Below are positions 1-64,000 of a stretch of 64,000 nucleotides of DNA, in pieces. The DNA is taken from positions 94,373 through 158,372 of the forward strand of contig JAJEKV010000528.1 in the NCBI GenBank assembly GCA_021234155.1, written 5' to 3'. Positions within the stretch are counted from its first letter, which is position 1. Each line of letters starts with the position of its first letter. The DNA is from Isoetes taiwanensis. Lineage: Eukaryota; Streptophyta; Lycopodiopsida; Isoetales; Isoetaceae. The position numbers and the translations under genes were made by a program. Below the pieces are notes generated by a model. The model was given only the letters and a program-made list of their open reading frames with translations. It ran no database searches and was not told where the DNA came from.

Positions 1-1830
1 TGTGATCCTCTAACCTTCCACATCTTCCACATTCCTGTGCTCGATTTAACAAGTAAGGTTCAAAGAAAAGCAAATACGCTTGCTTACAAGGTCTAGGGCG
101 TGACCAAAGATCTATCTTTGGAATAAAACAGATGCCCTGACCTTATTGATTACTTCCATTTCATTTAAAAATTCGGATCACCTTCCCGATGTAGCATTTT
201 TCTCGGGTTTTACCCCTACTTCAATATTTTCTAGTGTTCCTCTATACCTTTGTACCAAAACCTCCTTCTCCAATGATGGCCTTCTTGCTTGAAATTCCGA
301 GTTGCAACTTTAAGGTCCTTATATTTGAATTGTATCGGACTGCATTGGATAAAAGCTCAACTCTCACGTTGCTTAATTGTGTAATTCTGGATGGCTTTGG
401 CAAAAGTAAAGCGATTTCGGTTAGGGTTGGGTCATGATGTCCATGTTTCCATTATACCAATGTCACCGAAAAGTCAATAATAGTTCTTTTTTAAATGATA
501 GTTCAAGAGTAACCGGCATCTCATACTTGCCCTCTCCATCCCTAAGTTGATAGCAAGAGATTCACAATGTCTTTTGTTTCTCATTCTTTGCATGCTTTCT
601 CATTTATTCTTGCTTATAGAAAAGGATGCTAGCATATAATTGCATTGTTTTGGGCTGCAATAAACGAAGGGAAGGAAAGCGTTTGCATTGTCTTGACCGC
701 AATAAATGCAAAAGAGATGTGGAAGGTTAGAGGATCGAATATTTTTTCGACATACAAACTACAATGCATTGAGTTGAGACATTTGGTGAGCTTTAATGAC
801 CGCAAACATATCCATCTGGACAATGTAAAAAAATCAGTGTTGTTATGAGCATTCTAATATGGCATTTTTTGTTGTGACGAATCGATCGCTTAGGATCATG
901 GTATGGTAATGATAAAGTCCTTTTAGAAATAAGATTTTGGGCGGGGCTTTTGGAGATTATTAAAAACACCTACCACAACATTTTTGCATGCATCTTGTGA
1001 ATGGGCATAACATCCCGATTTAGACCTTGCTCTATTGTGCCGCGGGTTTTCAACATGCTCAAAAAAGTGAATTTATCTCCTTCCTCCATGCTTCGTGATT
1101 TTCTCATACGCTTGATATGTCATTTCATGTTCACCATGTTTGATTTGAGCATCAAAAGTGCATTCCATGTATATTGGCTTGGTATTTCATGAATAAATTT
1201 GACTTGTTCTTGCTTTTGATAATATGTGCATGGATTTTTCTTCCCACAATGGCATCACTATTGTGGATGCATCTTTTAAGTCCGCATAAAAAGTTCCTAA
1301 AAAGCTATTGCCCGAGGAATGAATGGAAGTTATGCTAGTCTTAGCTAATTTCGTGATCGCTTGGTTTGGTGGAAAGGGAAGCTATGAAGATTTTGAAAGC
1401 ACCTGAGGAGGTCAACTAGTTCGAGAAGGAGAGACATCAAGACAAGGTAGTAATGCTAACAAGAAGAAAGAAAACATCATCACCGGGGGCGTGTTATTCT
1501 CGAAAGTGATTCGGCCCTCCGATGAGGAGATTCACATTTCTCATTCTGGCCGATTCCGATGATGACAAAGTTGATCGGAAGGTGGTCCGGGGAGGAGACG
1601 GAACTATCTTATCGTGTCAGTTCAAGAAGTTAACAAAATCTGATGTAAGTTATTTTTTTTTTAATCTATGTTCCTTTTCTCTAGTTATGACAGACTTTGT
1701 GCTCGATTCGAGTTTATTTTATTGCATGATTTCCTCTTAACACCTCTCCATAGATTCTACATGCGACAAATAAACTTCTCCATGCCTCCACACCACATTG
1801 AGATGGCATGTTGTTAATGAAATCCTCGCC
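1..1830. other. AT-rich stretch without a recognised gene
   Basis: No reading frame longer than about 75 codons is present, and none carries a motif I recognise on either strand. No tandem repeat, long homopolymer or terminal repeat stands out. It is probably decayed repeat or intergenic DNA lying beside the PPR relic that begins at about 1832. Confidence 0.5.
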
Positions 1831-1831
1831 C

Positions 1832-2530
1832 TCATCTAGGCACCACGGATGCCCAATCAGTCAACCATGCGATGATAATGTTGGAGATGGTGAAATACAC
1901 CCAGTCTTTACTCATTGAAATAAACTGAATATAAGCCTCCTCAATCCGATCAGAATGACCATAAGCTAGATTCTTGAGCAAGTTGCTGATGTATAGTCCA
2001 ATGTGGGATTTGATTATAATAACATCATCCGATTTACGGACCATGCACCATGACAACATCATCTATCTTTGGAATGGTTTAAATCACGGTCTTCATCTAG
2101 CCCCCCTGTCAATCATCATGTGTCTTGCCCCTTTACTTCCACATTCGTGAGAATATATATATCTCATAGGACTTCTTGCCTCACACCTTCCTCTTGCATC
2201 TTTTGAAAATGGAGAAAAATATCATTACCATCACCATGCTGAGCACATTCAAGAATCATTGCGCTCTGGATGGGTATCTCCAACACTCTATATTCCGAAT
2301 GTACTATAAGCAAGGTACTAACCCAATCATTCTTTCTCATCCGCACAAAAATGATGGAAGAATAGCTTAGATTCTTGGGCAAGTGGCTGACTTGTAAGTT
2401 GCCGACTATATAGTCCATTAGATTTCACCATCTGATTTCGACCCATGCACCATGATGAGAATCATATAAACCGGAATGGTCTAAATCACACATTGTCCCC
2501 CGGCCAATCATCATGTGTCTTACCATCTCC
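1832..2530 (-). pseudogene. Pentatricopeptide-repeat (PPR) protein remnant
   Basis: PPR proteins bind organellar RNA through tandem ~35-residue helical repeats. In the minus strand, 2418-2164 reads as PPR-like sequence ending in AMILECAQHGDGNDIF followed by FQKMQEEGVRQEVL, close to the usual 'AMI.GYAQHG.G.EAL.LF..M..EGV.P' pattern. The preceding part (VRMRKNDWVS) resembles the end of the previous motif. A second stretch, 2062-1832, has the same design (SDRIEEAYIQFISMSKDW, then an 'ISNIIIAWL' helix). The two parts are also similar in DNA, as a diverged direct duplication of about 395 bp (roughly 1880-2130 and 2280-2525), as expected for tandem PPR motifs. Stops and frameshifts separate them and there is no start or full motif array, so this is a relic. 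The PPR assignment is by eye, from motif spacing. Confidence 0.55.
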
Positions 2531-2779
2531 GCTAGAAGTCGATTTAATTAAAGTGGGACTCATTCCATTCCCATTTTTTTTTGAACCCGTTAATTTACAT
2601 AAAAGTAGCACCAAGCCGAAAACTATCCTTAATTCGAATTTTTGAATAAAACTCGAATCTGAAGCCTTTGCTTTTTCCCAAAGTTTCCCAGTTGAAAGTC
2701 GAGAAAAAAAACAATGCAACTGAAACAAAGGAAATTCATTAAAAGTTTGAAACCAAAGATGTAGTTGAAAAAGAATTTT

Positions 2780-3371
2780 TATTAATAAATTGAAGCAGAT
2801 ACAATGTATTTTACATCGGACCTTGAGACCATGGCGGTCTTGTTTGTCACTACGATTACATCATCTTGGTAGGTGGTCCACCTTAGGGGATTAACTTGTG
2901 GCTTCTTCATGCCGTCAGAAGCCTTGGGGCAAACCCGAAGAGTGTGGAATGCCTCACGTGGAGGTGCCTCCTCGAGCCACCTTCGGCCGACCTGTCCACC
3001 CGACTTCTCCACTTTCGCCTCCCTTTGACCTTTCATGAATATGCTCCTTCCCCAACCTCCGTGGATGTTATGCAATGCTTGCAATATGCCTTGAGCTTCC
3101 CCTGGACTTTCTTTGTTCTTCGCCGTTTCTTTATTCCTGTGGTGTACCCAGAGCAACCTCTGAATTCATGGCGAGCAACCTTGTCCCCAAAGGCGGGCAA
3201 GAGTGTAGCGTGGCCTGGATGCGTGCTAACGGTATTTCTTCCGCCTTTGAGCTGGATCCGTACCCGCCGGAGCTCCCCTCGTGGATGCCTCGAAGCGGGA
3301 CTGTGGCCGTGTCGGATCTCAGGCTCAACCACCCGAGCAAGGAGAGTATGATTAACAATTACACGTGTCAT
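2780..3371 (-). other. Unrecognised GC-richer segment, open in several frames
   Basis: This segment is richer in G+C than the DNA before it, and overlapping frames of 75-150 codons are open on both strands. None has a motif I recognise. The minus strand gives basic, Gly/Arg-rich sequence at 3371-3033 and 3156-2782. Its low-coordinate edge, about 2807-2885, shares a broken block (GTATTTTACA, GAGACCATG, GATTACATCATCTT) with 25053-25115, just before the Ty3/gypsy relic. It may therefore be part of an LTR-type element. No function is assigned. Confidence 0.3.
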
Positions 3372-3459
3372 TAGTCAAAACGTAGAAAAGAACGCTGAAA
3401 TCAAATTACAACGAGAACATTCATTCCATACAACCCATCCAATGACGTGGGAAGTAGTG

Positions 3460-3790
3460 TTCTTTTCTAACGCGCGAGTCGAGAAAGGCCCATAAAAGTC
3501 AAAGTACAACCATTCTCATTAGAATATGGTTGCATCCAATCACACACACTGGAAGCATACAAATGCTTTTGTCAACTAGACAATTAGCATGCCTTTCTCG
3601 ACTTCAAGGCGAAGTCGAGAAAGTCCCAGAAACCCAATGTACAAGCATTATCATAATAGATTGTACAAGCATTTCATCAACACGACAAGCATGCCTTTTC
3701 GACTCGTGAGTCGAGAAAGGCATCAAAACTCAATATACAAGTATATTCATTACAAAATGGTCAATACATGTGTTCACGTTCGATTACAAT
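3460..3790. repeat. Tandem ~115-bp repeat carrying a palindrome, three units
   Basis: Three diverged units begin at about 3464, 3593 and 3694. Each starts with a palindrome built on CTTTCTCGACT...AGTCGAGAAAG and continues with a similar tail (CCCA/ATCA, AAA, a TACAA motif, CATT, TCATTA). The middle palindrome (3593-3623) has perfect 13-bp arms round a 5-base loop. The third (3694-3720) has arms with one mismatch pair round 'gt'. The same palindrome recurs at 4747-4772 and in the 6.4-6.8 kb array, so the block belongs to one repeat family that surrounds the unrecognised protein at 4.8-6.4 kb. Confidence 0.75.
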
Positions 3791-4804
3791 ATTCACACAA
3801 TTTGACTATCACGAAAGCGGGGTCACTCTTCTTGTTCACCAAAGTATTTGTCGTCCATAGCTTTATGATCGGCTTGCTCTCTGGATCGGGTTCCGTGGAG
3901 GCTCGGATAGTTCGTAAGCACATCGGGCGACAAGAATGGCAAAGGGATTCGCCAAGACAACAGAGTCGAAGGACAACCACCTATCCGCCTCATATTCTTC
4001 GTGTCGATATGGCTTAGCAATGATTGTATTTTCGCCGTTATGATAGCACTTGTAGGTGAGTCGCCTATGATCAGCGGTTGTGTTTGCCATAGTCCCGAAT
4101 TGCTCATAAACACCGCCCGACCTTTTCACCATTATAGGCTTCCCCTTTGTGATGGCTGGATCGAGGTCCTTTACATGCTCGACCCTTTCGTTTCCCCAAA
4201 ACGAACTTGAACTTCAAAACTGAAATGCCGAGAACACCAAGAACATTGACAATATTTTTCTTTTGCCATACAAGACCATATGCCCACTTCGAATCCCCGC
4301 GGCACCCGGTCAATAATTTCCTTAGCTCGGGCCTCGGATACACTATTTTATGCTTTCGTTGGCTTTCACCGATCTCGCGCGAGGTGTTAATCTGGGGACG
4401 TCTTTGTCGTGGGTATACTGCAGCTAATACTCCATTGACGTCAAATATTACAAGCTTGGTGGGACCGGTGGATCCCGTTGGAGTTTGGCTCGACCATATT
4501 TCCGTTCATGGGATCCAAATGCGGATCATTAACTTTTCGTGTTCTTTCCGGCCGAGGAGCAGTGTCTTGCTCCTCGGATTTTCATTCTCATTCTCCTCGC
4601 GACGTGGAACCGCTGGAATCCATTGACAATGATCAGGACTCGTTGAGCTCAATTCCCCTGAAATGATGACATCTCGCCGAGCGAAGGAACGAGTTTTTTC
4701 ACTTCGAGATCGAGAATGACAAGAAAAGGTATTGAAAGGAAACGAGTTTTCTTCGACTCATGAGTCGAGAAACACCGTTAGAGCAAAGTAAACTCACCTC
4801 AATC

Positions 4805-6437
4805 TCAGGTTTTCAATAATGTTTTCGGCAAAGTGCGGTCCAATCCTTCGACATCCTCGTCTCCGTCAGGTTTGTCTCCCTCGTCCTCGTCGTCTTTACT
4901 GCTTCCATTTGTCTTCCTCCCCTTGAAATGCTCATGAAGCAGATCCAAGTATGACTGAATGGTTTCAACCATGTCCTTATTTCCAACCACGGATATAGGT
5001 TTCATTCCAAACAAAGATAGCCCCCTCGAGAGAACGAGGCCATTCATGTACCACTCGCATACAATTTGATCTTCCCCACCAAGCTGGTTTGAAGTACTTG
5101 ATAACTCTTGGCGGATAGGAATTCTATGTATAGGACCGGTCGCACCATCCTTCATGACCTTGTCCATCGATGGAACATCCTCCATAAACCTGCCCCCTTC
5201 GAGGGGTTCCATCCGCTCTTGAGAGATCATGAACTTGTCGAGATAATGATGCTCGCTAGACCACCACTTATCCAGTCGTAGCCGATCTTGAAATCAAAAC
5301 CAAAACTATGTTGGCAAAGTTTGGTGCCTTCGGCAAGCCATGCACTCATGATCAAGTTAGATATGGAGTGCATGATCTTGTTGGTGAAGTTAATATCATA
5401 TGCCCATTGGGAGACAAAGCGGTTGTTTGATTGCCGGCATGCAAAAGACAAGGAACCGAAAGTATCCAGTCGGTCGTGTCGGTACATCGCCTTGTACCAA
5501 CGCTCTATGTCAGCTTTGTCATAAAAAAGGGTGGGGTCTTGATCATATTGATGGCAAATAGTGCCACGGGTCCAGTGCCGGTTCCGGACCACCGTCCTTG
5601 TGTCCCAAAGTAAATGTGAATGGGGGGAGCTATCGATGCGCCTTTAAATGGGACCACCGAATCCAAGCTTCCTTTTCGAATTGCCATAGCACGCGTTGAG
5701 GAAAGGAAGGGTTTTAACGTTACGCTTCAACTTGGTGTTGATGTAGGGTTGACATAGGCGGTTCAATTCCTTCATGTCTTCCTCATCAAGGGCAGCCTTT
5801 TCCTTGTAATAATCAAAATCATGGTATTCATTAGATGCAACGTTGGGTAGAACTCCGTGATGCCTTCTTCTACGCGCGCCGCCGCTTTAGGATTGTGGCA
5901 TAATCCTTTGCGCCCCGCATTTAGAACTCCCCGGTCTTCCTCGGCCAGGATTGTTCCCTCCAAGATTTTGCCTTGTAGGTCAAGCGTTTCTTTGTCCGTG
6001 AGGCCACAGATCCTCTTCATGAACTGCTTGTCAAACAACTTGGGGTCGGGCCTCGCTTGGAAATTCTCCATTGCCGTCCTTGACTTGCCTCTTGTCCATT
6101 GAGCCCATATGTGGTCCATTTCTCCGGCAGCCTCGAGGTGCTAAGAATGAGGTCGTATTGGTCCGAGAGAGACTCCCCTTTCCTTGGTGTTCTCTTCTTC
6201 TTCTCCTCTTCTTCCTCTCCCTCGTCATCTTCCTCGTCCCTCCAGTGAACATATCTCGCATAGTTTCTCAAAGGTCTTCCACTTATCAGAGGGAGCCCTG
6301 TTTCCTTTAGGGCCGAGGACAACCCAATGCTTTCCCATTTGTTGCCCAGTGTATGATCCGGGGGGATAAGGGCTGTGATTAGACAATGTACCAATGTCGA
6401 GCATGAAAGTATCTACAAACACCCGGGGAATAAACAA
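4805..6437 (-). pseudogene. Unrecognised protein, frameshifted, acidic segments
   Basis: I do not recognise this protein. On the minus strand a chain of overlapping open frames reads as one polypeptide shifted several times: 6437-6225 (GKHWVVLGPKGNRAPSDKWK), 6394-6017 (with an EEDDEGEEEEEKKKR run), 6119-5772 (KLFDKQFMKRICGLTDKETL), 5687-5505, 5592-5227 (ERWYKAMYRHDRLDTFGSL, then NRFVSQWAYDINF) and 5230-4805. The last has a charged end with DDEDEGDKPDGDEDVEG before the stop at 4805. Composition is protein-like: mixed hydrophobic and charged, with Trp, Tyr and Cys at normal frequency. No catalytic signature, zinc finger or membrane segment was seen. The palindrome repeats at 3.5, 4.75 and 6.4-6.8 kb lie on both sides, suggesting a mobile element whose internal gene this is. 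That is inference. Confidence 0.45.
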
Positions 6438-6454
6438 GTAAAATGTAGCCCGGG

Positions 6455-6836
6455 GTTTCGACTGCGTGAGTCGAGAAAGTCCCTTGAATGTCTAATTTTC
6501 TTTTACTTCTTCGGGGTTTTCGATTTCGCGAGTCGAAAGCTCTGCATCCTTTGATTTTTTCGCATTACCCTTGCCTTTCTGGGCTTCATGAGTCGAAACC
6601 CCCAATGATAATCGGCAAATGTTAGATGGCGGGGGCTTTTCGACTCAGCGATCGAGAAAAGTCATTCAATGTCTAATTTTCTTTTCTTGGCTAAGGTTTC
6701 TCGACTTCGCGAAGAGAAAGCTCCACATCCTTGATTTTTACGTGTTACTCGGGCTTTCGATTTCGCGAAGTCGGAGAAACCCGATGATAATCGGCAAATG
6801 TTAGGATGAGGGGCTTTTCGACTTCGCGAGTCGAAT
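6455..6836. repeat. Two ~190-bp tandem units rich in TCGACT palindromes
   Basis: Unit 1 (about 6455-6642) and unit 2 (about 6637-6817) share blocks in the same order: a palindrome of the TTTCGACT...AGTCGAGAAA type, 'CATTCAATGTCTAATTTTCT', a second palindrome, 'CACATCCTTGATTTTT', and 'GATGATAATCGGCAAATGTT'. A further palindrome starts at 6815 (TTTTCGACTTCGCGAGTCGAA). At least six palindromes lie within 380 bp, at 6456, 6517, 6637, 6697, 6755 and 6815. Dense direct and inverted short repeats next to a gene recall CACTA subterminal regions, but no CACTA terminus was found here. Confidence 0.75.
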
Positions 6837-7050
6837 GGAAAAAGATTAGCAGGAGTTATTTACCTTACGTAGGCGGCACTTTCGGCCGCTATTGTGTTCG
6901 GCAATGGCACGCCGCTTTGGGCGATTCCGGTTCTTTAGCGCGTCTCCGCCCGAAAGAACTCTGCACTCTCGCTTGGCATATCTATCCTTGATCTTTTGGC
7001 GGCACCTCCTTCTCTGCAATACTTGGCCGCCCTAAGCGAATGCTGACCGT

Positions 7051-8000
7051 CTACAACCCGTAAGGGACGTCTTTTCCCTTCGGATCTTCCTCGGACTTCC
7101 GATTTGAACAACTCATTGTCGATACGCTAAAGGTATGACATCCGCGCAGCATTGGATCCCTGGCGGATGTCGCATCGGATTGATCTCCCGGCATGTGTGC
7201 TGGATTAAATTCCACGTGGTTGAACAAGACGGCATCTCCGTGCAAACCTTGGTCACCGTCTAATGTCCAAAGCAGCGGCTTGTGTGATATTCCCAGCGGA
7301 TATCTTGAGCTAGGCAGCTCCATTTCGCCGTGCCTCCTCGAGAAATCACGATCCAGTCATGCGGATCGAGGTTTGGGAAGTCGACCATATCTTTCGTCTC
7401 CTTCGTCATCGACTCCTCGATGTGGTGTCATCATCCCCATCTTTGTTTTTTGGTGGACTTTTTGTGTATGAACCACAAACATTTCCCCCAAGTAGAGTGT
7501 TGTAGAGTCTTGACCACGGTAGGCGAAAGCTCCCCGTATTGAAAGCAGTTTTCACGACTCGAAATCTCCATACCAAGCTCCACGGATGTTAGGGTTCCGC
7601 CTCCTTCATCCCTTCGGATCCTTCACCCAAGGGTTACGACAATTTAAAGCGTGAGCTTTTTTCGGTGCCCTTAGCCTTGCTCATGGAAGAGTGAGAATAA
7701 TTTGAAACCGCTAATTTTTGGTGCGATAGAACTTACTCTTTCCGGCAATCGACATGTAGTGTTAAATGCTTTGAATGCGGGAGGAGGCGAGAGAGCACAA
7801 CACCGATTTTCTTGTACTTGTCTCCGGAGCTCTTCTTGTCCCTTTGGTGTAGAAAAGCAGTCTTTCTCCTTCCCACTTATCGATACCTCGACATACCACC
7901 AGAACCGCCATTTGTTTCAAGAAGCTCGTCTCCGATGATGTGAAGAATGGAGTTGCCATTGATCGCGATGAGTCAAGGGTGAATCCGCAAGAAGAACGGA
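7051..8000 (-). other. Possible continuation of the unrecognised protein
   Basis: The minus strand is open over 7323-7051 (90 codons, with LPSSRYPLGISHKPLLWTLD and CHTFSVSTMSC) and over 7959-7762. The sequence looks protein-like but matches nothing I know. It lies upstream, in transcription order, of the 6.4-4.8 kb protein on the same strand, separated from it by the palindrome array. It could be an upstream exon or N-terminal part of that gene, or a second gene of the same element. No splice sites were established. Confidence 0.3.
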
Positions 8001-8900
8001 TGGATCCCGGTTAAGGTATTAGACAAAAGAAAAACCTCGGGAGCTCACGGGGTGTTTGTCTTCTTCTTCTTCTTGCCCGTGGCGAAAGCATCCCCTCCTG
8101 GGCCTCGCTGCGGGCTCGAGTCATTTCTATATGCCCTCTCATCCTCTTCCGGACGACTCACGTAAATTAAGTTTCCTCCTCGGCGTTGTGAGTTTTAGGA
8201 CTCGCATGTAAAAGATCGGGCGTGTTCTTTAATTTGAAGTTAAAGGACATGCAATCATTTATGAAAAAAGGGAAGGGTACGTTACGATGGCGGCTTTAGC
8301 CAGCTTAAAACACTATTTCTGAAATTGAATCACATCAAGGGACTAAGTGAGTGGAGCGTAGTTTATCTTCCGCGGCATTGGGAACTCTCGAGGTCGGAGG
8401 GGATCATCGACCGCGGCGACTTTGGGAATGGCGCCCGACGCCAGTAAAAGCGCTAACGGACTTTGCATATGTGTTTTTCGACCCGGCGTCCTATTGCAAC
8501 CGAGTTGAATTGACGGCGATGCACGAAACTAAGGTAGGAAGCCCGGAGGGCTGCCGGAACAAGGAACTCTGCGATGACGCCATGGAAAGGGGATGAAAAG
8601 AATCGCAGTGATAATCTAATAATAGATCACGAATACACTCTTTGAAGAGACCGGCGTAAAAGCAAAGACTCGGGTGAGGCCGCGGGATTCGTGGATACAA
8701 AGGGCCAAGGAATTCTGCGTGAAAGGTGAGAGATGCCTATGTTATTTTGGCACGGAAACATGCCGTTATGTGTTTAAATAATGGAGCGATTTCTTTGTCC
8801 AAAGTGTTTGTCCAAGCATTTCTCGAGAGATGATTTACTCTCTAGGTTGAGAGATGCTCGAAGGAAACATTGGATCTGGGTAAAGCGATTCCGCTTTTAG
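8000..8900. other. No recognised gene
   Basis: Only short frames are present (81 codons at 8351-8596 on the plus strand, 69 codons on the minus strand) and neither has recognisable motifs. The sequence is moderately GC-rich like its neighbours and contains no clear tandem repeat. Confidence 0.4.
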
Positions 8901-8979
8901 GGTCCGTTTTTCCATGGATCATTTTACTTGGAATGTTGTACATAGATCAAAGGGCTAGGACTAAGGCCCAGGAGATGCA

Positions 8980-10240
8980 GTTCAAATGCATCCTCTTGTA
9001 GTTAGTCGGGAGGGAGCCTCCACTGGGTCTAGAACCACTCCCTCTTCGCACATTCGAGGAAGATGGTTCAAGGAGAGTGGCTCGGGCAGGCAGAGGCACT
9101 TGGGACTAAAAAAAGGTGAGAATAGAAAGTGCAAAGACTTGTAGAGAATGCAAGCCTTGGCTTCCTCATGGTTTCCCCCGTGGTTGGTTAGCCAGAGGCC
9201 TCACGGTCCCGCCCCTCCCCTTCGCCGCACTATTCGGCTAAGATGGTTCGGGCGAGAGTGACTCGATCAGGTCGAGGCCACCGCTACGGTTTCTGTGAGA
9301 ATTGGTGGCTAAGGATTCTCGACAAGTAGTCGAATGCTTGGTTTTCTCGTTTACATTCTCGGGGCAAGTCGAGAATGCCTTGGCCATCCAACTCGGTTAG
9401 TACACATGGAGTGCGGTTGGGTAAGGCATTCTCGCCTTCATGGCCAGAATGCATACTGTGCCAAGCTCGTGGAATGCATGCATTCTCGCCACCACACAGA
9501 GAATTGGGTTAGCAGAGTTGGCTGCCAAGCGGTAAAAACACTTCCCTTCAATGTCCGAGGAAGATAGAAGGAGAGTGTTTAAGGCCGTCACAGCGCCACT
9601 TAAAGTGCACTTTGCGTTTTTCTCTAAAACTCACACGAAGTCGACCCGTACCAAAGAATTTGTGGTTAGTCGCCCGAGGCCTCCCAATCGAGCTCATCCC
9701 TTCGCCGCCCAATGTCGGCGAAGATGGTTCGAGAAGGAGGCGGTCTTTGATGGGTAGAGCCCGCTGCGACCACACAGAGAATTGGGTTGCTAAGAGTTGG
9801 CTGGGGCGGTCGAAACCACTTCCCGCCATGATAGGGAGATAGAGAGGAGAGTGGTTGAGGGTATGCAGGCCGGCCTCGGGGTGCCTTCAGAGCACACCGT
9901 TTTCGACTCACCAGTCGAGGCGACATTTTCCTGATGGTTGATCATGGGGGCCTCAGCGATCCGGGCCAGGTCCCTTCGCAATATTCGGCGAGCATGGTTT
10001 GAAGGAGAGTGGCTGTTGGGTGGAGGCACCTCGCTAACTTGCAAAGAGCCATTGGCGGATCACATTCTCATCACGAAGTCGAGAAGCTCGCAAAGAAGGT
10101 TTCTAAAGAATGTGAAGAAGACATTGGGGTAGCCGCAATCCTGAATCAGCGAAGTCGAGAATCTCAACCGCCAAGCGATCAGTGTACACTCCTCTTCGCC
10201 TCGGAAGTCGAGAATTCTGGATTCAGTGAGAAAGAAGGCC
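8980..10240. repeat. Degenerate tandem repeat array, ~280-bp period
   Basis: The block 'CCTTCGC...ATTCGGC-GAAGATGGTTC...GGAGAGTGG' recurs at about 9049, 9222, 9703 and 9972, with a partial copy at 9545. A second block, 'CACACAGAGAATTGGGTT' followed by 'AGAGTTGGCTG', occurs at 9496 and 9772 (276 bp apart). The 'GGTTAG...GAGGCCTC' block occurs at 9184 and 9660, with a degraded copy near 9945. Half-copies of the TCGACT palindrome lie inside (9318, 9366, 9901, 10073, 10150, 10203), linking this array to the repeats at 3.5-6.8 kb. Open frames across it are by-products of the repeat. Confidence 0.65.
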
Positions 10241-10329
10241 CGCCTTACTTCCTTATTTGTTTGAAGTATTCTCAACCGCCACTCCTCTCGCGATGTCTCC
10301 CGAAAGGATTTCTTGTGAGTTAGAAATGG

Positions 10330-11230
10330 AGATTACGTGAAGCAATTCTATTAAATTCTTGCCGGGAGAAAGACATTCTAAGTTATTTTTACGTTAATGC
10401 TACCAACATCTTACTTCCTAACACCGGTCGGGATGATTTCTCTCTCAGGTTGCTTGCTACTATATCCACTATTCTCACTTGTGCATGTACAATGTATTCA
10501 ATTCAACCACAAGCAAGGAAAAAAGATAACAAAAAAGAACAATACAAAGATTATTAAGATTAATGAGAAAACAGAGAAAAGTGGAGAACAAGATGCAGGA
10601 GAAAAGTGGAGAACGAAGAAAAATGAGATTAAAAAGGGTATGATATTACAAAAACATACCCGGAAGATTTGGTTGGATGAGGAGGAGGCTTCCGACTTGA
10701 TTCCATGTGGGTATAGTCGTTGACAAAGCGTGAATAAGGATTTGTCGGTACGCCAGAATTGTATCGGGATTAATAAGAGCCTCTAACAACAGAATATAAG
10801 AAAAATGCACTCAAAAAGACTTACTTAAAACTAAAAGCAAAGCACAAAAAAGGGCCTCACTTTCTTCTCAGTACGTGTAACGCCTCAATGAACAATGAAC
10901 CTCGAGAACTGGCTGGAAGCGCCCCGATCGGTCGACCAAAGCCGGGCCGTCATAAGATGGCGCCGAATCGCTCGGTTTGATCGATCACCGACGGTAAAAG
11001 CGGGCGCCCTAAGGAAAAAGTGGAGCTCAAGGAGTGATCCGAGAAAACAGGGGAGGAAGAATGGTGGGGAGAGGAAGAGGGTGCCGCACCGGGCCGCACC
11101 CTCTAACCTCGTAAAGTGCAATAATACCGTTACGTCGCGTGTGGGCCATGCCCTCCATGACGTGGCAAAGGCGCGGTTAGCCGCGTGGCCACGGTTTCAG
11201 CCTACGAAGAGGCCACGTGGCCATGCCAAG
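10330..11230. other. No recognised gene
   Basis: Frames of 78-113 codons exist on both strands at 10397-10723 and 10885-11236 but show low-complexity (Lys-rich) or strongly Arg-biased composition without motifs. There is a compositional step from AT-rich (10.4-10.85 kb) to GC-rich (10.9-11.2 kb). Confidence 0.4.
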
Positions 11231-11234
11231 ATAT

Positions 11235-11490
11235 GAAAGGGTTGGTTATATGTTTATATATGTTGTCTTATGTATTTAATAAGGTTTCAATGGTTGAATA
11301 GTATCAATGGTATATATGGTTACAATGTTCACATATGGTTTAGAATGAGTGTGGTTGTATGCTTTAATATGGTTATATGATTTTAGTTAATATGGTTGTA
11401 TGATTTAATATGGTTATATTTAATATGTTTGTATGGTTTTATATGGTTCATATGGTCATATTTGTGGTGTTTGGGGCTATATGGTTTTAA
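11235..11490. repeat. AT-rich 'atatggtt' degenerate short repeat
   Basis: About 250 bp is built from imperfect copies of ATATGGTT and TATATGGTT separated by short T/A-rich spacers. Three examples are 'atatggttacaatg', 'aatatggttatatga' and 'tttatatggttcatatgg'. It lies immediately upstream of the DUF7869-like coding relic. Confidence 0.65.
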
Positions 11491-11499
11491 TGTGAGCTT

Positions 11500-14126
11500 T
11501 TTCATTCGGGGAGCATGTGAGATGAGTAAAATGGAGCCGGGGAAGTCCAAAGGAGGCCATTGCCCTAGGCTCCAATGGAGGAGGATGGGTTGCCTTTTGT
11601 TGCACCCTTGCAAACAGATGGTATTTCTGAGAGGCATAATAACCATGCAGGTTGATCCATTTGATAGTGTGAATGATGAGAGGGGAGATGAACATCTTGG
11701 AGTTGGCATTGTGAAGCTTCTTATCGAAGTTGATACTATCATGTCCCGTGGAAGCTCTAGTGATTGCATTTGTGCTCGAATTGCCGGAGTCCCAAGCTCG
11801 ATTGAGATGGCCAATTAGATTTATTACACACAAGAATGGTGATACTCTAGAATGCCCTCTTGAACTACACACCCCAAGGCCCACCCAAGGCCATGTGGAA
11901 GATTTGGTGGTCGATGAGCATCCTTTGATCACAAGGAAGAGACGCTATGTCTTTCAAAAAGGCGACCAAAAAAGGTGCCCAAGAGGCCTAGAAGTGACAA
12001 ATATTTAGAAAGGATGGAAAGTATGGCACCAACCAAAGAAAAACCACGAGGCAATTAGGGACAAGAGTGTTGCAACCTAGATTGCCAAAGTGCATTACAA
12101 TGTGGATGACCTCGCATGAGATAAGGTCCCAATACATTGGACTGACTTCAAAAAAAGATAGGATTAATTTCATTTACTCCTTGTGTAGGAATTCCGGCTA
12201 TGATGAAACAGGGACGGCTGCTATATCAATTGAGGGGAATGAAGGTATGTATGAGAGCATTGAGATGGATTCTTGGGGTGAGCAAGTCTTCATTTTCTGA
12301 CATCTGGGAGCAGGTTAGAAAAGGGCACACTTTTGTTCCAACATGGTAATGCACTCACTTTGAAACCTAGAGCAAATACTCTAAAGGCCATTGCAGTCTT
12401 CGAGCTTTGTGAGATACATGTCTCAATCTATGCCCCACAAGTCGAAGGTGAACGAGCACGGTGTGCGCGAGTGGTGCAAAGAGTGTTGCCACAACACTAT
12501 ATCCCAAAAGGAGTGCCTTAAGGAGGTCAACTCCATCCTAGAAACCACCGGAGGAGGTAGGCCTCTTTCTCAATCACATTTCAGCAAGTTATGGAGCACT
12601 CACTTTCGGACGTGGAGTGTCCTACAACACATGCCATTCTCAAAGTGCAACACTTGCATTCAACTCAAGGATACACTTGCATCAAGCGCAATAGAGAAAG
12701 AAAGAATGGCAATTAGGGGAGCAATTTGCGAGGATCACCAAAGGGACCAAATATCATGTAGAGCAGGTTGTATTGGCGGTGGAGAACATTTTTCGAGATG
12801 CAAATGGGACAAATTTTTGTGTATAATTCATGATAAGATGGACCAACACAAGACTTTCTTGCCAAAGCTAGATCCTTTACCCAAGCATTGTCAAAAACGC
12901 TTTTCGGATGAAAGTAAGTCCGGCGGGTGTATTAACACATGGTCATGGAACTGGAACATATGGTCATTTTGTGCTTGATCTATGGAGAGATGATCCAAAC
13001 TTCCATGTGAGCTCTATTTTCAAGTGCTTGAGAACACTAGAGAAAGGATCGATAGAAGGGAGGAGGTATTCCCCTTGAGACCCATTTTTGAGGCTTTGAT
13101 GGATGATCAACGGCTTTGTTACCAAAGGCAGATAAAAAGCTCACATCCAAGGTGCCTAGTGAATCAAGGAGGACTTGGGATGATTTCCCCTTACTAGAGA
13201 AATCACCGCCGAGGAGCTATGTGTTCAGTTGGACAAGCTGTTGGAAAGAAAACAAGAATAGATGGATGTTTGGGGCAATGTCATACTTGGCAAAGAAGTG
13301 GGGAGTATTCAAAGTTGTGAAAGTGGGATTCATGATGGTTGGGCATACGATGATGATATTGATGGATTCTTTGGAACTTTCTCCACCAAGCTCAAAGAGA
13401 AAACGTGACCACTCTCCCCGAACTAATGGATGTGTTTGAGAGCTGCATTGACCCCAACCCAATGGCTTTTCTTGATGGATGAGGTTGCGATTGGAAATCA
13501 TTTGTAGAAGGATACTTGCTAGATGGCAAGGACCGGTTTGAGGACACACAAAGCCACTTCAATTCAAGTTTTGAGTTAGGGATGGCCATGTGGGAGGGAG
13601 CTAAGAGACGGGTTCTTGCGAGTCAAGATGGGAGGGTTCTCAAGGTGCAAACACGTCTAAGAATGCTCACTTGGGTCCCAAGTGGTTTTTAGGAAGTAAG
13701 GCCTCAAAGTCGAAAGTGGTTTGATCTTCCCCGAAAGTGGGATCCCTTTGAGGACATCAAGGAAGGATACTTTGTGCTAGTAAGGCCTGATGATGAGGGA
13801 TCGGCCCAATATGGTTAGGGGTGGCACTCTCTAATGTGACCACCACTATGCGATGGAGAGGAGTTGCGCCCGGATTCCAAATTCAATATTGGGAGCCCAT
13901 TGGGAGGCACAAGAAGGGCAACTTGAAGGGAGCAATACACCGATCGGGGGAGAAGAAGTGGAGGCCAAATTATGCTGACCCTCAAAAGGAGGGAATTGGT
14001 GGAGTGTGTGGTATGGTCATATCCAAGTTCTCACATTGCAAAAGACAAACACACAAGATCCCAAGAAAGGAGATGGACAAGGCCATGAGCAACCTCCATG
14101 CTATATCATTGTATGAGGGTGCATAA
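11500..14126 (+). pseudogene. DUF7869-family transposon-type protein, frameshifted
   Basis: This family (catalogued as DUF7869) is present in many copies in plants and is thought to be transposon-derived, with a DDE/RNase H-like core. The plus strand preserves its landmarks in order but in shifting frames. These are a Cys-rich stretch KCNTCIQLKDTLASS and MDQHKTFLPKL (12391-12978), a THGHGTGTYGHFVLDLW block near 12930-12985, ENKNRWMFGAMSYLAKKWGV then VKVGFMMVGHT (about 13240-13345), and DDIDGFFGTFSTKL (about 13350-13395). After these come WDPFEDIKEGYFVLVRPDDE (about 13738-13797) and a C-terminal region ending QIQYWEPIGRHKKGNLKG...WRPNYADP (13821-14126). The N-terminal part (about 11500-12300) is weaker. 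At least five frame changes are needed, so as it stands it is not translatable. No terminal repeats or target duplication were identified. Confidence 0.82.
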
Positions 14127-14344
14127 TATTGAGAAGTTTGAAAACTTTTCTCAACTAGTGGTTTGTAAAATTTATGAGGAAAACAAGTAACCCAATTCTA
14201 TGTGTGTCATGTGTAATTCTATTCAAGCAATCAATTCAGAAATTTCTTTTATGGTGTGTGAGTCCCATTTTCGGTCCGAGTCCCAAAATTCAAGATTTGT
14301 CCCACTTTAATTAAATACGACTTTTAGAAGTTATTTGTGAATGA

Positions 14345-14455
14345 CTATTGTCCTAAACCGATAAGCGGTCTCCGCCCCCAATTTCCTCTGTCAAATTCTT
14401 GTGCATGAGCGACCTCTGTCCAAATTACCTCTGTCAAATTCTTGTCCGTGGGCGA
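14345..14455. repeat. 44-bp tandem duplication
   Basis: Two adjacent copies, about 14366-14410 and 14411-14453, share 'CCTCTGTCAAATTCTTGT' in the same position. Each is preceded by a gap-like CCAATTT/CAAATTA segment and bounded by CGG/CGACCTC. Confidence 0.7.
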
Positions 14456-14459
14456 CCTG

Positions 14460-15180
14460 ATCGCTAGAAGGGGCCTCGATTTGTCGATTTCAAGACACAG
14501 GTTTTCTTGCTTGCTATAAATTACAGAATCGAAGCCATTTTACTGGTGGTTCTGTCTTTTTGCAATTCTCGGCATCTTAACACGCCTCGGGTCGAACCAA
14601 AACCGTGGTCGGAAAGGCGAGAACACCGAATGAAGCTAAAATCATAGCCCAACCTGGAGGCATGATAGTAGGCACGGCCACATGACCTCCGTTTTTTTAG
14701 GTACCCCCTTCCCTTTTTTTCAAATTTAGGGGTGGAGGCCCCAATTAAAATGGAGGTCACATTTGCCCCTCTTTTTAGCCCCCCCTCCTTGTAATTTTCG
14801 TAAGATTTTGGAGGCCCTCTCCTTTTGTTGGAGGCCCCTCCTCTCCCGTATGGGGAAACGTGACATGGAGGGGTAAGGAAAACCCTCATGTGGTTACCCC
14901 TAAGTATTGTGATTTGAGCCGAGAAATGAAGTCTAAGGTCATGGCCTGTTCTTCCTAACCCGAAAGCATGCTGTCATAGCCTTGTTTCTGTTTTCGACCT
15001 AACTATTCGCCCTTTCTTGCCCTAAATTTACTCCTATCATAAATATCTAGTTTTCTATTTGGGGCTTATCTCCGGTATATCGACCAAGTTATAAGTTTTC
15101 CTCGATATAGGAACATGGTGTAGATAAACCGCCCGCGGCGTTATTGAACAAAAATTTTCGGCCATCAAAATGAGGGTTTG
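14460..15180. other. No recognised gene
   Basis: There is a 122-codon open frame on the minus strand (14889-14521), but it is Arg/Gly/Ser-biased and overlaps C- and T-runs, so I do not call it. No motif or element boundary was seen. Confidence 0.4.
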
Positions 15181-15194
15181 CACAGAGCCTGAGA

Positions 15195-15440
15195 AGGCAA
15201 TGAAAAGCAGGGCGCCGGAATAGAAGCAGGGCGCCGGAATGGGAGCAAGGCAGACTTTTTCTTGGCAGGGCTCGAAATGCAAGCAGAGCGGAGTTTTTCT
15301 TCGCTGGAATGGAAGCAGGGCGCCGAAATGGAAGCAGGGTATTGTTTTTCGTGGCAGGAGGTGGCTATGGCGGTTTAGGCGAAGCTAGAGCAGAGTTTTC
15401 TTCTTTCTGTTTAGGCGAAGCTAGAGCAGAGTTTTCTAAT
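15195..15440. repeat. Short tandem repeats (GCAGGGCGCCGGAAT and related)
   Basis: Units of about 19 bp (GCAGGGCGCCGGAAT plus AGAA or GGGA) repeat between 15209 and 15340. A 29-bp unit containing GGCGAAGCTAGAGCAGAG then occurs twice, at about 15377 and 15412. Confidence 0.7.
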
Positions 15441-15614
15441 CCGGAAGATTTTCCCCTTTCTGTTGGCTGCCCCGTTGCTTGCTAATGTTCGTCTCTTTTG
15501 CTTCTTTTTTCCCTTCTTTATGTTTCTGCTCATTAGATCTCTCAGAAACGGCAGTGAGATTTGCTTAGCAACAGACTTGATTATCTCAAAACCCATTTTT
15601 TCTTAAGCCCTGAT

Positions 15615-15755
15615 TCAAAATCTTTGAAAACAGGGTGCAGGGTCTAGAAATCTTTGAAAGCAGGGTGCAGCAGAGTCTCTGAAACGGGCTTGTAATCTGC
15701 AGAAATCTCTGAAACGGGCTTGTAATCTCTGAAACGGGCTTGTAATCCCTAGGGT
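15615..15755. repeat. 24-bp tandem repeat 'tctctgaaacgggcttgtaa'
   Basis: 'TCTCTGAAACGGGCTTGTAA' occurs three times between 15674 and 15750. Two related copies of 'AAATCTTTGAAA(A/G)CAGGGTGCAG' precede it (15618-15670). Confidence 0.75.
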
Positions 15756-16772
15756 GTTATGGCATTGTCCAATCGAATTATCCTAGGTCGTTATAGAAGA
15801 TCTCCGTAATTTTTCAAAGAGGCATGTTATTGTTGGTAACGGTGTCAAACCAACGGTTCAGATTAAATCTAAACTTTGTGGAAACACGAGAACCCGTAGG
15901 CGTTAAGATTTGAGTTTCATTTTTCCTCCAAGTTGTAGCTAGTTGCCGGACAAGGCCGTTAAAGTTTTGAGTGGTGTGGTATATTGCTAGTGGCATAGAT
16001 TCTTAAGACCAATTGCAGCTCTACGCAACCAAGATTGTGTTTAGTCCAGTTGAGAAAGAGCTAGTTTCCTTTTTTAATTTTTAACATAAATTGAACTCTT
16101 ATTTTGGTATTTTAAGTTGATTTTTTATGAACCAAGGAACTCTATAAATGTTTGTTAAAGGCCTTGCTACAAGATGGAAGGGTTATATTTGATGCACGTG
16201 CCTGTGTATGGTTATGGTTATTATTTGACGTTTGTCAGAGGTTTTAAATATCTTAACTATACTGGATATTGGTTCATGGCCTTGTTTTCGGGCTCCAATT
16301 CTTGAAGATTGTTAAGTTGCTAACATTGGTTTTGTCACAGACTTTTAAGTGATGTTGGTATGTTTGGCTTATATCCATTTCTTTCTCAGTCTTGTCCTTT
16401 CATTTATACCATTTTTTGCTTAGTTTCCACTCAAAGTCCATTTGTCTCTATGCCTCCATGTACACAATCTGCTACACACTCTGTTATACTGCTCTTGTGT
16501 GCATGCACCTTTAAAGTGGAGCCTATGTTTCCTTTTCAAGGTGGGTTTTTGGTTGAGTGCCAAGCCTCTTAAAATAAACTTTATTATTATATTGAGATAC
16601 ATTCTTTGTTCCCCTAATCCTTCTCTTTTATTAACCTTTGCCTACTATATATTCATGTTGCGTAGAAGATTTTTTTCTTATTGAGTTTTGGAACTGGAAA
16701 TTTGTGCGGCTTTTAAGATTACATTGCTTTTTCTGCCTCTATTTCAAACATTCTTGTCCATGTCTATCCAGT

Positions 16773-16841
16773 AGTATTTCTAGAAATGTCGTTTTCCTTC
16801 GTTTCCTTAGAATAGAAGGAAAACAAGGTTCTAGAAATACT
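16773..16841. other. 69-nt near-perfect hairpin
   Basis: AGTATTTCTAGAA (16773-16785) pairs exactly with TTCTAGAAATACT (16829-16841). Inside it GTTTTCCTTC (16791-16800) pairs exactly with GAAGGAAAAC (16815-16824), leaving a 5/4-nt internal loop and a 14-nt terminal loop. A direct copy of the left-arm region ('TTCTTGTCCATGTCTATCC' plus 'GTAGTATTTCTAGAA') lies at about 17562-17595 without its partner arm. It could be a small foldback element or a transcribed hairpin. There is no evidence of expression. Confidence 0.7.
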
Positions 16842-17004
16842 GAGGTAGTTAGCATTTTAGTTATTTTGTCATTTTCCTCTAGCTCCTATTTAGTTTCTTT
16901 TAGTCTCCTTCTATCAGCTCTCGTTGCATCTCTCTTTCTCCTTCCTAGTGTTGGGCCCCACCCCCTCATTTTTTTTCCAATTGTGAACCTTAATTGTGTA
17001 AGCT

Positions 17005-17200
17005 AACATTTTGTTGGAGGCCTAGTGCACCGGGTTGAGGCCCTCGCGTGCTTTGGATGGAGGCCTTTGTGCCCTGGTTGAGGCCCTTTGTGCCTAGTGG
17101 AGGCCCTTGTGCTGGTTGGAAGCCTTGGTGGGCCGGGTTAGCCCTTTGGTGGTCGGTTGGAGGCTCGATGCCTGGATGGCCTTGGTGGCTTTTGGTCATT
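17005..17200. repeat. Degenerate ~20-bp GC-rich minisatellite
   Basis: About nine imperfect copies of a unit near 'TGGAGGCC(TTT/CTC)GTGC(CC)TGGT' run through this stretch. It stands out from the AT-rich flanks. The minus-strand open frame across it (Pro/Gln-rich) is a product of the repeat. Confidence 0.65.
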
Positions 17201-17799
17201 TTCTTTTGTGTATGCAGGGAAGCGGTTGGTAAAGCGCATTTTGGAACTTGAGCGAGGTGTTTGGATTCTAGGCTCAAGGCGAAGTTCAATAGGGAAGGCA
17301 AGTCGAACATGAGTTTAATTTCAACTTCTTTGTTGTAATGTTTATTTCACCCGACAAATTTGGTGACATGAGCGCATACAAATTATATTACAGGTTTATG
17401 ACCCTAGCATAGGTTAGTGATCCCATTATTGTCGGGGTTTTTCCTAAAACCGAAAGGGCAAGGTTTTTTAATCCCTACCATAATGGTTTCACTATCCGGA
17501 TCTCAATATGTACTTGGACTGAGTTTGGTTATGAAAGGAGATGCCATGAGCATTCAGCATTCTTGTCCATGTCTATCCGTAGTATTTCTAGAAGTGATAA
17601 AAGTCCCTCTCCTCCCGAAGATAAGTCCGATGAATTGCAGAACTTCAACTATTTACCAAAACTTAGTATCTCATTTAGTGGCTATACTTTTGGTATTAAC
17701 ATTTCAATGACTTGTTAGCTATTTATTAAGTTTAATGCGATCGCTTCTTCTAGTTATATTGGTTAGATGTAACTTTTATTAGTTGAAGAAAAAAGAAGC

Positions 17800-18585
17800 A
17801 TTATTCTACTTCAACTCACATTAGAATATTGGCAAAAAATGCATATATACATAGAATGACAAAGAAATTGTAAATCTGTCACCCAAGAGAAATAAATCAA
17901 GCCACGACAATATAGACATAAAACTATTACAAAATTGACGCAACAATTTTCTTAATTATGTAAATAGTTGTTACAACCTTGATATAGATGTAACGTAAAT
18001 AATTAGTTTACATGTCACAAACGTACATGTGTATGGCCATTATTTTGTTACAAAGTGGTCATAAAATTAACACAATGAAGCATAGAAATGTATTATAGTA
18101 GTGTCACAATTGTCACTAAGTTGTCATATACATTATGATTATTTTGTTGCAAAAAGATCATCAAACTTACACAACATTGTAACAAACTAGCATGCAACTG
18201 TATTAAAAAGGTGTCACAAAAGGTGTCACAATTGTGACACAGAGTTGTCTATTTATGGACGACGTATACGGCATGGAAATGCACCAAATTCAAATTATAG
18301 TCGACGCTAATGTGATGTAATGCAAGATGCAATTATACAATAATTTTGACATAAACTTGGTTCAAACACGATGTAAAATAGCCACTAATATTGTCCCTAC
18401 GTCATGCTTGCATCATGGCGGCATGGCGTAATAAATGACACAATAAGTGGCGTTAGGTGTGACATTAAACCACGACATTTATAAGCGACAACTTTTTGTC
18501 AATTTGTGGGTCTTGAAAAAGACATTTAAGCGTCGAGTTTTTTTGACGCTATACTTGACGATAAAACAACCTATCTGTTGTAGTG
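17800..18585. mobile_element. One terminus of a CACTA (En/Spm-type) DNA transposon
   Basis: Read on the minus strand, the segment begins at 18585 with CACTACAACAGATAGGTTG. That is the CACTA-type terminal signature, followed by a subterminal region rich in short recurring motifs (GTCGCTTATAAATGTCGT, CGACG, TGTCACAA in both orientations). CACTA elements end in CACTA terminal inverted repeats and make 3-bp target duplications; the flanking triplet here is GGT. No matching CACTACAA terminus was found in the upstream 18 kb, so the inner boundary is arbitrary and the element is truncated or longer than the window. Whether the DUF7869-like relic at 11.5-14.1 kb belongs to it is unknown. Confidence 0.6.
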
Positions 18586-18589
18586 GGTC

Positions 18590-19455
18590 CACCCTCGAGT
18601 CTTTATGAGATGGCGAGGAGCAGGGATAACTAGAGTAGAACATTTGTAGGAAAATGACCATTGGATTTCTTGGACTTGGTTCAAAGCCCTAGTGCAAGTG
18701 TGGGGGAAGGAGATAGGATGCTCTCTAGAATTGTAGGAGAAGTAAAAAGGTGGCAATGCGGGATGAGAGGGTCTACAAAAAATTTATTGTTTATTGATCT
18801 TGCCATCCCCATTAACGGTTGCTAACAAGTTGGGACGAAATTGGGAGGAGACCAAGATGCTACTGACCAATTCTTGGACTTCCTTATGCTCTAGGAAGAT
18901 TCAATTCTTTCATTGGGCTTGCTTTCAAGAAGGGATATGTAATATGACATGGCTGTTGAATATGGGAATCGTGCAACATGATAATCGTCCATCAGAGTGT
19001 GGAACAAGGGCAAAAGAGAAGAAAACAAAAGGGATGATTCTGGAATTGGATCGGACAGAGCAAAAACATTTATAGCATAGCTTGTGCTAGACAGAGGATC
19101 AAATGTACAATACACAACATACATGCAGCATTATTATATAACCAAAGCTTTAAATTGAACATTCCCTTTTTAACATTACATTATTAAATGAAGTTTTCCC
19201 TTAGGATGTTACAACAAAAAAGCCATTTTAGAACTAATGCTTCAACAAACCCGAATGGCAACTCATGCAACAAAAGAAGTTTAAAACCAACAGGAGAAAA
19301 TTTCATAATATTAAACAATACTACTTAAATCAACAAAGAGAAAATTTCATAAAAGAAAAAATATTAAAGCATACTTACTTAAATGCATGGAGCTAGACTC
19401 GTGCGATACTACCTAAATGCATGGATCTAGACTCATGTGCATGCGCACCACAATG
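18590..19455. other. No recognised gene
   Basis: Frames of 60-93 codons without motifs are present. The 3' half (19140-19440) is strongly A-rich and contains a small duplication: 'AATGCATGGA(G/T)CTAGACTC' occurs at about 19382 and 19418. Confidence 0.4.
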
Positions 19456-19460
19456 GCGGT

Positions 19461-19880
19461 TGTGAATGTTGAAAAAGACATGCCTCTACTTTATTTTTTT
19501 ATTATATAGAAACCTCCCCAACTTTTCACAGAAACCTCCCCAATGTTCAACTGCAATGGGATATATGATTTTGGTGTTTGTGAATGTTGAAAAAGACATG
19601 CCTCTACTTTACTTCTTTTATTATATAGAAACCTCCCCAACTTTTCTCAGAAACCTCCCCAATGTTCACTGCAGGATATTTAAGACTTCAAACCGCACTC
19701 TCCGCTCTCAATTTTGATCCTCTACCCTAAGTCATTGACCATGTTCTCTAAAACCTGAGGTTTCCATAAAAATAATGACTTGAGAAACCTCCCCATGTTC
19801 TCTAAAACCTGAGGTTTCCATAAAAATTTGGGGAGGTTTTAAGATTTGGGAAAATGGGGGAGGTTTCCAAGAAAGTTGGA
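19461..19880. repeat. AAACCTCCCC / GGGGAGGTTT repeat block upstream of the kinase
   Basis: A 118-bp tandem duplication starts at 19461 and 19579 (shared TGTGAATGTTGAAAAAGACA, then TATATAGAAACCTCCCCAAC). A 54-bp tandem duplication then starts at 19741 and 19795 (ATGTTCTCTAAAACCTGAGG). AAACCTCCCC appears about five times in direct orientation. It then appears inverted as GGGGAGGTTT at about 19831 and 19856, so the block can fold back. It ends roughly 250 bp before the kinase start and would lie in its promoter region if that gene is expressed. Confidence 0.7.
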
Positions 19881-20125
19881 AGGTTTCTATTGAAAATTTG
19901 AAGGATTCCAAAGGAGAATTGGGCCCGCACCATTATTTACTCTTTAAAAATATTTTATAAAACATTTGGCCGTCTTAATGACTAAAGAAGACATAAAATC
20001 TAACAATTCAAAATGATGATTATCACACACAAAGCCGTAGCAAACCAGCATGTTCTACATCAAATCTCCCAAGTCGGGTGTTTTTCACCAAACAAATTAT
20101 ATTTTTTGACCGGTTGTTTCTAACC

Positions 20126-22485
20126 ATGTCAATCCTTTGGATTTTGGCCTTCTTAGTCTCAAGATTTCAGCCCAATTCAGCGGATACTTATTTGATAGCA
20201 TGTGGAAGAGATAACAATTATACTGATGCTGCAAATGGACGTGAATGGATGGGCGAGTGTTACTTCCTATTCAAAATCTGGCTTTTGGTAATACAATTCA
20301 GAGAAGTAGCCAATTTAGCGGAGACCTGCTCTATTCTGCTCGCTTTTTCGATTCTAATTCGGCATACGAATTTCCAGTCTCTTCAGGCCGCCATTGGGTG
20401 CGTCTTTATTTCTATCCCTTCAATTTCTCATCTTTCAACACCAACAATGCCATTTTTTCTGTTACTGCCAATAATTATGTCCTCATCAGCAATCTAAGTA
20501 TAGCCAACGAAGTTAATAGATTACAAGGTGGCTATCTGTTTAAGGAATATAATCTCAACGTGCGTTCGTCATCTCTTCAAATCAAATTCTACCCCAGTAA
20601 CGCATCTACTTATGCATTTATCAATGCCATAGAAGTAATATCTGTGCAAGACAACTATGTGGACGATGCTACACTTGTGAATGCAGGGACGCAGACCAAA
20701 TTGGGGATGTCTTATACAGCAATGGAGACAATGTACAGGCTGAATGTGGGAGGCGCCTATATTGGCCCAACAAATGATTCATATCTCTCAAGGACTTGGT
20801 CCAGCAATGATGAACAGTATCTAAATGGTGCAGTACGAGGCCAAAAAAATACTGTATCACCTACACTCTGTAAGGCACACTCTGACATTGATTCAAATTA
20901 TACGTACTATGTGCGCCTGCTGTTTTGTGAGCTTGAAACTAGTGTCTCAACTGCAAGGACTTTTGATGTTTATCTCAATGACATGACTGCATTTCTGGGC
21001 ATGGATATTGTTACACTTTCTGGAGATATTAATACTGCACTTTACAAGGATTTTGCTGTGAAAGTACTAGACAAAGTATCTACTTTGAAGCTTCAGTTGT
21101 CCCCAACATCCTCTCAACTCAATAGCTTTATACTAAATGGGCTTGAGATTATGAAGATGAATAATAGTGCAGGAAGTTTAGCAGGTATCCATAAGCCTGC
21201 TGGTTTTGTGCCCACCTCAATACTCCTAGTGCTAGAAAGACCAAGGTTGCTGTGGGAATTATTGTTGGGGGTGTTGTAGGAGGCATTATTGCCATAGCCC
21301 TAGTAGTATCCCTCATTTTCTTCTTGCTCAAGCCAAAAGCAAAAATTATAACAAAACCTGCATCTAGGAGACCACCTCCTACATCCCAACCTAGCATATT
21401 TTCAACATCCCAAACTAGCATATTTTCCAGTGAAACTTCAAGTCAAGGAGGTAGATATTTCTCTCTCTCACAGATTGTGGCTGCTACAAATAATTTTGAC
21501 AACAATTTGGTGCTTGGAATTGGGGGGTTTGGAAAGGTGTACCAAGCAGAGCTGTATGATGGAACTAAGTTTGCTGCAAAAAGGGCAAGTGCGAGTTCAA
21601 CGCAAGGGTATGCAGAGTTCCAGACCAAGATTGATATGTTATCTAAACTAAGGCATCGCCATTTGGTTTCTTTAATAGGCTACTGTGATGAGGGAGGAGA
21701 AATGGTATTAGTCTATGAGTTGATGACCAAGGGAACATTGAGGTCTCATCTGTATGGTCCAGGTAAACTTCCTCTATCATGGAAACAAAGGCTAGAAATT
21801 TGCATTGGAGCTGCAAATGGGCTTCATTACCTGCACACTGGATCAGTTCAGGGATCATTCATCATTGATATCAAGACTACAAACATTCTTTTGGATGAAA
21901 ATTTTGTGGCCAAAGTATCTGACATTGGACTTTGCAAGACAGGTCCTTCTTTGGACTGCACTCATGTCAGCACTCTAGTGAAAGGTAGCTTTGGCTATGT
22001 GGATCCAGAATATTGTAGAACACAACAATTGGCAGAAAAGTCTGATGTATACTCTTTTGGAGTTGTGCTGTTGGAGGTGGTATCGCTTGAGGCCAGCCAT
22101 GGATCCCTCCCGTCCAGCGGATCAGGTCAATATTGCAGAGTGGGCAATACAGTGCCACAAGTTTGGCTTGTTGGAAGACATAATTGATCCAGATTTGAAG
22201 GGCCAATATAATGTAGAGTCCATGCACAAGTTTGTAAAGGTAGCTGCAAAATGTTTGGAAGAGAATGGAATCGATAGGCCCCCCATGGGTGATGTTCTTT
22301 GGAACTTGGAATCTGTATTGGAGTTGCAAAAGAAGTTTGCTATGCCTGTAGAAGACAAAACGCGATCTGAAGAGACTCCACTGCTTTTCTTTTCAAGTGA
22401 AGAGGCTTATAGTAATAAGGTTGGAAGTGAGACCAATAGTGCCAGTGCATTATTCTCCCAGTCTGTCAACACTGAAGGAAGGTAG
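20126..22485 (+). CDS. CrRLK1L (malectin-like) receptor kinase, frame interrupted
   Basis: A plasma-membrane receptor-like kinase of the THESEUS/FERONIA type, which senses cell-wall state or RALF peptides. The ATG at 20126 (context AACC-ATG) starts a signal peptide (MSILWILAFLVSRF...). A malectin-like ectodomain begins TYLIACG and runs to about 21190. A transmembrane helix follows (GIIVGGVVGGIIAIALVV, 21255-21330). The kinase then has GIGGFGKVY (21516), the ATP-binding Lys (21579), RHRHLVSLIGYCDE, an altered catalytic loop with IID in place of HRD (21861-21869), DIG in place of DFG (21921), and the activation segment KGSFGYVDPEY. Its end is near 22340, with a Ser-rich tail to 22485. The length (~786 codons, no intron) fits the family (830-890). 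Frames change at about 20243-20262, 21218-21222 and 22081-22092, yet no in-frame stop interrupts any segment. The HRD loss is itself explained by a -1/+1 indel pair. Confidence 0.9.
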
Positions 22486-22489
22486 TACT

Positions 22490-25040
22490 GCCTAGATAAG
22501 CGTAGAAGAGCTGCATAGTTCATGAAATACTAGGCACCATACCACATATAAAAATAAAATATTACAGAGGCATCATACCACTGCAGACACCTGAAAAGAG
22601 AGCTTGAGTCGCCATAGCCGTCGCTCCAAAACGCCCCCCTGACCGACGTTCCTCGTGGTCGCAATCCTTTAGTTACGATGTTTCTGAATAGGTCGACCGT
22701 GTACGTTTGAAGAAGTCTCTATTGATCATTCTATTCTTTTATAATTCTTTCACACTAATAGAACGTGTGCGGCGTTTTTGGGAAATAATGTCTGGCGTGT
22801 TTTTTTTTTGAAATTCCCAAAATAACGCCCACACGCGTTGATAAATAGCAAAAGATTAGACAATATTTCTTTTGTAATTTTTTGTTATTGAAATTTTCTA
22901 AGAGGAAGTGTTTTACGGTATAATCAATGTAATAAACTTCAAAAGGTAGAATGGTTTTTTAATAAGTGATACACACCTCTTAACACCATTTAATTTATTT
23001 CTGAAGGGGAAATTTATCATGCGGTGGCAGCCCATGAACATTCTCTTCCTAGTGGGATCATAGTTGAGCAGATAATCCCATCCTGCATCAAAAGTCATGG
23101 GTGTATTCTTCCGACCCTACATCAAAAGTCATGGATGTATTCTAAAGATAAATCAGAAGTGTAGTAGATATCTCTTAACTTGTGCTAGATGTAATTCTTG
23201 GATGCAAATTTGCTGAATAGGATCATTTATTAAACGACTTATTCTAAAACTAAAAAATATAAACATATATATAGTAATGGAGAAGTTGTCCCCTAGGGGA
23301 CATCCCACGTTCGACAAATAAGATCTAACGTAAACGTGCGTCAGCGCACATGGAAGCCTGAAGACGTTGCGTCGCAAACCGACAAATCCAACGTGTCATC
23401 CGACGGGGCAAAAAATACGTTATAATATTCCCTGTGAAATGTAAAGCCCCTTTGCCCATGCAAGGGGTCCACACGCGCATCCTGCGGTCACGATTTGAAC
23501 CCCATCAGCTGGCCCCATCCAGCCCGTCCGTTTCGCTCCGTGTTGACCATTGTTTTTGCGTTGCCGTTAATAGAAGGCTTTGGAGTGAAAAATACCGGCG
23601 ATTTCATATTTTGTGAAGTTACCGCCTGGAAACTATAGAGCCACATCATTGTGGAACCTGCCGTTAGTGGAAATCCGACCTAACATTAATATATCGAGGA
23701 TCTTAAGAACAATAAGGCCACGCTGGCCCAATAAAAAAATTCCAACCAGTCGGCAATGGAGGCTTTTCTCACTGAACTTAGGGTTGTGCATCGAATTGGA
23801 CCGGCTTGGTCTTAGAAACCATCGGACCGGAAGCCCTGGTTCGTGCTTTCGTACCGTTAAAGTGCAAACCCTAGGAGCTCCCTTTCTTATCGGTAACAGC
23901 CGCGATCCCAGCTTGAATATTTTTGAAAAATAGCTAGTCTTGCAATTCTTCATAACTGGAGGCTAAGAAGGGAAATGGTAAGAACAACGTCGTGTTTCTC
24001 AGCATTCTATCTTGAAGAGGCATTTGATTTCTGAGGGGAGCTGGATCGACACTTTGATCTGCAGTTTCATCCATTTTTCTGTTTTTTTTTTCTCCTAGAC
24101 AGAATACCCTGTGTCTTCATCACAAACTTCTTCATGAAGTCCCAAGCAGCATAATTTGGGCCGATTTTGGGCACCGGAGCTCACACATGAGCTAATGGAG
24201 CAAGCTGGGCGAGGCCCATTTGAGCCCATCAAGTAAAACGAAAGCCCCAAGAGATGCCAGTATATTTGAGGAGATGAATTCATGTGTAGACTTATTGAAT
24301 AAAGCCGCTAATGAAAGTTGAGGCCGTGGAGCGAGCCCTGAATCGAAAGAGCTGGATTGCTTGCTGCGAGGGCGGATTGCTTGCGAGCAAGAAAGGAACA
24401 TCACCTTTTTTTTCCATTTATTCTTTTTTAAAGACACATGCCCCTCTCTGGTTTTTTCCTGGGGAAAAAATATTAGCATCAAACAGAAAATGGGCACCGC
24501 CTTATATATGTTAAGAACAAGAAACTTATCACTACAGCGGCCAGTTCCAAATTTATGAGGTTGGATCCACCACTAAAGTCCTTTTTTTTAATAATGCAAT
24601 GCTTATTTAATTAAGTAATGTGAACATCATGCTTGATATTAGTTTGAAACTTGCAAAAGTTGGAGGGCATTAAATTTTTAAATGTAGCTACGAAATAATT
24701 CAAAAAATTTGAGTGCAATCTCAAAAAAGACGAGCACTCTAATTGCAAGGTGCCACACATGTTGCTAGGAGGCTACTGGTTTAATATTATAGGGAGTGCC
24801 TTGACTGTGAAGACTTGGTGTGAAGCCCAGAGGAGGGGTGAGGAGCTGATGGGGACAACATAAGCGAATGTGTTTAAGCCCAGCCCTTAATGTGGATCGA
24901 TTAGCCTATGGCTTATGGGCACGTCTAAAACCAATGAAAACCAATGAAGACCAATGAAAGATGTACTCGTGACTAAAACATCTAAAACCAATGAAAATGC
25001 TATTTCGCTGTAAACAAAGTGGTAATTGCCCTGTTTATCA
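22490..25040. other. No recognised gene downstream of the kinase
   Basis: Only frames of 60-106 codons are seen, none with recognisable motifs (for example 23613-23933 plus and 24497-24192 minus). The stretch holds no clear tandem repeat except 'CCAATGAAA' iterations at 24932-24995. 'CACTACAGCGGC' at 24531 lacks any partner and is not taken as a terminus. Confidence 0.4.
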
Positions 25041-25052
25041 TAAATTAATTCA

Positions 25053-25930
25053 CTACATTGTATTTTACAGTGGTTGAAGAGACCATGATGGTCGAGCTAT
25101 CAAAACTATTACATCATCTTCACATAATGAGACCACCCCTTTGGGAAAAAGGTCCAAGGTGTATAGGCCACATTGTGTCCCAGATGGTATAACAACAGAT
25201 CCAGCTAAGATTCATGCAGTGAAAGAATGGCCAACCCCTATAAATGTTTCTGAGGTCAGAAGCTTCCTAGGTTTGGCCGAGGTACTACCAAAAGTTTGTT
25301 CAAAACTTTGCCAAGATAGCAGCACCCCTTACGGATTTAACTAAATATGAAAAGGTCAAGAATTGGGCCACACATTGGAAACAAAAGGTTGGTCAGGATT
25401 CCAACAGTTGAAAGGAGCATTAACCACCCGCCCGGTTCTTACCTTGCCAAATCCCCTAAAGATAAATGGGTTGCAACCGATGCCGATAAAATAGATTACC
25501 GGAGGTGTACCAGCGCCAAGAGGAAGGGTTATCGCCTATGACTCCAAAAAGATGAATGATGCGGCGGCCGATACCCTACGCATGACCGGGGAATTGCTTG
25601 TCATGGGGCCTTGCGGAACTGGAGGCACCATCTCCTTGCGAGGAGGTTCCAATTGGATACCGACCACGAGCCTCAATACATCTTCACCCAACCTAATCTC
25701 AATCTTAAATCAGCGTAGATAAATGGACTTTTAGAAGAGAAGGGCAAAAGAGTATTGCAGATAAGCATCGCACCCCTCTTCACTTCCAAATTTGGGATTC
25801 TGTGTGGTTAAAAATCAAGGTGAAGCAAGCAAAGCTTAAGGTTGAAATTGCAAGAAATTGGCACCCCATTGGGCAAATTATAAATACATTACGCTTCTTC
25901 TTTTGAAGCTTATATCCGAGTAGTGTTCCA
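25053..25930 (+). pseudogene. Ty3/gypsy polyprotein relic: end of RT plus RNase H
   Basis: This encodes the end of reverse transcriptase and the start of RNase H from a Ty3/gypsy LTR retrotransposon. Visible motifs in order are GITTDPAKIHAVKEWPTP (about 25178-25230) and VRSFLGLA (about 25256-25280), both hallmark gypsy RT sequence. Next come APLTDL- and LTLPNP-like segments in shifted frames, VIAYDSKKMNDA (about 25530-25565), and RRFQLDTDHEP / YIFTQPNLN (about 25640-25705), which are RNase H landmarks. Several frameshifts and stops break it and the polymerase core upstream is missing, as are integrase and LTRs. It is an old fragment. Confidence 0.85.
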
Positions 25931-25939
25931 CCTTCTACG

Positions 25940-26390
25940 GTTTCTACAATTTATATCGAATAAACTATTCTACTAATGGCAAGCACAAGAGCAAAATATA
26001 CTCTTCATTATGTGTCCTATGGCAATAGATAGATAGATATGCCCCGAGGCCCGTGGACTTGTGTAGCATGGGCTAGCTCCCAGTGGGCTACTACCACATC
26101 ATCTTGGTTTACATTGTAGCCTTTTACGAAGGCTTCACTTTTTCTCTATTAATACCGGCATCCCTTTTGAGTCGGCTTCAAGGCCATGCCGCGGATCGTC
26201 GTTATCAATCAGCTTTGAGCTGAGCATTTACGGGCATGTATGGCGCCTCTCGAGGATTCATTCGAAGCCCTTTTTCTTTATGTACTTACCGGTGCTTTTG
26301 CGTCATTTCCGTGTGCGTCTGCCGGTTCCCTCATTGTTTTCGTCCTTGCCATCATGGTGTGTATGCGGGTTGGCCCCATCTTATGTTTAC
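25940..26390. other. No recognised gene
   Basis: Short frames only. The stretch separates the Ty3/gypsy relic from the LINE tail that begins at about 26395 on the opposite strand. Confidence 0.4.
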
Positions 26391-26394
26391 GTAC

Positions 26395-27184
26395 TTGTTC
26401 CTATATTGGGCATTCATTTAGCATATGATTTTCATCTTCCACTTCCCCTCTGTCACAAATTCTGCATATCCGGTCATCTTTCTCAATTCTCCGCCATCTG
26501 TCCTTTTCAATTCTTAGGTCGTGGCTTCCCATTCTAAATCTTGTCAGGATATCCCTCGGCCTTCCCTAATGATTATCGATATATCTGGCTGTCCTATCTG
26601 TTGTTCTGGGTTAAATACAGTTAGAAGCCAAATTGTCTTGTGTCCTGTGTGTTTCTGCAGCCAAGCTTGCGTAGCTTTGTTTGTCCATTCATCATTCCAT
26701 TTCCCTTCACTTATCAGATCGCTCAGATTCATCCCCATTTTTCTTGTCCAGATTGCTACATCCCTAAACCATCCGTTGCCCTCGGTTATGTGGGTTTTCG
26801 CTGATTCACTGATCGCAATATTCTCTAACTTACTCGGTTTCCCACCTGCATTATTTCTTATGAGATATCTGATGGTCTTTTCCCACGCCCTTACCTCCAT
26901 TGGTTTCTGCCCTGTCTCATACACTATGGTTGTTTTGCGGTGTATTCGTTCTCAATTTGAATTCTGTTTGTGCCATTGCCTGAATATTCCCTCCTGTTTC
27001 TCCCATTTCCTTCATAGTAGCCCGGTCCCCATGCCTCTACCCCATATACTGCGTGGTTGCGACCAAAGCATTTGAGAACAGAATAGCATGATCTCCCAGT
27101 TTATTATTACGCTCTTATTGCGTAAATTTTTCATATTGTAGTAACTCCCAATGGTTTGTTTGGAATCTTGTATCGCCTCTTTAG
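26395..27184 (-). pseudogene. 3' end of a non-LTR retrotransposon ORF2 (zinc-knuckle tail)
   Basis: On the minus strand, 27184 down to 26395 reads as the C-terminal part of a LINE reverse-transcriptase protein. First comes WAKEAIQDSKQTIGSYYN (27184-27100 region), a typical post-RT 'thumb' start. A region ETGQKPMEVRAWEKTIRYL (26924-26865) follows, then a tail TRFRMGSHDLRIEKDRWR. The end is a cysteine motif RICRICDRGEVEDENHMLNE then CPI, that is CxxC...HxxxxC, the usual C-terminal knuckle of several LINE clades. It is a different family from the L1-type element whose poly(T) abuts it at 27194. Frameshifts are present, and the polymerase core is not adjacent. Confidence 0.75.
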
Positions 27185-27193
27185 CCCATTTCC
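27185..27193. repeat. Candidate target-site duplication, left copy (CCCATTTCC)
   Basis: CCCATTTCC lies directly before the T-run at 27194 and is repeated at 35007-35015, just beyond the presumed 5' end of the LINE. Nine bases is within the range for L1-type insertions, but a match this short and C/T-rich could arise by chance. Confidence 0.45.
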
Positions 27194-27214
27194 TTTTTTT
27201 TTTTTTTTTTTTTT
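27194..27214. other. Poly(T), i.e. LINE poly(A) tail
   Basis: A run of 21 T on the plus strand marks the 3' end of the minus-strand LINE. The preceding minus-strand sequence (27215-27960) is an untranslated-like tail with only spurious frames. Confidence 0.8.
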
Positions 27215-27999
27215 GAAGGTAAGAGTTGGTTTTATCATTAATTATGAAATCTCGAGTACATAGCAAAAATATGCTTTTAGAAGAAGCATATCAAAATATA
27301 GTGAAGTGTAGCGATTGATAATAGAGTGTAAACAGAAAGAAAATGAAGTCTTGATTAAGGAGGAAGAACGATCAACAACCACCCTTGGTAGAATGAAATA
27401 GCAAAGTAGGTAAGCAATGAGTACACAATTAGGGCGAAACCGATTCAACAAGCAAATTGCAAACTCGCCAAAATCCACCAAAAGAGTAAACCGAACTAAA
27501 TAAAATAAAAGCCGGTGATATGCTTCTTGGCTTAAAGGACAAATGGACAGGATTTTGTGTTGATCCGAGAAGTAGGAATTGAAGTAGGCATTGAAGGCAT
27601 CTGTGGAGCCAAAAGAGATATTGGACAAGGGGCCAATTATTTTGATAGCAGAGTCGAAACAAATCCTTATCCAATTTAAGAAGTAACAATTGACCCATAT
27701 AGATACGCCCAAGAATTTGTGACTATAGTACCATGTTCTATATCTTGAGAGCCGAGCTTCCTGCGGAGAATTCGGTTATTTGCTGTCAGGAATTTCCACA
27801 GTAAATGGAGCTGGATGACCTCCCTGCAAAATATACTTGCCCACATATCTTCACTCTCCTTGTTGTAACTCATACGTCCTCTTTTCATCAGGAATGACTC
27901 CATAGAAGTGGCAATGTCATTTTTCATGACTTGATCCCGAGATGTCAGAATGAAGGGAGAGTGGCGGTATCAAACTTGTTGTTTCCTTCTCCCAAGAAG

Positions 28000-28814
28000 A
28001 AATTAAGATACTCTAGGATCATCGAGAAAGAAATAAATTAGAGACCACAACATTTAGATTGGAAGCAAACAAATCGTAGTGACCCCTATACAAACCATAT
28101 TCTTCCCATTTCCTGTCAAAATTAGCTCCAAATTTCTTTTTATGTGCTATAGCAATAGTCTCAAAATCAAACTGAAAGTGCATTTTTAACCAGAAGATGG
28201 ACACACTTTTTTTACCATATAACACCCTATTCCTTGCTTTCCAAATGTTCCATAGAGCAATTTTAATGACTGTATTATCAAATTTATTATTTATCGATTC
28301 ATAAGGGACATAAGATCCTCATTGATTTCAATCATAAATTTATCGAGAGAACCAAGACCGTAAAACCATTTAGGGAGCTACTGAGGAAGAAAATATGGGA
28401 CATATCCTCAGGCCTGTTACAAGCTAAAGGGCACATAGCAGAAATATTAGGGTATCTCCTGGACATAGAGACCAGATTGTTTAGACTGCCATTAGCAATA
28501 AGCCAAATGAAATATGAGACCTTAGGAGGGCAATAAGAATGCCAAACATTATGAAATAAACTTTTGAGCTGATCATAAGTAATGGACCATTTCAGCATAG
28601 CTTTACATCCCTCATTGTTGGAAGTCATTGCATTGTAAACATTTTTGACTTTGTAATCCCCTTTGTCATTTACTCTCCAGTCACTCTTTCCAGAATTGAC
28701 AGCTAAATTTGAGAGGAAGGGTTTGATGAAAAAATAAATTTTCTTATCCGAAGAGGTGCCTCTGATAATACCCTTCAATCTAGTCCAAGAAATGACTCTA
28801 CCACATATAAACAT
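28000..28814 (-). pseudogene. LINE ORF2 C-terminus with zf-RVT domain
   Basis: Minus-strand frames 28814-28332 and 28225-28019 give the zf-RVT type tail of plant LINE ORF2. It reads SDWRVNDKGDYKVKNVYNAM, then WHSYCPPKVSYFIWLIANGS, then CPLACNRPEDMSHIFF (the Cys/His finger). An IW(K)ARNRVLYGK-like segment typical of the end of these proteins follows. A frameshift lies near 28340-28300. The domain probably binds RNA during target-primed reverse transcription. Confidence 0.8.
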
Positions 28815-29281
28815 GTCTCTGATATAGACTAAACCAGCTTCATTCCATTTCTTATAAATTCTGGGATGCTTGATAGCAAGAACGGAGAGTTCTTTCGATC
28901 ATGATGGGATTCCAAAAGATTGGAACATCACGGTGAAGCTCCTCTCTTTAATGAAATGAAAATTAGGAGAGACAAGCATTCCGTGCCTTGATGAGATTGT
29001 GTATAAGAGGGGAGATGTTGGAACACGGCAGGTTGATTGAAAGCGAATGAGGGGAGCAGATGATGAATAGAGGGATGACCACAAGGGTGACTTAAAGATA
29101 TCCAATACCTGATAAAGATATAAGCAGGAGATTGATTCCCATGAATAGCTTTCCAAATGAGTTTACCCGCAAGAGATTGAGCTTGAATAAAAAGGTTCTT
29201 GCAACCTAAACCTCCAGAGACTTTAGGCTTACATATGGAATTCAATTAACCAAATGACTTCCCTTCCAAATGAAATTCTGA

Positions 29282-30565
29282 TTACCTTTTCAAGCCCGGG
29301 TAGACATATTTAGGAGCAACTAGAGCTGTGGAAAAGTAAACATGAGAACTGGCAAGAACAGCATTTGCAATGATAGATCTACCTGCAAGAGAGAGATAAT
29401 TCCCATAATTGTTCAGTTTCTTTTTGATTCTCGAAATAATAGGATCCTGCAGGCCTTTGATGCTATGATTCAAAGCTATAGGCAACCCCAGTAATTTGGT
29501 TGCCTGATTAGAAGGAAGGACATTAATGCCAGCAAGAACTGGAATATTGAGGTCACCAATGATCATACTTTTACACAAATTCAATTGGATACCAGAGGCA
29601 GCAGAGAATTGCCTTAAGATCTTAAGAAAAAGATTAATATTTTGAGATCAAGATCATCAAGGAAGGAAAAGGTATCATCAAAGATATTGAAGAATGGAAA
29701 TACTATCATCGTAATTTGGGAGATTTAAACCTTTCAACCCTGGCAAGATTCTCGATAATGAAGAGTGACCCTAGTTAAGAGTTCAGCAGCCACAAGGAAA
29801 AGATAGGGAGCAAGAGGACATCCTTGCCTAACTCCACAAGAGAGAGGAAAGAAGCCAGAAGGGACACCATTGATGAGGACAGCAGAATTGGATCTAGAGT
29901 TTAAACCATGAATAAGATTCATGAGCTTAGGATGGAAGCCCAATTTAGACATGGCAAAATCCAGAAAATCCCATCTCACAGAGTCAAAGGCTCTTTTAAA
30001 ATCCAGCTTGAGAAGAATACAATTTTGGTTCGAAATTCTGTTCCAGTGCAGACCTTCCATAGCAGCCACATAATTATCCAAGATATATCTATTTGGAAGG
30101 AATGCTGATTGGTTTTGGCTAATATTTCTCTGAAGGAAGCTTTTGATTCTCATAGCAATAATCTTAGCACATAGCTTGTAGGTGGTGTTGGTGAGGGAGA
30201 TGGGCCTCCAGTCCTGAAACTTAGAAGGATGATCAACTTTAGGAATGAGAGAGATAAATCCACTGGAAATTGAAGGATGCAAATGATTGTCATTCCGTAA
30301 GGCATGAACAGGGGAGATAACATCGGTTTGGAGAATATCCCAAAACTTGATGTAAAATTGAAAGCAGGAAGGCCATCCGCCCGTGAGATTTGCCTTTGGT
30401 AAAGGAGTTTAGAATCTCATAGATCTCAATGTGAGATGGAATGGCAATGAGAGCTTCATCCATGATTTCCCTAGGAGCGGGAAGAATAGAGTCCACAATG
30501 GAATTAAATTCTTTGGCTTCCGAGGCCATGTTGGGGTCTATTGGCTTATCACTAAAGATATCCAT
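29282..30565 (-). pseudogene. LINE ORF2 reverse transcriptase
   Basis: The best frame, 30282-29734, encodes RT palm and fingers: GFISLIPKVDHPSKFQDWRP, ISLTNTTYKLCAKIIAMRI, NQSAFLPNRYILDN, LKLDFKRAFDSVRWDFL and GVRQGCPLAPYLF. It continues at 29584-29282 (KLLGLPI..., LNNYGNYLSLAGR), the thumb region. The YADD catalytic box should lie between them. At about 29690-29665 the minus strand gives LQY, then a frame change, then DDT, so the box is present but split by an indel. Upstream, 30565-30290 holds the RT linker. It belongs to the minus-strand L1-type element. Confidence 0.9.
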
Positions 30566-31029
30566 ATATCCGCTCTTGAAAAATTAGCAATTTCGAATGA
30601 GAACTGTAATTGTTACCTTGATCATCACTACTTTCAGCAATGGAGTTTCTAAGAACCCTACTCTTTGCAACCCCGAAGAAGAATTTAGAGGAGCCGAGTC
30701 CATGTCATTAGCATATTTGATTTTACATCTAATCGCTGATCCCTTAGCTTCCATCTCCTCAATATTCTTAATTCTTCTCTCTAAAATATCTTCACCAACA
30801 TGGAGATTGTAGTTAGATGGATCATTCTGAAGAAGAGACCTAATATCCTTCATATACACTAGGAGCTGGTTTTTTTCCTTGGTTCTCTCCTCTTTGATAA
30901 CTTTGGACCAGTTTTTAATCCACCCCTTGATTTGCTTGATCTTAGAGTAGAAACATTTCATAGAGGGCAATTGACTACCATCACCCACATTAGAATTATT
31001 GGAAAGAGTCTCATAAAAGGATCCGAATC

Positions 31030-31720
31030 GAGCAGAATTTCTCATTCTCTAGCAATGAGGAATTGAACTTGTAGGGCGTGCTCCCTTCTCTTTTGATGCT
31101 GGTGATATGAGAGGTATGAAGGAACTGGGGCTGATGGTCAGAGATGGAAGTACCCTCATCACTTGTAACATAACTATTATCCCGTGAAGGATGTAGAAGG
31201 ATTGGAGACATAAAATCTGTCTAGGTGCGTAAAACTCTTGCTTTATCCTTTTGTTTATTTGACCAAGTGTAGGTGGGAGAGGATGGAATATAGACCAGAT
31301 GTTATCAGCAATAAGAGTATCCCAGTTCTCCCTTTCTGCTCGACATATTGATTTTATTTCCCAATTTGAGGTCCCAAGATGGAGTATTGTTAAAGTCACC
31401 AAGAATAATCCAATTCTCAAGAGATTGAGCACTCACCAAGAGTTAATTTCAGACCAAATTGGCTCCCTATCTTTTGGAGAGGTGGGAGCATAGACATTGA
31501 TAATACCAAATGAATTAGCAACCGAAGCAGGTCAAGGCTTGCCGTGCTCTTGAGGGACTTGTTATAGAAGGAGGAGTGATTGATATCTTTCTTCCGGATA
31601 ATGGCCATTCCACCACTTGCTCCAGATGAGCTGATCCAAGTGGAGGTAGAATTAGGATAAATCCACTCCCTAAATTACTACATTCAAAGGAGGGAAGTTT
31701 AAGTTCTTGAAGGATAATGA
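31030..31720 (-). pseudogene. LINE ORF2 endonuclease domain
   Basis: An apurinic/apyrimidinic-type endonuclease that nicks target DNA. On the minus strand NWIILGDFNNTPS is read at about 31415-31375 (the GDFN box). A TWSNKQK-like segment follows near 31260, then RFYVS-like sequence near 31210, and ISDHQP near 31155-31130 (the SDH box at the end of the domain). Frames change at least three times. The N-terminal part up to about 31720 is poorly preserved. Confidence 0.75.
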
Positions 31721-32233
31721 TATCGCATTATATTGCCTAATTTGGGCAATGGCTCTTCTTCTTTTTAGAGGGCCTTTAATTCCCCGAGATTCCAGGAAAG
31801 TATCTTCATATCACCGGGAGGGGAGAGAATAAGAAAGAAGAATCTAGAGCCCGGTCTTTCTCGGATTTCCTTTTACTTCTAGTATACGGGCTGGAGTTTT
31901 ATTGAAGCTTGCACAAAACCACATCATGACTAGTCCTATCCTTTCGACGATGGTTTTTTAAAAGTTGGGACTTCCCCCGCAGAGGGTCGATACTAAGACT
32001 TTCATTTAAGAATTCTTCTTTGTCCCGCTTTTTCCTTATCACTACCATATCCCTCACTATCGTAATAATCGAACAACCCCCTGGATAGAAATGAAACATA
32101 GAATTTTTATAATTGTTTAAAGGAACAGAATTAAGAACTTGCCTGGATGTTGCTTTCCCTTGAAGCTCCATGTTTTGAATATCCTCAGGAGTATCAGAAC
32201 AATCTCGGGATCAGCCACGAGTCAATATCCATC

Positions 32234-34100
32234 CTAACTTCTTTTTGAATCAAGAATGTGAGGTATGATTTTTGCAGAGAGGCCATCCTGTTCAATAAAC
32301 TTATTGGGTGTATGCAGAGGATTGCAAGGACATTCAATCATTTGGAAGTCCAAATCAATTAAGGAAGGCAATTCAACACTGTGTGTGTCAACTGGATGGA
32401 TATGGATAGCTGAAGAGTCTTTTAAGGGTATAGATGAGAGACAAATTTGAGGAGAAGCACATACCTTACTTTTATTTAATTCAGGATCTAGATTACTATT
32501 AAGGTCAGATAATACCTGAAAAGGATTTGGAGAGTTGATCTTTAGGTTGTCTTGCTGCTGTACTGATATTTGAGTCAAGTCTTCAGTAGTTTGACTTGAA
32601 TTGCTAGCTGGATGAGAGTCCTTTTCCAGTTCATTTGGTTTGTTGATGCTTTGTTGTTTCAAGCTTGCTGGCAAGGAGATTTTCAGTTGTGAATTCACCT
32701 GACTTGAATTCAGTTGGAGCTTAGCTTTGTCTCGAGATTTCATATCTAATGACCCACTCTTACTCTTATTGACTGGGAAATCCATAAGATTATATGAACA
32801 TTGAGCTTTCCCTTTAGCTTCTTTAATTATTTCACTCAGAGTGAAATTTAGCTTGTCTGTAGCCTGGGTAACTTTCCCAGACACATTCCCTTTTACTAGC
32901 AGCTTAGGTTCACCCATAGATAGAGGCATATTATATTTTGTTATGTGTGCTGTTTCACACATTTTATCTCTATCTCTTTCTTCATCTCTAGCTGCCTTAT
33001 TTCTCTCAGATTCTCTTATAGCTACCATTTACTTTAGTCCATTTGAATCTGTCACTTTCTCGGCAAATTTTTGAATTGTGAATTTTACTAGAATTCCCCT
33101 TTGTTGCAAAGTTGATTATATCGCTGATCCTCTTGCTTTTCTTCGTGATCCTGTTGAGTGAAAACCTTGTTTGGAGGTTGGATTTCTTTAGTTGAGCCCC
33201 ATCTTTGGAGCCTCATTAACTGAGGGTCCACAGGTTGAAATTTTGCAATCGAATACCAGAAATGCCTTTGAAAGCATTTCTCGACATGTAGAGGGCAGAC
33301 CGACCATCTAAGGTTTAATTGAGATTCACAACCAAAGGCATCTATGAAAGGTATGAAAAGGGGTATATCTTTGGAGAGGTCAAGCCGAACAAAGCTTCGG
33401 GAGGTTTGGCGAGGGGAATATTCCGAGATATATAAGTTCCAACAGAATTGAACAAAAGCTTGAAGCACTCTTCATCCCAATAAATAGGATTGAGCCCAAA
33501 AGAGATGTAGAGGCAATGCAAAGATTATTCATTTGGTCAATATCAAGCTTAGGGAGCCATTTGAGAAAGGACAACCGAGAAGTATCAAAGGTCATAGGCC
33601 CGTAGTTGAGAAAGAAATTTGCTGATGGAATTCCCACATTCAAGCATGATGTAGGGGTAATTGAGCCAATAGATAGCCTGAATTAGGATCCCTTTGTTGA
33701 GACCGAGGAGGAAGGCCCACAATTTTTCAAGCTTAATTCCACATTTTTGAACTTTGATGATCACAAACAGAATTTGAAAGAGCATCTATTTTAGAATGCA
33801 CAAAACAGTAAATTCAAGGAAATACGGTCATAAATCTTCATTTTCCGATCTTTTAGATATGGAATTCGAATACGCTTTGAGTCTTTCATCAAGTTCGCCA
33901 TCCGAAGGACCTCGAAGGCGACCTCTTGCAACACCATATGGAATGGGAATTTGGGTAGCGGGGTTTGGGGATGGAGAATACCCCTCGATCGGGATCAGCA
34001 GACAAATTGTCCCAATGAGAAACAAAGATGAGAAATCGGATCCATAGCAAGAGGCCGGAGCAATAAATTATCAAAGTTACCAAAGAGGATGGTTTCGAGG
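32234..34100 (-). pseudogene. LINE ORF1 (DUF4283-like, NPFQVL region)
   Basis: ORF1 of plant L1 elements is an RNA-binding protein. In the minus strand GPMTFDTSRLSFLKWLPKLD (33643-33580), FVRLDLSKDIPLFIPFIDAF (about 33390-33330) and LHVEKC (about 33290) match the DUF4283 and zinc-knuckle-neighbouring part of such ORF1s. An uninterrupted 264-codon frame at 33028-32234 then holds a polar, Ser/Asn/Lys-rich linker with the common SPNPFQVLSDLNS motif. Upstream frames to about 34100 are badly shifted. The open 264-codon stretch is the longest intact coding part of the element. Confidence 0.75.
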
Positions 34101-35006
34101 GGCTGATTTTGATATGAAATCAATTTTGGGAGAATGGCGGATCGATCGAGAAGTCGGAAGATGCGCCGAAAGCGTGAAGAAGAGCCAAATGTTTAGGGTT
34201 TTTAGGAAAATTTGTGACCATTGTGACAAATTCAGGGGAGAGGCAACAAAAGTTCATGCAAAAAATTTTTTGACAATTGAAAAGAGGGAAATTAACAGAA
34301 ACAGGGGATGAGAGACCATTGGAATGAAACAAAATTAAACTAAGATGATCAAGAAGCCTAACATGTCAGATATTTGATTGCAGAGAGACCCACATACAAT
34401 TCTAGGGAATTTAAGGAGAAATTCCTTCAAATTGAGCAGGATCATGTGGAGAATAAACTTCAACCGAGATCAAATAATCCAACCAATTGCAATAGACTAC
34501 GAATGTCCTCGCCGAACCAATCCGCACTCGAACCCACAAATTCCTCTAGCCAGGAATTGATGATTTGAACAGATTCAATCTTTGGAGGGGTACAAAAAGT
34601 GAATTCCAAGAAGAACAGATTGTCCGGAAAAGCCTATGAAAACCAAAGAGCTCCAAAGAAAGCAGCCGTGCCCTTTAGAAATCCACATGAGATTCTATCT
34701 TTTCTCTTATAATTGTGAAAAACAAGAGGTTTCCATAATAAAGATCGCAGCGTAAAGAAAGAATACGACTTCATAAATGTATCGAGATGAGGGTCAAATT
34801 GTAGATCTTGATGAGTGGATTGCAGCTAAAAGCCACCCTTCTACCGAGCAGCAGAATGATCCACAAGAATTAAGCTTCAGATCAACAAAATTCAAATTTT
34901 TCCCATAAGTTTTCTCAAGAAGAGGCTTGTAAATTAAAAAACGGGAAAAAGGACAAAAGTAGCAAGAAAAATGGTACACGTCCAACCAACATAAACACAA
35001 TCCTTC
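34101..35006 (-). other. Presumed LINE 5' untranslated region
   Basis: No coding motif is seen. By position it is the 5' UTR of the minus-strand LINE, ending at 35006 if the CCCATTTCC duplication is genuine. Confidence 0.4.
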
Positions 35007-35015
35007 CCCATTTCC
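35007..35015. repeat. Candidate target-site duplication, right copy (CCCATTTCC)
   Basis: Matches 27185-27193. If the element between is removed, the minus strand joins 'GGCAAAGGGAAATGGG' to 'CTAAAGAGGCG' without changing the frame that reads GKGKWAKEAI. This supports insertion of the L1 into the older LINE. Confidence 0.45.
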
Positions 35016-35019
35016 CTTT

Positions 35020-37030
35020 GCCATGTGTGTCGTATCCCGGATATCTCGTATTACGTTGATTCTTCTAACTCTGTTCCCAAATATCTATTGATTTATAGTT
35101 GAACTTCTATTGTATCGGGACATTGGATTTAATGCAATAGAAGACTTGGACGAATCAAAGGGTTTGTTTTAGGGTTTTAAAGAGCGTGAGAGGAAGATCT
35201 TTCCAAGGTATCTCCCAATCATCGAGGAAGATGCTGCTCCAAGATATCTCCCAATCATCCGCTAAGCTTCACTTTGCTCACCCTGGCCTTCGAGCCCATT
35301 TTGCTGCTTGGGCACCAGCGCTTTGCCAATGTGGATAAGGAGGATTAGGGTTCGTGGAGGTGGCCATACCTCCCGGATCTATGACATCCGCCAAAGCATT
35401 GCCAAGGCTTTGGTTGCTTATTATCGAAGTATGTCGTGGCGGTCAAGAAAGAAATAATCTGGAAAGCTTGCAGCAAAGTGATGATCGAAGTCTTTTTGGT
35501 TGAGAAGTACTTCAGGTAAGTTACGCTCACTCGCAACTTGGAGAAAAACAACGAGGATTTAAATGTTTGTTCATTATTAATAAATTCTATTATTACATGC
35601 GAAACGAGAGGTGCCCTGAGAGGCCCCAACATACGATCTGCGGTCGTAGGATCGATGAATCCGACGATTGTGGTAGTCCAAGGTGCATCTTGTTTAGAAT
35701 ATGTATAGTTTTGATGAAATGTGGCATCATCTCGCTTACACCTGAGTAAAAGCTTTATGCATGTAGGTGTTTACGCTTTTATGCATGTAGGTTTTTCTAT
35801 TTAAGATGTTGTGAAATATCATTGACATTACACGGGTATGCGGTTTATTCAAGCATTGATCCGCTTCATAACAAGCATTGCTCGCTTCATAAAGGTGGAG
35901 TAGTATTGCTCATCTTCGTGAAAAAATGTGTGCTTTTTCAAAAAAACAAAACTTGAATGCTTTGGGACAATCAGATTATACATTCACACATTTACTTCTT
36001 TGGGACAAGCTAGAGAGGCTTTGATGAGGAAACAAGTTGGAAAGGTTATTGTACAGACAATTGCTTTATTAATGTTATGCACATTCTATTCCATTCGGCA
36101 CAATGAGATGGTGAATTCTCAAGTTTAATATAATTGTTCAAGTGCATGGTTTACAAATATGTTTAGTTTGGAGACTCCACTAGTATAGTAAATTAATATG
36201 GATCTCACTCGGATGTGCTATCAGTTACAAGGAAATAATTGTTCAAGTCGTTGATATCGCGATTGTAGTAACCAACATATAACTACCATTAACATTAATT
36301 AACACAAATCATTGCATCCAACACATTTAAATTAAAATCCCCCTAAAATCCCCTTTGAGTTGGGTGCATATTCACACAGGGGGTTACGTAGGGCAGTGAG
36401 AGCCCCTAAAAACTTACAATACATGTACAAAATTAACATCATTAAGTACATTCCCTCAAACTTAAAGTATTTTGCAAACTTTAATATACAAGATTCAAAA
36501 AACTTGTACATGCATACCCCTACAAACGAGGGTTGCTATGTACGGCCCAAATTAAGGAATAAATGGCAAAATATGCCCATCCGACAGCTCCGGGTGCCCG
36601 GAGTAACCCCCGCGGTGAGTATGCACCCAAACCACCCTAAAGTGGGTTGGCGCTACTCAACCCGACCATCTAAAATCTATATCTTGCAAAAGTGGATTTC
36701 CCTTGTAACTTTCTCGCTCTAATAGTCCCATCGAAAGTGGCACATACGCCCATTCACTCTAAATGTATGCAACCCCAATGGAGTTGGCCAAGGCATCAAA
36801 CTTCACACCTAATGAACCAAATGCTAGAGCTTTGTTATATTTCTCGATGCCGATACGAAGTCGACTCTAATGTCATCTTCCCTTCAACTTGAACTTGAAC
36901 TTGCACTTGCATCATCATTAACTTGCATTTCATCATTAAGCATTGTTCCCAACTTGCCTTTCTGTTACATATGGCCCGCCTCCCCCAGCCCTACTCTCCC
37001 TCTCTCTCTCACTCACCCCTTGCATAGACC
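35020..37030. other. No recognised gene
   Basis: The longest frame is 120 codons (36360-36722 plus) with no motif I know, and 95 codons on the minus strand (35632-35345), also unrecognised. No clear repeats. If the TSD is right, DNA immediately after 35015 may be the rest of the older LINE, but I could not identify its polymerase domain here. Confidence 0.35.
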
Positions 37031-37084
37031 CCCTTGATTTGCCCCCTTTCTTTTTCTCTCTCTAGGGTTTACAATCTCTCTCTA

Positions 37085-37502
37085 GACCCAAAACCCCAAA
37101 CCCCCAAAAGGTGCTCCGCCTGCCTTTCGAGTCCCCAAATTGGATTCCAAGCACCCTTGAGGCAGCCAAGAGACCCCTTAAACTTTGGCAACCCCAAAAC
37201 CCCAAACCCCAAAAAGGTGCTTCAAAACTTTCCGAGTCCCCAAATTGGATTCTAAGCACCCTTGAGGCAGCCGAGAACCCCCGACTTTGGAACCCCAAAA
37301 CCCCAAAACCCCCAAAAAGGTGCTAACCCGCCCAAACCCTGAGTCCCCAAATTGGATTTTAAGCACCCTTGAGGCACCCCAGAACCCCCAACTTTGGAAC
37401 CCCAAAACCCCCACACCCCAAAAGGTGCCTCCCTGCGTTTTTGAGTCCCAGATTGAATTCTAGGCACCTTTCCGCGGCCAGAGACCCCTCAAACTTTGGA
37501 AG
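37085..37502. repeat. Four-unit ~105-bp tandem repeat
   Basis: Units begin near 37088, 37192, 37291 and 37399. Each has an ACCCCAAAACCCC(A) head, AAAAGGTGC, 'GAGTCCCCAAATTGGATT', 'AAGCACCCTTGAGGCA' and a tail ACTTTGGA. The fourth is the most diverged. The overlapping minus-strand frames (Gly/Phe/Leu-rich) are repeat by-products. The CCCCAAAA runs resemble ciliate telomere sequence only by chance; they are not tandem hexa- or heptamers. Confidence 0.85.
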
Positions 37503-37504
37503 TC

Positions 37505-39150
37505 ATGGCCACGAAGATGGGCCGGCTGGGGAAACCTGAGGCGAGGGGCCGGGCCAGACAAACGGTCCTGATCAGCCATCATGGACAGGGGAGAGTCATC
37601 CTCCATGAAGAAGGAGGCTCCTGGAGCTAAAGGCCCTCGCCGAGGCCAGCCCGGCGGAAGGGATTGATTGCTCGCAGACCATAGGAACTCCCTGCCGGCA
37701 GAGAATTGAGCCATGTCAAAGGGAGTGGAGGCTAACAAGTTGCTCGTATTGAGGCTAGCGATTGCCCATCCGGGCTGGCATGGCGGTGGGAGATGGAGTC
37801 CGGCATCCCATGTGCTCAAAAGGCAAATGGTCGAGAAGAACGCATCACAGTCTGGAGACCCGCACGCCGCATGTGGAAGATGGCCTTGGCCTTGCACACT
37901 TCGAAGGTCGAAGCGGGCAGAGGTCAGCCGACATGCGGCCCGCCTAGACTCTATGTTCATCTCCGGACACCATGACGACACAGAGAGGGAGCGTGCAATG
38001 CAGAGACGGTGGTCACGGTGTCCTCGCTCTCGGCCGAGGTGAGGCAGCCACCACCATGGCATCGGGAGCGCAGTCGCTTCTTGCAGACAGCCGCATAGCC
38101 AGCCTTCTGATCTTCGTGAGTAAGTTCGAACAGCAAGCCCGCCCTCGACCAGGCCGGGCTCGAGCACGCCTCGCTACTGCAGCCTCGAGCTCCAGGCTGC
38201 GCAACCATCCACGCATTGCAGCCGTCTCCAATGAGAAATTATAGTCACCGCAGCTAGCAGTAGGCGTGAGATGGCTGCTGCCAGCTTAGTCTCTACAAGA
38301 GTCAGGTTCCCGACTTCACAGTGGCCAAGAACGCCGCTCGATCAAGCACCGCCACGTACCACGCCGGGCAAAATGACGCTCTCAAGATCGCTGTTCCCCG
38401 CTTCTCCAAATTACTCCACTTTGATCCAAATGCATTACTCCAAATTACTCCACGCCTATCATCTCAGCCTAATCACTACTAATTCCCAAGATAGACCGGC
38501 CCTCGCCCACCTTTGACCCGCCCAGCAGCGAGAACTCCGGGGCCTTGACGGAGAGGCCCAACCTGCAGTAGTTTGAGGCATGCGAGCGGCGGGGAGAGTC
38601 TCGCCAAACATCCGGAACACACATTCTCGACGGATGACATTCCGGGCGAAGTTCACATTTTCTCGGCAGCCCGTCATGGGGCTTTCCGAGTACCGTCGTG
38701 ACTGCATTGCCATATTCGGTTGCGGATGGGGAATAGGGTGATGGATATTGCGCCAGGGGCAGGATGTTGAAGGGGATCATCCCCGTGGACGGACCGACCT
38801 CACACCGGCAACAGAGGCACGCAGCGAGCTTGCCAGGTCGTGAGGCATTCGCCACGGGGTGCCGCAGATTGATTCGAGCCAGGATGCACATTTTCCGGCG
38901 TACCGCTATGCAAGTACCCCCAGCCCCAAGCGCAGTGCACGCCGGCCCCGCTTCGCCTCCCTCCTACCACGGCCCCCTTCTCCCTCGCTCCTACTCCCTC
39001 GCCTCCTCCCTCCCGCCTCCTACTCCCACTCCCACGCGCCCTCAGCCCACATGTTCCTCCGCCTCCATCTACTTCTCCCCTTTCACGGCCCTCGCCTGGC
39101 CCTCCCCAGCGACTTAGGGTTTCAGGCGATAACATCCCTGGCGACAAATA
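37505..39150. other. GC-rich segment before the plus-strand LINE; possibly its 5' part
   Basis: Base composition changes sharply to GC-rich at about 37.5 kb and remains so until 42.5 kb, suggesting one inserted unit. A 235-codon frame is open on the minus strand (38167-37460) and 80-120-codon frames on the plus strand, without motifs. By position it may contain the 5' region and ORF1 of the GC-rich LINE whose endonuclease starts at about 39.15 kb. Confidence 0.35.
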
Positions 39151-39159
39151 GGAATTGTG

Positions 39160-39970
39160 TCTCCAGGGTGGTCTCATGGAATTGTCGAGGCTTCCTTGTG
39201 AAGGGGCATCAACTTCGCGTGGCGACGATATGGATCTCATCTTTTTCATGGAGACGTGGGAGGCATGTCAGCACACGGGCTACTGATCTGCCGTTACCAA
39301 CATTTCTGGGTCTTCAATGCGCAATGCGGATTGTGAGGGGGGTTATGGTGGAGTGGTTTGCTACTACCGGGACAACCTTGGCATTATCTTGATTCCCTCG
39401 AAGACGTAGTACACAACCGACACTTGTGGGTTCGTGGTGCATAATACCGATGCAACCCTTTTTCCTCGGCGCTGTTATTTCCCACGCAGACGGCACCTTC
39501 TATCGCAGCCACCCCGGAGCGCGGATAGGATGGACCCTTATGTCGATCTATATGATGACATACAAGAGCACCAGCAGTTGGGTAGGGTCGTCCTTCTTGG
39601 AGAGACCCAATGCACCTGACAGAGTAGAGCAGCCCATGCGACTTGACCCCCTGTGACGATGTCCAGTAGCTACGCCACAGAAGCAAATCGCCACGAGGGT
39701 GGGATGGCCGGCTGTGTCACTCGCTAAGTGCGAACGTTGCTCTCGCTTATGTGGCATTTTTTGACTTGATAATTTGCAATGGCCTTTCACAAAGGCCCGA
39801 TTCCTCGCAAGTGCACGGCGCATGTGACAATCGTGGGGAGGGTCTAGTGTGGTGGACTATGTGCTCGTGGTGCTAAAGATATGCATCTCATCGATGCCTG
39901 GGTGGGCACTGACGAGCGGGATGAGGAGGTCGACTCGTGATCACCTCTCCCACTTTATTTGGACCTGTTT
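39160..39970 (+). pseudogene. Endonuclease domain of the GC-rich LINE
   Basis: Begins with VVSWNCRGF (39167-39193), the usual start of an APE-type LINE endonuclease. GGYGGVVCYYRDNLGI (about 39338-39385) and DLYDDIQEHQQLGRVVLLG (about 39544-39600) follow, the latter ending where the GDFN box is expected; here it reads GETQ. VVDYVLV (39850-39870) and LIDAWVGTDERDEEVDS (about 39885-39940) before a DHLPLYL-like remnant mark the SDH end of the domain. Several frameshifts are present, and the catalytic Asn and Asp cannot be assigned reliably. Confidence 0.7.
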
Positions 39971-40299
39971 GGCAAGCCGCCCGCATCCCCCACTATGCCA
40001 CCCTTCGCCGTCCTCGCTTGAGAGACTAGATTATCGCCAGAAAGTGAGGACTACGAGATGCTTATGGACGCTTCTCCCGCACTTCACTCTCCACACTAGA
40101 GCAACAGATGCATCACCGATTTCGCTATTACGATGCAATGACAGTGTTTTATAATTTCGCCGCCAGGTCAAGTAAATATTCCTTAAGCAGAATCGATGGT
40201 TTGATGCGAGTGTAAAGAACGCCAAGCGCAGCCCGGCTACATTCTGACCGTACGCCAGTAGTGCTGCACGTAGCACAAGCATCACGCCTATCCGGCGAC

Positions 40300-41520
40300 A
40301 CAAAGGCGCTGCATCTGCTGTGCATCGTGGGAGAGAGATGTTCTACCGGGCTGACATCATCCTCAACCTTTCGGGCGCAGAGTGTCAAGGCCGCCCCGCC
40401 TGGCCAGGGACATCACACCGGGCAAAGGGGAATAAGATCGTTGAAATTTATGACCCGCCAGTGGACGCCAGAGACGCCCATACCCCTGGGGATGGCCCCA
40501 TTGGTTCGTGGACGAGGATGTTGAGGAGGCCACCGAACGGGCTCGCTAATGGGAAGGCAAACCGACCTCATGGTATGCGTGCCGTTACTTCAAATGGGCA
40601 GGCAGGAAATTGTGCCGGTCCTCACTAATTGCTCAACGAGCATTGCAGAAGGTCTCCGGACAATGGACCACAAGCGGTTGTTCCACCACAAGGCTTATCT
40701 CCACAATCGTCCTACCACCACGGACGATCATGGTCAGCCAAGATTTGCCAACCGCTATCGGGCATTCTCGAAAGCAGCGACTTGACCACCGTGTGTGAGG
40801 CAGCAGATGTGGGTGCCCTCACAGGTAGGCTTTTGACCCCGCCACCAACGATTGACCATATCTTTACACTGCGGCACGATTGAAGATATGTAATGATCTA
40901 CCGGCAGGACTTGTATTGCCGTTTCGGATCTCTGCTAAGGCTTTTGATACGTTCCCTCGAAAAGATGTGGGCTAGATCAAGGCCAACCGGGCTCCCGCCG
41001 CCTCGTAAGCGCACGCCGTGATACGTTGTATGAGAGTGTTTTGGCGGGGATGCGACCGGCCGGGCCAAGCATTCACTCAGTAGTATCGGGGTCCCCAGGT
41101 TGCCCCCCTCGCCAACACTTGGCCTCTACGGGTCCGGGCTTAGAGCCCGCTTACCGGCGTGGGGGATGGCATACAGCTTTTGCATCAGGTCATCCGGCCA
41201 CCATCTTATGCGGCGATGTTGGCCTTCTTGCCCACACCCCTATCTGATCTCACCCGATGCCCTAGACACATTTTGTCGGGCTACATACATGCGGCGCCAA
41301 TCCGCCAAGACCGGTGGTGGTTCTCATATCCTCTTCCGTCACCCCATGCCTCCTGCACTCACATATCGGGACAGCACATTGGACGCCACGCCCACCTACA
41401 AGTACCTAGGGGTGGAGTTCCCTCCTCGCTTCTCATTGGGGCGCCTATCCGGCTTGTGTATGAGGGTCGGGAAAGCGCTTTATGCCATGCAACAACGACC
41501 ACCAGCGAGCTCTATGATTG
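40300..41520 (+). pseudogene. Reverse transcriptase domain of the GC-rich LINE
   Basis: Order of motifs: a segment LLNEHCRRSPDNGPQAVVPP in which WTTA-type RT1 sequence is recognisable (about 40628-40700), then the IDHIFTLRHD motif (about 40850-40882). ISAKAFDTFPR (about 40930-40962, RT motif A, DxxKAFD-like) is followed by LYESVLAGMRPAG (about 41023-41060) and a GSPGCPPSPTL.GLY block (RT motif B, about 41088-41125). ILCGDVGLLAHTPI lies at the YADD position (41208-41250), and TPTYKYLGVEFP at about 41390-41425. The YADD box reads CGDV, so polymerase activity would be lost even if frames were repaired. Confidence 0.8.
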
Positions 41521-42573
41521 GGGCCATCGGGCCACATCTGCCGGGCATCGGGTCAGCCCGCCGGCCCTTCAGACGTGGTCGAGGTTTGGGGCCCTGGCCT
41601 CTTTACGCACTGAATGACTTGGAGCAAAAGTGTAAGGCATTTTGGCACGCACTTGGGTGAAAACCTTCACCCCTATCAGATTCTCTCGGCCAGAAACGGA
41701 TTCTTGCCGCTTCACGGCAGCCCTTGATAGACACATCGTCATTTTCAGAAAGTGGTTACTATGGTGATGCTCGGGCTCCCCGCGACCGGGCGGGCTTACA
41801 CCGCGGGCCATGGGTCCCACCGCCAGTGGCCTGTTGAGGGGTAAGAGAGAACGTGCTGGTTCGCAGAGATGTCGTGCAGAGCAATGTGCGCAGTGTGGGC
41901 AAACGTCGATCGCGGGATAACATGGGAGTACTTAGACGCTTTTGTTTCCTTGGCAAGCTCTCGATCCCCTGCTCAGGAGCAGGTCAAAATGGCCCATTAC
42001 AAGGAGCACATCAACCCCTGCATAGCCCGGGGCCCACAAACACCGCTGTTCTCGAAGTCAGCCCCTTTAAAAAGCGCGCAGACTCATTGCCTCCATTCGC
42101 GACAAGCCCACCATCTTCGCATCGTCGAGGCGGGCGGTGGATTGGGAACCCCGCCAGACCCAGTTCGCCGCTGCCGTCAAAGCCGGGTGCTACGATGAGT
42201 CTCACACTTTCGAGTTGTCCAATTCCGGTCGGATCCGGGCGGATATCATGGTCCCGGAATGCCTGACATTCTTTGATGAACACACCGTCCAAGTCACGTG
42301 CCGGGGTCATACATTCCGAGGTAATTGACCTACAGGTCTGCTTTGCCCCGCTCAAGGCCACGATTAGGCACTACGGTGTGGTGCATGATCAGATATATTT
42401 GGGTGTTTCTCGTGATTTTATATGTTAGGGCCGGTTTGTCGGCGAGCTGCCGCCTGCCGCGGTTTTCCCTCAAACCCGCCGGGCTGGGTTTTTAATCCGC
42501 AAGAACCGGGCTGTCCGGCTTTTTGTATTGGGTCCCATAGACCGATTGGTCTCCCCGTGGACTATAAAAAGTA

Positions 42574-42598
42574 CCTTCCTTCCTTCCTTCCTTCCTTC
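42574..42598. repeat. (CTTC)n microsatellite, possible LINE tail
   Basis: Six tandem CTTC units follow 'ACTATAAAAAGTAC'. Several LINE clades end in short microsatellites instead of poly(A), and the position at the end of the GC-rich block fits a 3' tail. Confidence 0.6.
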
Positions 42599-42604
42599 AA
42601 TACA

Positions 42605-43740
42605 TGTCCATGAACTAAGCTGTGGACATGGCATCAAAGGAAGAATACTTTACCCCAATCGAACATCCTTCCTATCCAAGATTGAGGAATTGTATCAAGG
42701 TATTTCACATGCCTCCCACCTTCGTCACATTGTACATGTACTTGAAGGCATGTCATCATGTTGAACCTTAGGCTCATGTTCCTGCAATCTAAGTTGTTTC
42801 TACCTTCTACTAAGACGTACATTAATGCCATGTGCAGCTCGAGACTCTCACATGGTGCTATCCACATTGAGACTTGCCTCATCAACTTCTTGCAATGGTA
42901 TTGCCATCTACATTGGTCTCACATGAACTCAAAGATAGAGTGATGCGGACATATTATTTTCGAATGCAAAGATCCATTAACCCTTATTTGGGGCAAATTG
43001 CATTGTACCTCTTACTCATCAATGTGGGCATTTGTACAACCCATACATTGTTTGGCTCTTCAAACTGGTCAAAACCATCTGTTAAACTCTCTTGCCAAAG
43101 CTCGACTTTGCCACGTTTTCTTCATACTTTGAGATTACATTTTTCATATCTAACTCTAATTAGTTATTTATTTGTTTGATATGGTGGACTATATCAGACA
43201 TCATCTAGGTAATGCAAGAAGTTGGATTATACTGAATCCTATGGGTGTTGAACATACTTCATCTCCAATATGACCATCTAAAACAATCTTACCGTAATAC
43301 CGACAATTTTACCCATCCGACAATACTTCCATTGGAATGCATCATGCAATGGATTTTGAAAGTTCCTTAAGATATAGTCCTCTATGAGGGGTATGTCCTA
43401 GCCCCCTCAAAGAGTCATCCACCTCATTGAGGCTTCATGTCATTCACCTCATTAAAGCATACATATGGCTTCAGATACACAACTGGTGATTGCTCTTGTG
43501 AGATGTTTAAGAAAGTACAAATGTCTACATAATCGCGGAAGCCGCCCAGAAGTAGGCGGTTTGGGGAAATTTCATCAACCTAGTGGGTCATGTATAAGGT
43601 TGTAGCTTGATTCTTTAGCTACCCCTCTTCAAGCTTGTGAAGGAAGGTGTCTATTTGCTATATAGGCATGTAACTTTTACTCAATATAATGGTACTCTTT
43701 ATCCATAAAAAAAAAAAAAAATCATGCATTCAGTATGAGG
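42605..43740. other. No recognised gene; A15 run at 43707-43721
   Basis: The composition returns to AT-rich. Frames up to about 100 codons have no motif. The stretch ends in a 15-base A-run preceded by a transcript-like 3' end (GTAACTTTTACTCAATATAATGG). That could be a retroposed sequence on the plus strand, but no source gene or target duplication was recognised. Confidence 0.4.
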
Positions 43741-43744
43741 AGTG

Positions 43745-44630
43745 CACCATGTTAACAAATCAATAAACCAATGTTAGGAAAAAAGTAGAAGGCCCGAGAA
43801 AGAAGCTTAACATTAAAGTATCTTAATCTTAACATATATAAGTCACATATCGCAGATTCCAAAAAAAATGGTGGAGCCAGCAAAAGTAAATGAATAGAAA
43901 AAGGCGCAAGCATCGCATCAGCCATAGCGGCGTGCTTTTCATATGTAGCTTGATATTCTATCAAAAGTGATTTTGTTGTGCTTTTTTATATATAGCTTAA
44001 TGTCTTAAAAGTAAACTTTTGAGCTCGCATCTGCAAGAGATAGACAAATTGCCCGACCGATGTGCTTTATCACTCATTCATCTTAGCAGGTTTGGTACAT
44101 TGGTTAAGAGTGGGTAGTCACGCATTGCGAGCTATGCAATAACTAAAAAGAAACTGTTATAAAAGTTTGATGGAACAACTCCACAATTGAGCTGCCAAAA
44201 ATATTAACATGTTGGATGATGTACTTGCCAAGGCTTATCACCGGATTAAAAGACTCCACCTTTTCCTTTTTTCGGAAAACCCCTAGTAATAAGCTCTTGT
44301 GAAGTTTAAGAGATTTATAGCTGAAGTTTATATAGAAAGAATCGGGTAAGAATCCTCGGCCACCGCAAAGATATGATATATAATATGTGAACCCAAGATA
44401 ACCGATCAAAAGACGCGACTCCGTAACCGGATCAATGACATAAAATATATACTGGACATGCAGAGGCTAATAATCAACACTCCCAAATGCCTCAAAATTA
44501 TTGACCACTAAGAGCCACAAAGATCATAGTATAGATATCCACCTGCACCCACTTAGCTCCCGCTCAATCTAAAACAATATAGATCAATTTTTTCGCCTCT
44601 TCTTTTATTTTATTTTTTTCGAACAAACAC
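43745..44630. other. No recognised gene
   Basis: AT-rich with minus-strand frames of 70-88 codons lacking motifs. It may be part of the LTR or downstream end of the copia relic that follows on the minus strand. Confidence 0.35.
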
Positions 44631-44633
44631 CAA

Positions 44634-45419
44634 TCACATGACCAACTTCTTGCAATAATAATAAATTCTTTTCACTTTTGATCCGATTCCGAGCAATAAA
44701 TATGCATCCTTAAGAAAAGGTTGAATTACATCATGAGGCATCAAAGCTTTGATATTTAGCGGATTATATGAAAAAGTATCAAAGACTTGTGGTAAATCTT
44801 TAAGGACCATAGCTACTCCTTCTTCATCATCAAGTGGAGAACCTATGGATGCTAATTGTTGTTGTAAAGCATTATACTCGCTTACAAAACTCACTACATT
44901 GCTGCCACTGAATGCCATTGTAGACTTCCCTTTATCCCCATAAATGCTATTTAGAAAGTCCCATATTTCTTTAGCAATTGTAAAAGCAATCACTGTTGGT
45001 GCGAGCGCAATTGTAAAAGCAATCAATGTTGGTGCGAGATTATTGCTCAAGCATTGCTGAAGTATAGCTCGCTTTGGCATCTTCTTGCTCCCACTTAGTT
45101 GCAAGATCGGCATCTGCAGTTTAGCTTATGTGCCATCTACAATCTTACTCATGTCTCTTTCTAAGAAGAAAGAATTGATGTGTTCCAAATATTAAATTTA
45201 TCTCCATCAAATTTTTCCACTGTTACAGGAGATAGAATTGAATAATTGGTAATTGCACAAGAATTGCCATGTATAATCCACCAAGATCTTCGCTCCCACT
45301 CGGGCTTTATATCCGTTGTTTAAAGAGTATCCACCTGACATCATTAACCACCAAGGCCCAATAAGGACAAGACCGTTGGCACAAAGACCAAGCAAGCCAT
45401 AATCCGGTTGGGCAAACAA
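44634..45419 (-). pseudogene. Ty1/copia gag (UBN2-type) relic
   Basis: The minus-strand frame 45113-44634 contains AKEIWDFLNSIYGDKGKS followed by VVSFVSEYNALQQQLASIG, then DDEEGVAMVLKDLPQVFDTF. This is the central and C-terminal part of copia-type gag (nucleocapsid precursor; UBN2/Retrotran_gag family). Upstream, 45230-45114 shows a shifted KFDGDKFNIWN-like segment, corresponding to the usual LDG.NY..W start. A 33-bp tandem duplication (44974-45006 and 45007-45039) repeats IAFTIALAPTV-type sequence within the domain. No zinc knuckle, protease or polymerase follows. No PBS was found. Confidence 0.75.
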
Positions 45420-45429
45420 AATGCTTTAA

Positions 45430-46285
45430 AGAAACCGTAAGCTTTTATGTTTTCAAAAGAAGAAGTCAAGGGAAGGGCTACACATCATAAACAATAACAC
45501 ACATGCCTAACCATGCACACCACGCGATAAAAGCATTTACGAAGTATAATCTGGTCAGGCATGCCATATAAAACAATAATAAACAATACAGTATTAATAT
45601 CCATAGTTTAGGGAGGGAAGGTGGGATCAAGAAGGGAACCTTGAGATTGCTGAGATGAAGAAGCACCGATATAAGAAGCTAGTGAAGATTCCTCCAATAA
45701 CAATTCCAATGGACCAAAACCGCTGGCTCCAATTGGGATATATGCATGTAGAGTTCTTGTCCTACCATCGAACAAATCTATACAAATATTCAAAACAACT
45801 GGTGGTCTGGGGAGTTTAGTTCAATGGTTCAATTTCCCAAAATGTGAGATGTCATGCTTAATGGTTCAGTAATAGTGTTAATACAATATTTATATACATA
45901 ATGTTGTGTATGGGGTCCAATTGTTTGGCCCCAACGATTGCTATGTATAGATCGTCAGATAAGGGAAAAAAAGAAGTGTAGAACTAGAGTCTATATATGG
46001 TAGAATGGTATTTGAGTCCATGTTGACAATTGTTTTTCAAGCTTGTTTTATACGGCAAACCGCTTTTATCCATCGGCCGTTGACATCTGCCATCTGTTAG
46101 ATGGAGTGAAATTGTCATTAAAGCTTGGGTTCATGCATGCCCAAGTTACTAAATGTCACCTGATTTTATCATTTCTTTTGCTCCTGAACCCACTGGCGCT
46201 TCTCAATGAAAATCCTCAACCAAATCTTAGAATTGAGTCCTAGAACTTGCAAAGCATGGTTGGCCTGGAATTGCGAGCCAATCCA
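45430..46285. other. No recognised gene
   Basis: Frames of 61-66 codons only. Nothing recognisable on either strand. Confidence 0.4.
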
Positions 46286-46288
46286 TCA

Positions 46289-46591
46289 GGGTAAAAGCAT
46301 GCTACGGTGTACCACTTTTGGAACCCTCAAAAGTACCTACACTAGGTACTTTTAAAACTGGTACTTTCTGGTTTTTCTTTCCATTAAAATCAATAGAAAA
46401 TGTCCATCTATAGTACTAGAGGATAACAATAATATTAGAGACAAAATAAATGAATTAACTCTCAAACTTATTGTTTATTGTGGCAACTATACAAGTTCCC
46501 CAAGATTTCCAAGATCTTGGGTACTTTTTGGGTAGTTTCAAGACGCCCCTAAAAAGTACTTTAGATGGTACACCCTAGCATGCTTTCACCC
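46289..46591. mobile_element. MITE with ~26-bp terminal inverted repeats
   Basis: The left end GGGTAAAAGCATGCTACGGT (46289) is an imperfect inverse of the right end; read on the minus strand from 46591 this is GGGTGAAAGCATGCTAGGGT. The match continues through GTACCA, then AAAGTAC-containing sequence on both sides. The element is 303 bp, AT-rich and without coding capacity, as usual for a MITE. The flanks carry a short direct repeat: ATCA, or CATCA if the last base is counted as flank. The TSD length does not settle the superfamily. Confidence 0.85.
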
Positions 46592-46599
46592 ATCACGAA

Positions 46600-47730
46600 A
46601 ATTCCTTCAAAATTTTGATTTAAATGTTCAATTAGGCTATCAATATTGAGATGTCTTCGTTTTAATCAATTGCTCAATACCTAATTAGGCCCCTCAAGTT
46701 TTGTATGCAATGTTAGTCTCAAGGTGATTGATCATAGAGATCCAAGAAGCCCCGTGCAATTTGCTCAAGGTGATGGCTTTTCATCTTTTGTATACTGGAC
46801 AATGCTTTGATTCTACAAAATATTGTCTTATATAACTATGCTGCTCATCGAAGCTACATTACAATCTTTATGGATAACCCAAAAGAACTGTACATTTATA
46901 TTTATATTGGTACACTTACATTTACATTTACAATTTCTCATGTTAATACCTTTAGGTTCCTATTTTGTCGACAATTAGCGTCACCAAGCAAGCTATCCCT
47001 TACTTTTTGGTAATGAATCGGAAGTATTATTATATTTATACTAATTTCCATAAAGAGGATTTTGATGGGTGTGAAATCTATGTAGAAGGTACAAGGAATT
47101 TAATTGCTAGAGATGGAGTGCAGCTGAATTTCATTGTCATGGAGATAGGATCAGTAAACCAAGCACTTGAGCAGGATACAAAATCAACTTGCAGATCACC
47201 TCTAAGAAACCGTTTACTTGTTGATCTAGTCCTGCCAGATCTTGATACAGAATTGGAGTTGATGAAAAAACAAAAAAGAAAATGGTGATAGTAAGCAGAT
47301 TGATAGCATTAAAGTGTCATATGGTTGCTTAATTCATTTACTGATTCTAGAAAACACAATTGATGATGAGACATCCAACTGAACTGATCAAGGACCTTCT
47401 GAGGATACAACACCAGCAAGCATTGAGGAAGTTTATTTTGATATTTTGATGAGTTTAAAGTTTGTTCCAAGCTTGATGTACACCTTCAATTGTGTTTGTA
47501 CATTGTAAAGGAAGGAAGGAGGATAGCTTGTTAGCTATTGATACAGACGAATTGGATGCCAAGAACACTATAATCTGCTGCAAATAAAGTTGAACAAGTT
47601 GCTTGCCTTAAGTCCTTCATACCATATCAGAACACGCTCCAAGCACCTGCATTTTTGTTAGTGCAGTGGATGTCGAATCGAAGCTCTATGTAAACAGAAA
47701 TCCAAGTCTACTAAAACAGTTTTTAAACTT
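46600..47730. other. No firmly recognised gene
   Basis: A 108-codon plus-strand frame (46965-47288), with NFHKEDFDGCEIYVEGTRNL and a charged end, has ordinary protein composition but no motif I know. It could be an exon. The rest is AT-rich without repeats. Confidence 0.35.
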
Positions 47731-47732
47731 AC

Positions 47733-47834
47733 TGCAGCTCCTCCACACGTGAGATCTTCTAGAAACCTGTCCATGTATGCCCTGACATAGAGCCCACAAT
47801 TGGTAATATCCTCCTTTTGAGGCGTTTTAGGAGT
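47733..47834 (-). CDS. Exon with C48 (Ulp1-like) catalytic-cysteine motif
   Basis: This 102-nt exon encodes TPKTPQKEDITNCGLYVRAY then MDRFLED. The pattern Q...D/N-C-G-hydrophobic-YV is the nucleophile box of Ulp1/SENP (C48) cysteine peptidases, which process SUMO in host proteins and also occur in many plant DNA transposons. On the minus strand it is flanked by ...GTGCAG|ACT (acceptor, AG at 47835-47836) and GCA|GTAAGT (donor, 47732 downward), both phase 0. The reading frame carries straight on from the preceding exon at 47993. An exon between the two, supplying the usual distance between Asp and Cys, may be missing or unrecognised. Confidence 0.6.
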
Positions 47835-47992
47835 CTGCACTTTTAGAACCATGTTGTTTTGATGACATCAACTGCCTGCGCTACCACTAGCAAAGAAACA
47901 GGTTGATTGATCACCGTGGAACTAAGTCTACAAGAGGGAATTTATTTTATAATTGTAAAATACAAAATCAAATGTATACTAGCAAAACTTAC

Positions 47993-48390
47993 CCTCAATG
48001 TCCCCTGAACTTGCCGCCCATTCTTTGAATTCAAAACTTGAATGCTTGGCCCGCCATCTTTGCCAGGAAGATGAAATACAACTAGCATATGGTGCTCCAT
48101 GTGCAGAATAGGACTGAAAATCCACTTGCACTGACCAGGTAGAATTCCATTCAATGCCTCACTTCACTGTGTCCTTTTGTCCTCATTGCTAATCAAACCC
48201 GTCTCGATTTGATTTAATAGCAAAGAAACCCGTGTAATTGTATCGGGGAAGAAATGAATCTTTCCATGCGTAGGGACTTTGTTATGTAAATATCCGCAAG
48301 ATGCAAAAAGCAAATCATTATTAAACATCAATCCAAAAACATGATATGATTTAGACGTTACCTTGTGCATGAGACATCTGGTCATCTGAA
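47993..48390 (-). CDS. Ulp1-like (C48) peptidase exon, His/Asp region
   Basis: Minus-strand sequence 48154-47993 reads LNGILPGQCKWIFSPILHME followed by HHMLVVFHLPG, then IQVLNSKNGRQVQG. This matches the C48 pattern 'W(I/V)..PI....HW.L.V.......LDS'. The catalytic His is present (EHH; the next residue is H instead of W) and the Asp is replaced by Asn (LNSK, one base change). The exon ends TTG AGG|GTAAGT (donor at 47992). Upstream 48390-48164 (KIHFFPDTITRVSLLLNQIE) fits the start of the same domain but is out of frame by one base near 48161, where a TGA appears. It follows an acceptor-like CTTTCTTTTCAG near 48390. Confidence 0.5.
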
Positions 48391-48399
48391 AAGAAAGGT

Positions 48400-51105
48400 C
48401 TAACTTTAACATTCATTATTGCAGGAACTGTCAGAGATATAGTTTGATTCAGATTATGCCTCTCTCATCTCTAGGATCTAATCGAAGGTATAATCAAGGC
48501 AAGGGAAGAAAGTGAGCGCCACAATTAGTTCTGTCTTTCTGAATACTTTTATATGAATAGAATAGAATAGAATAGAATAAAATTTTACATGATTCTGAAA
48601 AAAAAAATTGAAAGTGACTGTTTTCATAATTTCTTATGAATAAAGGTGTCACCCTTAATTATTGTGTAATCAAATGTTATTGATAATATTGTCTTTGGAG
48701 CTGCAGCATTTACTCGTGCATCTCCATTGTTGGGAGATGAGTATCAGTTTTGCTATAAAAGGTGTAATGGACATTGGAAGTGCCTGCCCTCACTAACTGC
48801 AAATTTCATGAAAATATCTTTGCTCTTGTTTCGTGGAATTTTCCACCAACTCTCATTTGGAGCTGGTTGAGATGGTCCAAAATGGGCTTTGTAATATTTT
48901 TCTCCATGTTTATCATTGACATGCCCCTATTATACCTACCATTGTGCACCCTGTTTTCTCTTGCTCTATTTTCGAAAGACAATGCAATTTCTTTTAGGTT
49001 TAGGATTCTCGTGCAATTTGGAGGCAAGTAGCCTCCGTTGAAAGAGTTATCTTTCCCTTTACAAAAAGGTATTTTGTAGCTATTTTTAAAAGTGAATAAG
49101 TTTTTTTTTTCTAAATTTCAAAATGTTGCAAGTATTCCAATTTTTGGAAGTTAAGTAGTAATATAGTGATAAGAATGATATTAATCAGGCCATTTTAAGC
49201 TCCAATGCTTCTACGGCATACATATCAAAATAACACTTATTTTGAAACACCATCTGTGTCAAAGTCATACATTAAGTTAACTCAATGTAGCTAGCTAGCT
49301 ACATGGATACCATGTCTAGTCCTAACATGCTCATATGGAGCTCACTTAAAATACCTCACTTAAAAAGTATTGATTCAATATTTGTATGGTTGTACTTGTA
49401 TTTTTATTCGCACACAAGAAATCCCAAATGTACATTTTAATGTAAATATAAAAGCTAACATGATCACAAGATGATTTTTTCATTATTGAAAACTACTTTT
49501 TGTTCAATACGGGTCTAAGATAATTTAAAAGTCCTATTTCTATAAAATTTGGTTGTTCTTGTGTTCTATATTCTTACTACAAGAATTATTATAATGTACA
49601 TTTGAACATAAATGTAAATTTGATGTAAATATGAAGCATATCAAATAATAAAGGTCCATCGACTATTATGAAAACATTCATCAAGCAAATAATATTGTGT
49701 TCTGACTCTAAATTAAATTGAGTGCGTCTATTGACATCGAAAGTAGATCTTCTACAAATATCACATCAATAAAATGATGAGACCAAACACATAATTTTTC
49801 CCGGGCCTGTGATTAATACTTGTACCTTCCGAATTCTATTATATCTTAGTTCACTTTCATTATGAGCTTCAATTTCGAAGTAGCTACAGAAGAATCTACT
49901 GCTTCTAGCAGGTTTTCACTCGGAATTTCTGTTATTGTGGCACTCATATCCATAGCCCTATCACAGATTATACTATTTGCAAAGAGTGGGATTCAGATCG
50001 AAGGAGGTCTGGTGGAATGGGTTGTACATAGCCGACCAGAAAAGAGAGCTCATGTGGAGATGCTAGTGGGTCTCAAGACGAGAATATCGCATCATAATGC
50101 TTATCCAATCACCACTTGTGGATGTGAGATGCCGGTCGCCTCGACCTCAATCTGATATTAATTCCCCGACACGGATTATTCCCCGTGAATTTTGTGCATC
50201 GATCGGCTTGAACTTTTTGTATATCAAAACTTTCTATATATCAAAAATCGTTTTGTAAATCATGCCTTTGGCTTTCTAACATAAGGTACCTTTAGATTTG
50301 AACTTGTTGGCTACCTGTCTTTCATTGTTTTTAGTGATTTTTATTTTCAAACCCGACATAAAAAACCAGTTCAGAGAAGAGAAAACTGAAGTTAGAAGAA
50401 AGATCAAATAAAAAAGTTTATATTGAACTGGTAGAAACATCTATTACACACCCATAGATTTTTGGGTTCCACTGTCATAAAGAAAGAGGACATCGCGGAT
50501 CTTGTCAAGAAAAGAGTTCATTTATCCACTCGCAGATAATATGGCTTCCAAGAATAGGACATCTGTCACAAAATTCGCTTTATTAACTTTCCGAGACCCG
50601 TGTTTTTCCTGTACTCCCATGTTTTTTGAAACTATACAGATCCCAAATTTCGGTCCCATTGAACATTTTATATTAATTTGCTTCATCCAAGGCATCAACA
50701 ATCTCTGATAGACTACGTATTAACATGTTGTGTATTTCCTTGGAACTTTCCATGCTATTGTACTTGCTTTAACCTTGTAGTCCAATTTGATCATTAGAAA
50801 ACATGCTCCAATGGCAGATTATAGAGACACCAATATGATAATCCCATCAATGAATTTGTATTTGTTTTTGTAGCCAACTAGTTTGTCAAAACATTTTGCT
50901 GTAATAACTCTCTCTTCTAGGCTAAAAGTATTTTCAAAATCATCCATGGTCGCCTTGTCGAGCACATGCACTAGTTTTTCGCAAATCAGCAAATGTAAGG
51001 GGTGCCTTTGGCATTATCGATTTGTAAATGATGCAAAGGTATCACCAGACTCTAAAGTCAATGTCATCATTAATACTTGCAAAGCTGTCATCTGCAGAGT
51101 CCTCC
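48400..51105. other. Presumed intron or unassigned DNA of the minus-strand gene
   Basis: Between the Cys-rich exon (51543-51110) and the peptidase exons, no exon could be assigned with confidence. A minus-strand stretch near 50510-50457 (DKIRDVLFLYDSGTQKS then stop) is protein-like. A plus-strand 97-codon frame at 49862-50155 has one hydrophobic helix and no recognised motif. An (AATAG)n microsatellite lies at 48555-48579. Confidence 0.3.
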
Positions 51106-51109
51106 TCAC

Positions 51110-51543
51110 CTTCTGGTATACCAATCCTTTCAGTAGGTTCCACTTTATCAGTTCCCATGCACCACGGTTATCTAGATTTTGGCAGTTAGCCAAATCAAAG
51201 TTTACACAAGTTTGCACAAAACAAGAATGTGACCTGCACAATATAATAGTTGGATCATTTCTGTTTATAGAGGACACGCAGTGGATGGATTGAACACCTG
51301 GAAATGGTAATACATTGAAAGGTTTCTTTCTGTCAACATCCTTTACCTCCCAAAAAACCAGATCCACATTCCATTCCTTCTCTATTGCAGCTCCATCAAT
51401 GTCTTGTCCACCTTCTCTGTTCTGCAAATATGCCAAGAATTCCTTTAGTATAGCTCCTTCCCCATCATGAGTACTTTTTCCATGATCTGAGCCAAAAAAA
51501 TTTATTGCATCCTGATTTTGTCTTCTCAGTGGTCCTTGTTGAA
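51110..51543 (-). CDS. Transposon-type exon: HGK...DG and Cys-rich motifs
   Basis: The minus strand is open from an acceptor-like CTAAG| at 51543 to YQK|GTGAGG at 51110. It encodes RRQNQDAINFFGSDHGKSTH then DGEGAILKEFLAYLQ, a Trp-rich EKEWNVDLVFWEVKDVD, and FPGVQSIHCVSSI, then CRSHSCFVQTCVNFDLANCQ. Proteins with 'FF...HGK...DG...KR' followed by 'G..SIH.......C..C.C..C' are common in multicopy, apparently transposon-derived families of plants and animals. I infer that type without naming the superfamily. In another frame the last 60 bases read EGEEDSADDSFASINDDIDF, so the exon may instead end in an acidic tail after a frameshift. Together with the C48 exons at 47.7-48.4 kb on the same strand, it probably forms one gene. 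Confidence 0.5.
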
Positions 51544-51549
51544 CTTAGA

Positions 51550-53650
51550 TCACTCTTTCCAATATTTAAAAACTAGAAAAGGTGCCCAACGTTGCTGGGC
51601 ATAAGTTAAAAGCATGTAAATGATGTTCAAAAGAACGATGAGAAGCCCTAATGGGTTGGTTTTTGCAAGATTGTAATTCTGAATTTGCACGTTCTTAATT
51701 TTCATGACTATATTGGTGTACTGATATGGTAAAGAGTTGAGTGTGATCATTGTTAATATTATACAATGCAATAAGTTTTAATATATCGATGCGAGACAAT
51801 CGTATAATAAATCTACTTTTTCAGGTTGTAAATATTGCAAACATTGCCATGTTAAGAGCAACAATTAGAGTGTTTTCTATATTCCACGAAGTTAGCATCC
51901 GACATGAAAATAATTGCACATTAGAACATTTGTAGAAACAATAGAAATGGAAGAACATCTTTGCATTCGAAATGTGAAACTTGAATATGAATTTGGTTAA
52001 ATAATTGTGTGAAACCTGAATGTGAATTTGGTTTGAGTATTTTATATATTTTATATTTTTTAATTGATCACGTTGTTGACACATGGAATATTGTAGTGTT
52101 TTTAAGTGTTCATTCTTTCATTAGTATGTTGGTTGAAATGTTCATGCAATCCATCACTAGACCTATATATTGAGATGAAAAACAGTTGCCTATACACTTA
52201 CCTTACAGCTAGAACTATTTCATGTTACAAAAAATTGAATGACAATGAAAGCTAAAGTGAAGTCTCAAGTGACGGATGGAGAAGAGTCTAAATTAGCTAC
52301 GAGCGTCGAGCAAAAGGGCTCTAGATATCACTCACAAATAAAATGTAAAAAGAACCATGTTCTTGTCTGCAACTTTTATGGATTTGAACCACAACTCCAT
52401 CATTTGTACAATATGAAAATTCAACGGTATTTGCTTATTTAAGTATATTACTAAACCACGCACATTTGGGGATACATGTATATAGATTTTGTATATGTTT
52501 GTTGCAAGCCATACAACACAGCCTGTGGTAATATAAGCAAAACACTGACATAAGCAAAAATCCCCGTGCATACAGTTATGACCAAAACTTTGCATAGACA
52601 CAGAGACATAGTTGTCTCATCTCATAGTTATTCACGATACCATGCATGTTACTCAAATGATCAAGCTAATCATAGGTAAAATGACAAAAGTGGAGTTTAG
52701 AAACATTGCTATTCTAGAAGCCTAATGCCCAGCAAATGAATCGAGAGTTGAAACTTGACAGGCCATTATTCAAAAATAGCAAACCTTGCAACAATCTTCC
52801 TGGAAAAAAAATCCTTAGTTGATTCGTAGGATGATTTTGCTTCAAACCTCAAATCCAAATTAATGCAAATCGACTCTGCCCTTGTATTGTGATATCATGA
52901 GATTCAAAAAATGGGTCCGGCAAATACCAGAGCCTTTCTAATTACCTTAATGACAGCAGTATTTGCAGAAACTTCTTGGAGACATTTGAAACTACAAGTT
53001 GTTGCGCTGCTGCAAAAGATTCGTTCGTCTTGTGGGTAAATCATTCAGGATCCAAACTTGCAGATTTAGAGCTAAAATAAGCATTCAACTCTTCAGGATG
53101 CAGAGACAATCTGGAAAATGTGAACTTGAAGTAAGCAACCCATAGCCACAATAGAAATCAGTAAAGTTTTGTAAGCACAAATGAGAAGTGTTCCACTTAC
53201 CGGAACTTATAGCCAGATTGATTCATAGCAGCTGCCGTGATGGTATTGATATGCTAGGATATGAATTGCTCTTCTATGTTACATGGAACGCTAAAGACAT
53301 GCATCGCTTCCGGCATGCAAAGCCATGTCAAGATATATGTGATATCGAGACCACCATCTTGCTAGACATGTTGAAGCAAATGACTCTCGGCCAAAGATAG
53401 TGGTGCCGAGAAAGTGCTGAACTGAACAGAGTCAACACCTTATCAGCACTGAGCACCAACCTAACTAAATAACAGCTATTATTAGTGGGCGATGGATGAA
53501 CGGCTAATACTATTCTTAGTACACCATTTTGTTTATATCATTGTACTTCATGTATTGATACACAACATTGAATGCAATTCCATTTCCCTTTGTTTTGGAA
53601 GCTTGCGCCTCGGATATTGGTGTGCATCCCATTAAGCTCCCTTTCTTGGT
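51550..53650. other. Unassigned; may hold upstream exons and a copia LTR
   Basis: No motif-bearing frame was found. The minus strand near 53010-52945 gives TTCSFKCLQEVSANTAVIK before a GTAATT donor, a possible exon of the minus-strand gene. The last few hundred bases before 53662 must include the LTR that precedes the primer-binding site, but its start was not located. Confidence 0.3.
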
Positions 53651-53662
53651 GCAATCTTGACA

Positions 53663-53674
53663 TGGTATCAGAGT
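53663..53674 (+). other. Ty1/copia primer-binding site after an LTR end
   Basis: TGGTATCAGAGT is the complement of the 3' end of plant initiator-Met tRNA with one mismatch (the usual motif is TGGTATCAGAGC), the standard copia PBS. It directly follows a CA dinucleotide (53661-53662), as the end of a 5' LTR should. Forty bases on, an ATG at 53713 opens a 70-codon frame (MEKDANYNHITFPGG...) in the place of gag. It is not clearly gag, so the internal part is probably deleted. Confidence 0.75.
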
Positions 53675-54110
53675 GCTAGGTGTGTTGAAATTGATTCAAG
53701 ATCAACACAGCAATGGAGAAGGATGCAAACTACAATCATATTACCTTCCCTGGCGGTCGTATGAATCAAATCTTCGATGATAGAAATCTAGCCACTAATT
53801 TTTCTATAATCATAATACACCTAGAATATAGTCCAGTGTTTTCGATCGATAAAGTGAGATTGCCATGTGATTTTGGTTTTGTATCTCTCTCTTATATTTG
53901 GAAGTATGAGCAGAATGCTACATAATCTCTGACTGCAAATGTGATGCTTCAAGAAGAAGAATAAGAAAATGCATTTTTAAGGTCTACTCGGCCCGATTGA
54001 AGAGACAATTGATCAAGAGTTTCAAGATCTGAAAGGTAGAGCGGGCAAACTTCAAATGCGCCAAGATCATAGCAATGTCTCGTGGCTCGTTTGTAAATTC
54101 ATTTAGTTCG
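53675..54110 (+). pseudogene. Leader and possible gag start of a copia relic
   Basis: Positioned after the primer-binding site; a 70-codon frame starts at 53713. No gag, zinc-knuckle or protease motif was recognised, and the next element (a LINE tail) begins at about 54115, so the copia insertion is truncated here. Confidence 0.35.
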
Positions 54111-54114
54111 TTTG

Positions 54115-54335
54115 AAGCTTCTCTCTATTTTGCCGTCTCTTGTCTCCGTATTGGAAATGTAACGCTTTGTGCTTCTCTCGATTCCATCGCTTGTCCAGGT
54201 TTCCAACTCCATAACTGAAAGTTGGTCGAGCCGGTCCTCCTCTATGGGGCAGAAGTGTGGGGTCCGGTGATATCCCTCACCATCTGGAATGATCTTGAGC
54301 AAGTGCAGAAAGCCTTCTTTGTGACGTTCCACGTA
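54115..54335 (+). pseudogene. LINE reverse-transcriptase C-terminal fragment
   Basis: The plus strand reads KLVEPVLLYGAEVWGPVISL, then TIWNDLEQVQKAFF (about 54215-54325). It is the conserved 'LLYG.E.WG....  ..(L/I)E..Q..F' segment found after the RT domain of many non-LTR retrotransposons. It is only about 40 residues long and ends abruptly, so it is an isolated fragment. It is a third LINE lineage in the window, distinct from the L1-type element. Confidence 0.75.
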
Positions 54336-54339
54336 TTTA

Positions 54340-55680
54340 TACGCCTTTTTAAGCATAAATACATGACATGTCACTATGAATAATTAAGGGCACATTAAAT
54401 ATTTATAAGCTAAGGTTAGTTATGTTAATTATTAATTATTAAGGTCGAAACCTAACCCAAAACCCTAATTCGAATTTAGGGCTTAACCTAATATTAAAAA
54501 GGGCTAAAATATCAAATTAGTTAATATTAATCACTCTAGAGTTGCCACCTGGCCCAAATCGATTGGACAAGGGAGAGTTGCTAACTTGGGACCCAAATTG
54601 GGGTTTTATACCCCCATTTGCCCCAATTCGAATTGGGGGAGGTTGGTGGAGGAGGAGCTATTGTTCCACCCTGTTCCAGCCAGAAGGATGGAGAACCAGA
54701 GAGATAGTGGATCTAGCTATGATCCCGGTTAGTACGTAGATAGCTTGGATTCCTAGATACTCATAGGACTAACCCTTGTATGCTCACAAGGTAGCTGGGA
54801 TTAACCGATATATGGTTAATCTCTATTTTATGTTCTATTCGAAGCTATGGATGGATGGATGTATAATGATAGTTCTCTTTCTGTTCCTCCTGTGTTGTAT
54901 GGGTAAACGGGGGGTAGAGACCTAAAGGCCATCTAGAAGTAGAGATATTCCTAGTTAGAACCCTTAAAACCTAGTAAATGCGGCCTGTGCACAAGAGCCA
55001 ACCTGGCTGAGGATGCTATGATGTGGTTCAGCACCGTATAATAAAGTATGATGGTGAATCGGGGGTGGGGTCTTGTCTAGCATGGCTATATGACTCCTAT
55101 AATGTGCTAGGCTTATAGCCGGTCCTTTGTGTGTGGGCGGGTGTGGGTGCGACTCCCCGGGTCGAGGGGGAGACATGCCTATACGGGACGCCGGACTCGA
55201 ATCCGGGCTGGTGAGCGGACTTTAGATTTAGGGATTAAGTCGGGCACGGACGCGGGGTCACTGAGGGGGCACGTGTTCTCTAGCACACCAGGGGATCCGT
55301 CATGCTGGGAGGAGACGCCTCTACCCCCTCATCAGACGGGGGGAGATGTAACCTAGTTTATTATTGCTTTCTTTTATTATTATTATTAGTTCATTATTGC
55401 TTTCTTTTTTTATTTATTAGTTTGATTTCATTTATTTCGACATGTTTTCTTCTGTGCAAGTTGCGTAATCTATCACACTCACCCCAACATTTGGTCCACG
55501 GCTGAAAACAAATAAAAAAACAAAATACGGATTGTTTTTGAAGATTTGAAAAACCTACACGTAGTTATATGGAGGTGTGGTTTTTCAAGAATATCTTGTA
55601 GTTTTTCTTAGGGAGCAGAGTTTTTTTAAGAATATGTGGTTTCTTTAGGAGGTGTAGTTTTTAAGGATGTGTTGTTTTCT
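54340..55680. other. No recognised gene
   Basis: The first part (54340-54540) is AT-rich with CCCTAA-containing sequence (CCTAACCCAAAACCCTAA), too short and irregular to be telomeric. A GC-rich segment with 65-75-codon frames (55130-55356) has no motifs. T-rich DNA leads into the minisatellite. Confidence 0.4.
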
Positions 55681-55687
55681 CAAAGGC

Positions 55688-58300
55688 CTAGGCTCCAACA
55701 TGCCAAGGTGACTCAAACATGCCAAGGTGGCTCAAACATGCCACATGAGCTCCAACATGCCACCTAAACTCCAACATGCCAAGGTGGCTCAAACATGCCG
55801 CGTGGGCTCAAACATGCCCGGGCTCCAACATGCCACCTAGGCTCCAACATGCCAAGGTGGCTCACATGTCACCTAGGCCCTAACATGCCACCCAGGCTCA
55901 AACATGCCAAGGTAGCTCAAACATGCCATGTTGGGGGCTCCAACATGCCACCTAGGCTCCAACAAGCCAAGGTGGCTCACTGCCATATGCCACCTAGGTT
56001 CCAACATGCCAAGGTGGCTCAAATGTGCCACATAGGCTCCAACATGACAAGGTGGTTCAAACATGCCAAGGTGGCTGAAACATGCCACGCGGGGCTCCAA
56101 CATGCCACATGACTCAAACATGCCAAGGTGGCTCAAACATGCCATGAGGACTCCAACATGCCAAGGTGGTTGAACCATGCCAAGGTAGCCAAACATGCCA
56201 CGCGGGCTCCAACACACACCTAGGCTCCAACATGCCATCTAGATTCAAACATACCAAGGTGTCTCCAAACATGCCATGGGCTGCAGCGTGCCACCTAGGC
56301 TCAAACATGCCATTTAGGCTCCAACATGCGACCTAGTCTCAAACATGCCAAGATGGGCCAAGGTGCTCAAACATGCCAGGTCACTCAAACATGCCACCTA
56401 GGCCACCTAGGCTCAAACATGCCAAGGTGGCTCAAACATGCCAAGGTCACTCAAACATGCCACCTAGGCTACCTAGGCTTAAACATGCCAAGGTGGCTCA
56501 AAACATGCCACCTAGGCTTAAACATGCCGAGATGGTTCAAACATGCCAAAAGGTGCCTCAAACATGCCATGTGGCTCCAAGGTCACCTAGGCTTAAACAT
56601 GCCGAGATGGTTCAAACATGCCAAGGTGCCTCAAACATGCCATGCGGCTCCAAGGTCACCTAGGCTTCAACATGCCAGTAGCTCAAACATGCCAAGGTGG
56701 CCCAAACATGGCACCATGGGCTCCAATATGCCACCTAGACTCCAAGATGCCAAGGGCTTCAAACATGCCGCCTGGGCCCAACATGCCACCTAGAATCAAA
56801 CATGCCAAGGTGGCTCAAACATGCCATCGGCTGCAACATGCCACCCTAGGCTCAATCATGCCACTTAGGCTCCAACATGCCACCTAGGCTCAAACATGCC
56901 AAGGTGGCTCAAACATGCCATGTGTGCTCCAACATGCCAAGGTGGCTCAAATATGCCAAGGTGCACAAAAATTCAGTCAAGGCTCCAACATGCCCCATAG
57001 GCTCAAACATGCCACCTAGGCTCAAACATGCCACCAGGGCTCCAACATGCCACCTTAGGCTTAAACATGCCAAGGTGGTTCAAAGATGCCAAGGTGGAGT
57101 GGCATGCCATGCGGCTCCAAGGCCACCTAGTCTTCAACATGCCAAGGTGGCTTAAACATGCCAAGGTGGCTCAAACATGGCACACTGGGCTCCAATATGC
57201 CACCTAGCCTCAGGTATGCCAAGGTGGCTCAAACATGCCACCTCGGCTCCAACATGACACCTAGGCTCAAACATGCCAAGGTGGCCTAAACATCCTAGGC
57301 TCCAACATGCCACCTAGGCTCAAACTTGCCAAGGTGGCTCAAACATGCCACGTGGGCTCCAACATGCCATCTAGGACTCAAACATGCCAAGGTGGCTCAA
57401 ACATGCCACCCTGGGCTCCAAGATGCCAAGGTGGTGGAAACATGTCCCGTGGGCTCTAACATGCCAGGTGGCTCAAACATGCCATGTGGGCTCCAACATG
57501 CCACCTAGGCTCCATCATGCCAAGGTGGCTCAAACATGCCACGAGAGGCTCCAACATCCACCTAGGCTCAAACATTCCAAGGTGGCTCAAACATGCCACA
57601 TGCAGCTCCCACATGCCACCTAGGTCGCAACATGCCACCCAGGCTCCAACATGCCAAGGTGGCTCAAACATGCCACGTGGGATCCAACATGCCACCTACG
57701 CTCCAACATGCCAAGGTGGCTCAAACATGCCACCTAAGCTCCAACATCCACCTAGGCTCAAACATGCCAAGGTGTCTCAAGCATGCCATGGTGGTCATGT
57801 GAGCTCCAACATGGCCCTAGGTTACAACATGCCACAGGCTCCAACATGCCAAGGTGGCTCAAATATGTCAAGGTGGCTCTAACATGCCATGTAGGCTCCA
57901 ACATGCCAAGGTGGCTCAAACATGCCACGTAGGCTCCAACATGCCACGTGGGCTCCAACATGCCACCTAGGATCAAACATGCCAAGGTGGCTCAAACATG
58001 CCACCCAGGCCCAACATCCATCTAGGCTCAAACATGCCAAGGCTCAAACATGCCACGATGCTCCAACATGCCACCTAGGGCCCGAACATGCCGTGGTGGC
58101 TCAAACATGCTACCTAGGGCTCAAACATGCCAAAGGTGGTCAAACATGCCAAGGTGGCTCAAGTAGGCTCAACATGCCACCTAGGTTGCAACATGCCACC
58201 TAGGCTCCAAAATGCCCAGGTGGTGCAAACATGCCAAGGTGGCTCCAACATACCCACGTGGGCTCCAACATGCCAAGGTGGCTCAAACATGACACCTAGA
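55688..58300. repeat. 2.6-kb minisatellite of 19-bp units, two alternating forms
   Basis: About 130-140 units of 19 bp. The two main forms are CTCAAACATGCCAAGGTGG and CTCCAACATGCCACCTAGG, which alternate irregularly, with point variants (CCACGTGGG, CCATGTGGG, CCACCCAGG). All share CAACATGCC/AAACATGCC. The variable 9-mers CCAAGGTGG and CCACCTAGG are complementary to each other except at one position, so neighbouring units of opposite form can pair. Nineteen is not a multiple of 3, so open frames of up to 155 codons on both strands rotate through the same His/Cys/Met-rich peptides. I regard these as repeat by-products, not genes. Confidence 0.95.
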
Positions 58301-58301
58301 C

Positions 58302-58524
<223 letters not shown>

Positions 58525-58539
58525 CCGGTATGCAAAATT

Positions 58540-63625
<5,086 letters not shown>

Positions 63626-63629
63626 ACTA

Positions 63630-64000
63630 CACTAGGAAAAAACATGTGTTGTTGTACAAGAAAACAATGCATGGTTGCACTACAAACAATGAAAACAACA
63701 TGTGGACAATTGAAGGACACATGTTATTTTTTGGTAAAACAATGCTAAAAAACAACTATTATTTTGAAAAATGACATGTGGATATTCGGTTAAACCACAT
63801 GTTGTTTTCTAGGAAAAAACAACACTTGAAAACAACACATTGAATTTTTTTCAAAAGACTATCAAATTTCTATGCATAGACTTTTTAGACAAAAACTACA
63901 TGTTGTTTCTAGCATTTTCGGAACAATACAATGGGTGGTTTTCAAGTGTTGTTTTTTGGCAGAAAATACAGCACAAAACTATACATAGAGCCAAATTTGG
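63630..64000 (+). mobile_element. Probable CACTA-like terminus with subterminal repeats
   Basis: CACTAGGAAAAAACATGTG begins at 63630. The next 370 bp hold many copies of ACATGTTGTTTT, ACAACATGTGG and AACAACACTTG in both orientations (for example 63676-63715, 63796-63812, 63816-63840, 63897-63910, 63938-63955). A CACTA start followed by dense direct and inverted short repeats is the structure of an En/Spm-type subterminal region. The triplet before it is CTA. The element runs off the window, so the opposite end and any transposase cannot be seen. Confidence 0.5.

Follow-up and report, generated by a model that had tools for sequence, protein, structure and literature searches.

The palindromes scattered over the left part of this quillwort (Isoetes taiwanensis) locus pose two questions: to what kind of sequence do they belong, and what purpose could they serve? 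A preliminary description of the 64-kb stretch of DNA analysed here (the window) had suggested that the palindromes and the gene that they bracket, at 4.8-6.4 kb, form a single mobile element, with ends to be sought near 3.4 and 10.3 kb.

A complete transposon with defined ends

The block does belong to one mobile element, a DNA transposon with terminal inverted repeats (TIRs), but the element is larger than proposed, its actual ends lying at 2536 and 14323. The following features define it.

2536..14323, plus strand: complete TIR DNA transposon, long type, 11,788 bp, delimited by the shared left boundary, the reverse-complement terminus and the flanks
2536..2559, plus strand: left TIR, AAGTCG(T)ATTTAATTAAAGTGGGAC, one base absent
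14299..14323, minus strand: right TIR, 25 bp
2532..2535: left target-site copy, CTAG, of a 4-bp duplication with three of four bases matching in the window copy
14324..14327: right target-site copy, TTAG

The left boundary is common to 17 further loci (18 in total) whose flanks are unrelated, and right ends were recovered in a mismatch scan as reverse complements of the left end (14323 in the window). The TIR of the element is 25 bp long (AAGTCGTATTTAATTAAAGTGGGAC) and is present at both ends of the window copy and of eight short copies (one of them, L024, with two mismatches), as well as in L012 and L015; in L014 all that is left is an altered stub of about 18 bp. The 4-bp target duplication is exact in 11 of 12 complete copies, the window copy being the one that matches at three bases. 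In L006 the duplication can also be read as 7 bp, because the target of that copy is repetitive. Genome-wide, 1,581 left ends (767 + 814) were found at two or fewer mismatches, against none for the reversed control. The window thus holds a complete long-type copy of an abundant quillwort DNA transposon. The family is apparently new to the literature: judging by the listings of our literature searches, we found no published description of the element or of DUF7869, the protein family discussed below, as a transposase.

Palindromes within the element

Each palindrome has two arms, TTTCTCGACT and AGTCGAGAAA, separated by a centre that is mostly 4 to 6 bp long. The sites in the window are as follows.

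2697..2705, plus strand: subterminal half-site AGTCGAGAA, at about element position 162
3463..3720: left cluster of three sites (3477, 3593-3621, 3695-3717)
4748..4771: lone palindrome, centre CATG
6455..6836: array of seven palindromes or near-palindromes with starts 59-62 bp apart (6455-6477, 6517-6538, 6577-6598, 6636-6658, 6695-6719, 6755-6778, 6814-6836)
9315..10214: right internal cluster of sites and half-sites (9315-9335, 9367, 9899-9921, 10065-10085, 10153, 10206)

A copy or half-copy was found within a few bases of all 16 positions listed previously, and 6577-6598 and the half-site at 2697 are additions. Exact 9-bp half-sites (AGTCGAGAA or TTCTCGACT) occur 12 times in the window, every one of them inside 2536-14323, so that the remaining 52 kb has none. 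In 60 sequences of 11,788 bp simulated with a first-order Markov model, the mean count was 0.05 and no sequence had more than 1.

The palindrome had originally been written as a 24-mer, which has no match in the window even when three substitutions are allowed, because the window copies contain small insertions and deletions. Elsewhere in the same genome the 24-mer occurs at 404 places with up to two mismatches (reversed control, 0). The commonest centre among copies picked by their ends is CGCG (5 of 21 sites in the long type, 7 of 26 in the short type), so that the 24-mer is just one palindrome variant. The tandem units of 115, 190 and about 280 bp that had been described around the palindromes were not recovered: Tandem Repeats Finder reported no array of these periods within 3.4-10.3 kb, where self-similarity is weak (6456-6655 versus 6638-6834 at 75%; 9488-9584 versus 9766-9860 at 77%).

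Palindromes across genome copies

In a sample of 20 left ends, selected by their terminal sequence and regardless of palindromes, 18 have half-sites 0.65-1.36 kb inside the end. This outer cluster is followed by others deeper in the element, so the palindromes are not restricted to the extreme ends. An exact half-site is also present at element position 155-167 in 12 of these 20 copies, and beyond position 200 they total 91 half-sites, compared with 0.45 (maximum 4) in 200 mononucleotide shuffles. Conversely, all 20 stretches fetched around perfect palindromes proved to be element sequence. Together with the confinement of the 12 window half-sites to the element, these counts make it very improbable that the palindromes are a satellite or a second, nested mobile element independent of the transposon, an explanation that could otherwise appeal to the different bodies surrounding the palindromes in long and short copies and to the several unit lengths of the preliminary description.

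The long, gene-bearing type and the short type are 94% alike over their first 100 bp. Beyond position 400, the 14-base words that their consensus sequences share all fall in palindromes, and the three palindromes of the long consensus align to the short consensus at 27/30, 31/32 and 31/32 bases. Likeness was judged by shared words, overall percent identity being set aside because a shuffle control gave trivial alignments via free end gaps; the consensus sets exclude L035, L045, L009, L020, L017, L018, L022 and L023. The earlier observation of a conserved palindrome in a changing context is therefore borne out between types, as expected of a protein-binding site, and we infer that the palindromes are recognised by a dimeric DNA-binding protein encoded by the element. 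Recombination among arrays, instead of selection, can also account for the word likeness.

Column conservation gave a mixed picture. In the short type (L035 excluded), palindrome columns are more conserved than their neighbours (mean major-base frequency 0.836 versus 0.725); in the long type they are less so (0.806 versus 0.861), which counts against a binding site, as does the absence of the array from two of the 20 sampled ends. The centre varies between 4, 5 and 6 bp, which is odd for a rigid dimer site and likewise counts against the model. Centres of 6 bp are palindromic in 34 of 49 cases against a shuffled-pairing mean of 22.9, with none of 2000 shuffles reaching 34, a result biased by the many loci that were retrieved because they contain a perfect copy whose centre is 6 bp. 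The corresponding figures are 35 of 72 against 31.6 for 4-bp centres (330 of 2000 shuffles reach 35) and 1 of 36 against 8.4 for 5-bp centres, which are palindromic less often than when shuffled.

The palindrome could, alternatively, be a selfish tandem repeat spread by replication slippage or hairpin-mediated repair and have no binding function. Copy number and unit body do differ between elements, the centre shows apparent trimming (TCGCGA, CGCGA, CGCG), and the long-type palindromes are no better conserved than their surroundings. We nevertheless regard this origin as quite unlikely, given that the palindrome is nearly identical between types whose surroundings share no 14-base word, that palindromes recur near the same positions, and that one copy lies 511-571 bp from the right end in seven of eight complete short elements. 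In long elements, the palindromes recur deeper; the four complete ones have no exact half-site in the last 4 kb (2.2 kb in a right-deleted copy), and recognition at both ends is therefore unsupported there.

A probable transposase

Two frame-broken genes were delineated in the window copy.

4104..6412, minus strand: frame-broken gene, aligned in nine long copies
11715..14126, plus strand: frame-broken DUF7869 gene, probable transposase, with profile-supported pieces at 12385-12978 and 13107-13439

DUF7869 is a Pfam family whose function is listed as unknown. A piece of the sister copy L015 matches it with E = 3.2e-12 (46.9 bits against a cut-off of 26), and nine pieces from three copies match, by profile, longer DUF7869-protein open reading frames (ORFs) of the same genome. 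Three motifs, VIDG.DQ, LQLDNTTRENKN and VGHTHDQID, are invariant across four other Isoetes ORFs and, as judged by eye, fit a candidate DDD triad. In the element's own protein the first and third motifs align, whereas the second acidic motif aligns in part only, owing to a frame break. The DUF7869 protein is probably the element's transposase, with a candidate DDD-type core. Its lineage is large in the quillwort, with at least 150 scored matches and, at first look, thousands. Searched by sequence against the solved structures of the PDB, the DUF7869 profile gave no meaningful relative (best E = 3.3), the L015 protein had no tblastn match in plasmids, and the two other DUF7869 loci that were compared (L048, L049) showed no clear TIRs or duplications.

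The gene at 4.8-6.4 kb is probably not the transposase, for which the plus-strand DUF7869 gene at about 11.7-14.1 kb is the better candidate. One piece of the minus-strand gene, 4104-4505, bears a weak likeness to NLI/FCP1-type phosphatases in the sister copy L007 (E = 0.05, below the cut-off); the window's own piece gave no such match. Against the PDB, the phosphatase-like window fragment had one match (E = 0.002), to a molecule named CAP REPEAT. The first ten window fragments returned nothing from Pfam at E up to 0.1.

Proposed role of the palindromes

For neighbouring sites less than 200 bp apart, the spacing is 58-68 bp in 11 of 15 short-type pairs and 125-130 bp in 7 of 10 of those from the long type, values close to 6 and 12 helical turns, respectively, which speaks for the binding-site reading. 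Such regular spacing would also suit cooperative regulators, and the array at 6455-6836 lies just upstream of piece 6017-6412 of the minus-strand gene; the palindrome might hence be a transcription-factor or chromatin site of the host, acting as a promoter or enhancer of the element genes, and not a transposition site. We consider this unlikely, since short elements with no match to these genes still carry arrays at comparable positions in the left arm, which a pure promoter role would not predict.

By analogy with CACTA subterminal repeats, the palindromes would instead, with reasonable though not high probability, act in cis as an array to which an element-encoded protein binds. The sites lie inside the left arm and recur deeper in long elements, and most short elements have one further copy some 0.5 kb before the right end. 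The candidate binder is either the DUF7869 protein or the minus-strand gene product; its binding would single out left arms for transposition and probably control excision or expression, much as TnpA is taken to do through the subterminal repeats of CACTA elements. Short elements, having retained ends and palindromes without genes, would be mobilised in trans. What had been an unexplained repeat becomes part of a transposon family for which exact ends and target duplications are established, along with a probable transposase and a putative binding site that can be tested.

Relationship to known transposon groups

Sola is the best superfamily candidate, as judged from its published description. 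According to PMC10741241, Sola elements have 4-bp target duplications, TIRs and a DDD transposase, measure 2-9 kb with some exceeding 15 kb, and are known from the moss Physcomitrella patens. The quillwort element shares the 4-bp duplications, the TIRs and a candidate DDD pattern; it differs in its palindrome arrays, which the passages on Sola there do not mention. The Pfam results included no model named Sola.

The element resembles CACTA (En/Spm) transposons in its large size, short TIRs, asymmetric subterminal repeats and coexistence of gene-bearing elements with derivatives that keep ends and repeats. As described in PMC2613891, the soybean CACTA element Tgmt* has asymmetric subterminal repeats able to form palindromes, 2 on the left and 12 on the right, lying no more than 159 and 732 bp from the ends and thought to be bound by a TnpA-like protein. 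The outer cluster of the quillwort element, in contrast, is 0.65-1.36 kb inside the left end, and subterminal motifs of this kind occur at the same 18 of 20 left ends but not at the right ends of long elements. Membership in CACTA was rejected because the ends read AAGTCG... and not CACTA or CACTG and the duplication is 4 bp, not 3 bp; the DUF7869 protein is a further difference.

Ginger elements, according to PMC10741241, have 4-6 bp target duplications, a range that includes the 4 bp seen here, but also 5'-TG...CA-3' ends and TIRs of 40-270 bp; given the AAGTCG... ends and the 25-bp TIR, Ginger was rejected. hAT, PIF and Tc1 were rejected on ends or duplication length, as defined in the same source.

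Short elements and host-gene fragments

By the preliminary description, genome copies in which palindromes and the 4.8-6.4 kb gene occur independently would refute a single element. Taken literally, such copies exist, in that short elements have palindromes but gave no blastn match to that gene. These elements nevertheless have the same ends and the same 4-bp target duplication as the long type, and so represent a non-autonomous class of one transposon, not something unrelated.

Pack-MULEs and Pack-TIRs are non-autonomous elements with host-gene fragments between transposon ends (PMC10741241 and PMC8277862). Short copies of the quillwort element are similar in this respect, although the element is not Mutator because its duplications are 4 bp, Mutator having been rejected on its 7-12 bp target duplications. 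The fragments hint that genes in a lycophyte may be shuffled by a route other than Mutator. Tentatively, and with considerable doubt about the whole, the DUF7869-transposase lineage could constitute a superfamily-level plant transposon group of its own, in which phased, protein-bound palindrome arrays would act as a remote left-arm transposition enhancer and short derivatives, by picking up host genes, would be the lycophyte equivalent of Pack-MULEs. Host-gene fragments were found in two of the nine short elements examined (eight complete, one partial; ten ORFs): a chalcone synthase fragment in L018 (PF02797, E = 3.3e-25; PF00195, E = 4.7e-16) and a pectinesterase fragment in L022 (PF01095, E = 1.7e-38).

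Shared ends and target duplications of the element

For each of the 16 places listed in the preliminary description, fuzzy and exact scans found a copy or half-copy of the palindrome, displaced by no more than a few bases; a further copy and a half-site lie at window positions 6577 and 2697, respectively. The literal 24-mer given there was absent from the window, even at three mismatches, but was present in the plant's own genome at 404 places with ≤2 mismatches (reversed control, 0; 1,658,258,908 bases in 1,110 contigs searched), 38 of the matches listed being perfect. The assembly is described as 1,658.30 Mb in 204 scaffolds and 909 contigs, from polished nanopore reads (PMC8566536). Exact half-sites number 12 in the 64-kb window, and every one lies between 2536 and 14323.

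Stretches of up to 10 kb were fetched around 20 perfect-palindrome places, together covering 22 of the 38 listed perfect matches. Alignment of the window to them identified 2536 as a sharp boundary, with unrelated flanks, common to 17 of the 20; in an eighteenth, L008, the left end is situated 1.7 kb beyond the fetched stretch, while L005 contains the right end and L013 is similar to internal portions of the gene-bearing long type. In reverse complement, the terminus AAGTCGTATTTAATTAAAGTGGGAC is found again at window 14323; in eight copies of the short type, which lacks those genes, it lies at 3.5-6.3 kb. Shared ends, predicted near 3.4 and 10.3 kb, thus exist, but at 2536 and 14323. At ≤2 mismatches, the genome has 767 + 814 left ends (control, 0).

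Exact 4-bp target duplications were found in 11 of 12 complete copies, the fifth base never matching; the repetitive target of L006 also allows a 7-bp reading, and the window copy is flanked by CTAG/TTAG. Two long copies, completed with additional sequence, measure 12,362 and 12,151 bp. A third, L014, is 10,105 bp long, its right part being gone except for ~18 terminal bases. At this right end (with L026), everything between the candidate transposase gene and those last bases is missing while the 4-bp duplication is exact, reflecting either a deletion after insertion or movement with a minimal right end.

Its features place the element among the TIR DNA transposons. CACTA, Ginger, Mutator, hAT, PIF, and Tc1 were ruled out by ends or duplication length, following the definitions in PMC10741241. 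Sola, listed there as occurring in a moss, has a 4-bp duplication like this element's and is a candidate superfamily for it. Among the papers listed in literature searches, none appeared to describe this transposon family or DUF7869.

Palindromes are tied to the element

Because selection by palindrome was to be avoided, 20 left ends were chosen from 100 listed and examined over their first 1.6 kb (by best match, 12 long and 8 short). Exact half-sites were present at 0.65-1.36 kb in 18 of the 20, the exceptions being L035, with no half-site, and L045, with one alone at position 163. Past position 200, 91 half-sites were observed versus 0.45 expected from mononucleotide shuffles, and CGCG was the most frequent centre.

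By blastn, four short copies were similar to the complete long copy L012 over their first 169-235 bp, and three of the four over ~65 bp at the right end; the L006 array gave one more match, of 86 bp at 77%. Left-arm consensuses were built from 18 long and 12 short copies (L009, L020, and L045, and L017, L018, L022, L023, and L035, were omitted). Of their first 100 bases, 94 are identical, as are 208 of 285 aligned bases at positions 101-400. Past 400 the alignment is gappy, with a nominal identity of 0.61-0.71 over aligned bases to which we attach no weight; every 14-base word common to both lies within a palindrome. The long-consensus palindromes at 918, 1046, and 1173 match short-type ones at 27/30, 31/32, and 31/32 bases, the common form being GCCTTTCTCGACTCGCGAGTCGAGAAAGGC. 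Neighbouring sites <200 bp apart are mostly spaced by 58-68 bp in the short type (11 of 15 pairs) and by 125-130 bp in the long type (7 of 10).

In the short type, palindromic columns are conserved better than their neighbours (0.836 versus 0.725); in the long type they are conserved no better (0.806 versus 0.861), which speaks against selection on the palindromes. That they are a hairpin repeat without function, a reading on which these column values bear, seems to us improbable.

Of the eight complete short elements, seven have a palindrome 511-571 bp in from the right end, and in L021 it lies at 932 bp. Exact half-sites are absent from the last 4 kb of the four complete long elements (the last 2.2 kb in the right-deleted L014). 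The arrays are therefore asymmetric, like those of soybean Tgmt*, for which 2 palindromes on the left and 12 on the right are described (PMC2613891).

By analogy with TnpA and the CACTA subterminal repeats, we infer palindrome binding, the identity of the binding protein, and an effect on mobility: a dimeric protein encoded by the element would bind the palindromes, and the bound sites would mark or regulate the left arm for transposition. That palindromes so placed in the left arm act instead as a promoter is unlikely. As to binding by an element-encoded protein, the outermost element bases, AAGTCG (window 2536), also lie within half-site GAAGTCGAGAA of the TCGCGA variant, a coincidence hinting that one protein may read both terminus and half-site.

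Coding content

The plus-strand gene at ~11.7-14.1 kb is frame-broken in the window. Against Pfam DUF7869 (cut-off, 26 bits), the piece from L015, another complete long copy, scored above the cut-off (46.9 bits, E = 3.2e-12) and that from L012 just below it (23 bits, E = 6.6e-5). A profile built from six longer ORFs of DUF7869 loci elsewhere in the genome matched nine pieces from three element copies at E ≤0.01 (best, 1.5e-12), including the protein's N-terminal half. The broken frames may partly be nanopore errors in repeats.

Among 9,902 first-look DUF7869 candidates in this genome, the best 150 were scored and all 150 exceeded the cut-off, some with open frames up to 987 aa; none was found in 14 control genomes. 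This amplification suggests that many transposon families are hidden under this unknown-function name. VIDG.DQ, LQLDNTTRENKN, and VGHTHDQID are invariant across an alignment of four other DUF7869 ORFs of the genome and, judging by sequence, resemble the acidic triad of an RNase-H-type transposase; comparison of the DUF7869 profile with solved structures gave no meaningful match. In the element's own protein the first and third motifs align, but the second only partly, owing to a frame break. Another DUF7869 family, compared in L048 and L049, has a perfect 34-bp palindrome 5′ of its ORF, at the shared left boundary in L049 (525-558); the comparison gave no clear ends or target duplications for that family.

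The minus-strand gene (4104..6412; placed at 4.8-6.4 kb in the preliminary description) aligns in nine long copies. It had no accepted Pfam match, and none at all for the window piece; the L007 copy gave a weak phosphatase-like match (NIF, E = 0.05) below the cut-off.

Captured fragments and other repeats

A Pfam scan covered ten ORFs, taken from eight complete short elements and one partial one. Those of L018 (3561-4190) and L022 (6371-6655) comprise a chalcone-synthase and a pectinesterase fragment, respectively, which look like Pack-type captures; ORFs of the other seven elements had no match above the curated cut-off. The short element L017 contains a 2.5-kb CT-rich low-complexity block (element positions ~380-2,900) with a Ser/Leu/Pro-rich translation. 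Elsewhere in the window, positions 55691-58291 are a 2.6-kb minisatellite with a 19-bp unit, GGCTCAAACATGCCAAGGT, and higher-order periods, followed downstream by CT and CA repeats up to 58709.
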